In this document: in pieces, positions 1-64,000 of the stretch | How the letters are laid out: each line of letters opens with the position of its first letter | Position numbering within the stretch: position 1 is the stretch's first letter | From: Bdellovibrionales bacterium CG10_big_fil_rev_8_21_14_0_10_45_34 | Lineage (GTDB): Bacteria; Bdellovibrionota; Bdellovibrionia; Bdellovibrionales; 1-14-0-10-45-34 | Assembly (NCBI GenBank): GCA_002778785.1 | Contig: PEZS01000007.1 | Span: forward strand, 1 to 64,000 | Direction of reading: 5' to 3' | DNA: 64,000 nt | Program-made: the position numbers and the translations under genes | The notes under the pieces: model-generated | Database searches by the model: none | What the model was told of the DNA's origin: nothing | Seen by the model: only the letters and a program-made list of their open reading frames with translations

Positions 1-161
1 TCAGGATGGACAATTTTTACACTTATTTCGGCCTAGCCCCTTCCTTCACCCCAGGAAAATTAGGAGAACCCCTTTGATTTCACCTAATACGTAAAAATCA
101 GGTTAAAACTAACGTGAGGATGCGCCAGCCTTAGCCTCCAATGCCTTAAAAACCACTGCTG

Positions 162-188
162 CAAAATGGGCTTGATATGTCCATTTTG
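162..188. other. Inverted repeat downstream of the exchanger gene
   Basis: Two perfect 8-bp arms (CAAAATGG at 162-169 and CCATTTTG at 181-188) enclose an 11-nt loop. It lies about 45 nt past the stop of the minus-strand exchanger gene and could fold as a weak terminator, but neither strand has a convincing U-run after the stem. I see no other feature in positions 1-232. Confidence 0.3.
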
Positions 189-232
189 TATGTTGTTTTG
201 GACATTTGGTGACCACATTTTGACTTTGTATC

Positions 233-1291
233 TCAAGCTCCGGCGGCGGAGCTGAAAAAATAGATTAAGCCGAGCGTATAGCACGCATACATGACAAGCA
301 GAAATGCGCCCTCCGCGCGGGTCACTCTGCTTGACGACTTCATTACGATACCCATCATAAAAGTGGCGCCCAACATAACCGGCAAATCATAATTCACGTA
401 AGAGTTATCAAGTGCAATCGCCTCACCACTCACTACGGCGCTTCCGCCCAATACCATTAAGCTGTTAAAAATATTACTCCCCAAAATATTGCCAAGGGCG
501 ATTTCGGGGTGACCATGAATTGCAGCAAGTACGGATGATACAATCTCTGGTAGAGAAGTACCAATTGCAACCACAGTAACTGCAACCACATTTTTGCTAA
601 TTCCAAGCATCTCAGAAAGCAGCGACGCAGCCTGAACAAGATAGTGAGCCCCAACTCCCAGCATAGTAACGCCGGTGATAAGCAGTAGGTACGGTGCTAA
701 CCAGTACAGGTATCCGCCGACAAGCTCGATTCCCATGTTCTTTCCTCGAGGCCGGCTTGAAGCACTACCAATAGAAACCTCGCTCGGAAGCTCTTCCCTT
801 AGTTTGTTTTCTTCAAGGCTTATCTGGTTTGAGGTACCTTGCACCTTTGCCGTCCTGATTTGAAATACAATATGCCCAACTTGAAGAAGAACTAGCGTAG
901 CTCCCACTAAAACAGTGATCTCACGAAATGCCACTGCGGATACATGAATCATCAAAGTAACAAAAACCAAAAACCAATAATCCCATCGTATCAACTTGGT
1001 CGTAATGCCGATGGGTTTAAGTAGTGCTGTAAGCCCCAAAACCAAGGTGATATTTGCTATGTTACTGCCGATCACGTTACCGGCTGCGATCGAGGGTTCT
1101 CCCTGCCAAGCTGCTTGCAAACTCACAAGTAACTCGGGCGCACTTGTGCCAAACGCAACGACGGTCATACCGATCATCATCTGCGAAATACCAAAGTTGG
1201 TGGCTATCTCTGCCGCAGACTTTACAAGGAGCCTGCCACCTAAGGCTATCGTGATCGCACTCATCAGCAAAATAGTAATTTGAAGAATCAT
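233..1291 (-). CDS. Calcium/sodium antiporter, CaCA family (YrbG-like)
   Basis: An inner-membrane cation exchanger of 352 residues that would couple Na+ (or H+) flux to Ca2+ export. The sequence shows the two alpha-repeats of the family. The first, near residues 40-85, contains GTSAPELLVS and GNVIGSNIANI. The second, near 225-280, contains GTSLPEIVSS and GNILGSNIFNSLMVLGG. The acidic residue of each GTS-x-PE motif is the known cation-binding position. About ten hydrophobic segments are split by a polar central loop (about residues 150-190). The ATG lies 26 nt downstream of the pdxH stop, with a modest AGGA ribosome site, so the two genes may be co-transcribed. The ion specificity cannot be told from sequence. 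Confidence 0.9.
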   Translation of the reverse strand: MILQITILLMSAITIALGGRLLVKSAAEIATNFGISQMMIGMTVVAFGTSAPELLVSLQAAWQGEPSIAAGNVIGSNIANITLVLGLTALLKPIGITTKLIRWDYWFLVFVTLMIHVSAVAFREITVLVGATLVLLQVGHIVFQIRTAKVQGTSNQISLEENKLREELPSEVSIGSASSRPRGKNMGIELVGGYLYWLAPYLLLITGVTMLGVGAHYLVQAASLLSEMLGISKNVVAVTVVAIGTSLPEIVSSVLAAIHGHPEIALGNILGSNIFNSLMVLGGSAVVSGEAIALDNSYVNYDLPVMLGATFMMGIVMKSSSRVTRAEGAFLLVMYACYTLGLIYFFSSAAGA

Positions 1292-1317
1292 AAACTAAGG
1301 ATTTCCTACCCACCAGG

Positions 1318-1890
1318 CTATGGCGCCAAAAGTGACTGCTCCCATTTGCCCTCTACCAGGCGCCACTGAATGCGTTCATGGAATCGATTCTCGTAGCCTT
1401 GCCAAAACTCTACTTGGTAAGGAGCCAAATAGTAGAATCCCCAATTTTCGGGGCGAGGAATCTCGCGACCTTTATACTGAACTTCCAGGGCTTCGATCTG
1501 CTGTTCCAGTTCTTTTCTCGAAGAGATGACATGGCTTTGAGGAGAACAATACCCGCTGAGCTGGCTACCCCTCGGTCGCGCTTTCCAGTAACTATCCGAC
1601 GCATCGGCGGATCCTTTAAGAATTTTTCCGCGAACTCTTACCTGCCTAGACAAAGACTTCCAATGAAAGGTCATCGCGCCGGAATCGTTGCTCTTTAGTT
1701 GTTGCCCCTTCGCAGAGTCATAGTTGGTAACAAAAGACAGTCCACCTTCCATCAAACCCTTATAGAGCAGCACTCTTGCATCGACCCGACTATTTACGTC
1801 CACAGTAGATAACGTAAAAGCTTCAGCAAGAGCTTCATGAGCCGACGCCTCTTTTAACCATGCTTCAAAAGTTCTAAACCATTCCTGCAT
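1318..1890 (-). CDS. pdxH: Pyridoxamine 5'-phosphate oxidase
   Basis: A 190-residue FMN-dependent oxidase that converts pyridoxamine/pyridoxine 5'-phosphate to pyridoxal 5'-phosphate, the last step of vitamin B6 salvage. The split-barrel fold is recognisable from DARVLLYKG (residues 37-45), the SLSRQVRVRG strand and the C-terminal signature RPENWG ... EFWQG ... R-F-H-E-R. These hold the FMN- and PLP-binding residues of the PdxH family. It is slightly shorter than the roughly 218-residue E. coli enzyme because the N-terminal arm is shorter. In RPENWG-F-Y the usual second Gly of WGG is Phe. It lies just upstream of the exchanger gene on the same strand. Confidence 0.92.
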   Translation of the reverse strand: MQEWFRTFEAWLKEASAHEALAEAFTLSTVDVNSRVDARVLLYKGLMEGGLSFVTNYDSAKGQQLKSNDSGAMTFHWKSLSRQVRVRGKILKGSADASDSYWKARPRGSQLSGYCSPQSHVISSRKELEQQIEALEVQYKGREIPRPENWGFYYLAPYQVEFWQGYENRFHERIQWRLVEGKWEQSLLAP

Positions 1891-2089
1891 TCAAATAACT
1901 CCAAGGCGCCAAGCACATTCAACGATCATTCAACGTCTCTACGCCACCGGTTTTCGCCACCTTCAGTCAATGCCGCAATTAAAAAGCAGCCATAGCACTT
2001 CCCGTAGAAGCCTAGCCGCTTATCAGCATTCACCCTTTACATGCCTTTTACGGGAAATATGCCTCCCCGAAGATAAGGTGGCAAGAGTG

Positions 2090-2695
2090 TTATTTTACTT
2101 TAAAGATTTCTGGGTGAAGGCAGGATGAGGAGGCGAGCTTGCGGTTCACGGGCTGCGTGAACTCCTGTTGAATCATTTCCACTAACCTAAGACATCCATA
2201 TTTTTGCCACTGATTCTTTCGCGCAACTGGGCTCATAGCAAAGGAGAAGGGCTTTTTCGATTTATTTTTTAACACAACCACACCCTCGACTTTTACTGTG
2301 GCATCGGTTGGTTTCGCTCTAAGTGCAATGTTTGCAAACTCCTTATAAGTCAAACTCTTAGATGAATCACTTCCCGCATTTGGCGTCGCCTTGTGAATAA
2401 CGACACGCTCAATATCAGAAGCTTGCAAGCTTTCTCTAGTTGACCCTTGCTCTAAAAATCCTGAGTAAGAATTAAAGTAAGGGTTTATAACTGTAAATCT
2501 GGAATCGTCAATACAGGATTTGTTGATCCCATTTAAGCCGTTTAACCCATTGATTTGCAGTTTTATATATTCGCCGGCTGCCGCAAATATGAGATCTTCG
2601 GGTTTTTTCTTCCATAAAGAATCGCAGTTTATTTTGGCCTCAAGACTGATGGAGTAAAAAAGAGCAAAGCAAAGAATTGAGAGTGTTCGTTTCAT
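2090..2695 (-). CDS. Exported protein of unknown function (201 aa)
   Basis: No family recognised. The N-terminus is a clear Sec signal peptide (basic MKR, hydrophobic ILCFALFYSISL, likely cleavage after LEA at residue 20), so the product should be periplasmic or secreted. Four cysteines (C24, C61, C171 and C193) could form disulfides. The start ATG overlaps the stop of the upstream 715-residue gene by 4 nt (ATGA), so the two are translationally coupled and probably act together. A short LNGLNGIN repeat lies near residue 50. Confidence 0.72.
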   Translation of the reverse strand: MKRTLSILCFALFYSISLEAKINCDSLWKKKPEDLIFAAAGEYIKLQINGLNGLNGINKSCIDDSRFTVINPYFNSYSGFLEQGSTRESLQASDIERVVIHKATPNAGSDSSKSLTYKEFANIALRAKPTDATVKVEGVVVLKNKSKKPFSFAMSPVARKNQWQKYGCLRLVEMIQQEFTQPVNRKLASSSCLHPEIFKVK

Positions 2696-4839
2696 TCTTT
2701 ACCTCCCGTTTTCTTTAAAGCACCATCATTGCAGTCCTTCACGCAATTATTGGGATCATCCATTTTTAGTGGCTCTTTAAGTTTGCAATCGTCCTTTGAG
2801 CTATCTAGCCTCAACATTTTAAAAGTCACGGCAGACCTTACCGTCTTCGAGGATCCCCTAACGTTGTCTTTAACAGTCTGATCAGCTAAGTAGCTGTCTG
2901 AAACGGAGCCTGTATTGTTTCCTTGTCTAAGCTCACAGTAGCGCTGGCCCATCTGTTCAAACACTTGGGTCATGACAGGGCTTCGCTCAAGATAATGTTT
3001 CGCATGCACTCTCATCATTCCTATATCGTCAATAGCCCCGGTCTGAATCATTCTAAACTTTGCATCAGAAATTTTAATGGTTGAGCAGTCTTTGGGTGCC
3101 TTTCCTTTTTCAAAAAACAGATCCATTTTCTCAGAGTCAAAGGAATCAATAACAACAGCATGGCCAAGCCCAGTCTTGTTATCTCTGACAACGAGTAAAT
3201 CCCCTTCTTTCGCCGTGTCGGTTTCATTGACCTCAACCTCTACAAAGCACGTTGATTGAACTGAAGAGGCAAGGGTTCCTGTGAAAATGCCGTTGATCGC
3301 TCTTTCAATTTTTGAGTCGCTCTGATTCGTAACAGGTGTGGGTAGCATGCCCACCAAAGCAGCGCCAGCAGCAGCGTCCTCCGTGCAGTCGGCACCGTAT
3401 CCAATCGGACGATTCGACTTGTCCTCCTTAGTCTTCCCGCCTTTTGTCTGGCACTTGAGTTCGCCGCCGCTTACAATTCGGGTGGCTCCAAAGTTAAATA
3501 TTGGTGGCGTTTCGCAGGCGCTTTTGCACTCTGGCCTACTGTCATCGCAAAAATTCTTTAAGTAAGGGTGAGTCTGCACATATTTTTTTACATTAACCAG
3601 GACTCTGTTGCTTTCTGCAAGGTGCACAACGCCGTTTTCAACTCCGCTAGCCCACTCCTGATCTTTTATGCCTTTGTCACCGGAGCCGTAAGGGCAAACT
3701 AAATATTCATCATCAAGTACGTCGCAATTTTGATAGGTTTGCGCAAGAAGCTTTCGAAAGCCTACAGCCAGGTTGGGCTCTGTTGATTTAACGGTCTCGA
3801 CTATCTCGTCAACTTCAACCGCAGCGCTAGTTTTTGGGCAGTCTTCTCCACTACACTTGGTGACTACCCTGGCTTCAGTGTCAGCATCGCGTCGTATCTT
3901 TTTTTCTTTACGATAGGCTTCAAGCTCTTCTTCACAGTTTTTTTGTTTGTCTAGGTCAAAAGTTGATACCACTCCCTCTGCTTCTACAAGTGGCATAGGA
4001 AGAGGAACCACTGTGCAACCAGGCAGCCATTCGGGGCATTCCCAATTCATACGAGCGAGAGGATTCGGAGGTGTTCCATAGTCAATAGGCGCCTGATCGA
4101 CGGCTCCTTGTTCGGGCAATCCTCGAAAACGGCGAGCGGGCATCGGGCAGTCTTCCGCTCGACCGGTCTCTTGACAACGGTCATCGTCAGTTTCGGGAGG
4201 TCTGTAGTCAGCTACCGGTTCCTCTTCCGGAACATACAGCTGAAAAGGGATTGGTGGCGGAGGAGGCGGCTCTGGTTTTGTAAGCGTATCAGGAATATCA
4301 TAGTCGCCTCTTGAACGACTGCCACGACCGCGGCTCCTCCGACTGGGAGGGGCATCCGGGCAAGGCACCATTCCACAAGTTGCCAAGCAGTACTGTATAT
4401 ATTGAGAATTCGCATAACTATGCGGACTCACGCAGCCCATCGGATATGTTGGACAACTCTGTGCCCAAGGCATCATTGGGTTATAACCACCCATCATCGA
4501 TCCAAAAGAATTCAGGCCGCCCAAACCCATACCCATTCCCATCTGAGACGCCATTCCAAGACCGAACCCTAAAGGATTCATAAAGAAAGATCCTGCACCA
4601 TACGGATTTGGGGTCAGCGCGCGCGTTCCATTTCGGAGCCATGTCTCACCCATCACATTTCGGAGCCATGTCTCACCCATCATAGGAGTCTGATGGAAAA
4701 AACCACCGCTTGCCATAAATGGGGAGCCGTAACCTCCCATGCCCCCCATCCCATACATGTATGCAGACGACTGCACGCCGATGAGCAGAACTAACACGCT
4801 CAACTGAAAAAGAAGGAGAGACCAAAGAAATCTTTTCAT
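2692..4839 (-). CDS. Large exported protein with NlpC/P60-like Cys/His arrangement
   Basis: A 715-residue exported protein. A signal peptide spans residues 1-25. It is followed by a Met/Gly-rich low-complexity stretch (about 26-130, repeated GMG and MGMG), a basic/Ser-Arg patch, a Pro-rich stretch (EPPPPPPIP) and a Cys-containing globular C-terminal half. There, YGADCTEDAAAGAAL followed about 70 residues later by EGDLLVV and GHAVVIDSF resembles the Cys ... GD ... His layout of NlpC/P60 or CHAP cysteine peptidases. This reading is tentative, because the overall sequence is not one I recognise. If correct, it may act on cell-wall peptides. It heads a two-gene unit with the 201-residue exported protein. 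A perfect 27-bp tandem duplication sits in the low-complexity region. Confidence 0.7.
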   Translation of the reverse strand: MKRFLWSLLLFQLSVLVLLIGVQSSAYMYGMGGMGGYGSPFMASGGFFHQTPMMGETWLRNVMGETWLRNGTRALTPNPYGAGSFFMNPLGFGLGMASQMGMGMGLGGLNSFGSMMGGYNPMMPWAQSCPTYPMGCVSPHSYANSQYIQYCLATCGMVPCPDAPPSRRSRGRGSRSRGDYDIPDTLTKPEPPPPPPIPFQLYVPEEEPVADYRPPETDDDRCQETGRAEDCPMPARRFRGLPEQGAVDQAPIDYGTPPNPLARMNWECPEWLPGCTVVPLPMPLVEAEGVVSTFDLDKQKNCEEELEAYRKEKKIRRDADTEARVVTKCSGEDCPKTSAAVEVDEIVETVKSTEPNLAVGFRKLLAQTYQNCDVLDDEYLVCPYGSGDKGIKDQEWASGVENGVVHLAESNRVLVNVKKYVQTHPYLKNFCDDSRPECKSACETPPIFNFGATRIVSGGELKCQTKGGKTKEDKSNRPIGYGADCTEDAAAGAALVGMLPTPVTNQSDSKIERAINGIFTGTLASSVQSTCFVEVEVNETDTAKEGDLLVVRDNKTGLGHAVVIDSFDSEKMDLFFEKGKAPKDCSTIKISDAKFRMIQTGAIDDIGMMRVHAKHYLERSPVMTQVFEQMGQRYCELRQGNNTGSVSDSYLADQTVKDNVRGSSKTVRSAVTFKMLRLDSSKDDCKLKEPLKMDDPNNCVKDCNDGALKKTGGKE
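4629..4682. repeat. Perfect 27-bp tandem duplication in frame
   Basis: Two identical 27-bp copies (4629-4655 and 4656-4682) lie head to tail inside the Met/Gly-rich part of the 715-residue exported protein. They duplicate nine codons (core MGETWLRN). Identity at every base suggests a recent slippage or duplication event. Confidence 0.9.
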
Positions 4840-4910
4840 TCAGGTCTCTTATCGACATGACCTTGTGAGAGATTGAACAAACCTAGACTTAGGTAAAACC
4901 AAACACGCTA

Positions 4911-5564
4911 TTAGCGGATTTTTACGCCAACGGTAAGGCCTTCAGATGTAGGCAGAATTGTTCCCAAATACCTACCAGACTGAGCGACTCTCTTATTGAA
5001 TTCCCTCAGTGCCAGTACCGACTCTTGCCGATGGTACGGATCAGCAAGTTTGCCAAAAGCAAACGTGTTATCGCCAATCAACATTCCACCTACCCGCAAG
5101 TTCCTACTCGCCCACTCTAAATAATGCGGATAAGAAACTTTGTCGGCATCGACAAATACAAGATCAAACGGTCCTTCGTTCTCAATAGTTTTCAACTTCT
5201 CAAGAGCTGAACCAAGAATCGGAGTCACATTTTTTTCAAAGCCGGCATTTTTGAAAGTCTTTTGAGCCACTTCAAAGTGCTTTTGATCAATCTCAAGTGT
5301 CCAAAGATGTGCGCCCATTGCAGCGCCCTTGAGCAGGCAAACTCCAGAATAGCCACCGAGAGTGCCTATCTCAACCATTTTGCGAGCGCCGCAAGAAGCC
5401 GCAAGCACAGATAAGTGCCTACCGTCCATCGGACCCACTTGAATTTGCGGAAGGCCAGCGTCATCTGAAAACTCTCGTGCCTTAAGCAAATCATCATCTT
5501 CGGGTTGAAAGACATTTTGAACGTACTCTTCTAAGTGATCCATTTGGATGCCGAATCTTTTCAT
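4911..5564 (-). CDS. SAM-dependent O-methyltransferase
   Basis: A 217-residue class I methyltransferase of the cation-dependent catechol/caffeoyl-CoA O-methyltransferase type (Methyltransf_3). Motif I is VEIGTLGGYSG (about residues 61-71). It is followed by the acidic TLEID ribose-binding loop and VFVDADK, whose Asp residues bind the divalent cation in the family, then GGMLIGDN. The C-terminal TILPTSEGLTVGVK is also typical. The substrate cannot be inferred. The ATG has an AAGGG ribosome site. It is a stand-alone gene read away from prs. Confidence 0.88.
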   Translation of the reverse strand: MKRFGIQMDHLEEYVQNVFQPEDDDLLKAREFSDDAGLPQIQVGPMDGRHLSVLAASCGARKMVEIGTLGGYSGVCLLKGAAMGAHLWTLEIDQKHFEVAQKTFKNAGFEKNVTPILGSALEKLKTIENEGPFDLVFVDADKVSYPHYLEWASRNLRVGGMLIGDNTFAFGKLADPYHRQESVLALREFNKRVAQSGRYLGTILPTSEGLTVGVKIR

Positions 5565-5795
5565 CTTAAAACCCTTTCTGCGATTTTACCGTAAGTGGCC
5601 AAGTATCAAGCTGATACCTACAAAACTGTTCAACACATGACTACCAGTTATTTCTTATTCGAACCTACTCGCCGAGCATTCTGCTTGCCAACTTAATTTT
5701 GAAGACCTATCACTCGCGTTTAGACATTCACCTTCAATAATTTTCTTTGTCTAGAGTTAGACAACCGCGTGTTTATCGAGTAGCATCGGCCCCAC

Positions 5796-6740
5796 ATGGG
5801 CCCTATTAAAGTCTTTTCCGGAAACAGCAATCTTCAACTCGCCACAGATATAGCTAAGCGCCTGGGAACAGAGCTCGGAGCCTGCTCTTTGAAAAGATTT
5901 GCCGACGGAGAAGTTCAAGTGGAGATTGAGCAACATGTGCGCGGAAGCGATGTGTTTCTCATTCAAAGCACTTGCCCTCCTGTTAACGAAAATTACATGG
6001 AACTTTTTATTATGCTCGACGCTCTTAAGCGAGCCTCGGCGGCGAGAATCACAGCGGTGATTCCCTATTACGGTTATGCCCGCCAGGATCGAAAAGTAGC
6101 GCCAAGAGCCCCTATTTCAGCCAAGTGCATGGCAGATCTTTTAACTACAGCCGGGGCACAACGAATTCTTGCCCTTGATCTGCACGCCGGCCAAATTCAA
6201 GGTTTCTTTAATGTGCCTGTCGATCACTTATTTTCGATTCCGACTCTATCGAGAGACTGGATAAGCCGCTTTGGCGGAGGTGACGAATTTGTCGTTGTTA
6301 GCCCCGACGCCGGGGGGGTCGAAAGGGCCCGAGCCTTCGCCAAACGCCTTGAGTGCTCAATTGCCATAATTGATAAACGCCGAATGAAGCCCAATGAGGC
6401 TAAGGCGCTTCATCTTATAGGCGAAGTTTCTGGGAAGAAGGCTATTATTGTTGACGATATGATTGATACAGCGGGCACCCTCGTTCAAGCAGTTGACAGT
6501 CTACTCAACAATGGGGCAAAACAAGTGTTCGCCGTGGCCACCCACCCAGTGTTTTCCGGACCAGCCTTGGATCGCATCGCGAATTCGGGACTTGAGCGCG
6601 TGGTAGTAACAGATTCGATACCTTTGCAACCTAAGGCTCAGGCTCTGGGTAAAATCGAGGTTGTTTCTGCAGCCCCTCTTTTGGCCGAGGCCATACAGAG
6701 GATTCATGGTGATCACTCGGTCAGCTCACTTTTTGAGTGA
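5796..6740 (+). CDS. prs: Ribose-phosphate pyrophosphokinase
   Basis: PRPP synthetase (314 aa) transfers pyrophosphate from ATP to ribose 5-phosphate, giving PRPP for nucleotides, histidine and NAD. Family features are FADGEVQVEI near the N-terminus, the Y-YGYARQDRK flexible-loop region (about residue 90), DLHAGQIQGFF and the PRPP-binding loop VDDMIDTAGTL near residue 215. It is the first gene of a plus-strand group with rplY and pth. nadC, which also consumes PRPP, is elsewhere in the window. No good SD precedes the ATG, but the first residues (IKVFSGN) match the usual start of the family. Confidence 0.97.
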   Translation: MGPIKVFSGNSNLQLATDIAKRLGTELGACSLKRFADGEVQVEIEQHVRGSDVFLIQSTCPPVNENYMELFIMLDALKRASAARITAVIPYYGYARQDRKVAPRAPISAKCMADLLTTAGAQRILALDLHAGQIQGFFNVPVDHLFSIPTLSRDWISRFGGGDEFVVVSPDAGGVERARAFAKRLECSIAIIDKRRMKPNEAKALHLIGEVSGKKAIIVDDMIDTAGTLVQAVDSLLNNGAKQVFAVATHPVFSGPALDRIANSGLERVVVTDSIPLQPKAQALGKIEVVSAAPLLAEAIQRIHGDHSVSSLFE

Positions 6741-6772
6741 CGTTTGATGAAGGTGAACTTGAGGAGGAATTT

Positions 6773-7456
6773 ATGAGCAACCAAGAAATCGATTTGCCAG
6801 TACTCAAACGCGCAACCGGACGACATCAGTCACGTGTTCTTCGTCGTAACAAGATGATTCCAGGAATCATCTACGGCTCTAAAATCAAGAGCAACTTGGC
6901 GCTTCAAGTGCCACAAAACCTTCTTGAAAAGTATGGAACTCACGAATACGAAAACCAGATCTTCAAACTAACTTCGGAAAATAAAGAGCTGGATGGAGTG
7001 CGGGTTTTGATAAAGGAACTCATTGTACATCCAGTGAACCGACTCCCACGCCATTTTGACCTGCTGGCTGTGGATCTTACCAAAGAGGTTTTCGTCTATG
7101 TTGAACTTCGATTTGAAGGTAAAGCAAAGGGATTGGCAGACGGCGGAGTTCTTCAACCAGTCGTGCGTGAAATTGAAGTTGGGTGTTTGCCCTCTAGTAT
7201 CCCTGACTTTATCACTGTCGATGTTTCTAACCTAGGTGTTTACGAGAGTATCCATTTAGATGACATTAAGTTTCCGACGGGTGTGAAACCAGTTTCTACT
7301 GATAACCCTACTTTGGTAACAGTCACAATAATTAAAGAAGAAGAGGTAGCTCCTGCGGTAACAGCGGCTCCAGTGGCTTCAGCTGAGCCAGAAGTTATTA
7401 GCAAAGGCAAGAAGACTGAAGAAGGCGAAGCTGAAGGCAAAGGCAAAAAAGAGTAG
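6773..7456 (+). CDS. rplY: 50S ribosomal protein bL25, long (CTC) form
   Basis: The protein binds 5S rRNA in the large ribosomal subunit. The N-terminal L25 domain (about residues 1-95) includes GIIYG and HVDF-like HFDLLAVD. It is followed by the CTC beta-domain and a Glu/Lys/Gly-rich tail that ends in GKGKKE, as in the long general-stress CTC type. I use the ATG at 6773 rather than the in-frame GTG at 6737, because GAGGAGG lies directly upstream and the 12 extra codons are not conserved-looking. The gene follows prs by 32 nt and precedes pth by 11 nt, a common arrangement. Confidence 0.95.
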   Translation: MSNQEIDLPVLKRATGRHQSRVLRRNKMIPGIIYGSKIKSNLALQVPQNLLEKYGTHEYENQIFKLTSENKELDGVRVLIKELIVHPVNRLPRHFDLLAVDLTKEVFVYVELRFEGKAKGLADGGVLQPVVREIEVGCLPSSIPDFITVDVSNLGVYESIHLDDIKFPTGVKPVSTDNPTLVTVTIIKEEEVAPAVTAAPVASAEPEVISKGKKTEEGEAEGKGKKE

Positions 7457-7467
7457 TAGCCTGATAA

Positions 7468-8070
7468 ATGAAACTCATTGTAGGGCTTGGCAATCCTGGG
7501 CCCAAGTACCTTTTGACCAGGCACAATATTGGTTTTCTAGCTGTGGATTCACTTCACAAGTCATGTCAAGAACCGCCGTGGAAAGAACAGAATAAAGCTC
7601 TCACTTCTCGATTCAAATGGGACGATAGCGACGTCATGATCATAAAGCCTCAAACCTTTATGAATCTTTCGGGTGAGTCTGTTCGCCCTTTGATGGATTA
7701 CTACAAAGTAGCCCCTGACGACTTGCTCGTCATTTACGACGACATCGACATGCCGTTTGGCATGTTGAAGTTTATGAAGAACAGAGGAGCTGGTGGCCAC
7801 AACGGGATCAAGAGTATTGACGAGCAATTAGGCACTCAGGATTACGCCCGTTTGAAACTGGGAGTTGGACGCCCCCCTGATGCGCGCATTGATATCGCCA
7901 ATTGGGTCTTATCGCCGTTCGAAAAAGCAACAGAAGAACCTGTTTTGGCCGACTTTCTCAATTTAGCCGGAGATGCCATTGAAGCGTTTGTCTTTCATGG
8001 CCTTTCAAAGGCTACGTCGGATTTCAACGGTAAGCGCATAGAGTTACCCCAAAAGCCCAACCCTACTTAG
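7468..8070 (+). CDS. pth: Peptidyl-tRNA hydrolase
   Basis: This enzyme releases tRNA from peptidyl-tRNAs that drop off the ribosome. The 200-residue protein has the canonical start KLIVGLGNPGPKY with the catalytic His in RHNIGF (H19), KPQTFMNLSG, the catalytic Asp in YDDIDMPFG and GAGGHNGIKS. It is probably the last gene of the prs-rplY-pth unit. The following 267 nt before ychF contain no gene that I can support. Confidence 0.97.
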   Translation: MKLIVGLGNPGPKYLLTRHNIGFLAVDSLHKSCQEPPWKEQNKALTSRFKWDDSDVMIIKPQTFMNLSGESVRPLMDYYKVAPDDLLVIYDDIDMPFGMLKFMKNRGAGGHNGIKSIDEQLGTQDYARLKLGVGRPPDARIDIANWVLSPFEKATEEPVLADFLNLAGDAIEAFVFHGLSKATSDFNGKRIELPQKPNPT

Positions 8071-8337
8071 AGGCTCGTCCGCGCGCTTAAGCTCAAGGAA
8101 AACTAGAAATTTCGTCTCTGCCATGTACCTTTGCAGTCAGTCTGAAACAAGATGTAAGACAGGGCGCCAGCCTGACAAGGGAGAACTATGGCTCTGCATC
8201 TACCTTTGCAACTGATCTAGGCCGGGCGATATGGCCCAATGAAATCAGAGTTTCTTGGGTTGAATTGTCGAGTGCGCTTATCTATAGTTTCACTTTTATC
8301 GCCACAGCAAAAACTCACTCGTAAGGAAGGGCCAGTC

Positions 8338-9435
8338 ATGTCACTAGAATGCGGAATAGTTGGACTGCCAAACGTTGGCAAGAGCACTCTTTTTAATGCC
8401 CTCACAAAAGGTAAAGCAGAAGCAGCTAACTTTCCGTTTTGCACCATCGACCCCAACGAGGGAGTTGTGCTTGTTCCAGATCCAAGGCTCTCAACAATCG
8501 CCGACCTTATTGGGTCAAAAGAGCTGATTCCTACAACCATCAAATTCGTAGATATTGCCGGTCTTATTAAGGGCGCAAAAGAAAGTAAACTCGGCAATGA
8601 GTTTTTAGGTCATATTAGACAAGTGGATGCCATCCTCCATGCTGTTCGCTGTTTTGATGATCCAGACATCATTCATGTGTCGGGATCAGTTGATCCAGCT
8701 AGAGACATTGAAATCATTAGTACAGAGCTGATGATTTCGGACCTCGATTCGATGGAGAAAAAATACCAAAAGTTAGAAAAGCAAATAAAAGGTTCTACAG
8801 ACAAAAAACTAAAAGCCGAGTTTGAAGTTGTTGGGCTTTTTAAGGCCGCACTCTCCGAAGGAAAACCCGCACGATCAGTCGAGCTACCGAAAGAGCTGCA
8901 AGAAATTGCTCGATTACAACACCTGTTAACAACTAAACCCGTTCTTTATGTTTGTAATGTCAGTGAAGAAGACCTTAACAACCCTAGTAATCCCTGGGTT
9001 CAATCTGTAGCCAAAATCGCCGAGAGCGAAGGAAACAAATACGTAGTTATCAGTTCACGGTTAGAGAGCGAGATTGCGCAGCTCGATTCCGCTGAGCAAA
9101 AGGATTTTCTGGATAGCGTAGGTTTGGTTGAGCCTGGCCTACACAGACTCATTCGTGAGGCTTATAAACTTCTCAATTTAATCACTTATTTTACAGCCGG
9201 CCCTAAAGAAGCAAGAGCTTGGACAATCACAGATAGCACTCGCGCACCAGAGGCCGCCGGAAAGATCCATTCGGATTTTGAAAAAGGATTTATTCGCGCA
9301 GAGACTTACAATTGTGAAGATCTCTTTAGGCTCAAAACAGAAGCTGCAGTCAAAGCCGCCGGTCTTTATAAATCAGAGGGCAAAGACTACATCGTCAAAG
9401 ATGGCGACATTATGCTTTTTAGATTTAATGTTTGA
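8338..9435 (+). CDS. ychF: Redox-regulated ATPase/GTPase of the Obg family, YchF/OLA1
   Basis: A 365-residue P-loop NTPase associated with ribosomes; family members prefer ATP. Motifs are GLPNVGKST (residues 9-17, Walker A), NFPFCTIDPNEG (switch I), the DIAGLIKGA switch II and the C-terminal TGS-like domain with FFTAGPKEARAWT-type sequence. The start at 8338 is chosen because an AAGGAAGG ribosome site precedes it and SLECGIVGLPNVGKS is the normal N-terminus. The longer in-frame reading from 8239 adds 33 residues with no family match. It converges on the oppC gene. Confidence 0.97.
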   Translation: MSLECGIVGLPNVGKSTLFNALTKGKAEAANFPFCTIDPNEGVVLVPDPRLSTIADLIGSKELIPTTIKFVDIAGLIKGAKESKLGNEFLGHIRQVDAILHAVRCFDDPDIIHVSGSVDPARDIEIISTELMISDLDSMEKKYQKLEKQIKGSTDKKLKAEFEVVGLFKAALSEGKPARSVELPKELQEIARLQHLLTTKPVLYVCNVSEEDLNNPSNPWVQSVAKIAESEGNKYVVISSRLESEIAQLDSAEQKDFLDSVGLVEPGLHRLIREAYKLLNLITYFTAGPKEARAWTITDSTRAPEAAGKIHSDFEKGFIRAETYNCEDLFRLKTEAAVKAAGLYKSEGKDYIVKDGDIMLFRFNV

Positions 9436-9499
9436 TTGCACCTTCCTGGCCAAGTTACTGCGAATTCTGACGAAACCTTGAGATTTTTACGAGGCTCAA

Positions 9500-9528
9500 C
9501 CCACAAACTTAAAACGAGAGGTTGTGGG
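9500..9528. terminator. Possible hairpin between convergent ychF and oppC
   Basis: CCCACAA (9500-9506) and TTGTGGG (9522-9528) can pair across a 15-nt loop in the 118-nt gap between the two convergent genes. No U-run follows on either strand, so a terminator role is only a guess from position. Confidence 0.3.
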
Positions 9529-9553
9529 GATTACTCAGGTTCGACTAATAACT

Positions 9554-10486
9554 TCAACGGTTCTTAAGTTTTGGATCAAAGGCATCTCTAAGGCCGTCGC
9601 CAAACAAATTAAATGCGAGCATCGTGAAGAATATAGCGACACCAGGAAATATAATTATATGTGGAAAGGTTCGTAAAGACCGCCACCCTTCGCTAGCCAA
9701 CACTCCCCAACTGCTAAACGGAGGCTGAAGACCGAGCCCAATAAAACTGAGGAAGCTTTCGAAGAGAACGTTTGTCGGAATCTGAAAGGTAAGAGTCACG
9801 ATAATGGGACCAACGATATTTGGTAAAATATGCTTAAACATGATCTGCAGTCCACCTGCACCCATCGCGCTAGCAGCCTCGACAAATAACATCTGCTTCA
9901 CCTGAAGGACTTGCCCGCGCACCAGCCGTGCGACTCCCACCCAACTGACTAAGCTCAACGCAAGAAAGATACCCATTAAAGCTTTTAGTTCTGGGTTAGT
10001 GAATATATCGAACGAGCTAAAAATGACCATGACAAGAATCAAAAGAACCAACTCGGGAACTGTGTAGAGAATATCAATAACACGCATCATGACCGAATCC
10101 ACTCGTCCGCCAAACCATCCTGATAAGGCGCCATACAGCGTTCCCAAAATAAGAGAAACTATCGCCGTAAACACTCCAACCGCCATTGATACGCGTGCTC
10201 CGAAAATGATTCTAGAGAGCATATCTCGACCCAGAGAATCAGTGCCTAGCAAATAAGTGGAATTTGGCGGTGAAAGAGCAGCATCTATGTTTTGCAAATC
10301 AAATGGGTAAGGAGCTATTTCTTCTGCGAATATGGCAACTATACACACAAATACGATAAAAACTGCAGATACTACGGCACCTTTATTTTTTAAGAGGCGC
10401 TTACGAGAGTCGGACCATAAGCTCCTACCCTTTGCGTCTGCTGGGATCGACTGAATGTCTTGAGCCGTCGCCGGTTTTGCTGTCAC
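9554..10486 (-). CDS. oppC: Peptide ABC transporter permease, DppC/OppC type
   Basis: An inner-membrane permease of an oligopeptide/dipeptide importer (310 aa). An N-terminal cytoplasmic arm carries the OppC_N-type segment, followed by one TM (about 37-55), the periplasmic LGTDSLGRDMLSRII signature and a five-TM permease domain. The EAA loop is EAASAMGAGGLQIMFKHILPN. The start is a GTG with GAGGAG seven nt upstream. It follows oppB by 13 nt. No ATPase subunit (oppD/oppF) follows, because ychF converges on this end. Confidence 0.93.
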   Translation of the reverse strand: MTAKPATAQDIQSIPADAKGRSLWSDSRKRLLKNKGAVVSAVFIVFVCIVAIFAEEIAPYPFDLQNIDAALSPPNSTYLLGTDSLGRDMLSRIIFGARVSMAVGVFTAIVSLILGTLYGALSGWFGGRVDSVMMRVIDILYTVPELVLLILVMVIFSSFDIFTNPELKALMGIFLALSLVSWVGVARLVRGQVLQVKQMLFVEAASAMGAGGLQIMFKHILPNIVGPIIVTLTFQIPTNVLFESFLSFIGLGLQPPFSSWGVLASEGWRSLRTFPHIIIFPGVAIFFTMLAFNLFGDGLRDAFDPKLKNR

Positions 10487-10499
10487 GCTTTGCTCCTCG

Positions 10500-11579
10500 C
10501 TAACTCAGTTTGATTCTTGGATCTAAGAATGCATAAAGCACATCAACCAACAAATTGGCCAATACAAGAAGCGTGGCATAGACGATCGTCACACCCAAAA
10601 CGAGCGGGTAATCTCTGTTTGTCACACTTTGAATAAAGTGCTTACCCATGCCGGGAATTGCAAAAATAAGTTCTATAATGAATGTTCCTGACAAAATTTG
10701 TGCAACAAGAGGTGCCGCAATGGTAATTACAGGTATCAAAGAATTCTTCAACACATGTTTAAAGAGCACTGTGCGCCAACCCAGCCCTTTCGCCTTTGCG
10801 GTTCTCACAAAGTCTGAATGAATTGTGTCTAGCACACTCGATCTAGTAAGCCTTGCGATGATCGCAGCTGGTCTAACTCCCAACGTAACGACAGGCAAAA
10901 TGTAGTAAACCGGCCCAATCCAAAGTGCTGGCGGCAACCACCCTAGGTGGTATGAAAATATAAGAATCAGTACCGGGGCTACAAGAAAGCTTGGCAGAGC
11001 CACGCCACTCATTGCCACGATCATGGCTCCGTTATCTAAAATCGTATTGTGTTTGGACGCGGCAAAAACTCCCAACGGAATCCCGATCATAAAACTAATT
11101 AATATCGCGTACAAACCAAGTTGAAACGATACAGGCAAAGATTCGCTAATGATGTCTGTTACGTCTCTTCCGATAAACTTGTACGACTCACCGAAATCAC
11201 CCCTCAAAAGCTTACCGATGTAGGCGATGTACTGCTCAGGTAAGGGCGCATTTAAGTTGTACTTCGCTTCGATATTCGCCTTAACCTCTGGCGGCAATGC
11301 TTTTTCGGAATCAAACGGACCACCTGGTAAAAATCGCAGCAATAGGAACGTCGCAGAGACAATCACCCAAAGCACAAATGCCGCTTGCATAAGCCTTCTT
11401 ACGACAAACGGAAAGATTCCTTTTCTGATGACTAGATAGGTGCCCGCAGTCAGGGCATAGACTATAAGAGTTGTAACTGTGTACTGTCTTAAATCACTTT
11501 TACCTACAATCAAGTCAACCAAGATCGTGGCAACAACAAGAGCAAATAACCCGTAAGAGAGTATTGCCTTTATATTCAT
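10500..11579 (-). CDS. oppB: Peptide ABC transporter permease, DppB/OppB type, with N-terminal extension
   Basis: Permease subunit (359 aa). The canonical OppB start corresponds to VVRRLMQAAFVLWVIVSATF near residue 60, followed by RFLPGGPFD, the FGESYK motif and the EAA-type loop ending in KNSLIPVIT. Ahead of this lie about 58 residues with two extra hydrophobic segments (about 5-22 and 34-50) not found in typical OppB proteins. The reading frame has a good overlap with oppA (ATGA, 4 nt), so the extension is probably real and not a wrong start. Confidence 0.92.
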   Translation of the reverse strand: MNIKAILSYGLFALVVATILVDLIVGKSDLRQYTVTTLIVYALTAGTYLVIRKGIFPFVVRRLMQAAFVLWVIVSATFLLLRFLPGGPFDSEKALPPEVKANIEAKYNLNAPLPEQYIAYIGKLLRGDFGESYKFIGRDVTDIISESLPVSFQLGLYAILISFMIGIPLGVFAASKHNTILDNGAMIVAMSGVALPSFLVAPVLILIFSYHLGWLPPALWIGPVYYILPVVTLGVRPAAIIARLTRSSVLDTIHSDFVRTAKAKGLGWRTVLFKHVLKNSLIPVITIAAPLVAQILSGTFIIELIFAIPGMGKHFIQSVTNRDYPLVLGVTIVYATLLVLANLLVDVLYAFLDPRIKLS

Positions 11580-13162
11580 TTCTCGAGCTCGACGTTACTG
11601 TATCTGTAAACCATCAAAACATTCACTGGGTAATTCTTCACCCTTGGTTTGATAATTTTGTTCTGAACTCCGAAGTAGAGTGGAACAACAGGAACATCAA
11701 CTTCAACCATAATTCTCTGCGCCTGATCGTAAAGTTCTTTTCGCTTTTCTGGATCGAACTCAGATTTGGCCTGCTCTACGAGTTTGTCGTAGTTTGGGTT
11801 GCCCCATCTTGTGCGGTTTTGATCTGAATAACTTGTCATAAGATCCATAAAGTTATCTGGATCAGGAAAATCCCCCACCCAGCCCATTCGCCAAATGTGC
11901 TCGGGGTTTGTCTTAAGAGTATTGAGATAAACCTTCCACTCTTCGTTGCGTATTTCGATTTCAAGAGCAAGATTTCGCTTTAGCTGCGCTTGAACGTTTT
12001 CTGCAATCCTCTTGTGATCTTCGTTCGTGTTGATCGAAAGGACCAAGCGCGGAAACTTCGAGCGGTCCTTGTAGCCCGCCTCATCAAGAAGTGTTTTTGC
12101 TTTTTCGACGTTAAAGTCTAAGCCGATCTCGTCATTTGCAGCCAAAATCCCCGTTGGGATCCAGCTCTTGGCCGGCTCGTAGCCCGTAGCCAACATTCTT
12201 ACAATTTCGTTTTTATCAATGGCGTGGTTAAAGGCCTTACGAACAAGTACGTTGTCCATAGGCTTTCGAGACGTATTAAACCCATAGTAATAAAGATAAA
12301 GATTGGGCGCCCGCCTAAAATCAGGTCGTTTTTCTAAGACGGTCATTTCGGTAGAAGGTAGCGTATTGAGAGAATCTAATTTGTCTGCCTCGTAAAGTGC
12401 CATCGCCGTCGCCGTCTCAAGAATCATATACATGAGAATGTTTTTGGTTTTAGCCTTTTCGCCCCAATAGGAATCGTTTCTCTCTAGCACAATCGATTTT
12501 TCATGATCCCAAATTTTGAGATTGTATGGCCCCAGTGTCACTAGGTTACCGGGCTGTGTCCATTTATCGCCGTGCTTAGTAACGACATCTTTTCGCATGG
12601 GGTAGGTAGAATGGTGAGTCATAAAGTAAGGGAAGAAACTCTTCGATTGCTTGAGTCTCACAACAAGGGTCGATCCGTCCTTAACTTCCACTCCAACTTG
12701 AGAAAAGTCTTTTAGTTTTCCTTCGTTGTATTCTTTCGCGCCGACAATGCTAAATAGGTTGTAAGCGTATTCCGCAGCAGTAGCTGGGTTGAGAAGCCGC
12801 TCCCATCCGTCGAGCACGTCTTGCGCAGTAAATTCTTTTCCGTCACTCCACTTGACGCCTTGGCGAAGTTTAAAAGTCCAAGTTTTTGCTTGATCAGTGG
12901 CTTCCCAAGACTCCGCCAATGCGGGTTTAAGGGCCATATCCGGCGAATTAAGGTCGTAGGCAACAAGCCCGTCCATAATATTAGACACAACCTCCGCGGA
13001 CGTTGTGTCTGTAATTCGTGACCAGTCAAGCGTTGGAGGCTCGGTGTTCAGATTTGTGCGCAAGGTTTCATCGTATTTTAAACCATACTCCAAATCTTGG
13101 TTTTTCTGAGTACACGATGAGACTAATAAGGAAATCAAAATGCCTGACGCGACAATTTTCAT
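11576..13162 (-). CDS. oppA: Peptide-binding lipoprotein of the ABC transporter
   Basis: A 528-residue extracytoplasmic solute-binding protein (SBP_bac_5 family). A lipoprotein signal ends in the lipobox V-S-S-C with Cys17. The typical TLDW ... T(D)TTSAEV, GLVAYD and WSDGKEFTAQDV (family W-S-DG-P-TAxDV) sequences follow, and the C-terminal RRWGNPNYD-like part is also present. It delivers peptides to the OppB/OppC permeases encoded immediately downstream with a 4-nt overlap. The exact peptide or other substrate is unknown; some family members bind murein peptides or nickel. Confidence 0.93.
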   Translation of the reverse strand: MKIVASGILISLLVSSCTQKNQDLEYGLKYDETLRTNLNTEPPTLDWSRITDTTSAEVVSNIMDGLVAYDLNSPDMALKPALAESWEATDQAKTWTFKLRQGVKWSDGKEFTAQDVLDGWERLLNPATAAEYAYNLFSIVGAKEYNEGKLKDFSQVGVEVKDGSTLVVRLKQSKSFFPYFMTHHSTYPMRKDVVTKHGDKWTQPGNLVTLGPYNLKIWDHEKSIVLERNDSYWGEKAKTKNILMYMILETATAMALYEADKLDSLNTLPSTEMTVLEKRPDFRRAPNLYLYYYGFNTSRKPMDNVLVRKAFNHAIDKNEIVRMLATGYEPAKSWIPTGILAANDEIGLDFNVEKAKTLLDEAGYKDRSKFPRLVLSINTNEDHKRIAENVQAQLKRNLALEIEIRNEEWKVYLNTLKTNPEHIWRMGWVGDFPDPDNFMDLMTSYSDQNRTRWGNPNYDKLVEQAKSEFDPEKRKELYDQAQRIMVEVDVPVVPLYFGVQNKIIKPRVKNYPVNVLMVYRYSNVELEK

Positions 13163-13331
13163 GGAACCCTCCCCAGCTTAAGCGCCGCTTTTTGTTCTCT
13201 ATTCTTTTTGATGCTCAGTCAACTGAAAGCACCCGGAGCTTACGTCACCTGATTTTTCCCCAAGTTTCGGAAACTGGTTTACTCGCCGCGCTTCCTGATC
13301 AAGTCACGGCCTACCAAGTCACCTCACCAGG

Positions 13332-15923
13332 TCACCAGGTCTCCTTTGCAGAAACCGGGCCATCAGGAAAGATACCAATTGGCTCCACTAACGACGCCAT
13401 GACTGGAGGCTTTCCCCCGAATCGATGAAGGCCGACGTATGCGTAGTAGTTTTGAACAACACGTTTCACGTAAGTTCTTGTCTCGATAAAGGGTATATGT
13501 TCGACGAATTCATCCAAACTGAGATGCCCGTGACTTTTCAGCCAAAGGTGAACACGATGAGGCCCCGCATTATAACTTGCAGCGACTAAGGGAAGCTTGC
13601 ATTTCCAGCGGTCGCACAATCTCTTCAAATAACTTGCCCCCAAGCGGATATTCCATTTCGGGTCATCGAGCCAATTCAGTTCAAAACTATCTATGCCCAT
13701 TAAAGCCGTAAGTTTTAAAGCCGTATATGGCATGATCTGCATGAGCCCAACCGCTCCGACTGGCGAACGCACCCAAGGTCTATACTGACTTTCAGCGCGC
13801 ATAATAGACAGAATGAATTCGGGCTCTATCTGCTGCTTTTGAGCCTCTAAGTTGACAGTTTCTGTATACGCGTAAGGGTAAGATTGCTTCCAAAGCGAAG
13901 TTCCGTGCTGCCAACCTTTTTTAATTCTTTCATCTCCAAAACGACTTTGCGCAATTTGATGGGCTCGGTCGTAGCCGCCTATCAATATATATTCATCGAT
14001 GAGTGCCCTTAGCTTTTTCGGATCTCGCGTACTGCGCTCGACTTCCATCAGTTCATGCCGTGCCCAGCGGTCTAATCCAACAGCATGTAGAGCGCGTGCT
14101 CTGGTGATGCGTTCACTGTTGGGGTCTTTTTTAAATAGCTCAATGACAGGCGCATCTAAAAAGAAATCCATCGCCGTTGGAAGTACCACGGGCACCGCGG
14201 CTTCAACAGTTTGCGACTCATCTAACTCGGGAGTTGGTTCCGCAACTTTTTCGTCTTCTTCGACGTCGGTTGCAGCCAACTCGTCTGCAATCTCAAACGC
14301 TTCATCTTCGCCTTCTTCAGACTCATCGACCACAGCCACAAAGTTAGCTTTCGTATCAGTGTCATTTGCCGCAGTTCGACGTTCCGCCGGTATCAGCGGA
14401 GCCGCAACGGGCAAAAATGACGGAGCCGGTTTTTCGTTTGCCACTGAAATATTTCGTTGAACACTGCCGTCGATCTCGGCGAGTCTCGCCTCTGCCAATA
14501 TCCGATAATAATCAATTTCGCGGCTTTGTGCTAAATGACGAAACCCATCTTTGGCTTGATCAACTTGCTTAAGCTTCAGCTGCACTGTAGCGATCCAGTA
14601 AAGTAGACGCGTTTCGATCGCTCTTCGCTTTCTACCCCGAGCACCTCTTTTTAAATCTCGAAACTCTTTGAGCGCTGACTCGTAATCTCTTTTCATGTAA
14701 CTTGAAAAAGCCAGATACCACCTAGAATCACTGACGTATCCCGATCGTGGAAATTTTTGAATGATTTCTTTAAACGCAGATGTTGCCCCGTCGTAATCAG
14801 CGGCTTGAAATCGCAAGAACGCCGCCAAAAATTGAGCGCTTCGTCCTATTTTTCCGCGCGGTGAGATAGCCATCACCTTTTCATAAGTCGATATAGCTAA
14901 GTTATATTCACCCGTGCGAGTAGCTGCCTTTGCGATGAGCATGAGATAATTTAAATTCACTCTCATTTCAGTGTAATAAGGAATCAGCACCTTAAATGCG
15001 TCTAAGGTCTCCCCTTCATCCACTAAATAGGAGCCTCTTAAATGATCGAGAAAGTATTTGGAATATTCTCCTGATCTATTTTCTAAAACAGCCAGTTCTT
15101 GGTCACCCTTTTTTGAAAAACCAGACATCTGAAGTGTGCGGATGCGCTTTTGTATCTCTTTGCGCGTGGGATGGCAGCCGCTTAAACGAATCGCATCTAT
15201 GTCGTTTTTCTCTAAGTCGATACCCCAGTTGGCAATCTTTTCAAATGCAGAGTACTTCGAATACAACTTTCTAGCCCATCGACATGCGCTGGAATTTTCT
15301 TTTAAGAGTAGCTCCGCCTTAACAAGTGTGTGAAGAACATCTGCATACTCAACTCGGCCCCGAAATCGCCGCTCCATTCTTCTAAGGTCATTTAAACTTG
15401 CTCTCGATTTTTCAGTAATAAGTTTCGAGCGCGAGACGCCATACTCAGCATCGTCTTTTAAGAATCGTGGTAGTTTAGCGCGAATCGCTGATCGAAAACT
15501 TTCAATGGCGTCTTTGTATTTTTGGCTTTTCTCGTAAGCGACTCCCAAATCAAGAAATACGTAGGGTCGCAAGAGAAAGTCTCCTTTAGCCAACTTCTCG
15601 AGCGACGCGATTCTTTCTGGAGTTGGGCCTTGTAGATTGATTTCGTCCCGAAGCAAAATCCACTGTGCCACTTTTTGAAGTTCTTGATTCTTAGAATTGT
15701 CGCGTATTTTCTCTAAGAGTTCTTTTGCTGCCTCAGTCTTCCCTGTCGACAAGAGCTGGGTATATCCAGAGAGTAGTGGGACGTCCGAATCCGCAGCTCG
15801 GACTCCAACGGCCACACAAGTTACACCGATAATCAGCAGACTGACTGATATCCACCAGTTGTAGCTAACCGTTTTACCAACGACTCTTTGCAGCTCAAAA
15901 AAAGCTTTAGTACCCCACCCCAT
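13332..15923 (-). CDS. Lytic murein transglycosylase with TPR superhelix (Slt70-like)
   Basis: A cell-wall enzyme that cleaves the MurNAc-GlcNAc bond and makes 1,6-anhydro ends. After a TM/signal segment near the N-terminus, a long TPR-like alpha region (about residues 50-500) is followed by an acidic Glu/Asp/Ala-rich linker. A C-terminal SLT domain then has the catalytic Glu in IMRAESQYRPWV, the GLMQIMP motif and AASYNAGPHRV. It is larger than E. coli Slt70 (863 aa here). The start is uncertain. ATG at 15923 gives a leader free of radA but its AGGTGG is very close. ATGs at 15947 and 15971 overlap the 5' end of radA and have no ribosome site. Confidence 0.88.
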   Translation of the reverse strand: MGWGTKAFFELQRVVGKTVSYNWWISVSLLIIGVTCVAVGVRAADSDVPLLSGYTQLLSTGKTEAAKELLEKIRDNSKNQELQKVAQWILLRDEINLQGPTPERIASLEKLAKGDFLLRPYVFLDLGVAYEKSQKYKDAIESFRSAIRAKLPRFLKDDAEYGVSRSKLITEKSRASLNDLRRMERRFRGRVEYADVLHTLVKAELLLKENSSACRWARKLYSKYSAFEKIANWGIDLEKNDIDAIRLSGCHPTRKEIQKRIRTLQMSGFSKKGDQELAVLENRSGEYSKYFLDHLRGSYLVDEGETLDAFKVLIPYYTEMRVNLNYLMLIAKAATRTGEYNLAISTYEKVMAISPRGKIGRSAQFLAAFLRFQAADYDGATSAFKEIIQKFPRSGYVSDSRWYLAFSSYMKRDYESALKEFRDLKRGARGRKRRAIETRLLYWIATVQLKLKQVDQAKDGFRHLAQSREIDYYRILAEARLAEIDGSVQRNISVANEKPAPSFLPVAAPLIPAERRTAANDTDTKANFVAVVDESEEGEDEAFEIADELAATDVEEDEKVAEPTPELDESQTVEAAVPVVLPTAMDFFLDAPVIELFKKDPNSERITRARALHAVGLDRWARHELMEVERSTRDPKKLRALIDEYILIGGYDRAHQIAQSRFGDERIKKGWQHGTSLWKQSYPYAYTETVNLEAQKQQIEPEFILSIMRAESQYRPWVRSPVGAVGLMQIMPYTALKLTALMGIDSFELNWLDDPKWNIRLGASYLKRLCDRWKCKLPLVAASYNAGPHRVHLWLKSHGHLSLDEFVEHIPFIETRTYVKRVVQNYYAYVGLHRFGGKPPVMASLVEPIGIFPDGPVSAKETW

Positions 15924-15945
15924 CCACCTATTGTAAGACGGAGTC

Positions 15946-17382
15946 ATGTCGAAATCGAGAGCAAGATCCATTTTTGTTTGTCAAAACTGTGGCGCTCAAC
16001 GTCCGAAGTGGGAGGGCTATTGTACCGACTGCAAATCCTGGAATTCCTTCGTTGAGGAGAAACTTCAGAAAGCAGCGCCCGACCAAGGTCGTGGTTGGGT
16101 AAGACCAGCAGTCGAAGATTCTCCCATCGCACTGAATTCCGCTATTGCCAGCGCGGTCAGCCATGCTCCTTGCGGTATTGGCGAGTTAGACCGAGTGCTT
16201 GGAGGTGGATTTGTTGCATCAAGTCTCATCTTACTGGGCGGGGAACCAGGGATAGGAAAGAGCACGCTCGTGCTACAAACTGCGGGAGCACTTAGCTCAA
16301 TGGGTCTCAAAACTCTTTATATCTCTGCAGAAGAAAGTCCGCAGCAGACCGCGTTACGGGCAGAGAGACTCGGCATCAGATCTGATCTCATAGAGGTAGC
16401 TTCACAATCAAATTTAGAGAAAATTTTGGAGTGGGCGAGCGAAAAGCAGCCCGATTTACTGATTATTGATTCTATTCAGACCATTTTTAGTCCCAGTCTT
16501 GAGGCAGCCCCAGGGTCAGTATCTCAGGTGAGGGATTGCGCAGCACAACTCCTACGTTGGACAAAATCGTCGAAAGCTTCGACTTGGATCATCGGTCACA
16601 TCAATAAAGACGGACACATTGCCGGGCCGAAGGTTCTTGAGCATATGGTAGATACGGTTTTGAACTTCGAGGGTGATCCTCATCAAAACTACCGAATCCT
16701 GCGCGCTATAAAGAATCGCTTTGGTGCCGCCGGCGAAATTGGTGTTTTTGAAATGCAAGGCATTGGCTTGGTAGAAGTGAGCAATCCTTCACAAATATTT
16801 TTAGGAGAGTCAGAAGTCGCTCAATCAGGCTGTTCCGCATTTGCCTCTATGGAAGGTGCAAGACCACTTGTTGTTGAGATTCAAGCTCTCTCTACTTTTT
16901 CTCCGCTGAACAATCCACGCAGAGTTTCCGTTGGTATCGAGACGCAGCGGCTTCATATGATTTGCGCCGTTTTAGAAAAACATTTGCGTCTGCAGCTTTA
17001 CCAGCGAGATGTGTTTGTGAACGTGATGGGTGGATTAAAAATTAGTGAGCCTGCCGCCGATCTAGCTGTTGCAGTGGCAATGTTGTCGAGCGAAGCTGGT
17101 AAGCCCTTAGCCAGTCGGCTCTGCGCCATTGGAGAGATTGGTCTTACGGGCGAAATAAGACCCGTTAACCAAATGGAGATGAGAGTCAAAGAAGCCTTAA
17201 GACTTGGGTTTAAGGCACTTTATCTCCCACACTCCAGCAAAGAACGATTGAAAAGTGCCCTCTCAACCGCTGATAGCAAAAAGGTGCGCTGGCTTTCTTC
17301 GCTCAAGGAGCTTCACGACATCAAAAGCAAAGTGCAAAAAAACTCATCCAAAGACGACGAGCTGGCGTTCAACTCTCCTTGA
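15946..17382 (+). CDS. radA: DNA repair protein RadA (Sms)
   Basis: A RecA-like ATPase (478 aa) that drives branch migration in recombination. The zinc-finger cysteines are C12, C15, C26 and C29. Walker A is GGEPGIGKST (98-107), LLIIDSIQT is Walker B and the RadA-specific KNRFG motif lies near 258. A C-terminal Lon-protease-like domain carries the DLAVAVAMLSS region and GEIGLTGEIRPV. The start codon faces the lytic transglycosylase gene across a very short or overlapping junction. The stop TGA overlaps a TTG start of the next small gene. Confidence 0.96.
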   Translation: MSKSRARSIFVCQNCGAQRPKWEGYCTDCKSWNSFVEEKLQKAAPDQGRGWVRPAVEDSPIALNSAIASAVSHAPCGIGELDRVLGGGFVASSLILLGGEPGIGKSTLVLQTAGALSSMGLKTLYISAEESPQQTALRAERLGIRSDLIEVASQSNLEKILEWASEKQPDLLIIDSIQTIFSPSLEAAPGSVSQVRDCAAQLLRWTKSSKASTWIIGHINKDGHIAGPKVLEHMVDTVLNFEGDPHQNYRILRAIKNRFGAAGEIGVFEMQGIGLVEVSNPSQIFLGESEVAQSGCSAFASMEGARPLVVEIQALSTFSPLNNPRRVSVGIETQRLHMICAVLEKHLRLQLYQRDVFVNVMGGLKISEPAADLAVAVAMLSSEAGKPLASRLCAIGEIGLTGEIRPVNQMEMRVKEALRLGFKALYLPHSSKERLKSALSTADSKKVRWLSSLKELHDIKSKVQKNSSKDDELAFNSP

Positions 17383-17705
17383 GTGCAAAAAGAATTCAAG
17401 ATTCAATTAAATACAAATCGACTGAACTCTCTGCCGAAGAGTCGATTTGGAAAGACTCCGCAATGCTTAGAAGTCGCGTTATGAATTGGAAGTATGTTAA
17501 CTTCGATTCGAACCAGCTTATATATTGTCTGCTTTATATCGAATCCGGGTCAGCGACAGAACAGTATGAATTCAAGGATTCCTGTGATCTCGATAAAGTT
17601 CGAGAGCTCCCAAAAGTGCTCGTTGATTTTTCACAAGAAATGAAACACTTCACCGATGAGTTCCGCTTCATTCAGTCAGCCCATGCTCTGATAAAAAATC
17701 CCTAA
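17379..17705 (+). CDS. Small protein of unknown function coupled to radA
   Basis: A 108-residue cytoplasmic protein with no family I recognise. The likely TTG start overlaps the radA stop (TTGA), which would couple translation. An ATG at 17463 would give a shorter 80-residue version. The sequence is soluble, rich in Ser, Glu and Lys, and has no signal peptide or TM. The C-terminal half (DKVRELPKVLVDFSQEM...) looks helical. Confidence that it is expressed rests on the tight spacing to radA only. Confidence 0.5.
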   Translation: MSAKRIQDSIKYKSTELSAEESIWKDSAMLRSRVMNWKYVNFDSNQLIYCLLYIESGSATEQYEFKDSCDLDKVRELPKVLVDFSQEMKHFTDEFRFIQSAHALIKNP

Positions 17706-17736
17706 AAAGAGGCTACAGCAACCGCGTTCTCTAGAC

Positions 17737-17753
17737 TGTAAAAGACTTTTACA
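17737..17753. other. 17-bp palindrome between radA unit and next gene
   Basis: TGTAAAAG-A-CTTTTACA is a perfect 8-bp inverted repeat around a single base. It lies 32 nt after the stop of the small radA-linked gene and 151 nt before the next start. It could be a protein-binding operator or a small hairpin; there is no U-run. Confidence 0.35.
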
Positions 17754-17903
17754 CCCTTAGAAAACCTTACACTCGCACGGGCAGGCGAAATCTGATAAAA
17801 TCCTCACAGCATTAATCAATAAAAGGGTTTTACTTACAAATGTTAGATGACAAACTTTTGGCCCCCAACCTTTCTATTAAATATACGTGTGTTCGAAAGA
17901 AAT

Positions 17904-19823
17904 ATGAATCGTCATAGCCTTTTATTTTTTGTCGGATTTTACATAGCTTACTTAGATGTGGCCCTTCCATCTTCAGGCGACATCAAAGCTAAAACTTTGA
18001 GAATCTGCGCCGGCCTTCTGCAAACCGACCTTCGAAGCCCCTCCAACGAGACATTTGAAGACCCTGATTTATCCGTGTATGTAGAAAGGTTCCTTCAGAC
18101 GGCTTTTGCCGTGCACGCTACAGACTACTTTCCACACAATGGATTATTAATGGCGGGCAAAGAAGAACATCTACAGGTAAGTAAACAGCTCACCCACTTC
18201 GCCCTTGGCAATTTGGTTCCGGGAACAACAACCAACAACTGGGAATACAAGCGGTTCGCTGTTTTGACAAAAATGGACCGTGTTCTAAAGGGATCCGTCA
18301 ACTTCTTCGCACAGGACACTGCCTATCTTGGCAGTTTTATGTTGAGCACCGATTCGATAGTCTTGGTGCCGCAAGACTTCGATGTACCAAAAAATGCTAC
18401 TTTGTCCTTTAGAGTCGTAAAATATCAAGGGGGACTTCGCGAAGCCGTTCAACAGCAAATTGTTTCTGAGGGGTTTCACATTGTTACGATGCCGATGGAC
18501 TCAGGCTATGATGGCGACCCAGCCTATTTTGCCGGTATCGACATTAACTCAGCCGAATTCACTCAACGTATTTTAAGAGTGTATTCACATCTGCGTTCAG
18601 AAAGTGCAACCACCAACTTGATTCATCGATCGACTGTACAATTAAATGAAATATTAGATACTTTTTCACCTAACGTAGGACTCTCCCCTACAGAATACCT
18701 TCTCTTAAAGTTAACACTCGAAAGGAGAATATCTCTATTAGTGGATCTACTAGAATCTGAAAAGTGGTCGGCTGAGCAGTCCGAAGCTATTGCTAATATA
18801 ATTTCTTCGCTCGAAGAGGTTTCGGCAAATGTCCGGCCGAACCCAGAGAAAAGAGATGTCACATCAAGATCGTTCAGAATAAATATTGCTCACATGAATT
18901 CGGATACAACTTTGCGCGAATTTCAAGAGCTACTTAACAAGATCACTGACCAAAACACCAAAGAGCTGGTTTTCGTAGAGTACGTATTGAGTCGGCTTCA
19001 GGTAAACGCTCTTCATAACAACGAAATTCACTCTCTTTCCGAAGAGCTCGGTAACCTGTTGGGTAGGGCTAGTGCGGATATTGGACTGAAGCCTTACATT
19101 ACAAAACGATTGATCGATTATTTTCAATTCTACGGCTTTAACACTTCGCGAAGCGACTCACTCAACCAAAGGTTCAAGAAGCTGTTCGACTTACCCTCTG
19201 TTAAGCTTTTTTTTACTAACGCACGAACAAGCTCCGATTTCGTTAGCCCTTCAACCGTGTGGATCGAAAAAAATGTTTCCGAAATCTATTTGAGTAAGTT
19301 TGTTGAGATTTTTCAACCTGGAACCGGGAGTTTTGTAAATCAAATTGGCACTGATTTAGACCTAGAAAACTGGAAAATAGCCGGGTACATCGCCCCCGAC
19401 TTTTCAACAGCTTTCCGAATACTTTTTAGTAAACTACTAGAGAAGGAGAGTTTAGGTATGGCAATATCGAAACTCACGACCTTTGTTGAAGATCAGGTAC
19501 TATTAGCGCAGTTGTTTTCAGTAAAATACTACAACAGCGGCGGGAACAAAAAAGCTTTTGTCGAATCCGTCTTGAAAAAATCGAGAATGCTGCTAAGACG
19601 ACTGAAGGGGTCTATGACAGATAATAAGGGGAATCAGCAGATCACATTAATTAATGATTCAAGTTCTCCGCTTTTGGTCCAGATGGAAGATACGACCTAT
19701 CAAATCACCTACATGAATAAAAAGTTTGAGACCGAAAAGCAACACTTAGTGGCCGCATACGTTCTCTATTTTCTGACAGATTCTGAACTTTCAACAATCG
19801 AAAATTTACTTAAGGAAATTTGA
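17904..19823 (+). CDS. Exported protein of unknown function (639 aa)
   Basis: No family recognised. Starting at ATG 17904 gives MNRHSLLFFVGFYIAYLDVALPSSG, a plausible signal peptide cleaved near residue 20-24. The longer in-frame reading from 17847 places this hydrophobic stretch internally, so I prefer the shorter one despite a weak AAAGA ribosome site. The mature part is predicted soluble, with many helices, one Cys and no repeats, and it ends in a helical segment. It has its own upstream region and faces glpK convergently across 48 nt. A 25-codon reading frame beginning with ATG at 17840 runs into its start and could be a leader, but this is unsupported. Confidence 0.7.
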   Translation: MNRHSLLFFVGFYIAYLDVALPSSGDIKAKTLRICAGLLQTDLRSPSNETFEDPDLSVYVERFLQTAFAVHATDYFPHNGLLMAGKEEHLQVSKQLTHFALGNLVPGTTTNNWEYKRFAVLTKMDRVLKGSVNFFAQDTAYLGSFMLSTDSIVLVPQDFDVPKNATLSFRVVKYQGGLREAVQQQIVSEGFHIVTMPMDSGYDGDPAYFAGIDINSAEFTQRILRVYSHLRSESATTNLIHRSTVQLNEILDTFSPNVGLSPTEYLLLKLTLERRISLLVDLLESEKWSAEQSEAIANIISSLEEVSANVRPNPEKRDVTSRSFRINIAHMNSDTTLREFQELLNKITDQNTKELVFVEYVLSRLQVNALHNNEIHSLSEELGNLLGRASADIGLKPYITKRLIDYFQFYGFNTSRSDSLNQRFKKLFDLPSVKLFFTNARTSSDFVSPSTVWIEKNVSEIYLSKFVEIFQPGTGSFVNQIGTDLDLENWKIAGYIAPDFSTAFRILFSKLLEKESLGMAISKLTTFVEDQVLLAQLFSVKYYNSGGNKKAFVESVLKKSRMLLRRLKGSMTDNKGNQQITLINDSSSPLLVQMEDTTYQITYMNKKFETEKQHLVAAYVLYFLTDSELSTIENLLKEI

Positions 19824-19871
19824 ATTTTGAGATCACGCCTAAATTGGATCACCGCTTAATTTGATCAAGAT

Positions 19872-21353
19872 TTACTGCGTTCTCTTGACGGCTGCATGCC
19901 ACCGATCTTCAAACTCAGCACGCGTTTTTTTGTCTATCTGGGGCTCGAATGCTTTATCGAGTTCCCAAGTAGCTTTTAGTTCTTTGGTGTTCTTCCACAT
20001 TCCCACTCCTAGACCCGCCAAATAAGCCGCTCCGGTAGAAGTACTCTCAACATTTTTGGGTCTCAACACAGCAGCATTCAAAAAGTCTGATTGCATTTGC
20101 ATTAGCAGGTCATTTCTCGTCGCGCCTCCATCTACTTTGAGATGCTTTATCTTGACCCCAGAGTCTTTCTCCATAGCCAGCATGAGATCCCTATTTTGAA
20201 GAGCCATCCCTTCGAGGACCGCCCTAGCAATATGCGCTCTCGTTGTACCTCTTGAGAGGCCCGACAACAAACCTCTTGCTTCTGGTATCCAGTGTGGCGC
20301 GCCTAATCCGGCCAAAGCGGGAACAAATACCACTCCGTCCGTACTGCTTACTTCTTTTGCCAATGCTTCAACATCCGAACTCTTCTCAATGAGCCCAAGT
20401 CCATCACGCAACCACTGCACGGCAGCCCCGCAAATGAACGCAGAACCCTCCATTGCGTAGACTGGTTTTTGATCTCCAATTTGCCACGCGACGGTGGACA
20501 CACAGCCCGATTTCGAAATCTCTAGTTGATTGCCCGTATTGAGCAAAACAAAACTACCCGTACCAAAAGTACATTTGGCGTCGCCGGCCTCAAAGCAGGT
20601 TTGTCCAAACAAAGCGGCTTGTTGATCACCGGCGATTCCTGAAATCGGAATTTGGCGCGAAAAGATCTCTCGATTGGTTGTTGCGCCCACCACACCGCTG
20701 CTAGGTACAATTTTTGGTAGCATGGTGTTTGGTATTCCGAAAAGCTCTAACATATCGTCGTCCCACTGAAGTGATTCGATATTCATCAGCTGAGTTCTTG
20801 ATGCGTTAGAAACATCTGTTACATGAAGTTCGCCGTTTGTTAGCCTCCATATGAGAAACGAGTCAATGTTGCCAAAAACAAGATCGCCATTTTTTGCTCG
20901 GGTTTTAGCTCCTTCTACATTCTCGAGAATCCACCGAATCTTTGAGGCTGAAAAGTACGGATCAATCACAAGGCCCGTCTTCTTCTGAATGAGATTTGCC
21001 AACTTTCGTTTCTTCAGGCTTTCGCAAAACTCTGCCGTTCGTCGGCACTGCCAAACAATAGCGTTATAAACGGGTTCCCCCGTGATGCGATCCCATACAA
21101 CAACGGTTTCTCGCTGATTAGTTATGCCTATTGCTGTTAGAGCACCCTGAGACACACCTGTCTTAGTGAGAACATCAGATACGGCCTTGCGCACGCTTGT
21201 CCAGATGTCTGAGGGATCATGTTCGACCCATCCTGACTTGGGGTAGATCTGCTTATATTCGTGATTTACTTGTCCTAACGATCTTCCGTTTGAGTCTACT
21301 ATGTTTGCTGTTGATCCTGTGGTTCCTTGATCGATGGCCAATATATAAGTCAT
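19872..21353 (-). CDS. glpK: Glycerol kinase
   Basis: The enzyme phosphorylates glycerol to sn-glycerol 3-phosphate using ATP (FGGY sugar-kinase family, 493 aa). Visible features are AIDQGTTGSTA (phosphate 1 motif), the glycerol-contacting NQRET, WQCRRT and SGIAGDQQAALFGQ, then KCTFGTGSFVLLN and DGGATRNDLLMQMQSD. The ATG at 21353 is preceded by GGGGAGG at the right distance; 12 further upstream codons are not needed. No glycerol facilitator or glycerol-3-phosphate dehydrogenase lies next to it. Confidence 0.97.
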   Translation of the reverse strand: MTYILAIDQGTTGSTANIVDSNGRSLGQVNHEYKQIYPKSGWVEHDPSDIWTSVRKAVSDVLTKTGVSQGALTAIGITNQRETVVVWDRITGEPVYNAIVWQCRRTAEFCESLKKRKLANLIQKKTGLVIDPYFSASKIRWILENVEGAKTRAKNGDLVFGNIDSFLIWRLTNGELHVTDVSNASRTQLMNIESLQWDDDMLELFGIPNTMLPKIVPSSGVVGATTNREIFSRQIPISGIAGDQQAALFGQTCFEAGDAKCTFGTGSFVLLNTGNQLEISKSGCVSTVAWQIGDQKPVYAMEGSAFICGAAVQWLRDGLGLIEKSSDVEALAKEVSSTDGVVFVPALAGLGAPHWIPEARGLLSGLSRGTTRAHIARAVLEGMALQNRDLMLAMEKDSGVKIKHLKVDGGATRNDLLMQMQSDFLNAAVLRPKNVESTSTGAAYLAGLGVGMWKNTKELKATWELDKAFEPQIDKKTRAEFEDRWHAAVKRTQ

Positions 21354-21627
21354 GCCTGCCTCCCCTGATTCATCAGCTTTATTTTGCAAATGCTACAAGT
21401 CAATGCGTTCAAAATATGCCCGTTCAAATGAATGACATGGAGGCAACAACGAGACTAGCGCCTCCTGAGATGCTTCAATTCGATCTCGAGGAGCTTTAAC
21501 CGATTCTCATATTGGTTCGACCTCCTTCAAATAGGCTGCGCCGAAAGCCGAAATGAGTTGTCTTTTGCAAATGAGTTGGTAACTCCTGTGTTAGGGCCTA
21601 CAGTTACGCCCAATTAAGGAATGAGAT

Positions 21628-22389
21628 TTGAAACAAAACCTTAAAAAACTACTTGATAAACTGAATCACCTTGAACGTGAGGAGGTGTTCTTTGACCTCA
21701 TGCCGCGTTTCTTTTTGGAGGGCCTGCGGAAGTACCTTAGGGTCGAAGTCGAAGGTCTTGAACACCTACCGAAAAGGGGTCGCGCACTCATTGTGCCAAA
21801 TCATAGTGGATTCGCGGGTTTCGATGCCGTTATTTTGGCCAACGAGATCCAGCGTTCTAAGGGTAGAGTGCCGCGCTTAATGGCCCATAAGCTTTGGTTT
21901 ATGAACAATTGGATGACTCAGGCCGGTAAAAAGTTTGGTCTTGTCGAAGCCACAACCGATAACGCACGAGAGGCACTTAACCGAAATCACCTTGTCGTGC
22001 TGTTCCCAGAAGGTGAGGAAGGAAACTTTAAGCCTAGTATTGAGAAGTATCGGTTAAAAGAGTTTAAGCGCGGTTTTATTCGGCTAGCTGTCGAGAGTGA
22101 AGCACCTATCATTCCAACAGTCATCATAGGTGCGGAAGAAACGCACATCACATTATTTCAGATTCGCGCTTTAAGAAAATATTTCGGATTGATCATACCC
22201 ATACCGCTAAATTTGTTTCCACTTCCGGCAAGGTGGAAAATCAGATTCTTGGAACCTGTATTTATCCCAGAAGGCGCCCGGCTTTGTGAAGACGAAGAGT
22301 CCGTGCACGATCTCTGCGAATCTCTGCAAGCAAAGATCCAGCACGCCATCGACGAAGAGCTTCAAAAGCGAGGCAACCCCTATTTTTGA
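21628..22389 (+). CDS. PlsC-like acyltransferase
   Basis: A 253-residue glycerolipid acyltransferase-fold protein, probably transferring acyl chains to lysophospholipid or a related acceptor at the inner membrane. VPNHSGFAGFDAV carries the catalytic His/Asp pair (H-x5-D spacing rather than the classical HX4D). LFPEGEEG matches the FPEG block, and APIIPTVIIGAEET matches the P-block. The only start in frame is a TTG at 21628 with AAGGA six nt upstream. The family is related to the Lpxtg-less TMEM68-type acyltransferases, as is the protein at 42693-43664. Confidence 0.85.
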   Translation: MKQNLKKLLDKLNHLEREEVFFDLMPRFFLEGLRKYLRVEVEGLEHLPKRGRALIVPNHSGFAGFDAVILANEIQRSKGRVPRLMAHKLWFMNNWMTQAGKKFGLVEATTDNAREALNRNHLVVLFPEGEEGNFKPSIEKYRLKEFKRGFIRLAVESEAPIIPTVIIGAEETHITLFQIRALRKYFGLIIPIPLNLFPLPARWKIRFLEPVFIPEGARLCEDEESVHDLCESLQAKIQHAIDEELQKRGNPYF

Positions 22390-22396
22390 TAAATAA

Positions 22397-22438
22397 CTAG
22401 GGGCTGTTGACGTCTAATGAAACGTCAACAACACCTAG
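22397..22438. terminator. Strong hairpin between convergent genes
   Basis: TGTTGACGT (22405-22413) pairs perfectly with ACGTCAACA (22422-22430) around an 8-nt loop. CTAGG/CCTAG extends the stem beyond a 3x3 internal loop. It begins 8 nt after the acyltransferase stop and lies before the convergent 22491-22889 gene. It lacks a U-run, so termination is inferred from its position only. Confidence 0.5.
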
Positions 22439-22490
22439 CGCTTGCGCGAATTATCATCAATAACCAGCCCGACTAATTTAGGAACGGCAC

Positions 22491-22889
22491 CTAGTAGGTG
22501 TTTTCGTAAATTTGCTCAACGGCCATCGGGTTAGTAAATTGGATCGGCTTTTTGGTGTCTAGCTTTTCTGCTCGGAGCGTGAATTGTTCGAGCTGGGGGG
22601 ACTGATTGCAAACGTCCAATCTCAGCCTTTTAATTGTAACAAATTGAACGCTTTGAACCTCTTTTATTTCAACAGTGAAGTCTTCGAGATTGGTACAACC
22701 TGAAGTATAGGCGCTAAAAGTAACTTCAGCGGGGCCCACAACCATTCCACCCGGTTCTGCACCTGGCATATGATTTACATAAACTTTTTGTTTCACAGAT
22801 ACGCCGCTGATTCGCTCCGAAGCTGATGCTGATCCAGCTGCAAGTGTCGCGAAAGTAGCAAAAGTTGTAAAAATGATTCTGAAGCCCAT
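22491..22889 (-). CDS. Small exported protein of unknown function (132 aa)
   Basis: No family recognised. The ATG at 22889 has AGGGGG five nt upstream and gives a perfect signal peptide (MGFRIIFTTFATFATLAAGSASA, cleavage after SASA). An upstream in-frame start at 22976 would bury it. The mature domain of about 108 residues has two cysteines (in SGCTNLED and LDVCNQSP), likely a disulfide, and alternating hydrophobic residues that suggest a beta-sandwich. It is periplasmic or secreted. Confidence 0.72.
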   Translation of the reverse strand: MGFRIIFTTFATFATLAAGSASASERISGVSVKQKVYVNHMPGAEPGGMVVGPAEVTFSAYTSGCTNLEDFTVEIKEVQSVQFVTIKRLRLDVCNQSPQLEQFTLRAEKLDTKKPIQFTNPMAVEQIYENTY

Positions 22890-23077
22890 ATATCCCCCTA
22901 GTGTAAGAGATTTTTGAATCCCCTGTTCTGTTAGTTTTAGGAGATTAGAACTTCGCCCGGGGGGCGTCACCCTCAAGAGGGGGATTGTAAAAAGTTCACG
23001 GAGGCTTGGAAGGCCAATCGCTCACGACCCAGATTATTTAGAAGGCGCAATCACTCAGGTCGGCTGAAGGTGACGGC

Positions 23078-23398
23078 CTAATCGCTGAGATCAGCTCCTA
23101 TAGTCTCGAGAGTTTGATTCCAGACTTTTATGATGATTCCTGGTTCATTTTCATCTCTTCTTACTAGGCCTCTTACAAGAATTGCCGCAATTGCGACAAC
23201 GACCACCAGAATCAACACGTACTCCACTATCGCCTGTCCCTTAGCTGGCATTGTAGATGGCTCTCGTGCCTTACCTTTTCCGCTCACCTCTCGATTAACG
23301 CGTCCATTAGCATGCCAAGCGCCTCGACGCTCTAAAAGTGACCCCGATTTGGCGGGATCTATTTTGAGAGGGCAAGTGGTTTTACTTTCGATACACAT
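23078..23398 (-). CDS. Flp-type (type IVb) pilin-like protein
   Basis: The C-terminal part contains KGQAIVEYVLILVVVVAIAA, which fits the Flp prepilin processing site (Gly followed by a mature N-terminus with Glu5-Tyr6) and the long hydrophobic pilin helix. The conserved tail ends TLETIGADLSD. Flp pilins are exported and assembled by Tad machinery, none of which is in this window. The start is unclear. An ATG at 23398 gives a long basic leader of about 50 residues, while an ATG at 23251 gives the short leader usual for Flp but lacks a ribosome site. It is divergent from the TlpA-like gene. Confidence 0.7.
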   Translation of the reverse strand: MCIESKTTCPLKIDPAKSGSLLERRGAWHANGRVNREVSGKGKAREPSTMPAKGQAIVEYVLILVVVVAIAAILVRGLVRRDENEPGIIIKVWNQTLETIGADLSD

Positions 23399-23485
23399 AG
23401 TTTTGTCTTCGTATAGAGTTTCTCTTATTATAGTACGACGATAGCATAAGGACTTAGAATAAATTGCCCGTTGCGCGGACCACAT

Positions 23486-24082
23486 ATGGTCTTATGGTGG
23501 GTGTTTTGGAGCAACGACTTGTTCAAATCGAAGAGTAAACCGGTTATTGCAATCTTGTTTTTATTATTCTCGGGCGGGTGCCTCACCGCTATGCTGCTTT
23601 ACTTTGGTCCAACCAACAATCTTATGGACGCATCCGAAAGCGTGAGGCTGGGCGAATTGACTTCTCTTGACGGAGTAATCACAGACAGAGATGGCGGCGA
23701 GACTCAGCTCAGCGAGTTCAGGGGCAAACATCTACTTCTCAGTTTTTGGGCGAGCTGGTGTGCGCCCTGCTTGGTCGAGCTACCTACACTTCAGCGACTT
23801 CAAAACAAATTTCCGGAAGAATCGTTTTTGGTGATTGCTATCAACGTTGAGCCTCCAGAAGAGTCCGAGAAGTTTAAAGAGAGTTTTTGGCTACAGAATA
23901 AACTCACCTTAAAACACTTTTACGACAAAGACTCGAATTTGGCAGAGAAATTGAATGTCGAAGGTCTCCCGGCGAACTTTATACTGGATCCCGAGGGCAG
24001 ATTGGTTTCTGCTTCTTATGGTAGTAACGACTGGAGTTCAGACTCAGTCGTCAGTACTATCAAATCTCTTATCAATAAATAA
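23486..24082 (+). CDS. Membrane-anchored thioredoxin-like protein (TlpA/ResA type)
   Basis: A 198-residue periplasm-facing thiol-disulfide oxidoreductase. An N-terminal TM anchor (about residues 18-40) is followed by a TlpA-like fold with the active site WASWCAPCLVELP (CxxC) and the cis-Pro loop in VEGLPANFILD. Such proteins reduce cytochrome c haem-binding cysteines or other periplasmic disulfides; the partner here is unknown. The ATG at 23486 is used, as the TTG at 23471 lies on the divergent pilin's upstream sequence and no ribosome site separates them. Confidence 0.88.
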   Translation: MVLWWVFWSNDLFKSKSKPVIAILFLLFSGGCLTAMLLYFGPTNNLMDASESVRLGELTSLDGVITDRDGGETQLSEFRGKHLLLSFWASWCAPCLVELPTLQRLQNKFPEESFLVIAINVEPPEESEKFKESFWLQNKLTLKHFYDKDSNLAEKLNVEGLPANFILDPEGRLVSASYGSNDWSSDSVVSTIKSLINK

Positions 24083-24086
24083 CTTA

Positions 24087-24503
24087 CTAGCTAGGGATAC
24101 TAGAGAGCAAGATGACTTCCCCACTAGCAGAGTCCCGCTGGATTCGCGGAACTACTCGATCGCAAATTTCTTCAATTTGTTCGACGGCGGAAACACTGTT
24201 TAACCCCAGCACGATGCTCCCATCAAGTTCATGAACTTCAAACGGAGTTATACCGTCGAAAACTTCACCGAACGTGGTCGCATTGGGATAAAGCATTACG
24301 AACAAGTGACCCGACGCCTCATTCTCATTTGCATTCTGAAATAAAGGAGCAAGTCTATCTCGTACACAGAAATAAACCTTTAAGGCCTCAGCTTCTAAAT
24401 TCTGCGAAAAATAGACTCTCACTGGACCATCAAATATAGCTGTATTGAATAGCGGCCTAAAAAACTTCGAATGAACAATTTCAGGAACCTTGGCAAACTC
24501 CAT
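24087..24503 (-). CDS. Hypothetical protein downstream of hutI (138 aa)
   Basis: No family recognised. The start at 24503 is chosen because AGAGGGGG lies seven nt upstream. There is no signal peptide or TM, and the protein appears to be a small alpha/beta cytoplasmic domain. The gene begins about 60 nt after hutI on the same strand, so it may be the last gene of the histidine operon, but nothing in its sequence links it to histidine breakdown. Confidence 0.6.
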   Translation of the reverse strand: MEFAKVPEIVHSKFFRPLFNTAIFDGPVRVYFSQNLEAEALKVYFCVRDRLAPLFQNANENEASGHLFVMLYPNATTFGEVFDGITPFEVHELDGSIVLGLNSVSAVEQIEEICDRVVPRIQRDSASGEVILLSSIPS

Positions 24504-24564
24504 TAAGATGCCCCCTCTTAATTCAAGGTTAGGAAGCATCGCGCATAAAAATCAAAACATTTTT

Positions 24565-25785
24565 TTAAAAAAGTGAACTTCCTTTAACAAAAACCGAACT
24601 AACTGGGTGAACACCAATAGAATAAAAGAAGTCGCCAGGTTTACTCCCAGTCGTAAAAAAGTTCGCGGTAAAGTTCTCTTTGATCGCACCGCAATCAGTT
24701 CTTGAAAGTGCCAGAGCGGCGTTCACGGTGTACGCACAAAATACTTGCGGCAAACTCATCTTCATTTTTAGCCTGGCAAGTACGCCAACCAAGGAAAGAT
24801 CCTGAGTCGGACTACTGCCTGGATTAAAGTCTGTCGCAAGGGCCACTTTTGCTCCGGCATCCATGAAACCTTGAGCGTTTGGATAGTTGATTCCTAAATA
24901 AAGATCACTCGTCGGAAGCAAAACTGCGATAGCCCCTGAGGAGCCAAAGTTTCGGACGTCTTCAACACTCATGCAAACCAGGTGATCACAACTAACAGCC
25001 CCGTGCTGAATGGCTAAATCCACCGACCCCATCCGGCTTAACTGTTCGCTATGGCAGACGATTTGAAGTCCGAGGGCCTTCGCTTTTTCAAACAAAGCTC
25101 TTGCCTGCTGAAGGTTAAAAAATCCTTTTTCAATAAATATATCTACTCTGCTCGCCAATTTTAGACGGGCAATTTCTGGAAGCTGGTTATCTACAACGTC
25201 TTGAAAATAGGCCTCTAAAGAGACGCCTGCAGGAACACTGTGTGCGCCCAAAAAAGTCGACACAATTTCTGGCCCTTTCAAAGCCTTCGCCACTTTAAGC
25301 AGTTTCACCTCAGATACTAAATTCAGCCCGTACCCTGACTTCACTTCAAGAAGTGCAACACCTTGCCGAGCGAACCTATCAGCCCGATGCTGAGACAATT
25401 TAAGTAACTCCTCATACGAGGCCATGCGAGTGGCCTCAACCGTTGAATTGATGCCTCCGCCCTCTTGAGCTATTTGTTGGTAAGACTTACCGCAGATGCG
25501 TTCGTCGAACTCTTTAGATCTGTCTCCTGCAAAAACAAGATGAGTGTGACACTCAGTAAAAGCCGGAAACACCGATTCACAATCGAGCTTCGTTTCTTTT
25601 TGAATTTTCTTGCTCAGCTCGCCAGGAATCTCTGCCTGTGCGCCCACCCATACATACCTGCCTCCGTTGACAATGAAAGCTCCATTTCGAATAGCCGAAA
25701 AGTCAAGATCAGTAAGATCTTTCATCGGGGTATTCAGCATACCCTGAAACGTGTAGAGATTTTTGATTCCTGAGAACAATTCCAT
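24565..25785 (-). CDS. hutI: Imidazolonepropionase
   Basis: The third step of histidine degradation: hydrolysis of 4-imidazolone-5-propionate to N-formimino-L-glutamate. A 406-residue amidohydrolase-fold metalloenzyme with the metal-binding FTECHTHLVFAGDR, GGGINSTV, the EVKSGYGL and FLGAHSVP blocks, CHSEQLSRMG (metal/substrate His) and the ALATDFNPGSSPT block containing the catalytic Asp. A GGAGAAA ribosome site precedes the ATG. It is the third gene of the hutH-hutU-hutI row, 131 nt from hutU. Confidence 0.95.
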   Translation of the reverse strand: MELFSGIKNLYTFQGMLNTPMKDLTDLDFSAIRNGAFIVNGGRYVWVGAQAEIPGELSKKIQKETKLDCESVFPAFTECHTHLVFAGDRSKEFDERICGKSYQQIAQEGGGINSTVEATRMASYEELLKLSQHRADRFARQGVALLEVKSGYGLNLVSEVKLLKVAKALKGPEIVSTFLGAHSVPAGVSLEAYFQDVVDNQLPEIARLKLASRVDIFIEKGFFNLQQARALFEKAKALGLQIVCHSEQLSRMGSVDLAIQHGAVSCDHLVCMSVEDVRNFGSSGAIAVLLPTSDLYLGINYPNAQGFMDAGAKVALATDFNPGSSPTQDLSLVGVLARLKMKMSLPQVFCAYTVNAALALSRTDCGAIKENFTANFFTTGSKPGDFFYSIGVHPVSSVFVKGSSLF

Positions 25786-25916
25786 TAATCAGCTTTCTCC
25801 GATAGTTTAAAGACAAGACATACGCACTTCGGGTCTCTTACCATTTCGGACCTAAAGAAAGTGAGAATAGATCAACTGTTTCACAAACATACCAAAAAAG
25901 CAGAGCCAAAATCTCC

Positions 25917-27566
25917 TTATTCCCAAAGATTTTCGAGTCCTCGTTCGCGAGCGACCTGCTTAGCTTCGTCATAACCTGCGTCGATGTGCCTAAACAGTCC
26001 CATCGCCGGATCGGCGGTTAGAACTTTTTGCAATCTTGCTTCGGCCTCTTTCGTTCCATCGGCGACGATAACCTGCCCCGCATGAAGACTATAGCCCATA
26101 CCAACTCCACCACCATGATGAAAGCTCACCCAGGTGGCACCACAAGCTGTATTCACTAACGCATTGAGAATGGGCCAATCAGCTACCGCATCACTCCCAT
26201 CTTTCATCTTCTCAGTTTCTCGGTTAGGTGAAGCAACACTTCCACAGTCAAGGTGATCGCGCCCGATAACAATTGGCGCCTTCACTTTACCTTGGCGAAC
26301 AAGTTCGTTAAAACGCACGCCCGCCTTGGCTCGCTCACCATACTCAAGCCAACATATGCGCGCCGGCAAACCCTGAAAACTAATTTTCTCTTCTGCCATC
26401 TTAAGCCAATTCAATAGTGGTTTCTTATCGGGAAACAGCTCTCTGAGCGCATCATCCGTTACCTTAATGTCATTCGGATCACCTGACAGCGCAACCCATC
26501 TGAAGGGTCCACTTCCGCGGCAAAAAAGCGGGCGAATAAATGCGGGAACAAATCCCGGAAACTCAAACGCCTCTTTAAGACCCGCTTCAAAAGCTCTAGC
26601 GCGAATGTTATTTCCATAGTCAAAAGTCAACGCGCCACGCTTCTGCATTTCAAGCATTAACTCCACATGGCGCTTCATCGCCATCATAGCAAGATCCACA
26701 TACTTCTTCGGATGAGCCTTCCTTAATTCAAGAGCCGCCTCAAAGGTCATTCCGTTTGGAATATACCCAATAAGTGGATCGTGAGCCGAGGTCTGATCTG
26801 TTAACATATCCGGTACGAAGTTAGCCTTCAGGGCATCTTCAAGCACGTCGACAGCATTTGCGTGAATAGCAATCGACTTCGCAATCCCCTTGGCTTGGTA
26901 GTCGCGCGCCTTTTTTAAAGCTTCATCTAAATTAGAACAAACTTCATCGACATACTTTGTATCTAATCGTTTTTGAATGCGCGTTCGATCCACTTCTGCT
27001 GCAATCACGATGGCGCCAGCAAAGACGCCGGCCAGAGTTTGGGCTCCGCCCATTCCCCCAAGCCCCGCTGTCAATATTATCTTTCCCGAAAGATCGCCAC
27101 CAAATTTTTGTCGACCCGCTTCTACAAAAGTTTCATATGTGCCTTGAACAATTCCTTGGCTACCAATGTAAATCCACGAACCAGCCGTCATTTGGCCGTA
27201 CATCATTAGGCCTTTTTTATCGAGTTCGTTGAAATGATCCCAATTTGCCCAATTGCCAACGAGGTTTGAATTTGCAATCAACACTCTGGGCGCATCTAGA
27301 TGGGTTTTCAAAATCCCAACTGGTTTTCCAGATTGAACGAGTAGTGTTTCGTCGTTTTCAAGGGTCTTGAGCGCTTCGAGTATTTTATCAAAACAATCCC
27401 AGTTACGCGCAGCCTTTCCTTTACCTCCATAGACGATAAGTTCTTCGGGGTGCTCGGCTACATTAGGGTCCAAATTGTTTTGGATCATCCGGTACGCCGC
27501 CTCTTGAAGCCAGCCTTTACAATTGAGGTGAGTTCCCGTGGGAGCCTTTATCGTTCTTGAAGCCAT
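25917..27566 (-). CDS. hutU: Urocanate hydratase
   Basis: The second step of histidine degradation: NAD+-dependent hydration of urocanate to imidazolone propionate. The 549-residue protein is collinear with the family, with the [14 protein letters not shown]-terminal block, the NAD-binding [19 protein letters not shown] region and the active-site Cys block [16 protein letters not shown] near residue 430, then [11 protein letters not shown]. The ATG has an AAGGAG ribosome site. It lies between hutH and hutI. Confidence 0.97.
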
Positions 27567-27663
27567 ATTACTACTCCTTGCGGCAAAAGTGCTGCCAATA
27601 ATGTCTATCTACTCTTGTGCGGATCCAAACTATCTCATTCAAAACCGCATTCAAAAAGACTAC

Positions 27664-29208
27664 CTATTGAGTTCGCCACTCGAGAGTGACTCCTACGTTT
27701 GAAATCTCTTGAAGCACTTTTTTAGTTTCAATCAATTGCGAAAGTGCTTCGATGTCCTTATAGAGAACCCGGTCATCTTCAATAGCGGGTACAACACTTC
27801 TCACACAAGCATGTGCCTTCTCTAACGCAGGTGATGATCTGAGCGGCCTTAAAAACTCTATACCTTGACTCGCCGTCAAGAGTTCAATGGCCAAGGCTTT
27901 GTGAGTGTTCTCAGTAATCTGACGAAACTTCCTACTCGCAATAGTGCCCATACTTACGTGATCCTCTTTATCTGCAGATGTAGGAATGCTATCGACTGAA
28001 GCCGGATGCGCAAGAATCTTATTTTCGCTCACAAGCGACGCCGACGCCACTTGGGCTATCATCAGGCCGCTGTTTAAGCCACCTTTCTTCGCTAAAAAGG
28101 CTGGTAAATCGCTCATCGCAGGGTTAATCAATTTTTGAACGCGACAGTCCGATATGTTCGCAAGCGTCGCAAGCGATATCGCGGCAAAATCAAGTGCCGC
28201 AGAGATAGGTTGGCCGTGAAAGTTGCCGCAAGAAAGAATATCTGCCGTACCATCACCATTTAAAAACACCAGGGGATTGTCCGTTGAGGAGTTCGCCTCA
28301 ATAACAAGATGCTTTTCAAGATAAGAAACGGCATCTTTTATAGATCCGTGAACAGCGGGCATACATCGCAAGCTATAAGCATCTTGTACGCGGTCACAGT
28401 CATCATGAGATTCGGCGATTTCACTTGAGACTGAAAGTATTTCCCGCAAATTCTTGGAAGTTAAAATTTCACCTGGATGTGGACGACTCTGCGAGATCCG
28501 CGGATCAAATGCACTCCGGGCTCCCCGAAGAGCCTCTAAACTCATCGCTCCAATAATATCCGCATGAAGCACAAGATTTGCGGCTTGGTGCAAAGTAATG
28601 AGTCCGACTGCCGTCATAACTTGGCAGCCATTTATCAGCGATAGCCCCTCTTTCGCTTGCAGCTTAAGTGGTACAAGCCCAGTTTTTTTGAATGCAAACT
28701 GCGAATCTACAATTTTACCTTCAAATTCAACTTGCCCCTCACCAATCAAGGCTAGTGCAAGGTGTGAGAGCGGCGCCAAATCTCCGCTCGCTCCGACGCT
28801 ACCTTGCTCGGGTATTCTGGGAGTTATGTGATGATTCAAAAATTGCAAAAGAAGATCTACAGCCTCGGGCCGAATAGCACTGTGACCTCGCGCAAGGGCG
28901 TTCGCTCGAAGGAGCATGATGGCTCGCACTTCTTCTTTAGAAAAAAACTTCCCCACTCCGCAGCAGTGAGAGCGTATAAGATTCACCTGGAGCTGTTCAA
29001 TCTCACTATCTGAAATGCGCACCTTACTGAATGCCCCAAACCCTGTATTGACCCCGTAGATTGCTTCGCCGGAACCCATTTTCTTAAGAATGAATTCTCT
29101 TGAAGCCTTCATTCGGTCTATTGCGTCTGCTGCAAGCTTTACTTTTGCTTCGTCACGGGCAATCTGAATAACTGACTCTAAATCAAGGTCATTACCATTT
29201 ATTTCCAT
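27664..29208 (-). CDS. hutH: Histidine ammonia-lyase
   Basis: The first step of histidine degradation: elimination of ammonia from L-histidine to give urocanate. The 514-residue enzyme carries A140-S141-G142 in GSVGASGDLAPLSH, which cyclises to the MIO electrophile, and YGVNTGFG with the family Tyr. A GGGAGGGG ribosome site precedes the ATG. It leads the hut row. No hutF or hutG gene for formiminoglutamate processing and no hut regulator is visible in the window, so the lower part of the pathway must lie elsewhere. Confidence 0.97.
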   Translation of the reverse strand: MEINGNDLDLESVIQIARDEAKVKLAADAIDRMKASREFILKKMGSGEAIYGVNTGFGAFSKVRISDSEIEQLQVNLIRSHCCGVGKFFSKEEVRAIMLLRANALARGHSAIRPEAVDLLLQFLNHHITPRIPEQGSVGASGDLAPLSHLALALIGEGQVEFEGKIVDSQFAFKKTGLVPLKLQAKEGLSLINGCQVMTAVGLITLHQAANLVLHADIIGAMSLEALRGARSAFDPRISQSRPHPGEILTSKNLREILSVSSEIAESHDDCDRVQDAYSLRCMPAVHGSIKDAVSYLEKHLVIEANSSTDNPLVFLNGDGTADILSCGNFHGQPISAALDFAAISLATLANISDCRVQKLINPAMSDLPAFLAKKGGLNSGLMIAQVASASLVSENKILAHPASVDSIPTSADKEDHVSMGTIASRKFRQITENTHKALAIELLTASQGIEFLRPLRSSPALEKAHACVRSVVPAIEDDRVLYKDIEALSQLIETKKVLQEISNVGVTLEWRTQ

Positions 29209-29413
29209 CTCCCCTCCCTAAAGGTACGGAGTCACTTGTGGGACTAAGTGCGTCAGATTAAAGCAGCAAGATGGCAGAATTAAAAGGAATTTTCATGACA
29301 AGCTCGGCTAGCTAAGGCTGCTGCCCTTCGTACCCCGTAGCTCGCTATATCTTCTCGGGTCCAGGCCGGCAAAAATCAAAGGGCGGCAGCTGGTACAAGT
29401 AGAAGCCGCGCTT

Positions 29414-30919
29414 TTAGAGTAGTTTTCTAAAATATTCGCGCCAGGCATTGGATTGATCGAGTCTGTTAGATTTTCTTAGATGGGAAGCTGTTTCCCAAAC
29501 GGTTTCAGCAATCTCCTTTTTTCTCTCAGAATCCGCAATAATTTCGCCAAACAGTTTCAAGAAGAATTCAAGGTTTTCCTTACTTGAATATTTTAATGCC
29601 AGCACGAGAATGTCGTCAGGTGAATTTCTCAAGACCGCTCGAGGGTCCTCACTTTGGGGGTTTTCTGTAGCCAAACTCTCTCCAAACTTTTTGTCTTTCA
29701 ATCCGGCGCCCATTTGAATGAATTCATTTAATGTGCTGGGGCTGAGATTTCTCATGATTGCATGGTCGAATGCCCTTGCGAAATCAGAGTGATCCGTAAA
29801 AGTAGCATAGATTCGGTTTTGATTTCGAAGCCTCGCATTGAGAAAAGGATCATACTTAATCTGAGTAAGATAATCGATGACCTTTTCCTCAGTCGACAAA
29901 GCTATTAGAGTCTCTAGCTTAACTGCATGCAAATCGATCAATAGATGTCTTTGGCTTTCGTTAAACTCCTGAAAGCCAGCATGTAAGCGATACTTTTTAA
30001 TGATTTTATCAAAATCTAAACCGTCATTGAAAAACTCATGTGTCCATGGGAAGGCGCCCGAATCGTCATAGCTGGCGGGATAAGTTAACCCATCAACCTG
30101 CACACGTTTGACATTCACATTACTAGGAGCCCAGTGGCCCCGCACGGAATAGTGTTCAGACAGAAGATACAAACTCGTAGCATCCGAGTTCTTGAGCGCC
30201 AATCTGAAGGCAGAAAGAATGCCGCCGCTGGGGTCATATCGACCGTCTATACTGGGGCCGAGCCAATTTTGAAATGAAATTTCGCTTCTTGCAGAATTAA
30301 GAGGTTTTCTATTTCTAGAGTTATCGGCGCCGCTAATCTGCTCGCGTTTAAGCCCAACAGAATATTTCGGCGACTCAACCTCTCTAAGCAATAACGCCAA
30401 TCTTCTATGGTCGGCGACCTCTATTGCTTCCATAAGCATTGATTGAGCCCGCACTCTTAACTCTACAAACTTAGCTCTGGCATCTGAGAGTTTTGGGTGC
30501 GACTGAACCATTTCGCGAATCCTTCTTAGGGCGTCCGTATCGCTTTGCGGCCACGGGCCCGAAGAATCCAGAATCTGCTGATAGGTTTTCACTGCATTTT
30601 CAACGTCTTGAAAGAAAAGTTCATCCTTCGAATAGGAGAGTATACCGCGCTGGCCGTCTAAGAGTGGCGCACCGTTAAAGAGAGATGGCACCGTTGGCGA
30701 AGATGGACCTTCCTTTATGACAATTCTTACGCCCGCGCCGGATTTGAGAATACGACACACACCTTTGACTACCTCTACGGTTTTACTTAGATCAGTTTTA
30801 GCACCTGCTTCCGTTGAAGACGGAACGGCCAACGAGAGAGGAACAGCAAGAAAAAAGATCACGCTAACTAAGAATGAATGCAGCCTTGAATTTACACTAA
30901 AAAACCGAAGAGAGTACAT
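29414..30919 (-). CDS. Exported protein of unknown function (501 aa)
   Basis: No family recognised. With ATG 30919 (AAGGA seven nt upstream) the protein starts with a signal peptide (cleavage near VPLSLA at residue 31-33). The mature part is about 470 residues, helical and polar, with a single Cys. The ANK-like flavour of several short helical pairs (MLMEAIEVADHRRLALLLREVE; LALKNSDATSLYLLSEHYS; DILVLALKYSSKENLEFFLKLF) suggests ankyrin-type or similar alpha-solenoid repeats. This is a weak impression. It is a stand-alone gene, divergent from the gene at 31277. Confidence 0.65.
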   Translation of the reverse strand: MYSLRFFSVNSRLHSFLVSVIFFLAVPLSLAVPSSTEAGAKTDLSKTVEVVKGVCRILKSGAGVRIVIKEGPSSPTVPSLFNGAPLLDGQRGILSYSKDELFFQDVENAVKTYQQILDSSGPWPQSDTDALRRIREMVQSHPKLSDARAKFVELRVRAQSMLMEAIEVADHRRLALLLREVESPKYSVGLKREQISGADNSRNRKPLNSARSEISFQNWLGPSIDGRYDPSGGILSAFRLALKNSDATSLYLLSEHYSVRGHWAPSNVNVKRVQVDGLTYPASYDDSGAFPWTHEFFNDGLDFDKIIKKYRLHAGFQEFNESQRHLLIDLHAVKLETLIALSTEEKVIDYLTQIKYDPFLNARLRNQNRIYATFTDHSDFARAFDHAIMRNLSPSTLNEFIQMGAGLKDKKFGESLATENPQSEDPRAVLRNSPDDILVLALKYSSKENLEFFLKLFGEIIADSERKKEIAETVWETASHLRKSNRLDQSNAWREYFRKLL

Positions 30920-31276
30920 TCTCAATCCTTTTCACTCCCCTTGCGAACCATTCTTCCCGCCCAATTTCTCTGCTAAATATCAATCCGACGAGGGTCAAAT
31001 GCAAAGAAGTTAAACCACTTTAGATGTTTCCCAAAAATGGCACATTTCTAAAGTTTAGTACCTTTAAAAGTGACCTTAAAAACTGACCCAAAAAAGCACC
31101 GATATTATTAGTCTTCAGAGGATTTTATCACTTCCGGCGCCGGGGTGTGAGGGTAATGTTTACCCGCCAGGGTGTCGAACTTCTTTACAGCGACTCTCCA
31201 TCAAGGGCGGTGAACCCTACCTACCACGATTAGTTCATTTCACTCTCAAGAATAGAAATTGCATATGCTCCACTGA
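30920..31276. other. Divergent intergenic region (about 360 nt)
   Basis: The gap contains both 5' ends of the divergent genes at 29414-30919 and 31277-32341 and no supported coding region. The palindrome GGGTAA-TGT-TTACCC lies at 31151-31165. An AT-rich stretch (31020-31110) is the likely promoter area, but I could not place -35 and -10 boxes with confidence. Confidence 0.4.
31151..31165. promoter_or_regulatory. Palindrome GGGTAA-N3-TTACCC
   Basis: A perfect 6-bp inverted repeat with a 3-nt centre, about 110 nt before the exported protein at 31277. It closely matches the 14-bp palindrome upstream of nadC (40901-40914), so a shared regulator is possible. Confidence 0.35.
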
Positions 31277-32341
31277 ATGGGCAAACGCGTTTATGTAATA
31301 GCATTGTTAGCTACACTACTCTTCTGTCCCTTTGCGGCAGCTAAGCCCTCTAAGGCGGCGGCGGTGGCGCCAGTCTGTCAGCTGTTCGGCGAGGGTTATG
31401 ATTTTTCTCGAATTCAGAGGCTGAATGATCCTCCCCGCGAAGCCCTAGACAATCCTAACGATTACGTGTTTTATCCTCTGCCTGGCATCGCTGAAATCCA
31501 GCGGCAAATGTCGGACTGGGCCACACTAGAGAATTCCTTGCCAGATGATTTGCGCGAGGTAGTGGCGCCACGACTCCGCGGAGTCGATATGCTTTTGTCT
31601 TTACCGAGACAGCTTTACTTAGGAAAAGAAGTAACGCTTCAAACCCGAAAAAAAGACATAGTCAAAGCTTACTTTTACGAGATTGACCCCAAAACAATTC
31701 ACCTGATGATTCAACTTGATAGTGAACTGAATTTTACCGCTCAGAATTTGCCCGCATTTGATCTTCCAAAAACCAACTTCTTAAAGTACTCACTCGCCCC
31801 TTTTAATCAGATCATTTTTGGTGAGCAAGAAGTCAACAAAGACTATCGCGATCGCAGAGGCGTACCAACGTCTCAAATTTTCGAAATCAATCAATTCAAT
31901 CAAAAGTTCCTAGACCGTAGTTTTTTTCTCATCGCCTCAGATTTGGACATCAGTAAAGGCTTTAGCCCCAATCAGACGCACTACGGATTCGCTCGCGTAC
32001 TCACTTCGCTGGGTGAGCATGAACCTTTTGAATTCGAAGAGAAATACAAATTCAAATTGCTCCGTCAAAATCGGCCTATGGTTGAGATCGGTCGTTATGA
32101 CCTAAGAAATCTTTCGAGGTCTTCTCGAGAGAAATTTCTTAAACATCTGTGTGCCTACATCAAAAAGATCATGGGTACAGATGAAGTCGATTTAGTGATG
32201 TATACCAACGATGCAGGTAAAAAGGCATTTGAAAGAGCTTATGGGTTTCGTGGTTTATTAACCCCGGATCAAATATCGACAAATGCTACGGATTTCGTAT
32301 TAACTCTCAGTCTTCAAGAGCTCGCGAGTCAATTTCCGTAG
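31277..32341 (+). CDS. Exported protein with possible GNAT-like C-terminal domain (354 aa)
   Basis: The N-terminus is a signal peptide (MGKRVYVIALLATLLFCPFAAA). The C-terminal half from about residue 245 reads VEIGRYDLRNL, LKHLCAYIKKIMG and MYTNDAGKKAFERAYGFRG. This order (charged strand, helix, strand, then A-x-YGF) resembles N-acyltransferases of the GNAT fold. A GNAT domain outside the cytoplasm would be unusual, so either the prediction or the export signal could be wrong. No ribosome site is visible at the ATG. The stop region overlaps the convergent TetR gene by 42 nt. Confidence 0.6.
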   Translation: MGKRVYVIALLATLLFCPFAAAKPSKAAAVAPVCQLFGEGYDFSRIQRLNDPPREALDNPNDYVFYPLPGIAEIQRQMSDWATLENSLPDDLREVVAPRLRGVDMLLSLPRQLYLGKEVTLQTRKKDIVKAYFYEIDPKTIHLMIQLDSELNFTAQNLPAFDLPKTNFLKYSLAPFNQIIFGEQEVNKDYRDRRGVPTSQIFEINQFNQKFLDRSFFLIASDLDISKGFSPNQTHYGFARVLTSLGEHEPFEFEEKYKFKLLRQNRPMVEIGRYDLRNLSRSSREKFLKHLCAYIKKIMGTDEVDLVMYTNDAGKKAFERAYGFRGLLTPDQISTNATDFVLTLSLQELASQFP

Positions 32342-32947
32342 TGCTCGATAGTTCCTTATGTCGACTCCATTTTGCGTCACACTCGAAATGACCAAGTGAA
32401 CAACCTGATTGTACAGAACACTTGCTATGTATTCAGAGTCTAAATTCGACGCTTCTCTGTTTTTGATGCCTCTATCCACAAAAGACTTGAGTCGACTTCT
32501 GCCTATCTCCCGCACCTCCGAATTGAATTTCAAATACTCCGGGTTAAACGTGCAGTGATAGAGAAACGCCATCCACATCTTGAGGTGGTCAGGAAACTTC
32601 TTGGCCCATTCGAAGTTTGATTTTACGTAAGAATTAATATTTTTTAGTGCAGATTTTGTTTCATCGAAAGCGCTCCCAACATGAATTTGTGCATTGGCTA
32701 CAGAGAAATGAATAACTTCGACAAACAGTTCTTCTTTTTTTGAAAAATAGTGGGTTATCAGCGGCCTGCTGACTCCAATCTCTTCGGCAAGCGCCGCAAA
32801 ACTCGCTTGTTCTAGACCGCGATCCGCAATGACTTTCAATGCTTGCTCTACAATTCGAAGGCGCGTTTTTTCAGATTTTGCCAAGTAATGCGGATCAGCC
32901 GATAGCACGGCATGCATTTTCTTGACCCCGTCTAAACTGAGCTTCAC
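32300..32947 (-). CDS. TetR/AcrR-family transcriptional regulator
   Basis: A 215-residue repressor. The N-terminal helix-turn-helix region is RIVEQALKVIADRGLEQASFAALAEEIGVSRPLITHYFSKKEELF (quoted only by ends and order; residues about 30-75), typical of the TetR DNA-binding domain. The rest is an all-helical ligand/dimer domain. The start is a GTG with AAGGAT upstream. Two palindromic sites lie 30-71 nt before the start, so autoregulation is likely. The effector is unknown, and the divergent neighbour at 33185 is the obvious second target. Confidence 0.88.
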   Translation of the reverse strand: MKLSLDGVKKMHAVLSADPHYLAKSEKTRLRIVEQALKVIADRGLEQASFAALAEEIGVSRPLITHYFSKKEELFVEVIHFSVANAQIHVGSAFDETKSALKNINSYVKSNFEWAKKFPDHLKMWMAFLYHCTFNPEYLKFNSEVREIGRSRLKSFVDRGIKNREASNLDSEYIASVLYNQVVHLVISSVTQNGVDIRNYRALRKLTRELLKTES

Positions 32948-32976
32948 TGCTAAATCCTTCCGTGAATGAAAGTCGA

Positions 32977-33001
32977 TTTTTATATCAGTATTATATAAAA
33001 A
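32977..33001. promoter_or_regulatory. Operator-like inverted repeat upstream of the TetR gene
   Basis: TTTTTATAT (32977-32985) and ATATAAAAA (32993-33001) are perfect 9-bp arms around a 7-nt spacer. It lies directly beside a second palindrome. It is AT-rich and may also contain promoter elements. Confidence 0.45.
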
Positions 33002-33018
33002 TTATAACACTGTTATAA
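33002..33018. promoter_or_regulatory. Likely TetR operator, 17-bp palindrome
   Basis: TTATAACA-C-TGTTATAA is a perfect 8-bp inverted repeat around one base. Size and symmetry fit a site for a TetR-type dimer, and it sits 55 nt upstream of the TetR start and about 165 nt before the divergent gene at 33185. Confidence 0.6.
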
Positions 33019-33184
33019 AATATTGAGAAATTATTTTAATGACTTTATGTTGTGCCTCTGCCTTCTCGAAGCGAACGAAGGGCTTCGGTCGAAAGTCCAA
33101 AAGACCGCGGAAGTAGCAGGTGGATCAATTTGTTTACTTTAACCCTGAGCCTAAAAGCTCAAAACATTACCTAGGAGACATAAA

Positions 33185-33625
33185 GTGAAATTACTGAAGC
33201 GAATTCTTGTAACTATGGTAATCGCACTTTCAGCAGGATCCGTAGTGGCAGCAGAGCAGTGCCTTAACCTCAACGTTGAACGAAGAGATCTGGCCTTACT
33301 TATGACGACACTTTTGCACAAGGGCTACCAGTTTAAAGTCGAGCTGCCAGAGGCTATTGGCCCTATCGGCTTTGATGAAAATGGCAGACCTTATAGAAGG
33401 AGCAACATTGGGGATGACGGCAAAGTGAGAACCGCTTTAGTTAGACTAAGATTTCAAGCGGCTACAAGCCGAAGAGCTCAAGACGCATCCACCGCAGCGT
33501 ATAGAAGTCTCAGCACAAGTGAAAACACAAAACTGAGCTTAGTCTATAACGGGGAGATTTATGGCTCTTCGATACGGGGTCCAGAGTCTTGCAAACGCTA
33601 CCACCAAATCGAATCAGAACTTTAG
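33185..33625 (+). CDS. Small exported protein of unknown function (146 aa)
   Basis: A GTG start with a TAGGAGA ribosome site. A signal peptide (MKLLKRILVTMVIALSAGSVVAA, cleavage before EQC) is followed by a mature protein of about 124 residues, with Cys residues near both ends (EQCLNL and ESCKRY) that may form a disulfide. No family recognised. It is divergent from the TetR gene across two palindromes, so it may be controlled by that regulator. Confidence 0.68.
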   Translation: MKLLKRILVTMVIALSAGSVVAAEQCLNLNVERRDLALLMTTLLHKGYQFKVELPEAIGPIGFDENGRPYRRSNIGDDGKVRTALVRLRFQAATSRRAQDASTAAYRSLSTSENTKLSLVYNGEIYGSSIRGPESCKRYHQIESEL

Positions 33626-33633
33626 AAAAAGGG

Positions 33634-34281
33634 TTATGTGCCTTTAAGAGCGGAGATTCTCTGCGAGTAATCTCCGCTAAAAATATAATTCCCGGCTACT
33701 AGCACGTCGGCGCCGGCATCTACACAGATGCGAGCTGTTTGATCGTTAATTCCGCCGTCGACTTCGATTAAAAAGTTCAGCTTTCGCTGTCTTCTAATTT
33801 TATCGAGCTCCTGGATCTTTTGCACTTGATCGGCCATAAACTTCTGCCCTCCAAAACCGGGATTGACAGTCATAACAAGAACAAGGTCCACCCTGTCGCA
33901 GTATTTTATCACTTCACTTATGTTTGTCGCGGGCCTTGCAGTGATACCGGGCTTCATTCCAAGTGCTTTGATTTTATCAAGACAGTCGCCGACGTCGTCA
34001 CTCTCTACATGAGCAGTCAGCCTGTCTACGCCAGCGTTGGCAAAGTCTTCGATCCACTTGGCGGGATGATCAACCATTAAGTGAGCATCCAAAATCAACT
34101 TTGTTCGAGGTCGAATCTTTTGCACTACCGGAGCCCCAAAAGTGATGTTTGGCACAAAATGCCCATCCATAATATCTAAGTGAAGCCACTCAGCTCCTGC
34201 TAGTTCAATCTGTTTTATCTCAGACGCTATCTCTGAAAAATCACAAGAAAGCAGACTCGGCGCTATTAGGACACTCTTCAT
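33634..34281 (-). CDS. rpe: Ribulose-phosphate 3-epimerase
   Basis: A pentose-phosphate pathway enzyme interconverting ribulose 5-phosphate and xylulose 5-phosphate (215 aa, TIM barrel). It has IAPSLLSCDF at the N-terminus, the metal-binding HLDIMDGHFVPN, DAHLMV, the VMTVNPGFGGQ loop and VDGGIND with the catalytic Asp. ATG 34281 is used with GGAGGAG nine nt upstream. A TTG three codons earlier is too close to the ribosome site. In many genomes def, fmt and rpe are near each other. Here the fmt-rpe neighbourhood is interrupted by accessory genes. Confidence 0.96.
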   Translation of the reverse strand: MKSVLIAPSLLSCDFSEIASEIKQIELAGAEWLHLDIMDGHFVPNITFGAPVVQKIRPRTKLILDAHLMVDHPAKWIEDFANAGVDRLTAHVESDDVGDCLDKIKALGMKPGITARPATNISEVIKYCDRVDLVLVMTVNPGFGGQKFMADQVQKIQELDKIRRQRKLNFLIEVDGGINDQTARICVDAGADVLVAGNYIFSGDYSQRISALKGT

Positions 34282-34299
34282 CGATGACAACTCCTCCTC

Positions 34300-34560
34300 C
34301 CCTTTTAAGCCCGACTTTTTTTAACCATTTAATCACTTTCTCACCAACTGCGCTCTCTTTATTTGGATCCCAATTACGCAGAATCCATCATTCCCGACGA
34401 GCTACAGAGTGCGCTCAAACTCGGAGCGGCTGTTACCACATCTCCGCAGCTGTGGCTAAGGCTTACGCCTCGAAAAATAAGAGCTCAGGCGTTATTCACC
34501 CTAAAAACCTCGCCTGGCCCGCGAAGTTCGGGCCCAACTTGTATTTAGACCCTTCATGAC
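34300..34560 (+). pseudogene. Decayed fragment resembling RsmB/NOL1 rRNA methyltransferase
   Basis: Between rpe and the antitoxin, two overlapping frames give pieces that read like the N-terminal linker region of RsmB/Sun-type m5C methyltransferases. One frame has NHLITFSPTALSLFG. The next frame, from about 34360, has IIPDELQSALKLG and then SPQLWLRLTPRKIRAQAL, which matches the family's PPxWLRxNxxK block. A return to the first frame gives NLAWPAKFGPNLYLDPS. At least two frameshifts and the missing catalytic part make this a relic. The match is by eye and is not certain. Confidence 0.35.
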
Positions 34561-34567
34561 CTATAAT
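34539..34567 (+). promoter_or_regulatory. Promoter of the toxin-antitoxin operon
   Basis: TTGTAT (34539-34544) and a perfect TATAAT (34562-34567) are separated by 17 bp, 20 nt before the antitoxin ATG. It is the clearest sigma70-type promoter in the window. Confidence 0.65.
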
Positions 34568-34572
34568 AGGTC
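34558..34572. promoter_or_regulatory. Operator palindrome over the -10 box of the TA promoter
   Basis: GACCTA-TAA-TAGGTC is a perfect 6-bp inverted repeat that contains the TATAAT box. A further AGGTC lies 5 nt downstream. Antitoxins of this kind bind such sites to repress their own operon, so this is a likely autoregulatory operator. Confidence 0.6.
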
Positions 34573-34586
34573 TTAAGAGGTCACAT

Positions 34587-34844
34587 ATGAAAATCGCAGC
34601 GATATCGGAACTGAAAGCTAAGTTAGCGCGATACATTAGGTTGGTAAAGTCCGGCGAGGATGTTGAGATAAGGGAACGTGGTGTTCCAGTTGCTTTGTTA
34701 ACTGCGATTCGCTCAGAGTCTGATATTTCGATAACACCACCGAGAAAAGATCCATCTTCTTTAGGAAAATTTTCGTTCTCCACAAAGCCAAAAATCAAAT
34801 TCGATGTCGTCGAGTTGATGTTAGAGGATAGGGCAAAAAGATGA
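34587..34844 (+). CDS. Type II antitoxin, Phd/YefM family
   Basis: An 85-residue DNA-binding antitoxin. The N-terminal IAAISELKAKLARYIRLVKSGEDVEIRERGVPVALL pattern (residues about 4-40, quoted by order only) is characteristic of the Phd/YefM fold. The C-terminal part is polar and probably wraps the toxin. It has an AAGAGG ribosome site and a promoter with a -10 operator. The stop overlaps the toxin ATG by 4 nt, the usual coupling in TA operons. Confidence 0.87.
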   Translation: MKIAAISELKAKLARYIRLVKSGEDVEIRERGVPVALLTAIRSESDISITPPRKDPSSLGKFSFSTKPKIKFDVVELMLEDRAKR

Positions 34845-35266
34845 TTGCCTATATAGACTCCTCGGTTTTGATGAGAGTCTTATTGGGGCAGCCGAGTGCG
34901 CTAGCTGAGTTCCGACGCATTGAACGTCCCGTCGCAAGCAAGCTGTTAAAAGTTGAAGGACTTCGAACGCTAGACCGACTAAGAGTTCGCAGTCTTCTAT
35001 CAGAATTAGAATATGTAAAAGCGGTACAAGAGTTTAGAGATGCTACTGACGCCGTCGAATGGGTTGAAATCACAGATTTGGTATTAGATCGTGTCTGTGG
35101 AAGTTTTGCCGTAGGACTTGGCACTCTAGATGCGATACATCTTGTGTCGGCACTCGTGTGGCAAGAAAAAACAAAGATGAGGCTTACGCTTTTGACTCAT
35201 GACGTGCTCCTTGGGCGAGCCGCGCGAGCCTTAGGCTTTCCTGTATTGGGATGTATCGAAGATTAG
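34841..35266 (+). CDS. PIN-domain toxin, VapC-like
   Basis: A 141-residue predicted RNase toxin that would cut RNA when freed from its antitoxin. The PIN acidic residues are visible in order: D6 (AYIDSS), E39 (LLKVEG), the LDAIH Asp near residue 98 and the LTHD Asp. The short C-terminal GFPVLG is also typical. Translation is coupled to the antitoxin by a 4-nt overlap. It belongs to the accessory island between rpe and fmt. Confidence 0.87.
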   Translation: MIAYIDSSVLMRVLLGQPSALAEFRRIERPVASKLLKVEGLRTLDRLRVRSLLSELEYVKAVQEFRDATDAVEWVEITDLVLDRVCGSFAVGLGTLDAIHLVSALVWQEKTKMRLTLLTHDVLLGRAARALGFPVLGCIED

Positions 35267-35325
35267 CGATAGCTTAAGGCAAATGAATTCGTTCGCGTAA
35301 TAAGTGTAGTCTTCCTTCCTGACCA

Positions 35326-35377
35326 GTTCTCACCGTATCGATAACTGGTCTTGACCAATTATCGATACGGTGAGAAC
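35326..35377. repeat. 52-bp near-perfect palindrome directly before the ATPase start
   Basis: Left arm 35326-35344 (begins GTTCTCACCGTATCG) and right arm 35359-35377 are exact 19-bp reverse complements. Inside them, TGGTC (35346-35350) and GACCA (35353-35357) also pair, leaving only one c/a mismatch and a 2-nt loop, so 24 base pairs in all. An alternative 7-bp pairing joins 35321-35327 (GACCAGT) with 35344-35350 (ACTGGTC). The element ends 8 nt before the ATG at 35386, and its right arm contains the only candidate ribosome site (GGTGAG). Confidence 0.93.
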
Positions 35378-35385
35378 ATCAGAAC

Positions 35386-36561
35386 ATGGCAACAAGATAC
35401 CTTAAGGCGGCGGTAGAAGCGGATGCCCTTGCTGATTACAAAATGGCCTTCATTAGTGGCCCTCGGCAAGTTGGAAAGACAACGCTCGCAAAACAAATGC
35501 TCACTTCATCGGCGAACTACTTTTCTTGGGATAATGGCGACTTTAGAAAGCAGTGGTCGAAGTCGCCACTTAAAGCCATCGAGCTAGCCGAAAAAGGGCC
35601 CGTTCTACTTGATGAAATTCATAAAGATCGCAACTGGAAATCTCGAATTAAGGGAATATACGATACAGTTGGTAATGAAATCCCTATCTTGGTAACTGGT
35701 AGTGCACGACTGGATCTTTACAGAAAGGGAGGCGACAGCTTACTGGGGCGCTACATACCCTATCGGCTGCATCCATTCTCCGTTGGCGAGAGAGACTATC
35801 CAATTACGCCTGATGAAATCCTCCAAAGTCTGACGGTAGAATACAAGTGGTCAGATCTAATGGCACTCGGAGGCTTCCCTGAGCCATTCATCGCCGGTAA
35901 CGCCAACAAAGCCCAACGATGGAGCCGTTTAAGACTTGATCGACTGGCTTACGAAGACACCCGAGACATAAAGGTTTTGTCCGACTTAAATGCCTTTCGC
36001 GTTATGCTGGATCTAATACCAGACAAAGTAGGAAGCTTGTTTTCTTTTAACTCGCTGAGGGAAGACGTAGGCGTCGCGTATTCCACGGTAAGAGATTGGG
36101 TCCTGCTCTCCGAGAACCTATATTACGGTTTTTTTATAAGACCATACTCTAAAGGAATAAAGAGATCGCTAAGGGCTGAGCCCAAATTCTATCTTTACGA
36201 TATTTTACAGATCCCAGAGAAGAACTTCAGTCAAAGAATCGAAAACTTAACTGCACTGCATTTGCTGAAGGCCTGCCACTTCTGGACTGATACGGCCCAA
36301 GGATTTTTTGAGTTGCATTTTTTGCGAGATAAAGAAAAGAGAGAAGTGGATTTTTTGATTTGTAGAAACCGAAAGCCTTGGATGCTTTTAGAGTGCAAAT
36401 CAGGATCTACAAGCGTTTCGTCTAACTTAGTCCACTTTAAGTCCCAACTCAAAACGCCGCTGAACTTTCAACTCGTCGATAAACGCAATTTTGACAAAGA
36501 GTTTCCCGCACAAAATGTCCGAATAATTAACTATGAGAAGTTCTTCTCGGGAATGATTTAA
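35386..36561 (+). CDS. AAA_14/DUF4143 ATPase with PD-(D/E)xK-like C-terminus
   Basis: A 391-residue P-loop ATPase of a family widespread in bacteria and archaea whose function is poorly known. Walker A is GPRQVGKTT (25-33) and Walker B is PVLLDEIHK near residue 73. VTGSARLDLYRKGGDSLLGR matches the family sensor block. The C-terminal DUF4143 part has REVDFLI ... LLECKSG, the EVD-x(n)-ExK pattern of PD-(D/E)xK nucleases. Its translation start is embedded beside a 52-bp palindrome. It is part of an island with a TA module. A second family member lies at 55707-56867. Confidence 0.9.
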   Translation: MATRYLKAAVEADALADYKMAFISGPRQVGKTTLAKQMLTSSANYFSWDNGDFRKQWSKSPLKAIELAEKGPVLLDEIHKDRNWKSRIKGIYDTVGNEIPILVTGSARLDLYRKGGDSLLGRYIPYRLHPFSVGERDYPITPDEILQSLTVEYKWSDLMALGGFPEPFIAGNANKAQRWSRLRLDRLAYEDTRDIKVLSDLNAFRVMLDLIPDKVGSLFSFNSLREDVGVAYSTVRDWVLLSENLYYGFFIRPYSKGIKRSLRAEPKFYLYDILQIPEKNFSQRIENLTALHLLKACHFWTDTAQGFFELHFLRDKEKREVDFLICRNRKPWMLLECKSGSTSVSSNLVHFKSQLKTPLNFQLVDKRNFDKEFPAQNVRIINYEKFFSGMI

Positions 36562-36584
36562 ATCTGTGACTGTCGTTGAGCGGC

Positions 36585-36638
36585 GATATTTTGGATCATG
36601 AAACCGTAAATGATGTGAATTGACTACTCCAAAATATC
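36585..36638. repeat. 11-bp inverted repeat across the ATPase/fmt junction
   Basis: GATATTTTGGA (36585-36595) recurs as TCCAAAATATC (36628-36638), the latter being the last codons and stop region of fmt. The 32-nt spacer lies between two convergent genes. It could be a bidirectional terminator hairpin or the trace of an integration that copied the fmt end. Confidence 0.5.
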
Positions 36639-37589
36639 ATCTGTATTCAATCCGAAGCCGATAATAAAATCTTTGGCTGTCATTCTAGAGCGAGACTCAG
36701 GCAAAACCTCAACAATTTCGATAGCGGAATTTCTGGAGCAACCTACAATAAGCAGACCGTCATCACTCATCAGCACTCTGCCGGCCTCAATTGTTCTGCC
36801 AAAAACTGCAGCGTCGTTGCCGCCTACTAACCGAGCCTTCAAAATCTTTACGGGTTTTGACTTCCACAAAAAATAAGCCTTTGGCCAAACAACTAAACCA
36901 TCAACAAGCCCTTTGACATACTTTGCTTCTAACTGATTCCACAGAATACGAGCCTCGTCTTTTTCAATCTTTTTCGCGATTGTCACCTTGGACTCATCTT
37001 GCTCTTGAACCTTGAGCGATCCTTCTAAGTAGCGAACTAACTCATCGGTCAGCAGCTCTGACCCTATTTGCGAAAGCTCATCAAAAAGTATGGTAGCGTT
37101 GTGATCTTCGCGAATCTTCAGCCGCCTCAGGCCCAAGATAGGTCCTGCATCTAGCTTTTGCACAACTCTTTGCAGAGTAACTCCAGTTTCAGAGTCGCAG
37201 TTCATCAATGCCCTCTGAATGGGCGCAGCTCCCCGCAGGTGGGGCAAAAGACTTGCATGCAAATTAAAAACTTCACCACTAAAAATATCTAAAAGAGACT
37301 GAGACAAAATCTGACCGTAAGCCACTACTACAGCTAAATCGGCATTTACACTTTTTAACTTTTCCAAAAATGATGCTTCTTTGGCCTTCTCAGGAGTTGC
37401 GACTGAGAGTCCTTGGCTTAAAGCATACTCCTTGGTGTGACTCGCTTTAAGCTGCATCTTCCGACCGGCCGGTCTATCCGGTTGAGAAACGACAAGCACG
37501 ACATCGAACTCATTCGATTCCACTAGCTTTTGCAAACTCGGCACAGAAAATTCAGGAGTACCAAAGAAGACTACACGTTTTTTCTGCAC
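36624..37589 (-). CDS. fmt: Methionyl-tRNA formyltransferase
   Basis: The enzyme formylates Met-tRNAfMet for translation initiation (321 aa). VVFFGTPEFSVPSLQ, VVSQPDRPAGR, NLHASLLPHLRGAAPIQRAL (with the catalytic Asn-x-His pattern), GVTLQ and DAGPIL are all in place, and the C-terminal OB-like domain is present. The GTG at 37589 has GGGAG eight nt upstream and is preferred. A TTG at 37607 is an alternative. It follows def by 36 nt and is co-directional with lptG. Confidence 0.96.
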   Translation of the reverse strand: MQKKRVVFFGTPEFSVPSLQKLVESNEFDVVLVVSQPDRPAGRKMQLKASHTKEYALSQGLSVATPEKAKEASFLEKLKSVNADLAVVVAYGQILSQSLLDIFSGEVFNLHASLLPHLRGAAPIQRALMNCDSETGVTLQRVVQKLDAGPILGLRRLKIREDHNATILFDELSQIGSELLTDELVRYLEGSLKVQEQDESKVTIAKKIEKDEARILWNQLEAKYVKGLVDGLVVWPKAYFLWKSKPVKILKARLVGGNDAAVFGRTIEAGRVLMSDDGLLIVGCSRNSAIEIVEVLPESRSRMTAKDFIIGFGLNTDDILE

Positions 37590-37625
37590 GCCTGCAACTC
37601 CCGCCAAGTCTGGCGCAAAAAAGTA

Positions 37626-38201
37626 TTAGAGGGGGTTTCGCGATTCTGTGTGTTTAGGGTAGCCCTTTTTTCGAATCTTGTTCTTGAGCAGAGTGCTTTT
37701 TACCATGCTGATTCGATCTAAAAAAAGCCTGCCGTCGAGATGATCAATTTCATGTTGTATGCAAACAGACAAAAGCCCATCTGCTTCAAATTCAAAAAAT
37801 TCTCCATCTAGGTTTTGAGCTCTAACGGTCACATTCTTTTTTCTGTCTACCCACTCATGATAACCAGGAATACTCAAACACCCCTCTTCAAACTGAAAAG
37901 TTCCCTCTGACTTGATTATCTCTGGGTTTGCTAAATAAAGCGGCCATGAAAGCCTCTTTTCAAATTCACTCATTTCCGACATAAGGATTTCGCCGGTCTC
38001 ACTGCGCGGCCTTGTATCGATCACCAAAAATCTTACAAGCTCCCCAATTTGAGGGGCGGCCAGACCCACACCAGGAGCCGCATACATCGTTTCGACCATA
38101 TCGGCTGCCAAAGCCCTTAGACTCGCATCAAAAACCTCAACATGCCGACTCTTCGATTTCAGAACAGGGTTAGGAAATGTCAGTATTTTAAGAATTGCCA
38201 T
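37626..38201 (-). CDS. def: Peptide deformylase
   Basis: A metalloenzyme (191 aa) that removes the formyl group from nascent proteins. The three family motifs are present: GVGLAAPQIG (motif 1), EEGCLSIPGY (motif 2, metal Cys) and CIQHEIDHLDG (motif 3, HExxH with two metal His). It has a somewhat longer central insertion (SETGEILMSEMSEFEKR region) than E. coli Def. It partners fmt immediately downstream, with lptG upstream by 19 nt. Confidence 0.97.
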   Translation of the reverse strand: MAILKILTFPNPVLKSKSRHVEVFDASLRALAADMVETMYAAPGVGLAAPQIGELVRFLVIDTRPRSETGEILMSEMSEFEKRLSWPLYLANPEIIKSEGTFQFEEGCLSIPGYHEWVDRKKNVTVRAQNLDGEFFEFEADGLLSVCIQHEIDHLDGRLFLDRISMVKSTLLKNKIRKKGYPKHTESRNPL

Positions 38202-38220
38202 TGCTCTTCAGTTTACCTTC

Positions 38221-39306
38221 TTATCGGCGCAATCTCAATACTAGAAAGCCTGTCAGCACGAGGGTTACTATATTCGGAAGCCATGCCGCGATAAACGGAG
38301 GTAAATATCCGTATTTGCCAAGCGTCAACCCCGAGCTGTAAAGAGACCAGTAGCCAAAAGCCATGGCTATGGTCACCCCAATGCTCATTGCTCGGCCTCC
38401 TGAGCGGTTCATTCTTGCGCTGAATGGCACACCCAAGAAAGCCATCACCAAAGAGGCAAATGCAAAACCGAATTTGGCTTGATAGTCCACCTCATACCGC
38501 AATGTATTTAATCCGGCCTCTTTGTTGCGTTTAATGAAACTACGTAGCTCGCCAAGTCTCATCACATCTGTAGAGACAGCCTGAGAAGGTACATTGAAAA
38601 AATCCTTTTCGAGAGCGTCCATGGCCTTATGTTCAAAGGTCTTAGTCATCGGGAAGCTATTTCGACCCTCAAAGATTGTAATCGCGCCATCATTGAGGTC
38701 CCAGACAGCACCCTTTTGCACCAACTTGTTAGCGTGTATGACCTGCGAAAGATCCCAATTGTTATCCATGTAGTAGAAGGCAACGCCTTCGGCACTCTTA
38801 GCTTCTGGGTTAACTGTCTGAAGGTAGAAAATGACCTGCCCCGAACGGTACCAGATTCGATTTGTCTTTACCGTTGCATAGAGTCCAGGTTGCTTTTTGA
38901 TTTCTACAAAATAGATATAATTCTTTTTTTGGTTGAAGATAGGCATAACCCAGTCACCGACTGCAAAGAATGAGATGCTAATGATGGCGATCATCGACAA
39001 GATCGGTGCGCTGACACGCGCCAAACTCATCCCGCTAGAAAAAAGAGCCACCAACTCGTTGTGCGAGTTCATTCCGGAAAGCGTAAAAAGAGTCGCAGTC
39101 AGCGCTGCAACCGGAAGGAACTGATAAGCTATCGCCGGAAGCGAGTAGACGTAGTAAAGTGTCAGACTCTCCAAAGAAACTCCCGAGCCTTTAAGAGTCT
39201 CCGAGAGGGCATGCACAACTATATAAAGCGTCAGCACAACTGTTAGGGTAGCAATGAAGTACCCCAAGAAGGTTCTGGCAATGTAGCGATCTACGGTATT
39301 AAACAA
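38221..39306 (-). CDS. lptG: LptF/LptG-family lipopolysaccharide export permease
   Basis: An inner-membrane permease of the Lpt machine that extracts LPS and passes it to LptC/LptA. N-terminal TM helices follow the VDRYIARTFLGYF amphipathic segment, a periplasmic beta-jellyroll domain occupies about residues 130-260 and three C-terminal TMs end at RLRR. The TTG at 39306 gives 361 residues, the family length, after GGGAGG at about 12 nt. An upstream ATG at 39438 would overlap the divergent response-regulator gene and add 44 residues with no family match. No second permease is adjacent, so LptF versus LptG is not fully resolved. Confidence 0.88.
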   Translation of the reverse strand: MFNTVDRYIARTFLGYFIATLTVVLTLYIVVHALSETLKGSGVSLESLTLYYVYSLPAIAYQFLPVAALTATLFTLSGMNSHNELVALFSSGMSLARVSAPILSMIAIISISFFAVGDWVMPIFNQKKNYIYFVEIKKQPGLYATVKTNRIWYRSGQVIFYLQTVNPEAKSAEGVAFYYMDNNWDLSQVIHANKLVQKGAVWDLNDGAITIFEGRNSFPMTKTFEHKAMDALEKDFFNVPSQAVSTDVMRLGELRSFIKRNKEAGLNTLRYEVDYQAKFGFAFASLVMAFLGVPFSARMNRSGGRAMSIGVTIAMAFGYWSLYSSGLTLGKYGYLPPFIAAWLPNIVTLVLTGFLVLRLRR

Positions 39307-39397
39307 AAGGTTCCCTAGCCTCCCAATAAGCCAGCCGTTTTGAGCTCCGCCGAAGCCCTTGCTTGACTGCGAAGTGATAAACGACTTTACTTTCAAT

Positions 39398-40822
39398 ATG
39401 GCCTTGCGCGTCTTACTTGCTGACAACAGCGAAACCATTCGAAAGGTAATGCAGCTCTCACTGCAAGATTATGCAGTTGAAGTCAAGACGGTCAATTCCG
39501 GAATTGACGTGCAAGAGGTTGCCAAGAGCTTTAGACCCGACATTATCTTTGCCGATGTGCTACTTCAAAAGCATAACGGCTACGAAGTCGCTCAGGTGAT
39601 TAAAACTTCTGAAGACACCTCCGAAATTCCCATCGTCCTGATGTGGAGCGGCTTCATGTTCTTAGATGAAGACAAGTTCAAAAATTGCGGAGCCAATGAT
39701 CGATTAGAAAAGCCCTTCGACGCCCAGGCTGTTCGAGAGCTTATTAAACGGTGGGTGCCTAAATCTGCCGAAAATCCATTAGAAAACTTTGTGAAGCTCC
39801 CAGACATCTCATTTATCGAAAGCGAACTTGCTGCAAAAGAGCGTGAAAAGGGCCTTTCGCTCAGAGCAAAACCAGAAATCGTTGACAACAAATCTCCCAT
39901 TGCTGAGGAGCCACCAAGCACAGAAAGCGAAATCGCACCGTCGCCCGTGATGCATCAAACTGGCCCGGTAGATCAAACCATTTCTAGGCCTTCTATTAAA
40001 CTTGCCCCTATTAAAGGGGCTTCCAGCCCTCAACTTCCTCCCAATCCTACTCTAGAAATGGCGGGCCATTCTTCTCAAGAGCCCTATAACGAGACTGAAA
40101 AAACTGGATCTAATTGGACAATGGACAGCTTTGATGACATTGAACAATTTGCCTCCTCCGACTCTTCATCTGTCACAGGTGATTCTAATGAAACTCTGCT
40201 AAAGCCAGACGAAGATGAGGAACTACCGGAGCTAGAGCTAGAGAGATTTGACGAAAATAATGTTGATGATTTTTCTCATCGTGAGCTGATTAACTTGTCA
40301 TCCAGTAATACCCAAGCTCCCATTAAAGCGCCTACACCTGACAATGACGCTCAGCTTAGCAGAAGGGTAAACAGCAGTAGCGAGCCGAAACCTCGAACCG
40401 AAGCTGCGCCCGAGCCTAAAGAAACTGTAAACGACGATATTTCACACATCGACAAAGCCTACGACGCTAATAGAGAAGGCTCAGACCTCAGCCAGTGGCA
40501 ATCTAAGACATTGCATGATTTTAAATTGCCAGTAGATAAACTTACAGAAAGCGATGAGTTTGAGTTTGTAACTCCAAAGGCAGAGTCTAGAAACAAAGAG
40601 CGATCTGTCGTTTCAGAAGACACAGTAAGTGTGAAGTTGCCACCTCGCTTGTCTGTTGCTGAACAAGAATCGATTTCGTCTTCAACACAGATGAGTGATT
40701 CTCCAGAGTTTCGAAACTGGCTAAGAGGTGTCATTCGAGAGGAGATTCAATCAGTCGTAAAAGATTACCTTGATACTAAGATCGAAGAGGCTCTCCTTAA
40801 ACTCGATGAAGATAAGAACTAG
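39398..40822 (+). CDS. Response-regulator receiver protein with long acidic tail
   Basis: A 474-residue protein. Residues 1-120 are a CheY-like receiver (VLLADNSETIRK, phospho-acceptor Asp in IIFADVLL near residue 52, conserved Lys in RLEKPF). The next 300 residues are low-complexity, rich in Glu, Ser, Pro and Asp, with no recognisable domain. The last 30 residues (FRNWLRGVIREEIQSVVKDYL) form an amphipathic helix likely to bind a partner. There is no DNA-binding output domain. The ATG at 39398 is chosen because MALRVLLADN is the normal receiver start. The gene is divergent from lptG across 91 nt. Confidence 0.87.
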   Translation: MALRVLLADNSETIRKVMQLSLQDYAVEVKTVNSGIDVQEVAKSFRPDIIFADVLLQKHNGYEVAQVIKTSEDTSEIPIVLMWSGFMFLDEDKFKNCGANDRLEKPFDAQAVRELIKRWVPKSAENPLENFVKLPDISFIESELAAKEREKGLSLRAKPEIVDNKSPIAEEPPSTESEIAPSPVMHQTGPVDQTISRPSIKLAPIKGASSPQLPPNPTLEMAGHSSQEPYNETEKTGSNWTMDSFDDIEQFASSDSSSVTGDSNETLLKPDEDEELPELELERFDENNVDDFSHRELINLSSSNTQAPIKAPTPDNDAQLSRRVNSSSEPKPRTEAAPEPKETVNDDISHIDKAYDANREGSDLSQWQSKTLHDFKLPVDKLTESDEFEFVTPKAESRNKERSVVSEDTVSVKLPPRLSVAEQESISSSTQMSDSPEFRNWLRGVIREEIQSVVKDYLDTKIEEALLKLDEDKN

Positions 40823-40860
40823 ATTTAGCGCATGTCGCTACATAAGTCCTGATAATGTAA

Positions 40861-40914
40861 GTGATGTTATCGGGTGATATTGCTAAGCGATTGATAAGCC
40901 GGGTAATGTTACCC
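40861..40914. promoter_or_regulatory. Repeated motif upstream of nadC
   Basis: GTGATGTTATC (40861-40871) and GTAATGTTACC (40903-40913) match at 9 of 11 positions and are 42 nt apart, about four helical turns. The second copy sits in a perfect palindrome GGGTAA-TG-TTACCC (40901-40914). This looks like a tandem operator for a nadC regulator, but I cannot assign it to a known family. Confidence 0.45.
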
Positions 40915-40940
40915 AGTTATAAATAAATTGAGTAAATGAT

Positions 40941-41783
40941 ATGCATAATAATGCTCTTAGTAGGTCGGAACTCATCAAGCTGGCGCTAAATGAAGACATG
41001 CCCAGCGGAGATATTACAACCGATGGGCTAGGTATAGCATCGCGACGAGGTTTCGCCCGACTCAAAGCTAAACAAGATCTCACTCTATCTGGCTGTGACT
41101 TTTTTGAAGACACTTTAAAAACGGTCGACCCTGCTCTCAAAATAGAGTGGGAGTTTACTGATGCAGACCAAGTGCTGAAAAACCAAAATGTGGCGTTGAT
41201 CGAAGGAAATCTCATCACCCTTTTGAAGGCCGAGCGAGTCGCCCTTAATTTTTTAGGAAGACTTTCTGGCGTCGCAACTCTAACCAAAAGATTTGTAAAA
41301 CAAGTTGAAGGAACGAAAACCAAAATACTTGATACGCGAAAGACGACCCCACTCTTAAGACCCTTCGAAAAAAAGGCAGTAAGAGATGGGGGCGGCACTA
41401 GTCATCGCGACAGTCTCAGCAGTGCTGTTTTAATTAAAGAAAATCATATTAGGGCCGCTGACGGTATAAACAACGCAGTTTTCTCTATAAGAAACAGCGG
41501 AGTTTCGTTTATCGAAGTTGAGGTAACTACGTACGACGAAGCCAAAGAGTGTATAGAGCTGGGTGTTCAGAGGATTCTACTTGATAACATGAGCATTGAC
41601 GAAATGAATTCCATCGTTGCTATGACACCAGTGACTATAGAGACAGAAGCCAGCGGCAATATGACAATAGACCGGGTGAGAGAAGTCGCTCTGACGGGAG
41701 TGAGTTTTATCAGCGTTGGGGCCCTGACGCATTCGGCACAAGTGGCTGACCTATCACTTCTTTTTGACTGGCCGAACGCGTAG
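40941..41783 (+). CDS. nadC: Nicotinate-nucleotide pyrophosphorylase (quinolinate phosphoribosyltransferase)
   Basis: NAD biosynthesis: quinolinate + PRPP to nicotinate mononucleotide, CO2 and PPi (280 aa). Visible family motifs are EDMPSGDITTD near the N-terminus, NFLGRLSGVATLT, the long DTRKTTPLLRPFEKKAVRDGGG active-site region, LIKENHI and the C-terminal EASGNMT and SVGALTHSA phosphate-binding segments. The gene is 118 nt after the response regulator and 50 nt before birA, with possible operators upstream. Confidence 0.97.
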   Translation: MHNNALSRSELIKLALNEDMPSGDITTDGLGIASRRGFARLKAKQDLTLSGCDFFEDTLKTVDPALKIEWEFTDADQVLKNQNVALIEGNLITLLKAERVALNFLGRLSGVATLTKRFVKQVEGTKTKILDTRKTTPLLRPFEKKAVRDGGGTSHRDSLSSAVLIKENHIRAADGINNAVFSIRNSGVSFIEVEVTTYDEAKECIELGVQRILLDNMSIDEMNSIVAMTPVTIETEASGNMTIDRVREVALTGVSFISVGALTHSAQVADLSLLFDWPNA

Positions 41784-41833
41784 ACATATCTTGTTTTTTG
41801 GTACCATTTCACTTGGTACTCACTGGGGAGGGC

Positions 41834-42568
41834 ATGCCTTCGAAGACATTTAAAATAGGTGAATGCGCGCGTGGCTGGTCGGCATCTATTAACGTACCAG
41901 TTGTTTACTTTGACGAAGTTGATAGCACCAATTCTTGGGCAAAAGAAGTTGAACACTGGGAAAGCTTACCGGCTCTGGTGATCACAGAGTTTCAAACAAA
42001 TGGTCGCGGGCGCAGTGGGCGTAGTTGGATTTCTCCAGCAAAGGGAACTTCTCTTCTTAGTACGTGGGTGTTTGAACTCGATCGTGCTCCGCAGCCAATT
42101 GCATCGCCACTCGTCGGTTTAGCATTATACCGGGCGGCTTTAACTACCTGGCCAAAATTGCCTTGGAGTCTCAAAGCCCCGAATGACCTCTATCTCGGTG
42201 AGAAGAAAATTGCAGGTGTTCTTGTTGAAGTCACAAATACATCTGATCGATGGATGCTCTATGTAGGCATCGGAATGAATGTCATCGAATCACCTGGGAG
42301 CAAAGTAGAAGGTAGCTCCACGTGCCTGTTAGAGTTTTTACCTCAGCCACTGACTCATGAAGCTTTTGAAAACTTCTTAACCTCACTCATAGTCGAGCTA
42401 GGTGAGGCACTCGGTAATTCTTTTGAGTCTGAAATGTCTAGTTCTTGCCGGACGGATTTGTTGGATGCCCTCAATAAACTGCCACTGCTTAGCGAGCCCT
42501 ATCTCGAAATCCTCGGTGACGGCTCTTTGCGATCAGCAAGCGGCGTTCGAGGTTGGGAATCCTTGTAA
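41834..42568 (+). CDS. birA: Biotin--[acetyl-CoA-carboxylase] ligase
   Basis: The enzyme attaches biotin to the biotin carboxyl carrier protein via biotinyl-AMP (244 aa). Motifs are FDEVDSTNSWAKE, TNGRGRSGRSWISPAKG (biotinyl-adenylate loop), the KAPNDLYLGEKKIAGVLVE catalytic block and GIGMNVI. There is no N-terminal helix-turn-helix, so it is a class I ligase without repressor function. The ATG at 41834 follows GGGAGGG at very short distance. A TTG at 41798 is an alternative start. Confidence 0.93.
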   Translation: MPSKTFKIGECARGWSASINVPVVYFDEVDSTNSWAKEVEHWESLPALVITEFQTNGRGRSGRSWISPAKGTSLLSTWVFELDRAPQPIASPLVGLALYRAALTTWPKLPWSLKAPNDLYLGEKKIAGVLVEVTNTSDRWMLYVGIGMNVIESPGSKVEGSSTCLLEFLPQPLTHEAFENFLTSLIVELGEALGNSFESEMSSSCRTDLLDALNKLPLLSEPYLEILGDGSLRSASGVRGWESL

Positions 42569-42692
42569 CACGCCGGAGGAATGCTGCGGACCACAGCGCT
42601 CCCTAGTCAACTCTTCAGAGTGCACCTTTACCTGCATTTTTCTGATTCGAAGAACGTAGCGAGCAAAGCAAAAAATAAAAGGCAATAGAACC

Positions 42693-43664
42693 TTAGTTTT
42701 CTTGCGCGATAAAACGTTTTCGAAGTGCCGTTACGACGGATTTGTGGGGATCTTGGTATCGTTTTATGAGTGCTTCTAAAGAACTTTGTGTTCTCTTAAA
42801 AAGTTCGTCCGCCCGCAAATCAGGAGAGTAGCGCACCGGTTCGCCAACTCGGCTTCTTAACTTAACAGGAAAGGGCAAAAGCCCCATACCAATTACCGGC
42901 GTCGCCTTTATCCCAAGCCTTTTTGACCACTGCTTTAAAACCCCGGCCTCATTGCGTGGGTTGAGGTAAGTTTGTTCAATGTTTTCGGTAAAAACTGGGA
43001 TGATATCTACTTTCATTTCTTGCGCAATCTTTGCAAAACCATCCAAATCTTTCCACTGAGGTTTGTAACTTGCCGACTCACCACCATCAAAAAGTCTTAT
43101 GTTACCCGGAACAATTCCCACAATATGGCCATCTGCCAGAAGTTTTTTTGCATTCTCTGCGTTAGCGCTCATAACTCTTAAATTCTCAGACAGCTCTTTA
43201 AAAAAGGGTGTGCTAATCAGCCAGCTATCTCCGAGGCCTCTTATCCAGCGCCCCGTCTTTCGGTAGAGTTCAAATGAAAAATACCAAGAATCAATGGGCA
43301 GCGGCCCATGATAGAAAACAATCAATGCCGGGCCGCTCAACGGAATCCTCTCGATCCCGTGCACTTCGTATCCGTTGTAAAGTCGAGAGAACGCATTCAT
43401 GTATTTACTGAGTTTTTCTATTACAGACTGCTGCCTTGTATTGAGTCCACTTGACGGAGCGCCCTTCGGACGCTGGGTTTCGCGCTTCGCAGCCGCCTCA
43501 GAAGAAGTATCTTGCGCCGACACTGAGTTCGACGCCGGTGCTGTTTCACTACCAAAAGCTTTCCACGGTCTTGTCCCATGTGCATCGCGACTGACGGCTC
43601 GCCTGGCGGATGATTGCGAAGAAGCAGATTCTGCTTTAGGGGGTGACGATTTCTTTGGGTACAT
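42693..43664 (-). CDS. TMEM68/DGAT-type acyltransferase with disordered N-terminus
   Basis: A 323-residue glycerolipid acyltransferase-like protein. Residues 1-85 are Ser/Ala/Pro/Lys-rich and probably disordered. The catalytic domain has IVFYHGPLPIDSW (His ... Asp with five residues between, as in TMEM68-type enzymes), then GLGDSWLISTPFF and GIVPGNIRLFDGG. There are no clear TMs. The first 29 nt overlap the 3' end of the ParA gene out of frame, so the two are tightly linked and may be co-translated. Substrate unknown. Confidence 0.82.
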   Translation of the reverse strand: MYPKKSSPPKAESASSQSSARRAVSRDAHGTRPWKAFGSETAPASNSVSAQDTSSEAAAKRETQRPKGAPSSGLNTRQQSVIEKLSKYMNAFSRLYNGYEVHGIERIPLSGPALIVFYHGPLPIDSWYFSFELYRKTGRWIRGLGDSWLISTPFFKELSENLRVMSANAENAKKLLADGHIVGIVPGNIRLFDGGESASYKPQWKDLDGFAKIAQEMKVDIIPVFTENIEQTYLNPRNEAGVLKQWSKRLGIKATPVIGMGLLPFPVKLRSRVGEPVRYSPDLRADELFKRTQSSLEALIKRYQDPHKSVVTALRKRFIAQEN

Positions 43665-44652
43665 AGCTTTTTAACTCCTGAGAAATTTGAGGGCGAGATA
43701 CTGCAAAATGACCTATCAGTTCAGCAACAAGACCGTCGAAGTCTTCTCTGTTCTTTCGAGCCACTCGTGATTTTGCGCCAAGATCCTTATCAAGAAAAAT
43801 ATTTTTGTATTCACTGGTTGATTTAATAATAGTCTCGAATCTTTGAAAGCGTGCTTGCGAATAGTATTTTTCGTAGTACCCAGCAGACTTTTCTCGAGCA
43901 TCCCATTTATTCAGCAAAACACGCGCCGCTAAAGAGACAGAAAACTCATTTTCAATCTGTTCTTTTTCTTTTAGCGATATATTGGCGCCAATCTCAGAAA
44001 ACCGATCCGCCATGACAGGAAGAATCAACAGATCAGACGCAACCATCACAGCTGTGTTAATCAAATTTAATGAAGGTGCCGTATCAACAAAAATAAACTC
44101 GTAATCGCTCTTAAGATTTTTCAAAAGTTCACGGATGGGTGCTGCCGGATTGCGATAATGCTCGCGAATCACCACATCGAGCATCGAGTTCACCGGAGTA
44201 GACGGTATGAGATCGAGCCCATCACACAACGAGATTCTGGCTTCTTCAAATGTAGCTCGACGTGAAAGCAAATCCATCAAAACTGGAGTGCTTTCGTTCA
44301 TTTCGAATCCCTTATTTTCAAGCTCAAAAGTTGCCGTCAAGTTACCCTGTGGATCGGCATCAATGAGTAAAACTCTAAAGCCCATTTGAGAGATTCTTTG
44401 CGCTAAAAGATGGGTGAGTGTCGACTTTCCGACACCGCCCTTACACATCATCAACGAGACTATTTTTGCAGCAGCGATTTTGCTACCCATCAGAACGCCA
44501 GACTCCTCAACAAGCTCTCGCGTCTTTTGCCAATTAAATGGGCCTTCCCCAACGGATTTCCCAAGGCTTCTGGCCAATGCAATCTGATTCAACATACCGT
44601 TGAGCTCTGATTTTGAGATAGCCTTTGATTTTAGGAGGTTGGTTTGCGGCAT
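43636..44652 (-). CDS. Orphan ParA-type ATPase
   Basis: A 338-residue deviant Walker ATPase. After about 60 N-terminal residues, MMCKGGVGKSTLTHLLA gives the Walker A' motif with the signature Lys (KGGVGKST, 71-78). LLIDADPQGNLT and the later FVDTAPSLN are the A'/B motifs of ParA. No parB, parS or replication gene lies nearby, so plasmid partition is unlikely. Orphan ParA proteins often position other protein complexes. The gene overlaps the downstream acyltransferase by 29 nt, which suggests a shared job, perhaps in positioning or envelope lipid work. This is speculative. Confidence 0.87.
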   Translation of the reverse strand: MPQTNLLKSKAISKSELNGMLNQIALARSLGKSVGEGPFNWQKTRELVEESGVLMGSKIAAAKIVSLMMCKGGVGKSTLTHLLAQRISQMGFRVLLIDADPQGNLTATFELENKGFEMNESTPVLMDLLSRRATFEEARISLCDGLDLIPSTPVNSMLDVVIREHYRNPAAPIRELLKNLKSDYEFIFVDTAPSLNLINTAVMVASDLLILPVMADRFSEIGANISLKEKEQIENEFSVSLAARVLLNKWDAREKSAGYYEKYYSQARFQRFETIIKSTSEYKNIFLDKDLGAKSRVARKNREDFDGLVAELIGHFAVSRPQISQELKSYVPKEIVTP

Positions 44653-44802
44653 AATCTGTCTCCCATCTCAAGTTATCTAACCCCATTCTCACTCTAAGAT
44701 AAACACTTAATTTTACGTGACCCCTCTAAGATTCCTTCGCCTGGCTGTTGTCAGCTCTGAATGAAAGGCCTAATATGAGAGAAAAAACGAAGGTGGTTCA
44801 AT

Positions 44803-45366
44803 ATGGCCCTAGTACATACCCCAGACGGCGAGATCAGTAGCCCTTGCCCAAGTTTTGAGCTTCCTGATATCTACGGCAAAACAGTGAGCTTAAGTGACCT
44901 TCAGGCGCAAAATCCGCGCGGCTTACTTGTCATGTTCATCTGTAACCACTGTCCGTATGTTCAAGCCATCGAAGAGCGACTGATCAAATTGTCTCAGAAC
45001 GCCATCGATCAAAAAATCAATGTCGTCGCCATTTGCTCAAATGATTGGCACCGCTATCCAGATGACTCACCCAAAATGCTGAGAAAGCGATCGGAGGAGA
45101 TGAAGTTTCCGTTCATCTATTTGGTCGATGAAACGCAAAAAGTGGCCAAGCAATTCGGCGCTGTCTGCACTCCTGATTTGTATTTGTACGATGCCAACTT
45201 CAAACTCTACTACCGTGGACGCTTAGACGATTCGTGGAAAGACCCGTCTCAAGTTAAGACGCAAGATCTTTCAAATGCGATTCAAGATTTACTAGGCGGA
45301 AACCCACCGCCAGAAACCCAACATTCCTCTATGGGCTGTTCAATTAAATGGCGAGAGGGCGTCTAA
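44803..45366 (+). CDS. Thioredoxin-fold redoxin (peroxiredoxin-like)
   Basis: A 187-residue cytoplasmic redoxin. The active-site region MFICNHCPYVQAIEERL has the C-x-x-C in NHCPY context, which is common in a peroxiredoxin-like/thioredoxin family. GAVCTPDLYLYD contains the cis-Pro. No signal peptide. AAGGTGG is the ribosome site. It is followed by convergent topoisomerase VI after 9 nt, with no functional link evident. Confidence 0.85.
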   Translation: MALVHTPDGEISSPCPSFELPDIYGKTVSLSDLQAQNPRGLLVMFICNHCPYVQAIEERLIKLSQNAIDQKINVVAICSNDWHRYPDDSPKMLRKRSEEMKFPFIYLVDETQKVAKQFGAVCTPDLYLYDANFKLYYRGRLDDSWKDPSQVKTQDLSNAIQDLLGGNPPPETQHSSMGCSIKWREGV

Positions 45367-45375
45367 TTACCTGCC

Positions 45376-46527
45376 TCAAAAATAACTGCCAGAGCGGATT
45401 TTCTCTAAAATAATCTTCTCTGGCATGATGGGATCTTTGGGATCCACCATAAACAGCGACTGCTGTTCACAGCGACGTTTATTTTTCAAAAGCCAATGCA
45501 AAATATCAGACAGTTTTCTGTTTCTCTTATCTTTAAAAAATGGATCATTCTGTAGGGCATCCTTTGCCTTTTTCAGCGCTCGCCCCTCTGCAACGTCTGA
45601 CTCCTTCACAGCGTAGTCGTGCAGATCGTACTTTTTAATGTCTTCTGGTAAAACTCCAAGAAATTTCACGTCAGGCGCACTAAAATCACTATTTCGAATT
45701 AAACTAGCTGCACTTCCGGCCTTAAGAGTTCGATAAATATTTTGCATAGTGTAAGCATCCAGATCACCGAAGAAGAAAAGAGGAACCTTTAGCTGATCCT
45801 GAATGAGCTTACACCAACCTCTCACGGCATTGCTCGGAACACCTTGAGCGCCCATCAAAATGCATTTATTCCTGCGTGTAAAACCGTTACTCACAAGCGT
45901 GTTCGCCGTGCCTTCTGATTCGACAATCAATCCAAATTCTATCTTGCCTTTAGATTTGAGCTGCAGACTTTGTGGTCGGTTCTTTGGTTGAAACGGTGAA
46001 GTACCCAGAGAGCTCAAATCAACAACGGCCTTATCACCATCAGGTAGGGTTTCTGTAACGATAAGCTGCTGCGAATAAGTCTGACCGCCGCGATCGTTGG
46101 CAAAACAGTTCATGTCTTCACGGTAGACTTCAAACATTTCACAAATGAAGTCTATAATAGAGTCACTTTCTTCCTGCTCTTGAAAATCTAGAGGACGAAG
46201 CTTTGGGTTGTACTTCACTTCACCTTTTGAGATGTAATAAAGCTCCCTTTTTGTATTCACTGCGCCAGTTGATATGTTCCTGAGCAAAATTTCGAGCATA
46301 AAGACGGCTCGAGACATCTTTTGGACAGAAGATACATTGAGCTCGGTTTTTACTTTTTTGTCTCCGGGCGCTAAATAACCTATTTTCGGATCATAAAACG
46401 CATTATCTAAAGCGCACTTGGTGGCCTCAAGAACGGGCCGCTTCGCCGCTTCTAAATCTTTAAGCATCCTGTCGCATACGGCTTTAGCCAATCGAGGAAT
46501 ACCATCTTGTCTCGTTGATGCTTTCAT
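45376..46527 (-). CDS. DNA topoisomerase VI subunit A
   Basis: The catalytic, Spo11-like subunit of a type IIB topoisomerase (383 aa). It makes a transient double-strand break with 5'-tyrosyl links. The active-site Tyr lies in NTKRELYYISK (Y97/Y98), in a winged-helix CAP domain. The Toprim domain has the acidic IVESEG (E203/E205) and the DxD of FFGDLDAYT (D255 and D257). The length is typical. Start ATG overlaps the subunit B stop by 1 nt (TAATG). The complete catalytic set suggests a functional enzyme. Topo VI is mainly archaeal and plant, and rare in bacteria. Confidence 0.93.
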   Translation of the reverse strand: MKASTRQDGIPRLAKAVCDRMLKDLEAAKRPVLEATKCALDNAFYDPKIGYLAPGDKKVKTELNVSSVQKMSRAVFMLEILLRNISTGAVNTKRELYYISKGEVKYNPKLRPLDFQEQEESDSIIDFICEMFEVYREDMNCFANDRGGQTYSQQLIVTETLPDGDKAVVDLSSLGTSPFQPKNRPQSLQLKSKGKIEFGLIVESEGTANTLVSNGFTRRNKCILMGAQGVPSNAVRGWCKLIQDQLKVPLFFFGDLDAYTMQNIYRTLKAGSAASLIRNSDFSAPDVKFLGVLPEDIKKYDLHDYAVKESDVAEGRALKKAKDALQNDPFFKDKRNRKLSDILHWLLKNKRRCEQQSLFMVDPKDPIMPEKIILEKIRSGSYF

Positions 46528-48398
46528 TACTTTTTGCCTCGCTTAGCCCCTTGAGAGCTTTTTTTACTCGGTGTCTTTGTTGTCGGCGTCTTTGTTGCAG
46601 GCGACTTACCCTTTGATTGTTTTTTGCCCAAAGCCTGTTTGGCTACCTTTTCAACATCAATGACATCGCGAGCTACTTTGCTGTTAACAATCCCATCATC
46701 GCTGATCACGTCAGACTCGGAGTATTCCTCGCCACCGCTGTCATCGCCAAATGTCGCGTTGAATTTAGCGCGAATAGCTTGTTGTGCCACTCTCAGTGAT
46801 TCTAACTTTTCATCGGCTTGAGAGAGATCCTTTTCAGCGGCCGCAGCATCGCGCCCTAAAATCTTCATAAGACCCTCTTCAGCGCGCTTTTCTCTAGCCG
46901 GTGAAGCTCCTAAAATTCGCACTAGCCCTTCAACAAGCATCGGGCCAAATTTTTCTATGTGTTGAAGCTTTTTCTCAAGATCTGCTTCTTTGACCTCTTT
47001 TCGAATGTGCCGACTAAGTTTTTGACCTGCCTGCATACACGCTCGGCGAATCTCTTCAACAAGCTCTTCGCTCGCATCAACCGTTTCTTTTGAGGCATTC
47101 TTAAACTTAATAAACGGAGAAACCACACTAATGGCAAAAACATAGGGCCCAAGCGGCACAGAGTTTCTTGGCTGATTGAGTCCGTATGAGCGCCAGTTTA
47201 CCGTTTCAATTGCCTTAGTGATGGCGCAACCCGCTTTGTCAAACTGCAAAGGAACGCGGTTCGCAAAGCGAAGCACTTGAAGCGGCTGGTCTTCTGAACC
47301 ACGATTCTTAAACCTAGCAAGCGCCACTTCTACAGAGACGGGCTTAGAATCACAAATGCGAGGTTTTCTGGTAACAACGCTAAAGAAATCTACATCGCCT
47401 AAACGCAAAATACTTTGAGCCAGAGCGTCTTCTCCTACTGACAGAACCGATTTTGTACTCGGCGGTACAAGCTCGGTGTCTTGTAGGGTCTGGTAAATCG
47501 ATTTGAATTGCGCTTCGGAGAGCGCATTAACGGACTTTTCAAAGAGGGCCTTAGGTATCCCTTTCTTATTGAGCTCTGTAATTGTTGCGTCAGTTAATCG
47601 AGTAAAGCCTGTTTTCAAGAACTTCCTGAGCGGCACTTTGCCAAACAAATGAGCATGAGTCATAAATTCGCCAAGTTTTAGCGTATGCGGGTGCGGTGCT
47701 ACCGCCGTGGGTATCAAGGGCACTTTTTCGCTGACTCTTTCAACGCGAACCTCGTCGGCATCTAGAAGCTTATAAACTAAGGTCAAATGAGGGTTCACAA
47801 GGGTCGTGCCCTCAAGATAGGTCATCAGCCCACCATCGCCGTTCAGCTGCACACGGCCATCGAGCATAAACTCTACAAGGACGCCGTGAGGCCTATCCCA
47901 ATCGATCGTCTTTTTTTCTCGAAAGACTCCCTTATTTTTTTTGATATCAACATCTATAAGGGCTTCAATGGCCTTTTTCATGCGTTTGGTTTTGCTAATG
48001 ACTCGGGCACCCTTGGCGTTGGTGAGTTGGGCCCAGGTGGTTGCTGCCGAAATCCCGATCCCCTGCTGGCCGCGTGTACATTGCCCTCGCCCAAACTTTG
48101 AGGAGGCCAAATACTCGCCATATACCATTAAAAGGTCGTCTTGCTCGATTCCAGGGCCGTTGTCCTCAATGAGAAGCCTTATCAAGTCTGTGTTTTTCTG
48201 CGCGCCTGGGCCGACTTTTGAGATCTCAATGCGCAGCTCGGGGAGTATTTCTGCCACTTCGCACGCGTCCAAAGAGTTGTCTACAGCCTCTTTCAAGGTT
48301 GTAAGCACAGCTTTCGTGGGAGACGAAAAACCGACTTGCTGAAGGTTTTTTGCGAAATATTCTGCTGTTGAACTGGTTGTAATTTGCTGTGTTGCCAA
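46527..48398 (-). CDS. DNA topoisomerase VI subunit B
   Basis: The ATPase subunit that drives strand passage (623 aa). A GHKL fold is shown by KEAVDNSLDACE (Mg/ATP-binding Asn), IEDNGPGI and GRGQCTRGQQGIGISA, followed by the H2TH and transducer regions with an expected conserved Lys near NQPRNSV. A Lys/Ser/Thr-rich tail (about 60 residues ending GAKRGKK) is an addition that may bind DNA. The start is uncertain. TTG 48398 with GGAGA six nt upstream gives the usual short N-terminus, while TTG 48449 follows AAGGAGGG too closely. The two subunits form one operon. Confidence 0.92.
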   Translation of the reverse strand: MATQQITTSSTAEYFAKNLQQVGFSSPTKAVLTTLKEAVDNSLDACEVAEILPELRIEISKVGPGAQKNTDLIRLLIEDNGPGIEQDDLLMVYGEYLASSKFGRGQCTRGQQGIGISAATTWAQLTNAKGARVISKTKRMKKAIEALIDVDIKKNKGVFREKKTIDWDRPHGVLVEFMLDGRVQLNGDGGLMTYLEGTTLVNPHLTLVYKLLDADEVRVERVSEKVPLIPTAVAPHPHTLKLGEFMTHAHLFGKVPLRKFLKTGFTRLTDATITELNKKGIPKALFEKSVNALSEAQFKSIYQTLQDTELVPPSTKSVLSVGEDALAQSILRLGDVDFFSVVTRKPRICDSKPVSVEVALARFKNRGSEDQPLQVLRFANRVPLQFDKAGCAITKAIETVNWRSYGLNQPRNSVPLGPYVFAISVVSPFIKFKNASKETVDASEELVEEIRRACMQAGQKLSRHIRKEVKEADLEKKLQHIEKFGPMLVEGLVRILGASPAREKRAEEGLMKILGRDAAAAEKDLSQADEKLESLRVAQQAIRAKFNATFGDDSGGEEYSESDVISDDGIVNSKVARDVIDVEKVAKQALGKKQSKGKSPATKTPTTKTPSKKSSQGAKRGKK

Positions 48399-48783
48399 AG
48401 AAAGTCTCCGTATTGACTCATTATGAACAGAAACTCCCTCAGTGAGCAACCCTCCTTATCGATTTGCTTGAGTAGGAGCGCGGCGCAAACTTTCTTATTT
48501 TCTGAATTCTAGAGACAGCGATCCGATGCCTTTTAGCGAGAAGTCACAACCACGGAGCAGTTAAACTTTGCGAGACAATACAAGAGACCGGCTCTGAACG
48601 ATTCAGAACAGTCAGTTTAACCAAGGCATGGCAAATTCGGCCCATTGTGGTAGCCAAGATGTTTTACTGCTCTTTTTGTGAAAAGAAAATCTATAAAAAG
48701 CTGCTACGAAACCTTCTCAATTCTTGCTGCAGTAGAATTGACTCCCTCTGCTTGACTCTGCTGTTAAGACTAAATCAACACTG

Positions 48784-48812
48784 TTGCAAATCCGTTTTTT
48801 TTGGCTTTTAAT
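48784..48812 (+). promoter_or_regulatory. Putative promoter of the FKBP gene
   Basis: TTGCAA (48784-48789) and TTTAAT (48807-48812) are 17 bp apart, matching the sigma70 consensus at 4/6 and 5/6 positions. Transcription from about 48819 would leave a 65-nt leader. Confidence 0.45.
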
Positions 48813-48835
48813 GAGGCCATAAAAAATAGGATTTT

Positions 48836-48862
48836 AGTTTCGAAGAATTCATTTTCGAAACT
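48836..48862 (+). promoter_or_regulatory. 5'-leader hairpin of the FKBP gene
   Basis: AGTTTCGAA (48836-48844) and TTCGAAACT (48854-48862) form a perfect 9-bp stem with a 9-nt loop. It ends 7 nt before the AGGAGA ribosome site. It might stabilise the mRNA or modulate translation; role unknown. Confidence 0.5.
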
Positions 48863-48883
48863 TCCAATAGGAGAAGATTACTT

Positions 48884-49339
48884 ATGAAAAGCAAGATCTT
48901 GGGCTCATTACTAGCGCTAACTTTAACTTCGCTAGTGGGCTGCACAGACAAAGAAGAAAAAGCGGAAACTAAAGACGAAGCAGCAGCTCCAGTAACCAAA
49001 ACTGAGGACGCACCGACTACTTTACAAAGTAAAGACGTCAAAGTTGGCGAGGGCGACGAAGCTAAATCTGGAGACAAAGTAAAAGTTCACTACGTTGGAA
49101 CCTTGATGGATGGAACAAAATTTGATTCCTCACGGGACCGTAACGAGCCTTTTGAATTTGATATTGGCAAAGGCATGGTCATTAAAGGTTGGGACGAAGG
49201 CGTTGCCGGAATGAAAAAAGGTGGAGTGAGAGAGTTAGTTATCCCGCCATCTTTGGGCTATGGTGATCAGGCTGTTGGGCCCATCCCTGCCAATTCAACT
49301 CTTAAGTTTGAAGTCGAACTTGTAGAGATCGTAAAATAG
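48884..49339 (+). CDS. FKBP-type peptidyl-prolyl isomerase lipoprotein
   Basis: A 151-residue lipoprotein folding factor. A lipobox L-V-G-C (Cys20) is followed by an acidic linker (EEKAETKDEAAAP) and a compact FKBP domain with KVHYVGTLMDGTKFDSSRD, GKGMVIKGWDEGV and the C-terminal PNSTLKFEVELVEI. It probably sits in the outer or inner membrane facing the periplasm. An AGGAGA ribosome site and promoter with leader hairpin precede it. It ends just before a terminator. Confidence 0.93.
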   Translation: MKSKILGSLLALTLTSLVGCTDKEEKAETKDEAAAPVTKTEDAPTTLQSKDVKVGEGDEAKSGDKVKVHYVGTLMDGTKFDSSRDRNEPFEFDIGKGMVIKGWDEGVAGMKKGGVRELVIPPSLGYGDQAVGPIPANSTLKFEVELVEIVK

Positions 49340-49347
49340 TTTTCCTT

Positions 49348-49372
49348 AAAAGGCTCTTTAGGTGCCTTTTTT
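49348..49372 (+). terminator. Rho-independent terminator after the FKBP gene
   Basis: AAAAGGC (49348-49354) pairs with GCCTTTT (49364-49370) around a 9-nt loop and runs into a T-tract (CTTTTTT). It starts 8 nt after the stop. The complementary A-run means it could also serve the convergent HNH gene, whose last codons overlap it. Confidence 0.8.
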
Positions 49373-49642
49373 CTGAGCGTCGTTTTGTAGCCCCGCTAAG
49401 ACGATTTCTGCGGGGGTGAGATAGGTTTTTTTATTATTACAGTCTTTACAACAGGGCACGATGTTGCCCTTTGTTGATCTTCCGCCTCTAGAGAGCGGTA
49501 TTTTGTGGTCCATGGTCAGCTCATTCGGAGCAAATGTCTTTTCACAATAAAAACAAACCCCTTTTGCCAGCTGTTGCTTCCACCACTGACTCTGCCTGAG
49601 CTCCCTCGCCTTCTGCTTTTCTTTTTGGGTTTTTACAGCCAT
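49358..49642 (-). CDS. HNH endonuclease-domain protein
   Basis: A 94-residue protein with a zinc-ribbon/HNH nuclease core: CFYCEKTF (first Cys pair), LTMDHKIPLSRGG (the DH ... motif), KGNIVPCCKDCNNKK (Asn and second Cys pair) and a short tail. It lacks any DNA-specificity domain. Stand-alone small HNH proteins often resemble restriction or phage-related nucleases, but no such genes lie beside it. The stop overlaps the FKBP terminator. Confidence 0.88.
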   Translation of the reverse strand: MAVKTQKEKQKARELRQSQWWKQQLAKGVCFYCEKTFAPNELTMDHKIPLSRGGRSTKGNIVPCCKDCNNKKTYLTPAEIVLAGLQNDAQKKGT

Positions 49643-49725
49643 CGCCCTACCGGCATTCTAACACATCCCTAACGCTGAATGGTTAAGCCGACTTACTTAA
49701 CCGCCAATATTTAGTTTTTACCAAT

Positions 49726-49754
49726 AAAAAAAGCTCTCCAATTAGGAGAGCTTT
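49726..49754 (-). terminator. Rho-independent terminator of the 49787-50518 gene
   Basis: On the minus strand, AAAGCTCTCC and GGAGAGCTTT form a perfect 10-bp stem with a 5-nt loop, followed by TTTTTTTATTGG. It lies 33 nt downstream of the stop. Confidence 0.9.
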
Positions 49755-49786
49755 CTATTAATCCGTAAACAGAATAAAGTTGAATA

Positions 49787-50518
49787 CTAAGCTGCGTTCG
49801 CGAGTTCGGCTTTCGCGCTGTTAAGGCACTCGATAAGCTTTGCCCACCCAGCGTCAGCCTGTTGAGAATTTTCGCCAAGATGGGTCTGTCTAAATGAAAT
49901 CACGCCTGCTTGCAATGCATCTTGTGGGTTTAATTTTGGCATATTTCTAATCGCCTCAAGTCCAGCCTTCCACATTCTCGCAATCGCATATCCGTTGGAT
50001 AATTGAATCGTCTTTCCGTTAACTTTGAAAGTAACCTTCTTAGTATCCAGCGCCTGCAATACTATAAAGTCCAAATGGTTAGCTATCGATGGATTTCCCT
50101 TAGCGATTAGGGCCGCCAAATATACTTCAAGTAACGATTTGAACTGTTGCTTCTGGCTTGCTGTTTTCAATTTCGCGAGATCTCTATCAGCTGTCGGAGC
50201 ATCAAAGATCGCGTTAATATAATCAGCAACATCCTTTTCGCTCGTCCGAACGGATGCACCAAGATGTGCTCTCGCCGCCGAAACGAGATTGCCTACTGCA
50301 CTGCTAGCACCCTTGCCTCCTGCACTTTGGCTTACTTCCATAATCCTAGCCAGCCTTGAGCTCACACCCTGGGCCAACATTGTTTCTACCGCAGAAGCTC
50401 CTTTTGCCGTTTCGACCGTTGTCTTGCCGCTTTTTGGAGCAACTGCCGAGTTACCGTAAGCATTTGCTAGCGATAAGGCAAAGCCCGCGCTGACTAGTCC
50501 TAGAAACACCTTTTTCAT
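49787..50518 (-). CDS. Exported protein of unknown function (243 aa)
   Basis: No family recognised. An excellent TAGGAGGT ribosome site precedes ATG 50518. The signal peptide (MKKVFLGLVSAGFALSLANA) is cleaved near residue 20. The mature part is Ala/Ser/Lys-rich and almost entirely helical with no Cys except one near the C-terminus (IECLNS). A strong terminator follows, so it is a monocistronic, probably well-expressed secreted or periplasmic protein. Confidence 0.77.
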   Translation of the reverse strand: MKKVFLGLVSAGFALSLANAYGNSAVAPKSGKTTVETAKGASAVETMLAQGVSSRLARIMEVSQSAGGKGASSAVGNLVSAARAHLGASVRTSEKDVADYINAIFDAPTADRDLAKLKTASQKQQFKSLLEVYLAALIAKGNPSIANHLDFIVLQALDTKKVTFKVNGKTIQLSNGYAIARMWKAGLEAIRNMPKLNPQDALQAGVISFRQTHLGENSQQADAGWAKLIECLNSAKAELANAA

Positions 50519-50855
50519 CTCCGTACCTCCTAATTTTATGAATCGACGAATACCGTTCGCTCATTCTTGTATCTGATTCCGCATTTATCTCGCAATTCGA
50601 AATTCATTACAAACAATGCAAAGGCGATGCCGACGGGTTTGAAAACTTTTTACGATCGAGAAAGGTTTTTTTGTCTAAAACCTGAGCACTGAGCGCAGGT
50701 ATAACTTTAGGAACGGTCCGTCAAAGAATGGTCTTAGGGCTGCGAATTCTCACCACCCGGGAATGGGGGAAAAGCCCGAATTCCATATCTAACTGCATGA
50801 AACCCAGCGAGGAAGCTGCTAAACAGTAGCCATTTCTCCCCCCGCCCAGTAGGCT
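50519..50855. other. Non-coding gap before the 243-aa protein gene
   Basis: About 340 nt separate the upstream minus-strand gene from this one. It must hold the promoter of the 243-residue protein. It has two GAATTC-centred near-repeats (about 50739-50785), with no convincing hairpin. I found no coding region or RNA. Confidence 0.35.
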
Positions 50856-51782
50856 TTAGCGCTTGACTGTTGGCTCTTGGCGCCCTTCCAAACAGCTGCG
50901 CACTTTCTTAAAGAACTGGGTTGTAGATCTGCGTGATGACAATTTTTGCTTACAGTACAGCCCTCTTTGGGCACTTCCATCGTTTGACAATCTTGAATTC
51001 GTATCAAGAACACACTCTCGGATAGCAGCAAGATACAACGATTGGCCACAAGTCAATAAGCTAAATTCACTGCGCTCGAAAATCTCATGTGCTTCATCTC
51101 GAAAGCCTTCAATTGAGCTTAGCCCCATCACCCAATTTTGGAACTTTCCAGAGGTATTCTTTTCAAGAGCATGCGATATTTCGCCGCCGAAGACAGTCTG
51201 GTCTATCAAAAAACCTACCCCTGCAGCCACGATTGTCGCGACACCTGCTTTCGTTAGTGTCAACGGAAGAAGTCCGGTAATAGAGCCAACTATGTTTACT
51301 CCGATCGTGCGGGTGTAATTCTTACTCAGCGCCATCCAACTTTGCAGTTTAGCAAAGACTTCTTCTCTGCAAGCAAAACTCTTCAAAGTAGCGCCATACT
51401 CCTTTTGAATAATGGAAAACTCTTGGTATCGAACGCCAACATCGATAAGTTGCTTGATCAACTTCGACGGGGGTTTGTCTGTGAATGATCTAGCGATGCT
51501 TAACGGATTTGTTGCTAGCTGAACAATCCCTGCCAGCTCAGATGCCGGCCTAGTCAAGGCGTCCGAATAGGAATCAATTAATTCAAGCAGACTCGGCAAC
51601 GAGTACTGAACGAGCAAGTGCTGCCAAAGTCTATCGCTTTTATTTTGTTGAATTAGTAAACAACTTTTTTCAATACGATGTAAGCCCGGCTCAACACCAG
51701 TAGTTGCCACTTGTGTCGATCCGCTTGTAATCCCCGTCCAAAAGGCCAAATAAAAAAAAGCAAGGGGAGCTAACAGTTTCAA
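50856..51782 (-). CDS. Exported protein of unknown function (308 aa)
   Basis: No family recognised. A TTG start with GGAGG six nt upstream. The N-terminus is a signal peptide (MKLLAPLAFFYLAFWTGITSG). A central hydrophobic stretch (VGSITGLLPLTLTKAGVATIVAAGVGFLI, about residues 147-180, two segments) may insert in a membrane. Five or more Cys residues are spread over the mature part (CLL, CREE, CGQS, CVLD, CKQK, CLEG), suggesting disulfides. It begins 10 nt past the stop of the 1130-residue gene, so they form one operon. Confidence 0.74.
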   Translation of the reverse strand: MKLLAPLAFFYLAFWTGITSGSTQVATTGVEPGLHRIEKSCLLIQQNKSDRLWQHLLVQYSLPSLLELIDSYSDALTRPASELAGIVQLATNPLSIARSFTDKPPSKLIKQLIDVGVRYQEFSIIQKEYGATLKSFACREEVFAKLQSWMALSKNYTRTIGVNIVGSITGLLPLTLTKAGVATIVAAGVGFLIDQTVFGGEISHALEKNTSGKFQNWVMGLSSIEGFRDEAHEIFERSEFSLLTCGQSLYLAAIRECVLDTNSRLSNDGSAQRGLYCKQKLSSRRSTTQFFKKVRSCLEGRQEPTVKR

Positions 51783-51792
51783 GTCGGCCTCC

Positions 51793-54700
51793 TCACTGTG
51801 TTGGTGGCTTCAGTTGATTAGCCGCATCTGCTGCTGCTTTTCGTGCTTTCTCAATTCGATCTGCGACCTCTTGTGGCGTTTCCGGACGGCTCTGACTAGT
51901 GCTCGAAGTAGCCTCGCCCGGTACTACTCTCTCATTCGCTGCAGGATTAGGCGATGATCCGGTGGCGCCATTTACTTTAGCCGGCTCATCAGCTCTCGAC
52001 TTCTTTTCATCAACTGTGTTTTTAGCATCGTCTTTTGGCTGCGCTGCTGTTTCATTTGGCAAACTGAGCCTAATGTAAATACCCGAATCCGTCGCTTTTG
52101 CCACTTCAACTTCCATCATGCTTCCGATGTCGCCAAGCGCATTAAATGGTCCGTTAAAACTTTGACGAAATATGCCGTCGCTCACATTCGGTTGGTTGTA
52201 CAAAAGTTGAAAATCCTTTTCATCCAGGTTGAGCCATCGAGTTCTCAAGTCTGCTGCGAGAAAACTCTGGTCAAGGTACTGATCTACCATCATACGGATA
52301 TCCCTTAGAACCAGCATGGTAAAAAAGTCCCAGCGAATACCTTCGTTCCTGAAGGCTAGCGACTTCGGGTTACGCAATTTGCTTGGGATCTTTTTGCCTA
52401 GAGTCTTTTCGCTCGCGGTAACTTTATCGCTGTCTTCGTCAGCCTGAGGGTTTTCTTCAGAAATTCCAAGAATGCTAACCAATTGAATTGGTCCCGCAAG
52501 CGAGTAGAAATACAATTGCCTTTGCAAGCTGTCCTCTGTAAAGCTTTCCCAGCCTCGAGTCGCTTTTGTTTTGTCTACAGTCTGCGCAACCGCCGCTTTC
52601 GCCCACAAACTCTGACCAAGAAAAGTACTGTCATCAGCAAGTACGTCAACTTTGGCTGATTCCAAAAGCTGTAAATTGACTTGGAAATCTTCTAAGGTTT
52701 TTTGGGCATCCGCTCCTAACGGTAGCTTGGGTTTGACCTGCTCATAGACGCCTCCGTATTCAAACTTTGCTTTCCAACCATTAATGTCTGCGTATTGTGC
52801 ATTCTGAATTTTTTTCAGCGCTATTTTTCCAAAAAACTGAAACAATGCTTCGTCAGGTTTTTCTGAAGCTTCAATGTAATTGTTGAAAAGAAAGCTTAAA
52901 GTAGATTTCGGCTTCATTTTTTTATAGAGTCTGCGGTAGACTCCAACTAGACGCTCAATCTCTGCGATAACAAAGCCTCTTTGCCCAGTAGAACCTAATT
53001 GAGTTTCCTGCGCTGCGCGACTGCAGTTCTGACGATTCTCCTTGTCGCTACAACTACTACGCAGCCAACCAGTGATGCCAGCTAGCATCTTCTGAACCGT
53101 ATACGGCGAAGACGAATGCAGCCCACCCTCAAGAGCTTCAACTACATCCGGCAGTCTACTCCTTATCGCCCTTTCTCTCCATTCAAAATATTGTGCATAC
53201 CTTTGCTCGATATGCTTTTTGGCGATATCCAAAACAGCTACTTTATTGCGAACAGGGATTGGATCCAGCGGCGAGTTACGCATGGCTCGAGGTGCAAGTC
53301 CTAAAATTTTTCTGTCGAACTCGGCTAGATAATGACGGTACTCTTCGTTGAACCCTACCAAATCCGTTTGCCGATCAACATGCCAAGCTGGCAAAGTCGG
53401 TCGGCCGTTACGCTGGAAATCTTCTGATTGAAACCGTTCAAAATCACTCTTCGTTCCTTTTTCGCTGTCAAATTCTGACGCTATCCAGTTGAAGTAAGAG
53501 GCTTCCTTGTAGATTTCGAATTCTTGTGCGGCAGCTTCACCAAGAATTTCATCGGCTTTCGCCTTAAATTCCTTGGTAAATACGCCCTCCCGATAATATT
53601 GACGAATATCATCAATATTAGACAGTGCCAGAGTCATTCCCGCTGAATTCAAAATTAAGTCTTCGAATGTGAAAATGTCTTCTTTTTTTTCCGACGTACC
53701 GACTTCTGATAGGCCTTCGCGTGTTTCCGATGTTCGGGCATAGGCCTTCGGTTGCATTAGTTTGAGCTGGTTTTTTTTATAACTGTAGGATGTGAAAGGA
53801 TTTGCTATTACTGTCTCATCTGACCTGACAAACTGGTTCGTCAGGAACCCTTCTGCGTATAATTCAAATTCGTCATAGCGATCCATCAAGTTTAAGTAAC
53901 TTTTTCCATTCAGCCAAACGCTTTGCTCCCACTCAATAGTCTGACCGGCAAGCCAAAACATACCCATCACAAAAGCAGTTTTGCCCAGCCAACTTCCACC
54001 CAAACTCTTAACGAATCGAAAAAGACTGCCGCTTGTATTTGTGCTCCATCCCCGAGCCGCAACTACCGTACTGCTTATTTTCTGTGGCGCCACGTCGACT
54101 GTTCGCCCTACCCCCTGCCTAAATTTCTTTGTAAAATTCCAACCGTCTTCTTTCGCCAGCCAATCCTTGCTTTTGCGAAAAATATCATTTCGTTTTTCAA
54201 CAAACCTCTTTATCGCTTCGTGCCTCTCTGTCTTGGTTGTTCTTACGGCAGTCGTTACGTTGGTCTTGTTGCGCCGATCACTAATTTCAACACCTGCGGA
54301 TTGCGCTGCTTTTGACATTCTTTCGACAGCCCAGATGCCGGCATTAAAATGGAGCAGCAAATTTCCTGCTCGCAAAGCTTCCTGCAAGAGCGCGTCTGAT
54401 AAGGTCGAGCCATCTCCATAAGTTTGGTAAAACGCAATAGCAAACTTGTTGTCCATAATCTCGGAGTACTGCTCAAGGATTTGCGCAAGTTCAATCCGGT
54501 ATGCATGAAGCTGCTCACGCAATGCTAGTGTGTCGCCGTTTCTTCTGATCTGATCCTGAATACCAGCAATCTCTATTTCGGCAAGTTGTCTTTTTTCGAT
54601 TAGCTTATCAAGATCTGTGAAAACCGGAGCATGCATGTAATTAAAAATGGGACTGACTAGCGCCATCGCTATAGAAAGCCTTGCAAAAGAGGAGAGTGGC

Positions 54701-55185
54701 CCACCACTGGCAAGCTGCTGAAAAGTTTTTGCTAACGTAAAATCTACTGCGCGAAAAGTCGGTGCGGCTAGTGCGGCCCAGCCCACGCCTCGCGCTGCTA
54801 TCCACCATCGGCACATGTCTCTCTTGGCTTCCCAGTTAGAGAAGCAATTCGGTAGTACGTAGGCTAGAAGATAAAAGCTGGCAAATACACCAACGAGAGC
54901 TGCGTTAACCTTTAACCCGTTCTTTAGAGTGGATTTCTTTGCATAAAGGAACTCTTTTGTACGTTTAACCGGGCCAGGTCCCTGCCTGACTTGAGGCCGG
55001 CCTTTGATTTCGACGTCAGGGTGATTCTTGAGCATCTCATCCAGCAAAAAAGCTCCCGATCCCGCGCCTCCATCCTGCGCACGCGCTGGACCGCTGAACG
55101 GTAGTGAAACCACCAATGCTATTGTGAAGAAGGCTCTTGCAGCCGAAGCCAAAAATTGCTTTATAACTGTAAAAAACCTAGACAT
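51793..55185 (-). CDS. Very large exported/membrane protein of unknown function (1130 aa)
   Basis: No family recognised. ATG 55185 has GGAGG nine nt upstream and gives the signal peptide MSRFFTVIKQFLASAARAFFTIALVVSLPFSGPARA (residues quoted in two parts by order). Two or more TM segments follow (about 75-95, 115-130, 160-185, and about 390-410). A long soluble helical region with many Lys/Glu residues makes up most of the protein, and a Pro/Ala/Ser/Thr-rich tail (TGSSPNPAANE..., KARKAAADAANQL) ends it. It leads a two-gene operon with the 308-residue exported protein. It may be an envelope-spanning or surface structure; function unknown. Confidence 0.8.
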   Translation of the reverse strand: MSRFFTVIKQFLASAARAFFTIALVVSLPFSGPARAQDGGAGSGAFLLDEMLKNHPDVEIKGRPQVRQGPGPVKRTKEFLYAKKSTLKNGLKVNAALVGVFASFYLLAYVLPNCFSNWEAKRDMCRWWIAARGVGWAALAAPTFRAVDFTLAKTFQQLASGGPLSSFARLSIAMALVSPIFNYMHAPVFTDLDKLIEKRQLAEIEIAGIQDQIRRNGDTLALREQLHAYRIELAQILEQYSEIMDNKFAIAFYQTYGDGSTLSDALLQEALRAGNLLLHFNAGIWAVERMSKAAQSAGVEISDRRNKTNVTTAVRTTKTERHEAIKRFVEKRNDIFRKSKDWLAKEDGWNFTKKFRQGVGRTVDVAPQKISSTVVAARGWSTNTSGSLFRFVKSLGGSWLGKTAFVMGMFWLAGQTIEWEQSVWLNGKSYLNLMDRYDEFELYAEGFLTNQFVRSDETVIANPFTSYSYKKNQLKLMQPKAYARTSETREGLSEVGTSEKKEDIFTFEDLILNSAGMTLALSNIDDIRQYYREGVFTKEFKAKADEILGEAAAQEFEIYKEASYFNWIASEFDSEKGTKSDFERFQSEDFQRNGRPTLPAWHVDRQTDLVGFNEEYRHYLAEFDRKILGLAPRAMRNSPLDPIPVRNKVAVLDIAKKHIEQRYAQYFEWRERAIRSRLPDVVEALEGGLHSSSPYTVQKMLAGITGWLRSSCSDKENRQNCSRAAQETQLGSTGQRGFVIAEIERLVGVYRRLYKKMKPKSTLSFLFNNYIEASEKPDEALFQFFGKIALKKIQNAQYADINGWKAKFEYGGVYEQVKPKLPLGADAQKTLEDFQVNLQLLESAKVDVLADDSTFLGQSLWAKAAVAQTVDKTKATRGWESFTEDSLQRQLYFYSLAGPIQLVSILGISEENPQADEDSDKVTASEKTLGKKIPSKLRNPKSLAFRNEGIRWDFFTMLVLRDIRMMVDQYLDQSFLAADLRTRWLNLDEKDFQLLYNQPNVSDGIFRQSFNGPFNALGDIGSMMEVEVAKATDSGIYIRLSLPNETAAQPKDDAKNTVDEKKSRADEPAKVNGATGSSPNPAANERVVPGEATSSTSQSRPETPQEVADRIEKARKAAADAANQLKPPTQ

Positions 55186-55371
55186 CTCTTTTGCCTCCAC
55201 GGGAATGCAAAACTTATCTACCGTCACAGTGCACTATCCATACCACTATGCCTTTTCCCATATGAAGTTAGAGTCAAGCGTCTTGACTATTTTTCAGTGT
55301 TCTAGCAAGAAGGCCTCTGCTCAACTGGTAAATCGAAACCCAAGAGCTTTATTTCGCCCAGTAGGAGTTGC

Positions 55372-55596
55372 ATGAACCCTTCATTTATCAAAGACAAAAT
55401 CCAGAATGAACTCACTCCAACTCAGCTTAAGGTCACCGATCTAACTGGGGCGGGAGATCACTTTGAGGTGGTAATACAGGCGGACTGCCTAAAGGGTTTA
55501 AGCCGCATTCAGCAGCATATGAAGATCATGAAACTCTTTGATGATGAACTTCAATCCGGCGAGCTTCACCTGCTAACTATTAAAGTCATTCAGTAA
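55372..55596 (+). CDS. BolA-family protein (IbaG-like)
   Basis: A 74-residue protein with the BolA fold: LKVTDLTGAGDHFEVVIQADCLKGLSRIQQHMKIMKLFDDEL (residues about 18-60, read by order only). The conserved Cys/His and the helix with the family's HRLV-like position (here IQQHMKIM) are present. BolA proteins form [2Fe-2S]-bridged heterodimers with monothiol glutaredoxins of the CGFS type. Such a glutaredoxin (grxD) lies 1.4 kb away on the opposite strand. The start has a TAGGAG ribosome site. Confidence 0.9.
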   Translation: MNPSFIKDKIQNELTPTQLKVTDLTGAGDHFEVVIQADCLKGLSRIQQHMKIMKLFDDELQSGELHLLTIKVIQ

Positions 55597-55706
55597 TTTC
55601 ACTTTCGAAGCCTTATGGACTATCCTGCATATGATATCGCCACAAGTTTGATGAACGCACAGACTCCCCAGTATCCCATAGCCAGCATTACTTAGTGCTA
55701 GTTTAG

Positions 55707-56867
55707 CTAGCGTTTTGTTATTTGTAGAATTCCTTCTTTTAGCGGCCAGATCTCGATGCCATCTACCAATTGCTGCCGCTCAGCCAGGCACAACACCATT
55801 GCTCTATGGGGTTTGTCATAAAACCCCGCAAAACTCTTTAGACCAGAAAGCTCCGACTGAGCCACTGCTCTCGCAGACTTTACTTCAATCGCGAATACTT
55901 TCGACTCTGTCTGAACTATAAAATCAACCTCTGCCCCTGCATCTGTTCTGTAGTGACTCACTCTTACCTGTCGATCTTGACCCTTAAACGAAGATAGTAA
56001 CAACTGCAGAACCAAATTCTCTAAAAGCTTGCCTTTTCTGTCGTCAGAAACATTGAAGTTTCCGAGTGATCCGTTGAGAGCTCCCACATCAAAAAAGTAG
56101 AATCGCGGGTGCTGTATTATTCGGCGTCTGGTACTTTTAGCGAAAGCTTCGATTCGATTTAATATAAGTGTGTATTCAAGGATTTCAAAATATCGCTTTG
56201 CGGTTGTGCGCTCGATTTGAGCTTCTGATGAAAACTTCGCGATATCAAAAAGCTCAGCATTGCGTGAGGCAACTACAGAGAAAAAACGACTGAACCCTTC
56301 TAAGTTTCTTGTTAAAGCTTCTGCTTGCACCTCTTCTTGAAGATAGGTTACAGCATAGGTTCGAAGTACCTTTCGCCAAACTACATCTGAAGAGTCTAAA
56401 TAGATCCCTGGCAGCAGCCCTCGTATCAGCGCTTTTTTTAAATCGAATTGGTCGCCCAGCTCCTCGATAGATAATGGCCTCATTTCATAGCTCACAATCC
56501 GCCCAGGAAGTAGGTTGGCGTTTCCGCGCTTTAGCTTTCGAGCACTAGAGCTTGTTAGATAAAAGCGAAGTTTAGGATTCTCATCAATTAACGATTGAAC
56601 TGTATTCAGAAGCGAAGGCAGCCTTTGGACTTCGTCGATGAAAACACTTAGTCTCTCACCGCTTGCTACCCTTGAATGAACTTCACTTTCTAGAAGCCCT
56701 GGGTTCGATAGAAAGTCCAAATAGACTAGCTGCCTGGCCAGGTTGATCTCTAAATCTGGTTTCAGCTGCCTTATAAACGTTGATTTGCCAGTTTGACGCG
56801 GTCCAATAAGCAAAAACGACTTATCTATCTATTTGATTTCATTAGATATTTTTCTTTCTAGGAGCAT
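55707..56867 (-). pseudogene. AAA_14/DUF4143 ATPase with an in-frame amber codon
   Basis: A second member of the family at 35386. Residues after the stop read LIGPRQTGKST (Walker A), LSVFIDEVQRL (Walker B), FYLTSSSARKL and GNANLLPGRI, then the nuclease-like GAEVDFIV ... FAIEVKSARA. The normal N-terminus is intact from ATG 56867 (MLLERKISNEIK), but codon 13 is TAG (56829-56831), immediately followed in frame by IDKSFLLIGPRQ. A TTG at 56813 might restart translation with 368 residues, which begins exactly at the Walker A strand. Either a recent nonsense mutation (for example CAG to TAG) or suppression is possible. It sits between bolA and grxD. Confidence 0.82.
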
Positions 56868-56899
56868 GTGCTCATTTTACAATGTATTTTGAGCACATG
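56865..56899. repeat. Inverted repeat over the start of the second DUF4143 gene
   Basis: CATGTGCTCA (56865-56874) and TGAGCACATG (56890-56899) are perfect 10-bp arms with a 15-nt spacer. The first arm contains the ATG (complement) of the ancestral full-length ATPase. It is analogous in position, though not in sequence, to the 52-bp palindrome before the first family member. Confidence 0.75.
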
Positions 56900-56992
56900 T
56901 CAACGAAGCCTGCTTTTCAACTTGCGCTCAGATTTGCGGGAAAGGTAACTGAAAGAGGCACTCCGCCGCAAGTATGCTTAAGCGGGGCCGGT

Positions 56993-57304
56993 CTATTTCG
57001 CGAGCTCTTCTTTAAGCTGACCGTCCTCGAACATATCCATCATGATGTCGCTTCCGCCAACAAGCTCTTTGTTGTGATAAAGCTGCGGGAATGTTCGAAA
57101 CTTAATACCGTATTCTTTCATTCCACTTCGCAGTTCTTCATCTTCAAGAATATTTACAGAAAAGAAGGGCACCTGAAGCTCGCCCAAAATAGCAACAGCT
57201 CGCTGTGAAAAACCACACTGCGGGAAGTCTGGAGTCCCCTTCATAAAGAGCACCGTCTTGTTTTCGGTCAAAATCTTCTCGATCCTATCGTTAATATTAT
57301 TCAT
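56993..57304 (-). CDS. grxD: Monothiol glutaredoxin (Grx4 type)
   Basis: A 103-residue CGFS glutaredoxin that carries or transfers [2Fe-2S] clusters together with BolA proteins. KGTPDFPQCGFSQRAV holds the single active-site Cys30. FRTFPQLYHNKELVGGSDI contains the cis-Pro and glutathione-binding residues. ATG 57304 has AGGAGA seven nt upstream; a longer reading from 57322 is not needed. Its usual partner bolA is separated from it by the DUF4143 gene. Confidence 0.95.
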   Translation of the reverse strand: MNNINDRIEKILTENKTVLFMKGTPDFPQCGFSQRAVAILGELQVPFFSVNILEDEELRSGMKEYGIKFRTFPQLYHNKELVGGSDIMMDMFEDGQLKEELAK

Positions 57305-57609
57305 GGAAGTCTCTCCTAACAAATGAGTTTAAAGCCTTCTCGCAGACGCTTTAAGGCATATTTAACCTCAACCTTGGATTTGCGCAAGCTCCTCCTAACC
57401 CCGTTTCATTTAACGTCTCATTTTGAGACGTCAAATCCTCCGACAAAAAAAACCAACATCCAATTCACATACCGAAGGTCCGATAAACATCTGTGGGCCT
57501 ATAGATCCGGCTTAGCTGTTAGTTTTAAGTTATTATTGGCAGCCTTTTTCAGTAGGTAAACTTATAAACGCTTTGCAGCTCCAAAGCCCACTTCGCACAT
57601 GAGGAACGC
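57305..57609. other. Divergent intergenic region between grxD and the phosphorelay genes
   Basis: About 305 nt with no supported gene. It contains the hairpin at 57408-57436 and presumably the promoters of grxD and of the four-gene signalling cluster. Confidence 0.4.
57408..57436. promoter_or_regulatory. 12-bp hairpin upstream of the phosphorelay cluster
   Basis: ACGTCTCA-TTT-TGAGACGT (57413-57431) is a perfect 8-bp stem with a 3-nt loop. Flanking ATTT and AAAT extend it to 12 pairs past one mismatch. It lacks a U-run, so it may be an operator; the loop-free symmetric core could bind a dimeric regulator. Confidence 0.45.
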
Positions 57610-58320
57610 TTGGGTAAAGTACTCTTGGTCGATGACGACCCTGAAATTCTAAAGATTGCAAGCCGGGTGCTTGAATTTGCTGACCACGAGGTTCACACGG
57701 TCAACAGTGCCCTCGGCGCGTTTAAAATTCTCAAAAAAGAGGATTTCGACGTCGTCGTGTCTGACGCCAATATGCCAGGCTACTCTGGTTTTGAGCTTGT
57801 GAAAGTTCTACGAGCTGACGCTAAAACTAAAGATCTGGGCATTGCCCTTTTAACCGCACGACGAGAAAAAGAAGATATCGAAAACGCATTAAAATCGGGC
57901 GTAGATGACTACATTTTAAAGCCACTCGATCCGCATCTCTTGGTAGGAAAAGTCGAAGCTCTTTTAAAAAAGAGAGCCAACCAGGACGACAATGAGATTT
58001 CGCTCTCATCGAGTGAATCCTTTTCTGAGGCTACCTTAGAGACTCCTTTAAATGTGATTTCAATTTCAGAAATTGGCTTTACGATTGAGGCTCCATTTGA
58101 ACTGCGAGAGGGTGACTTTCCGAAACTCCAAGTGCCGCTCTTTAAAGAGCTCAAGTGGGTTTCTGCTAGGTACAAAGTTCTTGGATGCAGTAAATCCGCC
58201 ACCACAAGTAAGTACAGAATACGTCTTGGTTTTGTGGGCGTTGATGATACACAGCTCCAGCGCCTCAGAGCCTGGATGAACAACTACCTACTCAACAAGA
58301 GAAAGAAAGTCGCCTCGTGA
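57610..58320 (+). CDS. Response regulator with PilZ-like C-terminal domain
   Basis: A 236-residue regulator. Residues 1-120 form a CheY-like receiver (VLLVDDDPEILK acid pocket, phospho-acceptor in VVVSDANMPGYSG, Lys in YILKPLDP). Residues about 145-235 resemble PilZ domains (VISISEIGFTIEAPFELREGD and YRIRLGFVGVDD), but the c-di-GMP-binding RxxxR is missing and NxSxxG is degenerate (SISEIG). It may thus be a non-binding PilZ relative. The TTG at 57610 follows GAGGAA. Its stop overlaps the next gene by 4 nt. Confidence 0.87.
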   Translation: MGKVLLVDDDPEILKIASRVLEFADHEVHTVNSALGAFKILKKEDFDVVVSDANMPGYSGFELVKVLRADAKTKDLGIALLTARREKEDIENALKSGVDDYILKPLDPHLLVGKVEALLKKRANQDDNEISLSSSESFSEATLETPLNVISISEIGFTIEAPFELREGDFPKLQVPLFKELKWVSARYKVLGCSKSATTSKYRIRLGFVGVDDTQLQRLRAWMNNYLLNKRKKVAS

Positions 58321-58712
58321 AAATTTTGTTAGCAGAAGACGACCCTAGCATTGGCATCGTTGCTAAACTCTCGTTAGAGAAGATTGGCGGGCACGTAGTC
58401 ACTCTGGTAACCGACGGAGCGCAGGCCATCGTCAGGGGTCTCGAAGAGAATTTTGATCTTCTGCTTCTTGATAGCATGATGCCAAAAAAAGACGGGCTTA
58501 CCGCCTGTCAGGAACTTCTTGCGAGCGGTTTTGAAACTCCAATTATTTTTTTGAGTGCGAAATCCAGCGAGATGGATATCAAAGAATTTCTACGAGCCGG
58601 TGCGATAGGTTCGATTCAAAAACCGTTTGATCCAAAGAACCTTCACCAAAAGATTGATGAGATACTAATAAGGCACAAAGATCATCAAGAGCGAGAGAGA
58701 AGAACTGCATGA
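58317..58712 (+). CDS. CheY-like single-domain response regulator
   Basis: A 131-residue receiver only: ILLAEDDPSIG (acid pocket), phospho-acceptor in DLLLLDSMMPKKDG, FLSAKSS (Ser/Thr) and IQKPFDP (Lys). It has no output domain, so it is a phosphate shuttle or sink. The GTG start overlaps the PilZ-like regulator's stop (GTGA), and its stop overlaps the kinase start (ATGA), so the three are one translational unit. Confidence 0.93.
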   Translation: MKILLAEDDPSIGIVAKLSLEKIGGHVVTLVTDGAQAIVRGLEENFDLLLLDSMMPKKDGLTACQELLASGFETPIIFLSAKSSEMDIKEFLRAGAIGSIQKPFDPKNLHQKIDEILIRHKDHQERERRTA

Positions 58713-60079
58713 GTCCAATTCGGATGAAGGTATTTTTCATTATTGCGGCCTTGGTCTTTACCAATCTGTTGCTGGCCGCCATCATCCGCAATCAAAGTGG
58801 GCAATCAAAAAAGCTTCAACAACAACAACGTGTCTCAGCAAAAGCAAACAAGCTCGTGTCTGAGCTATCTGTAAATTCTTTTGACGAGTCTAAATTTGAA
58901 GAGCTTCAGGATCTTCGGTCTCAGGTGGCTCCTCCCGAGAGAAAAATTTTCTTTTCTAACTTAGCTCAGGCTTACTCTTCTAAAAACACCAAGCTTTACT
59001 CCATTCGTTTGACCGAGTTCAATAAATCTGAGGCAGCGTTTAATGAGTATGCAACTTCACGTGTAACCTATTTTACAAAAACAACGAGTATTCTATGGCT
59101 ACTTGTCGTAATTATCACCGCCAGCGGTCTTATCTATCTTGATGCTTTCTTACGAACAAATATCTTTAAGCCACTTAAAGAGATTCAGCACCAAATGGTA
59201 GATTTTTTGAACGACAAATACTCCTATGAGATTAAAGTGGCTCCGGACAATGAAATGGGTAGCATACAAACAACGTTTCATGCTGTGGCTCAAAAAGTCT
59301 TGGCGAATGTCGAGGAGCTTAAGTCGCTCGATAAAGCCAAGTCCGAGTTTTTAAATATTGCAAGCCACGAACTTCGCACTCCCATGACTTCGATCAAAGG
59401 GTCTCTAGGGCTACTCACCAGCGGAGCTGTCGGAGAGGTTCCAAAATCAGCTATGGAGCTACTCGCCATTGCTGAAGAGGAGACCGATCGGCTGATCAGA
59501 CTCATCAACGACATTCTCGATCTAGCAAAAATTGAAGCACGCCGTCTGCCACTTAAAAAAGAATGGGTCGATATTCAAGATCTCGTATCACAAACAGTGA
59601 AAGGGCTTAAGGGAATCTCTTCGCAAGCGGGAATCAAAATCAAGGTGTACCCACTTCCAGCCGGAAAGATCTTGGCCGATGCCGACCGCATTCAGCAAAC
59701 ACTCACGAATTTGCTTTCTAATTCTATTAAGTTTAGCCCCAAAGACAGTGAAGTAGAAGTGCGCGTTGAGGCGCAATCTGATAGATTGCTGTTTGAAGTG
59801 CGGGATCACGGGCGCGGGATTGCACCAGAGAATCAAGAGAAAATATTTCAGAAATTTCGGCAGTCCACGGACTCCGAAAACCCCTTGGTTAAGGGCACTG
59901 GCCTAGGGCTTGCAATTTCAAAGGCCCTCGTCGAACAGCATGGGGGCACCATTGGGTTAACTTCAACCCCTGGTGAGGGAAGTCGCTTTTACTTTACCCT
60001 GAAAGATTTTGAACTTACAGAGCAGCTAGATGTTACTACCACTTCTGAGGCCGCCGAAGAGCCGGCGAGGGCTTCTTGA
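58709..60079 (+). CDS. Membrane sensor histidine kinase
   Basis: A 456-residue kinase. Two TMs (about residues 7-25 and 128-145) enclose a roughly 100-residue periplasmic, helical sensor. A HAMP-like linker (about 150-200) follows, then HisKA with the phospho-acceptor in NIASHELRTPMTSIKG, and an HATPase domain with TNLLSNSIKF (N box), VRDHGRGI (G1) and GTGLGLAI (G2). There is no receiver of its own. It overlaps the CheY-like gene by 4 nt, so it very probably phosphorylates one or both adjacent receivers. The stimulus is unknown. Confidence 0.94.
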   Translation: MSPIRMKVFFIIAALVFTNLLLAAIIRNQSGQSKKLQQQQRVSAKANKLVSELSVNSFDESKFEELQDLRSQVAPPERKIFFSNLAQAYSSKNTKLYSIRLTEFNKSEAAFNEYATSRVTYFTKTTSILWLLVVIITASGLIYLDAFLRTNIFKPLKEIQHQMVDFLNDKYSYEIKVAPDNEMGSIQTTFHAVAQKVLANVEELKSLDKAKSEFLNIASHELRTPMTSIKGSLGLLTSGAVGEVPKSAMELLAIAEEETDRLIRLINDILDLAKIEARRLPLKKEWVDIQDLVSQTVKGLKGISSQAGIKIKVYPLPAGKILADADRIQQTLTNLLSNSIKFSPKDSEVEVRVEAQSDRLLFEVRDHGRGIAPENQEKIFQKFRQSTDSENPLVKGTGLGLAISKALVEQHGGTIGLTSTPGEGSRFYFTLKDFELTEQLDVTTTSEAAEEPARAS

Positions 60080-60113
60080 TTAAAGTTGCCGCAGGTAAGC
60101 GCCTCCCCTTACA

Positions 60114-60569
60114 ATGTACTCTACCCGTCAACTTCAAAAACTTCGTTTTAGGCTAGGAGCAGCTTTGGCACCAAACGATTGGGAAAGCTTCATGGCTTCA
60201 CTGCGGCAAGAATACCTTGAATCGCTCGACGAGAAGATCGCGGTCGTTGAGCGGTACGAGGGTCTCGACTTTTCTTTAGAAGAAATCTCCAATTTTTTTC
60301 ATAAGCTAAAAGGAAGCGGCGCTACTTACGGATTTAACGCCATAAGTGAAATGGGAGAGACTTTAGAGGACTACTTTAAATCTCTGCTCGAGAGCGCCTC
60401 TGATCCCAATCTTCGGGCCAAGAATCTTGATATCGATGAACTGACCAGAGCCACACAGCATTTGCATGAGGCCCGTCTGTTTTTATCATCAATTAAGACT
60501 TTTTATGCAAAGAATCCCCTTTCTGAAACCTTTCCAACAGCGTGGAAATCTGGTAAAAACAACGAATAA
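60114..60569 (+). CDS. Histidine phosphotransfer (Hpt) protein
   Basis: A 151-residue protein with an Hpt four-helix core. The active-site His is in ISNFFHKLKGSGATYGF, followed by EMGETLEDYF typical of Hpt helices. It lies 34 nt after the histidine kinase. With the two receivers and the kinase it forms a complete relay: kinase to receiver to Hpt to receiver. No strong ribosome site is visible at the ATG. Confidence 0.87.
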   Translation: MYSTRQLQKLRFRLGAALAPNDWESFMASLRQEYLESLDEKIAVVERYEGLDFSLEEISNFFHKLKGSGATYGFNAISEMGETLEDYFKSLLESASDPNLRAKNLDIDELTRATQHLHEARLFLSSIKTFYAKNPLSETFPTAWKSGKNNE

Positions 60570-60718
60570 TTTTTGGCCTAGCGACTCGGGGCAAGGCATC
60601 GTCACCCCCTGCTAGTAACGGCTATTTTGAGTACCAGGTTCGTAATGCAGTAGTTGGGTTTGATGGATAAAAAGATTCTGCTCTGAAGAATATAAATAAC
60701 CGATAGGTCGATGGCCAA

Positions 60719-62101
60719 ATGAAACTTTTAGACTCCCTTGCAAATATTCTTTCAAAAAACCAAATTTCCATCGACAAAGAAGAGTTGCTCCACTACGGAA
60801 GAGACTGGACACGGCATGAAACCCCGGCCCCGCTTGCCGTTGTCTTTCCGAAGTCAACTAAAGATGTGATGGCGATTGTTCAATGGGCCAATGAGAACGA
60901 CGTGTCTATTGTGCCATCCGGCGGCAGAACGGGGCTAAGTGCCGGTGCTGTTGCTGCAAATCAAGAGTTGGTTCTCTCTCTTGAGAAAATGAACGCGATT
61001 CATGAGTTTGACCAGGTTGATCAAACATTGAGGTGCGATGCGGGAGTCGTGCTGCAAGAGATTCAGAACTTTGCTAGACAAAAGAATCTTTTCTATCCCG
61101 TCGACTTCGCCGCCAAAGGCTCTAGTCAAATCGGCGGAAATGTTTCGACAAACGCCGGCGGTATAAAGGTCATTCGCTACGGGATGACAAGAAACTGGGT
61201 GGCAGGACTCACTTGTGTCACCGGAGGCGGCGAAGTATTGGAGTTAGGCAAGAGTCTCGTTAAGGACGCCACAGGCTACGATCTTAAGGATCTTGTTATC
61301 GGAAGCGAAGGCACCTTAGCCATCGTCACTGAAGTGACTGTTCAACTGACTAAGCCCCCTCGAGCCTCAGAAGTTTTTCTTTTGCAAGTAGCAAGCCTAG
61401 ATGGCATCTCGAAGGTACTTGAAACCGCAAGGCAACTTCAACTGACGGCTTTTGAATTTTTCTCTGAGCAAGCCCTAGAACTTGTTTTGAAAAGCCGAAA
61501 CCTTGAGCATCCGCTCAGTGGCCTCGTCGGCTCCTACTACGTAGTATGCGAATTTGAAACAGAAGACGGCAGCTCACTCGATCACGCTTCACAAATTTTA
61601 GTTGATTTAATAGAGGCGGGAGTTGTTGTTAATGGAGCTCTTAGCCAAAACTCAGAGCAAAAAGACCTATTTTGGTCTTACCGAGAATCTATCTCGGAAT
61701 CTTTAGCACCGTTTATGCCCTACAAAAACGACATTTCCGTAAAGCGAAGTTTGCTGGCTCCGTTTCTTCGTGAAACTCAGCAGGTTATTGAAAACATGTA
61801 TCCTCACTGGAAGGTGATTTGGTTTGGCCACGTTGGCGACGGAAACTTGCACATAAATATTCTAAAACCTCAAGAGCTTGATGTTTCGGAATTCAGAAAT
61901 CAGTGCAAGAAGGTTGATGAAGCTCTATTTCATTTAGTAGAAAAATTTAACGGTAGCATTTCCGCCGAGCACGGTGTGGGTACTGTAAAAAAAGCTTTTC
62001 TTAAACACTCTCGAACTGAGGCCGAAATATTGATAATGAGGCAGATCAAGAAGGCATTTGATCCCAACGGCATTCTAAATCCCGGTAAGATTTTCGATTA
62101 A
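60719..62101 (+). CDS. FAD-linked 2-hydroxyacid dehydrogenase (GlcD/D-lactate dehydrogenase type)
   Basis: A 460-residue FAD enzyme oxidising a D-2-hydroxyacid (D-lactate, glycolate or D-2-hydroxyglutarate; not resolvable). The FAD-binding PCMH domain has IVPSGGRTGLSAGAV and GGNVSTNAGG, and SEGTLAIVTEV follows. The C-terminal cap includes WFGHVGDGNLHINI and ISAEHGVGTVKK, the metal/substrate residues. It lies near serA, whose family enzyme can make D-2-hydroxyglutarate, so use of that product is an attractive but unproven idea. Its stop overlaps the convergent membrane-protein gene by 4 nt. Confidence 0.92.
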   Translation: MKLLDSLANILSKNQISIDKEELLHYGRDWTRHETPAPLAVVFPKSTKDVMAIVQWANENDVSIVPSGGRTGLSAGAVAANQELVLSLEKMNAIHEFDQVDQTLRCDAGVVLQEIQNFARQKNLFYPVDFAAKGSSQIGGNVSTNAGGIKVIRYGMTRNWVAGLTCVTGGGEVLELGKSLVKDATGYDLKDLVIGSEGTLAIVTEVTVQLTKPPRASEVFLLQVASLDGISKVLETARQLQLTAFEFFSEQALELVLKSRNLEHPLSGLVGSYYVVCEFETEDGSSLDHASQILVDLIEAGVVVNGALSQNSEQKDLFWSYRESISESLAPFMPYKNDISVKRSLLAPFLRETQQVIENMYPHWKVIWFGHVGDGNLHINILKPQELDVSEFRNQCKKVDEALFHLVEKFNGSISAEHGVGTVKKAFLKHSRTEAEILIMRQIKKAFDPNGILNPGKIFD

Positions 62102-62661
62102 TTTTGTCTACGAAAATGAGGGAGCTGATCATCTAGCTCGTGGGTTATATAGTCGAGCATAAACACTGACGTAGTTAAGAAGATTCCAACACAGATTGTC
62201 CATATACTAAATACGACCATAAGAAATTGCTCAGATTGGTCAGATTGCGAAAACACGGCGATTGCAAGAGCCGTGCTAGCTACTAAACACGACATACTCG
62301 CCGCCAACCATCTTTTTACGTTCTTCCATTTTTGAAAAACTGCTACTGAAGTCATCAGAAGAGCAAAACCTGCAGCCGAGTGAAGTATTAAATGGATAGA
62401 GGAACTCCCTCCTAAAGAAGTTAAAAGGCTTGCTTCACTGAGAAAGAAGTAGTACCAAGCTAGCGTCCAGCTGATTCCAAAGATTAAAGTAGAGGCACCA
62501 ACGCACAATCTTTCAATGGGGTACTTGCTGCCAAAGAGCCGTACCGGCTCATCTTCTTCTCTTTTCTGAAACGGAATCCCTCCGATAAGAAAAATGCAAA
62601 ACAAGATGCCCAAAAACACGGCTGATATAATGAATAATGTTACTAAGAATCCCATTGCCAA
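62098..62661 (-). CDS. Five-helix membrane protein of unknown function
   Basis: A 187-residue inner-membrane protein. Hydrophobic segments lie at about 5-30, 50-72, 88-107, 120-138 and 145-170, joined by short loops. The C-terminus is polar (DELDDQLPHFRRQN). No family recognised and no conserved motif. It converges on the dehydrogenase gene with a 4-nt overlap and lies downstream of serA on the same strand. Confidence 0.7.
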   Translation of the reverse strand: MAMGFLVTLFIISAVFLGILFCIFLIGGIPFQKREEDEPVRLFGSKYPIERLCVGASTLIFGISWTLAWYYFFLSEASLLTSLGGSSSIHLILHSAAGFALLMTSVAVFQKWKNVKRWLAASMSCLVASTALAIAVFSQSDQSEQFLMVVFSIWTICVGIFLTTSVFMLDYITHELDDQLPHFRRQN

Positions 62662-62702
62662 CAGATAGTCCCCAGATTCGAGGGGTCACGGTTTCAATTC
62701 AA

Positions 62703-62731
62703 AGAGTGTCATTTTTTCACACATACACTCT
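62703..62731. terminator. Possible serA terminator hairpin
   Basis: AGAGTGT (62703-62709) pairs with ACACTCT (62725-62731) around a 15-nt loop, about 115 nt after the serA stop. On the minus strand only TTT follows, so this is weak. Confidence 0.25.
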
Positions 62732-62845
62732 ATTAAGCCCTTATGGCAAAATCAGAAGTCATTCAGAAGTCGTTTAGATCTCGTCAGCTGTACTGACACT
62801 TTGCGCGCCTTTAACCGAGCCTCACTCTGACCCATAGATTCAATA

Positions 62846-64000
62846 CTAAAACAAGATGCGTGACTTGATTGTTGTGGGCAGGCTCTTGATCTGACTAAGA
62901 ACATCCTTTGAATTTAGCTTATCTAGATCCATGACCAGGTATCCAATCGATGGATCAGTCGCCAAATACTGACTGCGAATGTTGGCTCCTGAGTCAGATA
63001 CAATACGGTTAATGTCTTTAAGAACTCCCGGTACGTTGCGATGGACATTCAATATTCGATGACTGTCTTGCTGCACGGGCAAATCTACTTTGGGAAAGTT
63101 CACGGATCCACTTGTCGAGCCCACGTTCATAAACTGCAGCAGAGCGTGGCTCACTTCAAGACCGATAGATTTTTGAGCCTCTTGGGTCGAGCCCCCAATG
63201 TGAGGAGTCAGAATGACATTCTCAAGACCCTGGAGCTCTGTCAGAAAGGAGTCCTTGTTAGAAGCCGGCTCTTCAGGAAACACATCTATGGCTGCTCCGA
63301 AAAGATGCTTTTCACTCAGCGCTTTGGCTAGATCAGAAATCACTACGACTTTTCCGCGGCTTGCATTTAGTAAGAAGCTTCCTTTTTTCATTGTAGATAT
63401 TTCTTTTAAAGAGATCATTCCGCGCGTATCGGGAGCGTCTGGCACATGAAGACTCACGAAATCTGATTCTCTCAAAAGTGTTGTCAACGAATCCACGCCT
63501 CTGGCATTTCCAAGAGGAAGTTTTTTGACGGTGTCGTAAAACAGAACCCGTAGGCCAAGAGATTCCGCGAGCACACTTAGCTGGCTACCAATATGACCGT
63601 ATCCAACTATCCCGAGCGTCTTACCACGAATCTCGTAGGAGCCGTCGGCGGATTTGTCCCAAACACCCTGGTGAGCTTTCATAGAGCGAAAGGAAATTCC
63701 GCGAGCAAGGTCAATAATTTCACCAATGATCATTTCAGCGACGCTTCGGGTGTTCGAATAAGGTGCATTGAATACTGGAACGCCAAATTCATTGGCAGAG
63801 TCCAGATCAACCTGATCTGTTCCTATGCAAAAGCATCCAACTCCAAGTAAACGGTCTGCCTTCTGGAGCACAGAACGAGTCACCCGTGATTTCGACCTTA
63901 AACCCAGGAGGTGGACGCCTTGTATGCGATTTTCGAGCTCTTCAGGAGGCAACGCCCCCGAAACGCACTCCACTTTAAACCCGTCTGATTGAAAGACTTC
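62846..64000 (-). CDS. serA: D-3-phosphoglycerate dehydrogenase, 5'-truncated by the window
   Basis: The first step of serine synthesis: oxidation of 3-phosphoglycerate with NAD+. The protein is collinear with E. coli SerA. It shows LLGLRSKSRVT, VGCFCIGTDQVDLD, NAPYSNTRSVAE, the NAD-binding GYGHIGSQL, SLHVP, LLNASRGKVV, the DVFPEEPA and TPHIGGST block with the catalytic His, and a C-terminal ACT domain (HRNVPGVLKDIN) for serine feedback. The reading frame is open through position 64000 (EVFQSDGFK before the apparent GTG at 63973), so the true start lies outside the window. Confidence 0.96.
   Translation of the reverse strand, partial: EVFQSDGFKVECVSGALPPEELENRIQGVHLLGLRSKSRVTRSVLQKADRLLGVGCFCIGTDQVDLDSANEFGVPVFNAPYSNTRSVAEMIIGEIIDLARGISFRSMKAHQGVWDKSADGSYEIRGKTLGIVGYGHIGSQLSVLAESLGLRVLFYDTVKKLPLGNARGVDSLTTLLRESDFVSLHVPDAPDTRGMISLKEISTMKKGSFLLNASRGKVVVISDLAKALSEKHLFGAAIDVFPEEPASNKDSFLTELQGLENVILTPHIGGSTQEAQKSIGLEVSHALLQFMNVGSTSGSVNFPKVDLPVQQDSHRILNVHRNVPGVLKDINRIVSDSGANIRSQYLATDPSIGYLVMDLDKLNSKDVLSQIKSLPTTIKSRILF

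Follow-up and report, generated by a model that had tools for sequence, protein, structure and literature searches.

A probable palindromic operator-promoter element at the start of a DUF4143 ATPase-nuclease gene: a candidate for autoregulation

Upon analyzing a 64-kb window (the whole stretch of 64,000 nucleotides under study) from a Bdellovibrionales bacterium, we concluded that a 52-bp palindrome at the start of a gene encoding a DUF4143 protein is probably the operator part of that gene's own operator-promoter, and thus a candidate site for autoregulation by the encoded protein. An initial annotation of this DNA had offered two readings of the palindrome, as a binding or cleavage target of the protein itself or as a translational switch that hides the ribosome site, and had likened the unit to self-regulating or selfish elements. 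Because the test for palindromes at the starts of homologous genes was positive, the palindrome as a putative binding target of the DUF4143 protein is now the best-supported of these readings, while the translational switch was not supported. The comparison with selfish elements gains indirect support, as the unit consists of a single gene that is found across phyla and has no conserved partner gene.

The palindrome and the DUF4143 gene of the window

The palindrome (35326–35377, not assigned to a strand) was confirmed as an inverted repeat (35326–35350 and 35353–35377) with 25-nt arms, 24 of 25 positions of which are paired (96%), around a 2-nt TT centre; the 24 of 26 possible base pairs counted previously agree with this value if the T-T in the middle counts as one more position. 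No other palindrome in the 64 kb reaches a score of 14, and arms of this quality are expected by chance about 4e-8 times in a sequence of that length, assuming equal base frequencies. The element folds with z = −6.0 as RNA and z = −9.0 as DNA, and, as originally described, its 3' end lies 8 nt before an ATG, at 35386.

The competing 7-bp pairing noted earlier (35321–35327 with 35344–35350, GACCAGT/ACTGGTC) is real as well, and it belongs to the first of two tandem dyads that follow a 32-bp period (TGACC at 35320 and 35352), a feature that the family shares. The predicted first dyad of the operator (35320–35351, forward strand; TGACCAGTT ... AACTGGTC), a 32-bp repeat unit that includes the competing pairing, is supported by the period seen in the family and by a symmetry axis at −15.5 from the −35 hexamer; the second dyad (TTGACCAATT) overlaps the −35 hexamer. 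The latter, predicted to be TTGACC (35351–35356, forward strand), falls at the centre of the palindrome and at the position that TTGAC occupies in the family. The candidate −10 hexamer, GAACAT (35374–35379, forward strand), is weak and separated by a 17-bp spacer; it was assigned because TAACAT is found at the same spacing in the closest homologue, L068. A generic promoter scan of the window called no promoter at the palindrome, GAACAT included. We also considered and rejected an intrinsic terminator or a known RNA leader, as no T-run follows the stem and an Rfam search returned no match. Separately, a 14-bp exact match to the palindrome is present in the promoter region of a paralogue in the same genome (L008; contig C6:242255–242268); about 2.6 such matches are expected per genome by chance, and the match may reflect either cross-regulation or coincidence.

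The DUF4143 gene itself (35386–36561, forward strand; 391 aa) is an intact open reading frame with an ATG near the expected transcription start. Its assignment to AAA_14 (E = 2e-24, 86.6 bits against a cut-off of 27) and DUF4143 (E = 5e-20, 72.2 bits against 28.1) was confirmed, and PADLOC identified the protein as PDC-S01 (E = 7e-45), the models of which cover this protein and its relatives over nearly their full length. An AAA+ ATPase domain (Walker A at residues 25–33) is followed by a winged helix (residues about 201–275) and a PD-(D/E)xK domain (D322, E336, K338); the P-loop (GPRQVGKTT) and Walker B are intact, and D322, E336 and K338 are invariant in our family alignment (A1). The same three regions, the PD-(D/E)xK region being C-terminal, are found in an AlphaFold model of the protein (mean pLDDT 88), in which, by our reading of the secondary structure, the winged helix would be formed by helices 201–214, 221–228 and 232–244 and strands 248–253 and 267–270. 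Helix-turn-helix profiles gave weak matches in several family members. The best fold match in the PDB was DNA-bound Orc1/Cdc6 (2qby, 2v1u), an AAA+ protein with a winged helix, at a low TM-score of 0.27; further matches, all with low TM-scores, included clamp loaders, RuvB and STAND ATPases among others, and a sequence search of solved structures found no homologue beyond P-loop-type matches.

PDC-S01, an ATPase fused to a PD-(D/E)xK domain, has been reported as the fourth most common candidate defence gene across prokaryotes; most PDCs still await validation by experiment (PMC12988326). DUF4143/PDC-S01 is a very common, uncharacterised candidate phage-defence family; no experimental mechanism for PDC-S01 was found in the papers searched. 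In a first look at the phylum, some genomes (G148, G151, G107 and others) contained 40–60 DUF4143 candidates, and a phylum survey returned no DUF4143 match in the searched species of one large genus (g14).

Directly upstream of the palindrome lies a Phd/YefM-like and PIN-like gene pair (34587–35266), both members of which score just below the Pfam cut-off. An association with this pair was considered and rejected, as the pair does not recur beside DUF4143 genes in the 82 loci examined; the gene directly upstream of a DUF4143 gene on a Thermus plasmid (L188) is annotated as PilT, a PIN-type name. Downstream of the DUF4143 gene, on the opposite strand, is a formyltransferase gene (fmt-like). The window also contains a second, diverged DUF4143 gene (55836–56903, reverse strand), preceded by TTGACA-18-TAAAAT-6-ATG inside a GTGCTCA/TGAGCAC dyad; an in-frame TAG lies about 13 codons downstream of the probable start of this gene, and the promoter and dyad layout are kept.

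Palindromes and predicted promoters at the starts of homologues

The set of homologues comprised the DUF4143 genes of the same genome, those of relatives from the same order, and 80 loci from many phyla. Start codons were chosen blind to promoters, and the controls were regions upstream of the other genes in these loci. Palindromes with a score of at least 12 were found at the starts of 37 of 112 DUF4143 genes versus 6 of 216 other genes (p = 6e-14), so that the initial proposal that palindromes of any sequence would recur at this place in homologues was borne out. Bias from picking start codons by promoter score was rejected as an explanation, as the promoter-blind starts gave the same result.

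The palindromes located just upstream of the start are unrelated in sequence; examples are those of L049 (70 bp), L138 (66 bp), L134 (64 bp), L058 (62 bp), L032 and L035 (51 bp each) and L068 (52 bp), the last with the geometry observed in the window. In a more distant DUF4143 subfamily the palindromes finish at or near the ATG. When loci are read in gene orientation, the palindromes lie upstream of the gene and their half-sites are often split; many homologues have spaced half-sites only, without a continuous hairpin. A long continuous palindrome is absent from roughly two-thirds of the DUF4143 genes, and TTGAC is missing from its expected position in about half. Strict scanning at first found no palindrome at the starts of the genome's other DUF4143 genes, and three Thermus or archaeal plasmid members that were examined had no clear palindrome. 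Members of the more distant subfamily on complete plasmids from Spirosoma linguale and from Moraxella bovis have start palindromes with 21-bp arms and the same layout; the arrangement is therefore not an assembly artefact. In the S. linguale gene (Slin_6960, strain DSM 74) the palindrome directly adjoins the ATG. Elsewhere in the genome of the window, two near-identical 57-bp palindromes with 27-bp perfect arms (AAAGGTACGGAGTCACTT...; L004:196–252 and 3027–3083, contig C10) flank a decayed DUF4143 remnant and apparently belong to a distinct family of dispersed palindromes.

The family also has a characteristic promoter layout. TTGAC occurs 33–38 nt before the start codon in 51 of 112 DUF4143 genes, compared with 5 of 216 controls (p = 1e-22), and the best −10 match mostly ends 6–8 nt before the start codon. 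From this spacing we infer that DUF4143 genes have a sigma70-like promoter with a start point at the start codon, which would yield a leaderless message; relatives L043 and L048 have ribosome sites and longer leaders. When 106 genes were lined up by their start codons, the correlation for direct repeats peaked at exactly 32 bp with z = 23, the next lag reaching 4.4, z-scores that are inflated by sequence relatedness, which does not favour one particular lag. Anchoring 50 genes on TTGAC placed the axes of inverted symmetry at −15.5, +0.5, +17.5 and +33.5, an architecture of alternating half-sites every 16–17 bp across the −35 and −10 hexamers. The element takes the form gac.a...A.TaGtC|TTGACta.att...AAAAT.G.c..ATG, and in the DUF4143 family the symmetric sites overlap, at a constant position, the predicted promoter of the gene itself.

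Evolution of the proposed operator and its likely reader

The arms of the palindrome have changed in a compensatory manner. Relative to L068, the protein of which is 59% identical to that of the window, they differ by six double changes that keep the pairing and two single changes (p = 2.6e-4), and relative to L070 by eight double and three single changes. Within the family, similarity to the operator belonging to the nearest protein ranks at the 94th percentile; if the comparison is made with a protein from another phylum, the rank is the 86th percentile (p = 3e-10), as compared with the 56th percentile for a control flank further upstream. In these comparisons, the sequence of the operator tracks the protein across phyla and not the host. 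Paralogues in the same genome have operators that, on average, resemble one another no more than background. Similarity-threshold clustering placed almost every operator in a single group. When two domains were compared for co-variation with the operator, the winged helix gave a partial correlation of 0.07 and the nuclease domain one of 0.17, values that do not single out a reading domain. Within 1.2 kb, no neighbour other than another DUF4143 gene recurred in the 82 loci. As the operator travels with a single gene, its reader would most simply be the product of that gene. A second copy of the operator, 83% identical, was detected in the same genome (L016:1501–1552; contig C11:315869–315920) between lytic-transglycosylase-like and aspartokinase-like genes, with no adjoining DUF4143 gene; it may be either a target in trans or the relic of a lost copy.

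We propose that the DUF4143 protein would bind the half-sites cooperatively as a symmetric oligomer, the two dyads being three helical turns apart, and that the bound protein would cover the promoter and repress its own leaderless transcription. Diversion of the protein or a change in its state, for example through binding of foreign DNA or ATP turnover, would then derepress the gene. Since the operators of paralogues differ in sequence, the numerous copies within a genome would not have to regulate one another.

Among the alternatives, an extruded cruciform or hairpin that is recognized or cut by its shape, such that any pairing arms would serve, accounts for the unrelated arm sequences, many of which are perfect over 50–66 bp (L049, L058, L138, L134), for the compensatory arm changes, and for the invariant D, E and K of the PD-(D/E)xK domain. 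We nonetheless consider such a structural target unlikely: many homologues pair only spaced half-sites and can form no long hairpin, yet retain the 32-bp period and the position of the promoter; related proteins keep the half-site sequence across phyla, which a target read by shape alone would not need; and a cut site within the gene's own promoter would come at a cost. Somewhat less probable still is a genuine operator that is read by another host protein, such as a silencer of defence genes or an SOS-like regulator. Known regulators of defence genes are usually separate proteins, as are RptR, BrxR/CapW and CapR (PMC12255303), but such a reader fits poorly with operators that differ among the paralogues of one genome and yet are common to related proteins across phyla, and no regulator gene recurs nearby in the 82 loci.

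The idea of an RNA switch, in which a transcribed palindrome would mask or free the ribosome site with the two dyads as alternative folds, drew on the strong RNA fold (z = −6.0) and on the location of the sole candidate ribosome site in the right arm. However, the predicted −35 hexamer occupies the middle of the palindrome and transcription is expected to start at about the ATG, so that the palindrome is at or upstream of the start of the message, which makes a translational switch very unlikely; nor does a leaderless message need a ribosome site, leaving the switch unsupported. In addition, the Rfam search returned no match, and some palindromes reach or cross the start codon while the promoter layout is kept. 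Least probable, and largely refuted, is a dispersed repeat (REP, MITE) or mobile-element end lying beside the gene by chance, for which the 83% identical copy away from any DUF4143 gene would speak, but only that one further copy is found in 3.06 Mb, homologues have palindromes with unrelated sequences at the same position, and the arms evolve in a compensatory manner.

Autoregulation by the DUF4143 protein invites a broader and decidedly more tentative suggestion, that DUF4143/PDC-S01 may be an all-in-one defence gene, which would encode both an attacker of foreign DNA and its own sequence-specific repressor, with a private operator for each paralogue. Expression would be released when invading or replicating DNA pulled the protein away from its operator, which would act as a sensor switch and at the same time record, in readable form, the DNA for which the protein is specific. 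In Thermus carrying a plasmid, RNA of a DUF4143 gene was raised 6.6-fold, only when Argonaute was present (PMC4406477), an observation that is suggestive but indirect.

Comparison with known systems

The protein of the window shares with PDC-S01, as described, the fusion of an ATPase to PD-(D/E)xK (PMC12988326); the papers found mention no operator or promoter architecture for PDC-S01, and its defence role is that of a candidate. No family-wide, self-carried operator on DUF4143 genes came up in the literature searched, which excludes most preprints and most articles in subscription journals.

Palindromic autoregulation as such is an already known kind of control. Type II toxin-antitoxin systems are mobile units that repress their own promoters via palindromic operators; the DUF4143 unit differs in being a single gene, with no antitoxin partner conserved in the 82 loci. 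With Orc1/Cdc6 and other AAA+ winged-helix proteins, the DUF4143 protein has in common the layout of an AAA+ domain plus a winged helix, and Orc1/Cdc6 genes often adjoin inverted repeats that they bind. In contrast to those proteins, to which the fold match is low (TM-score 0.27), the DUF4143 protein has an extra PD-(D/E)xK domain and its sites would lie over the gene's promoter; no evidence of an origin emerged.

RptR, BrxR/CapW and CapR, repressors that act on palindromes or repeats over the promoters of defence genes, their own included (PMC12255303), offer a comparison within defence. They are encoded by separate regulator genes and have short, fixed sites (TAGCTA for RptR), whereas DUF4143 genes have no regulator gene nearby and a long site that differs between paralogues. 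If DUF4143 genes do carry their cognate sites, the binding sites of thousands of members could be read from sequence, each protein would come with a ready DNA substrate for binding, structural and cleavage tests, and the mechanism would be directly testable. The defence effector would then be its own regulator, unlike the separate repressors known to date.
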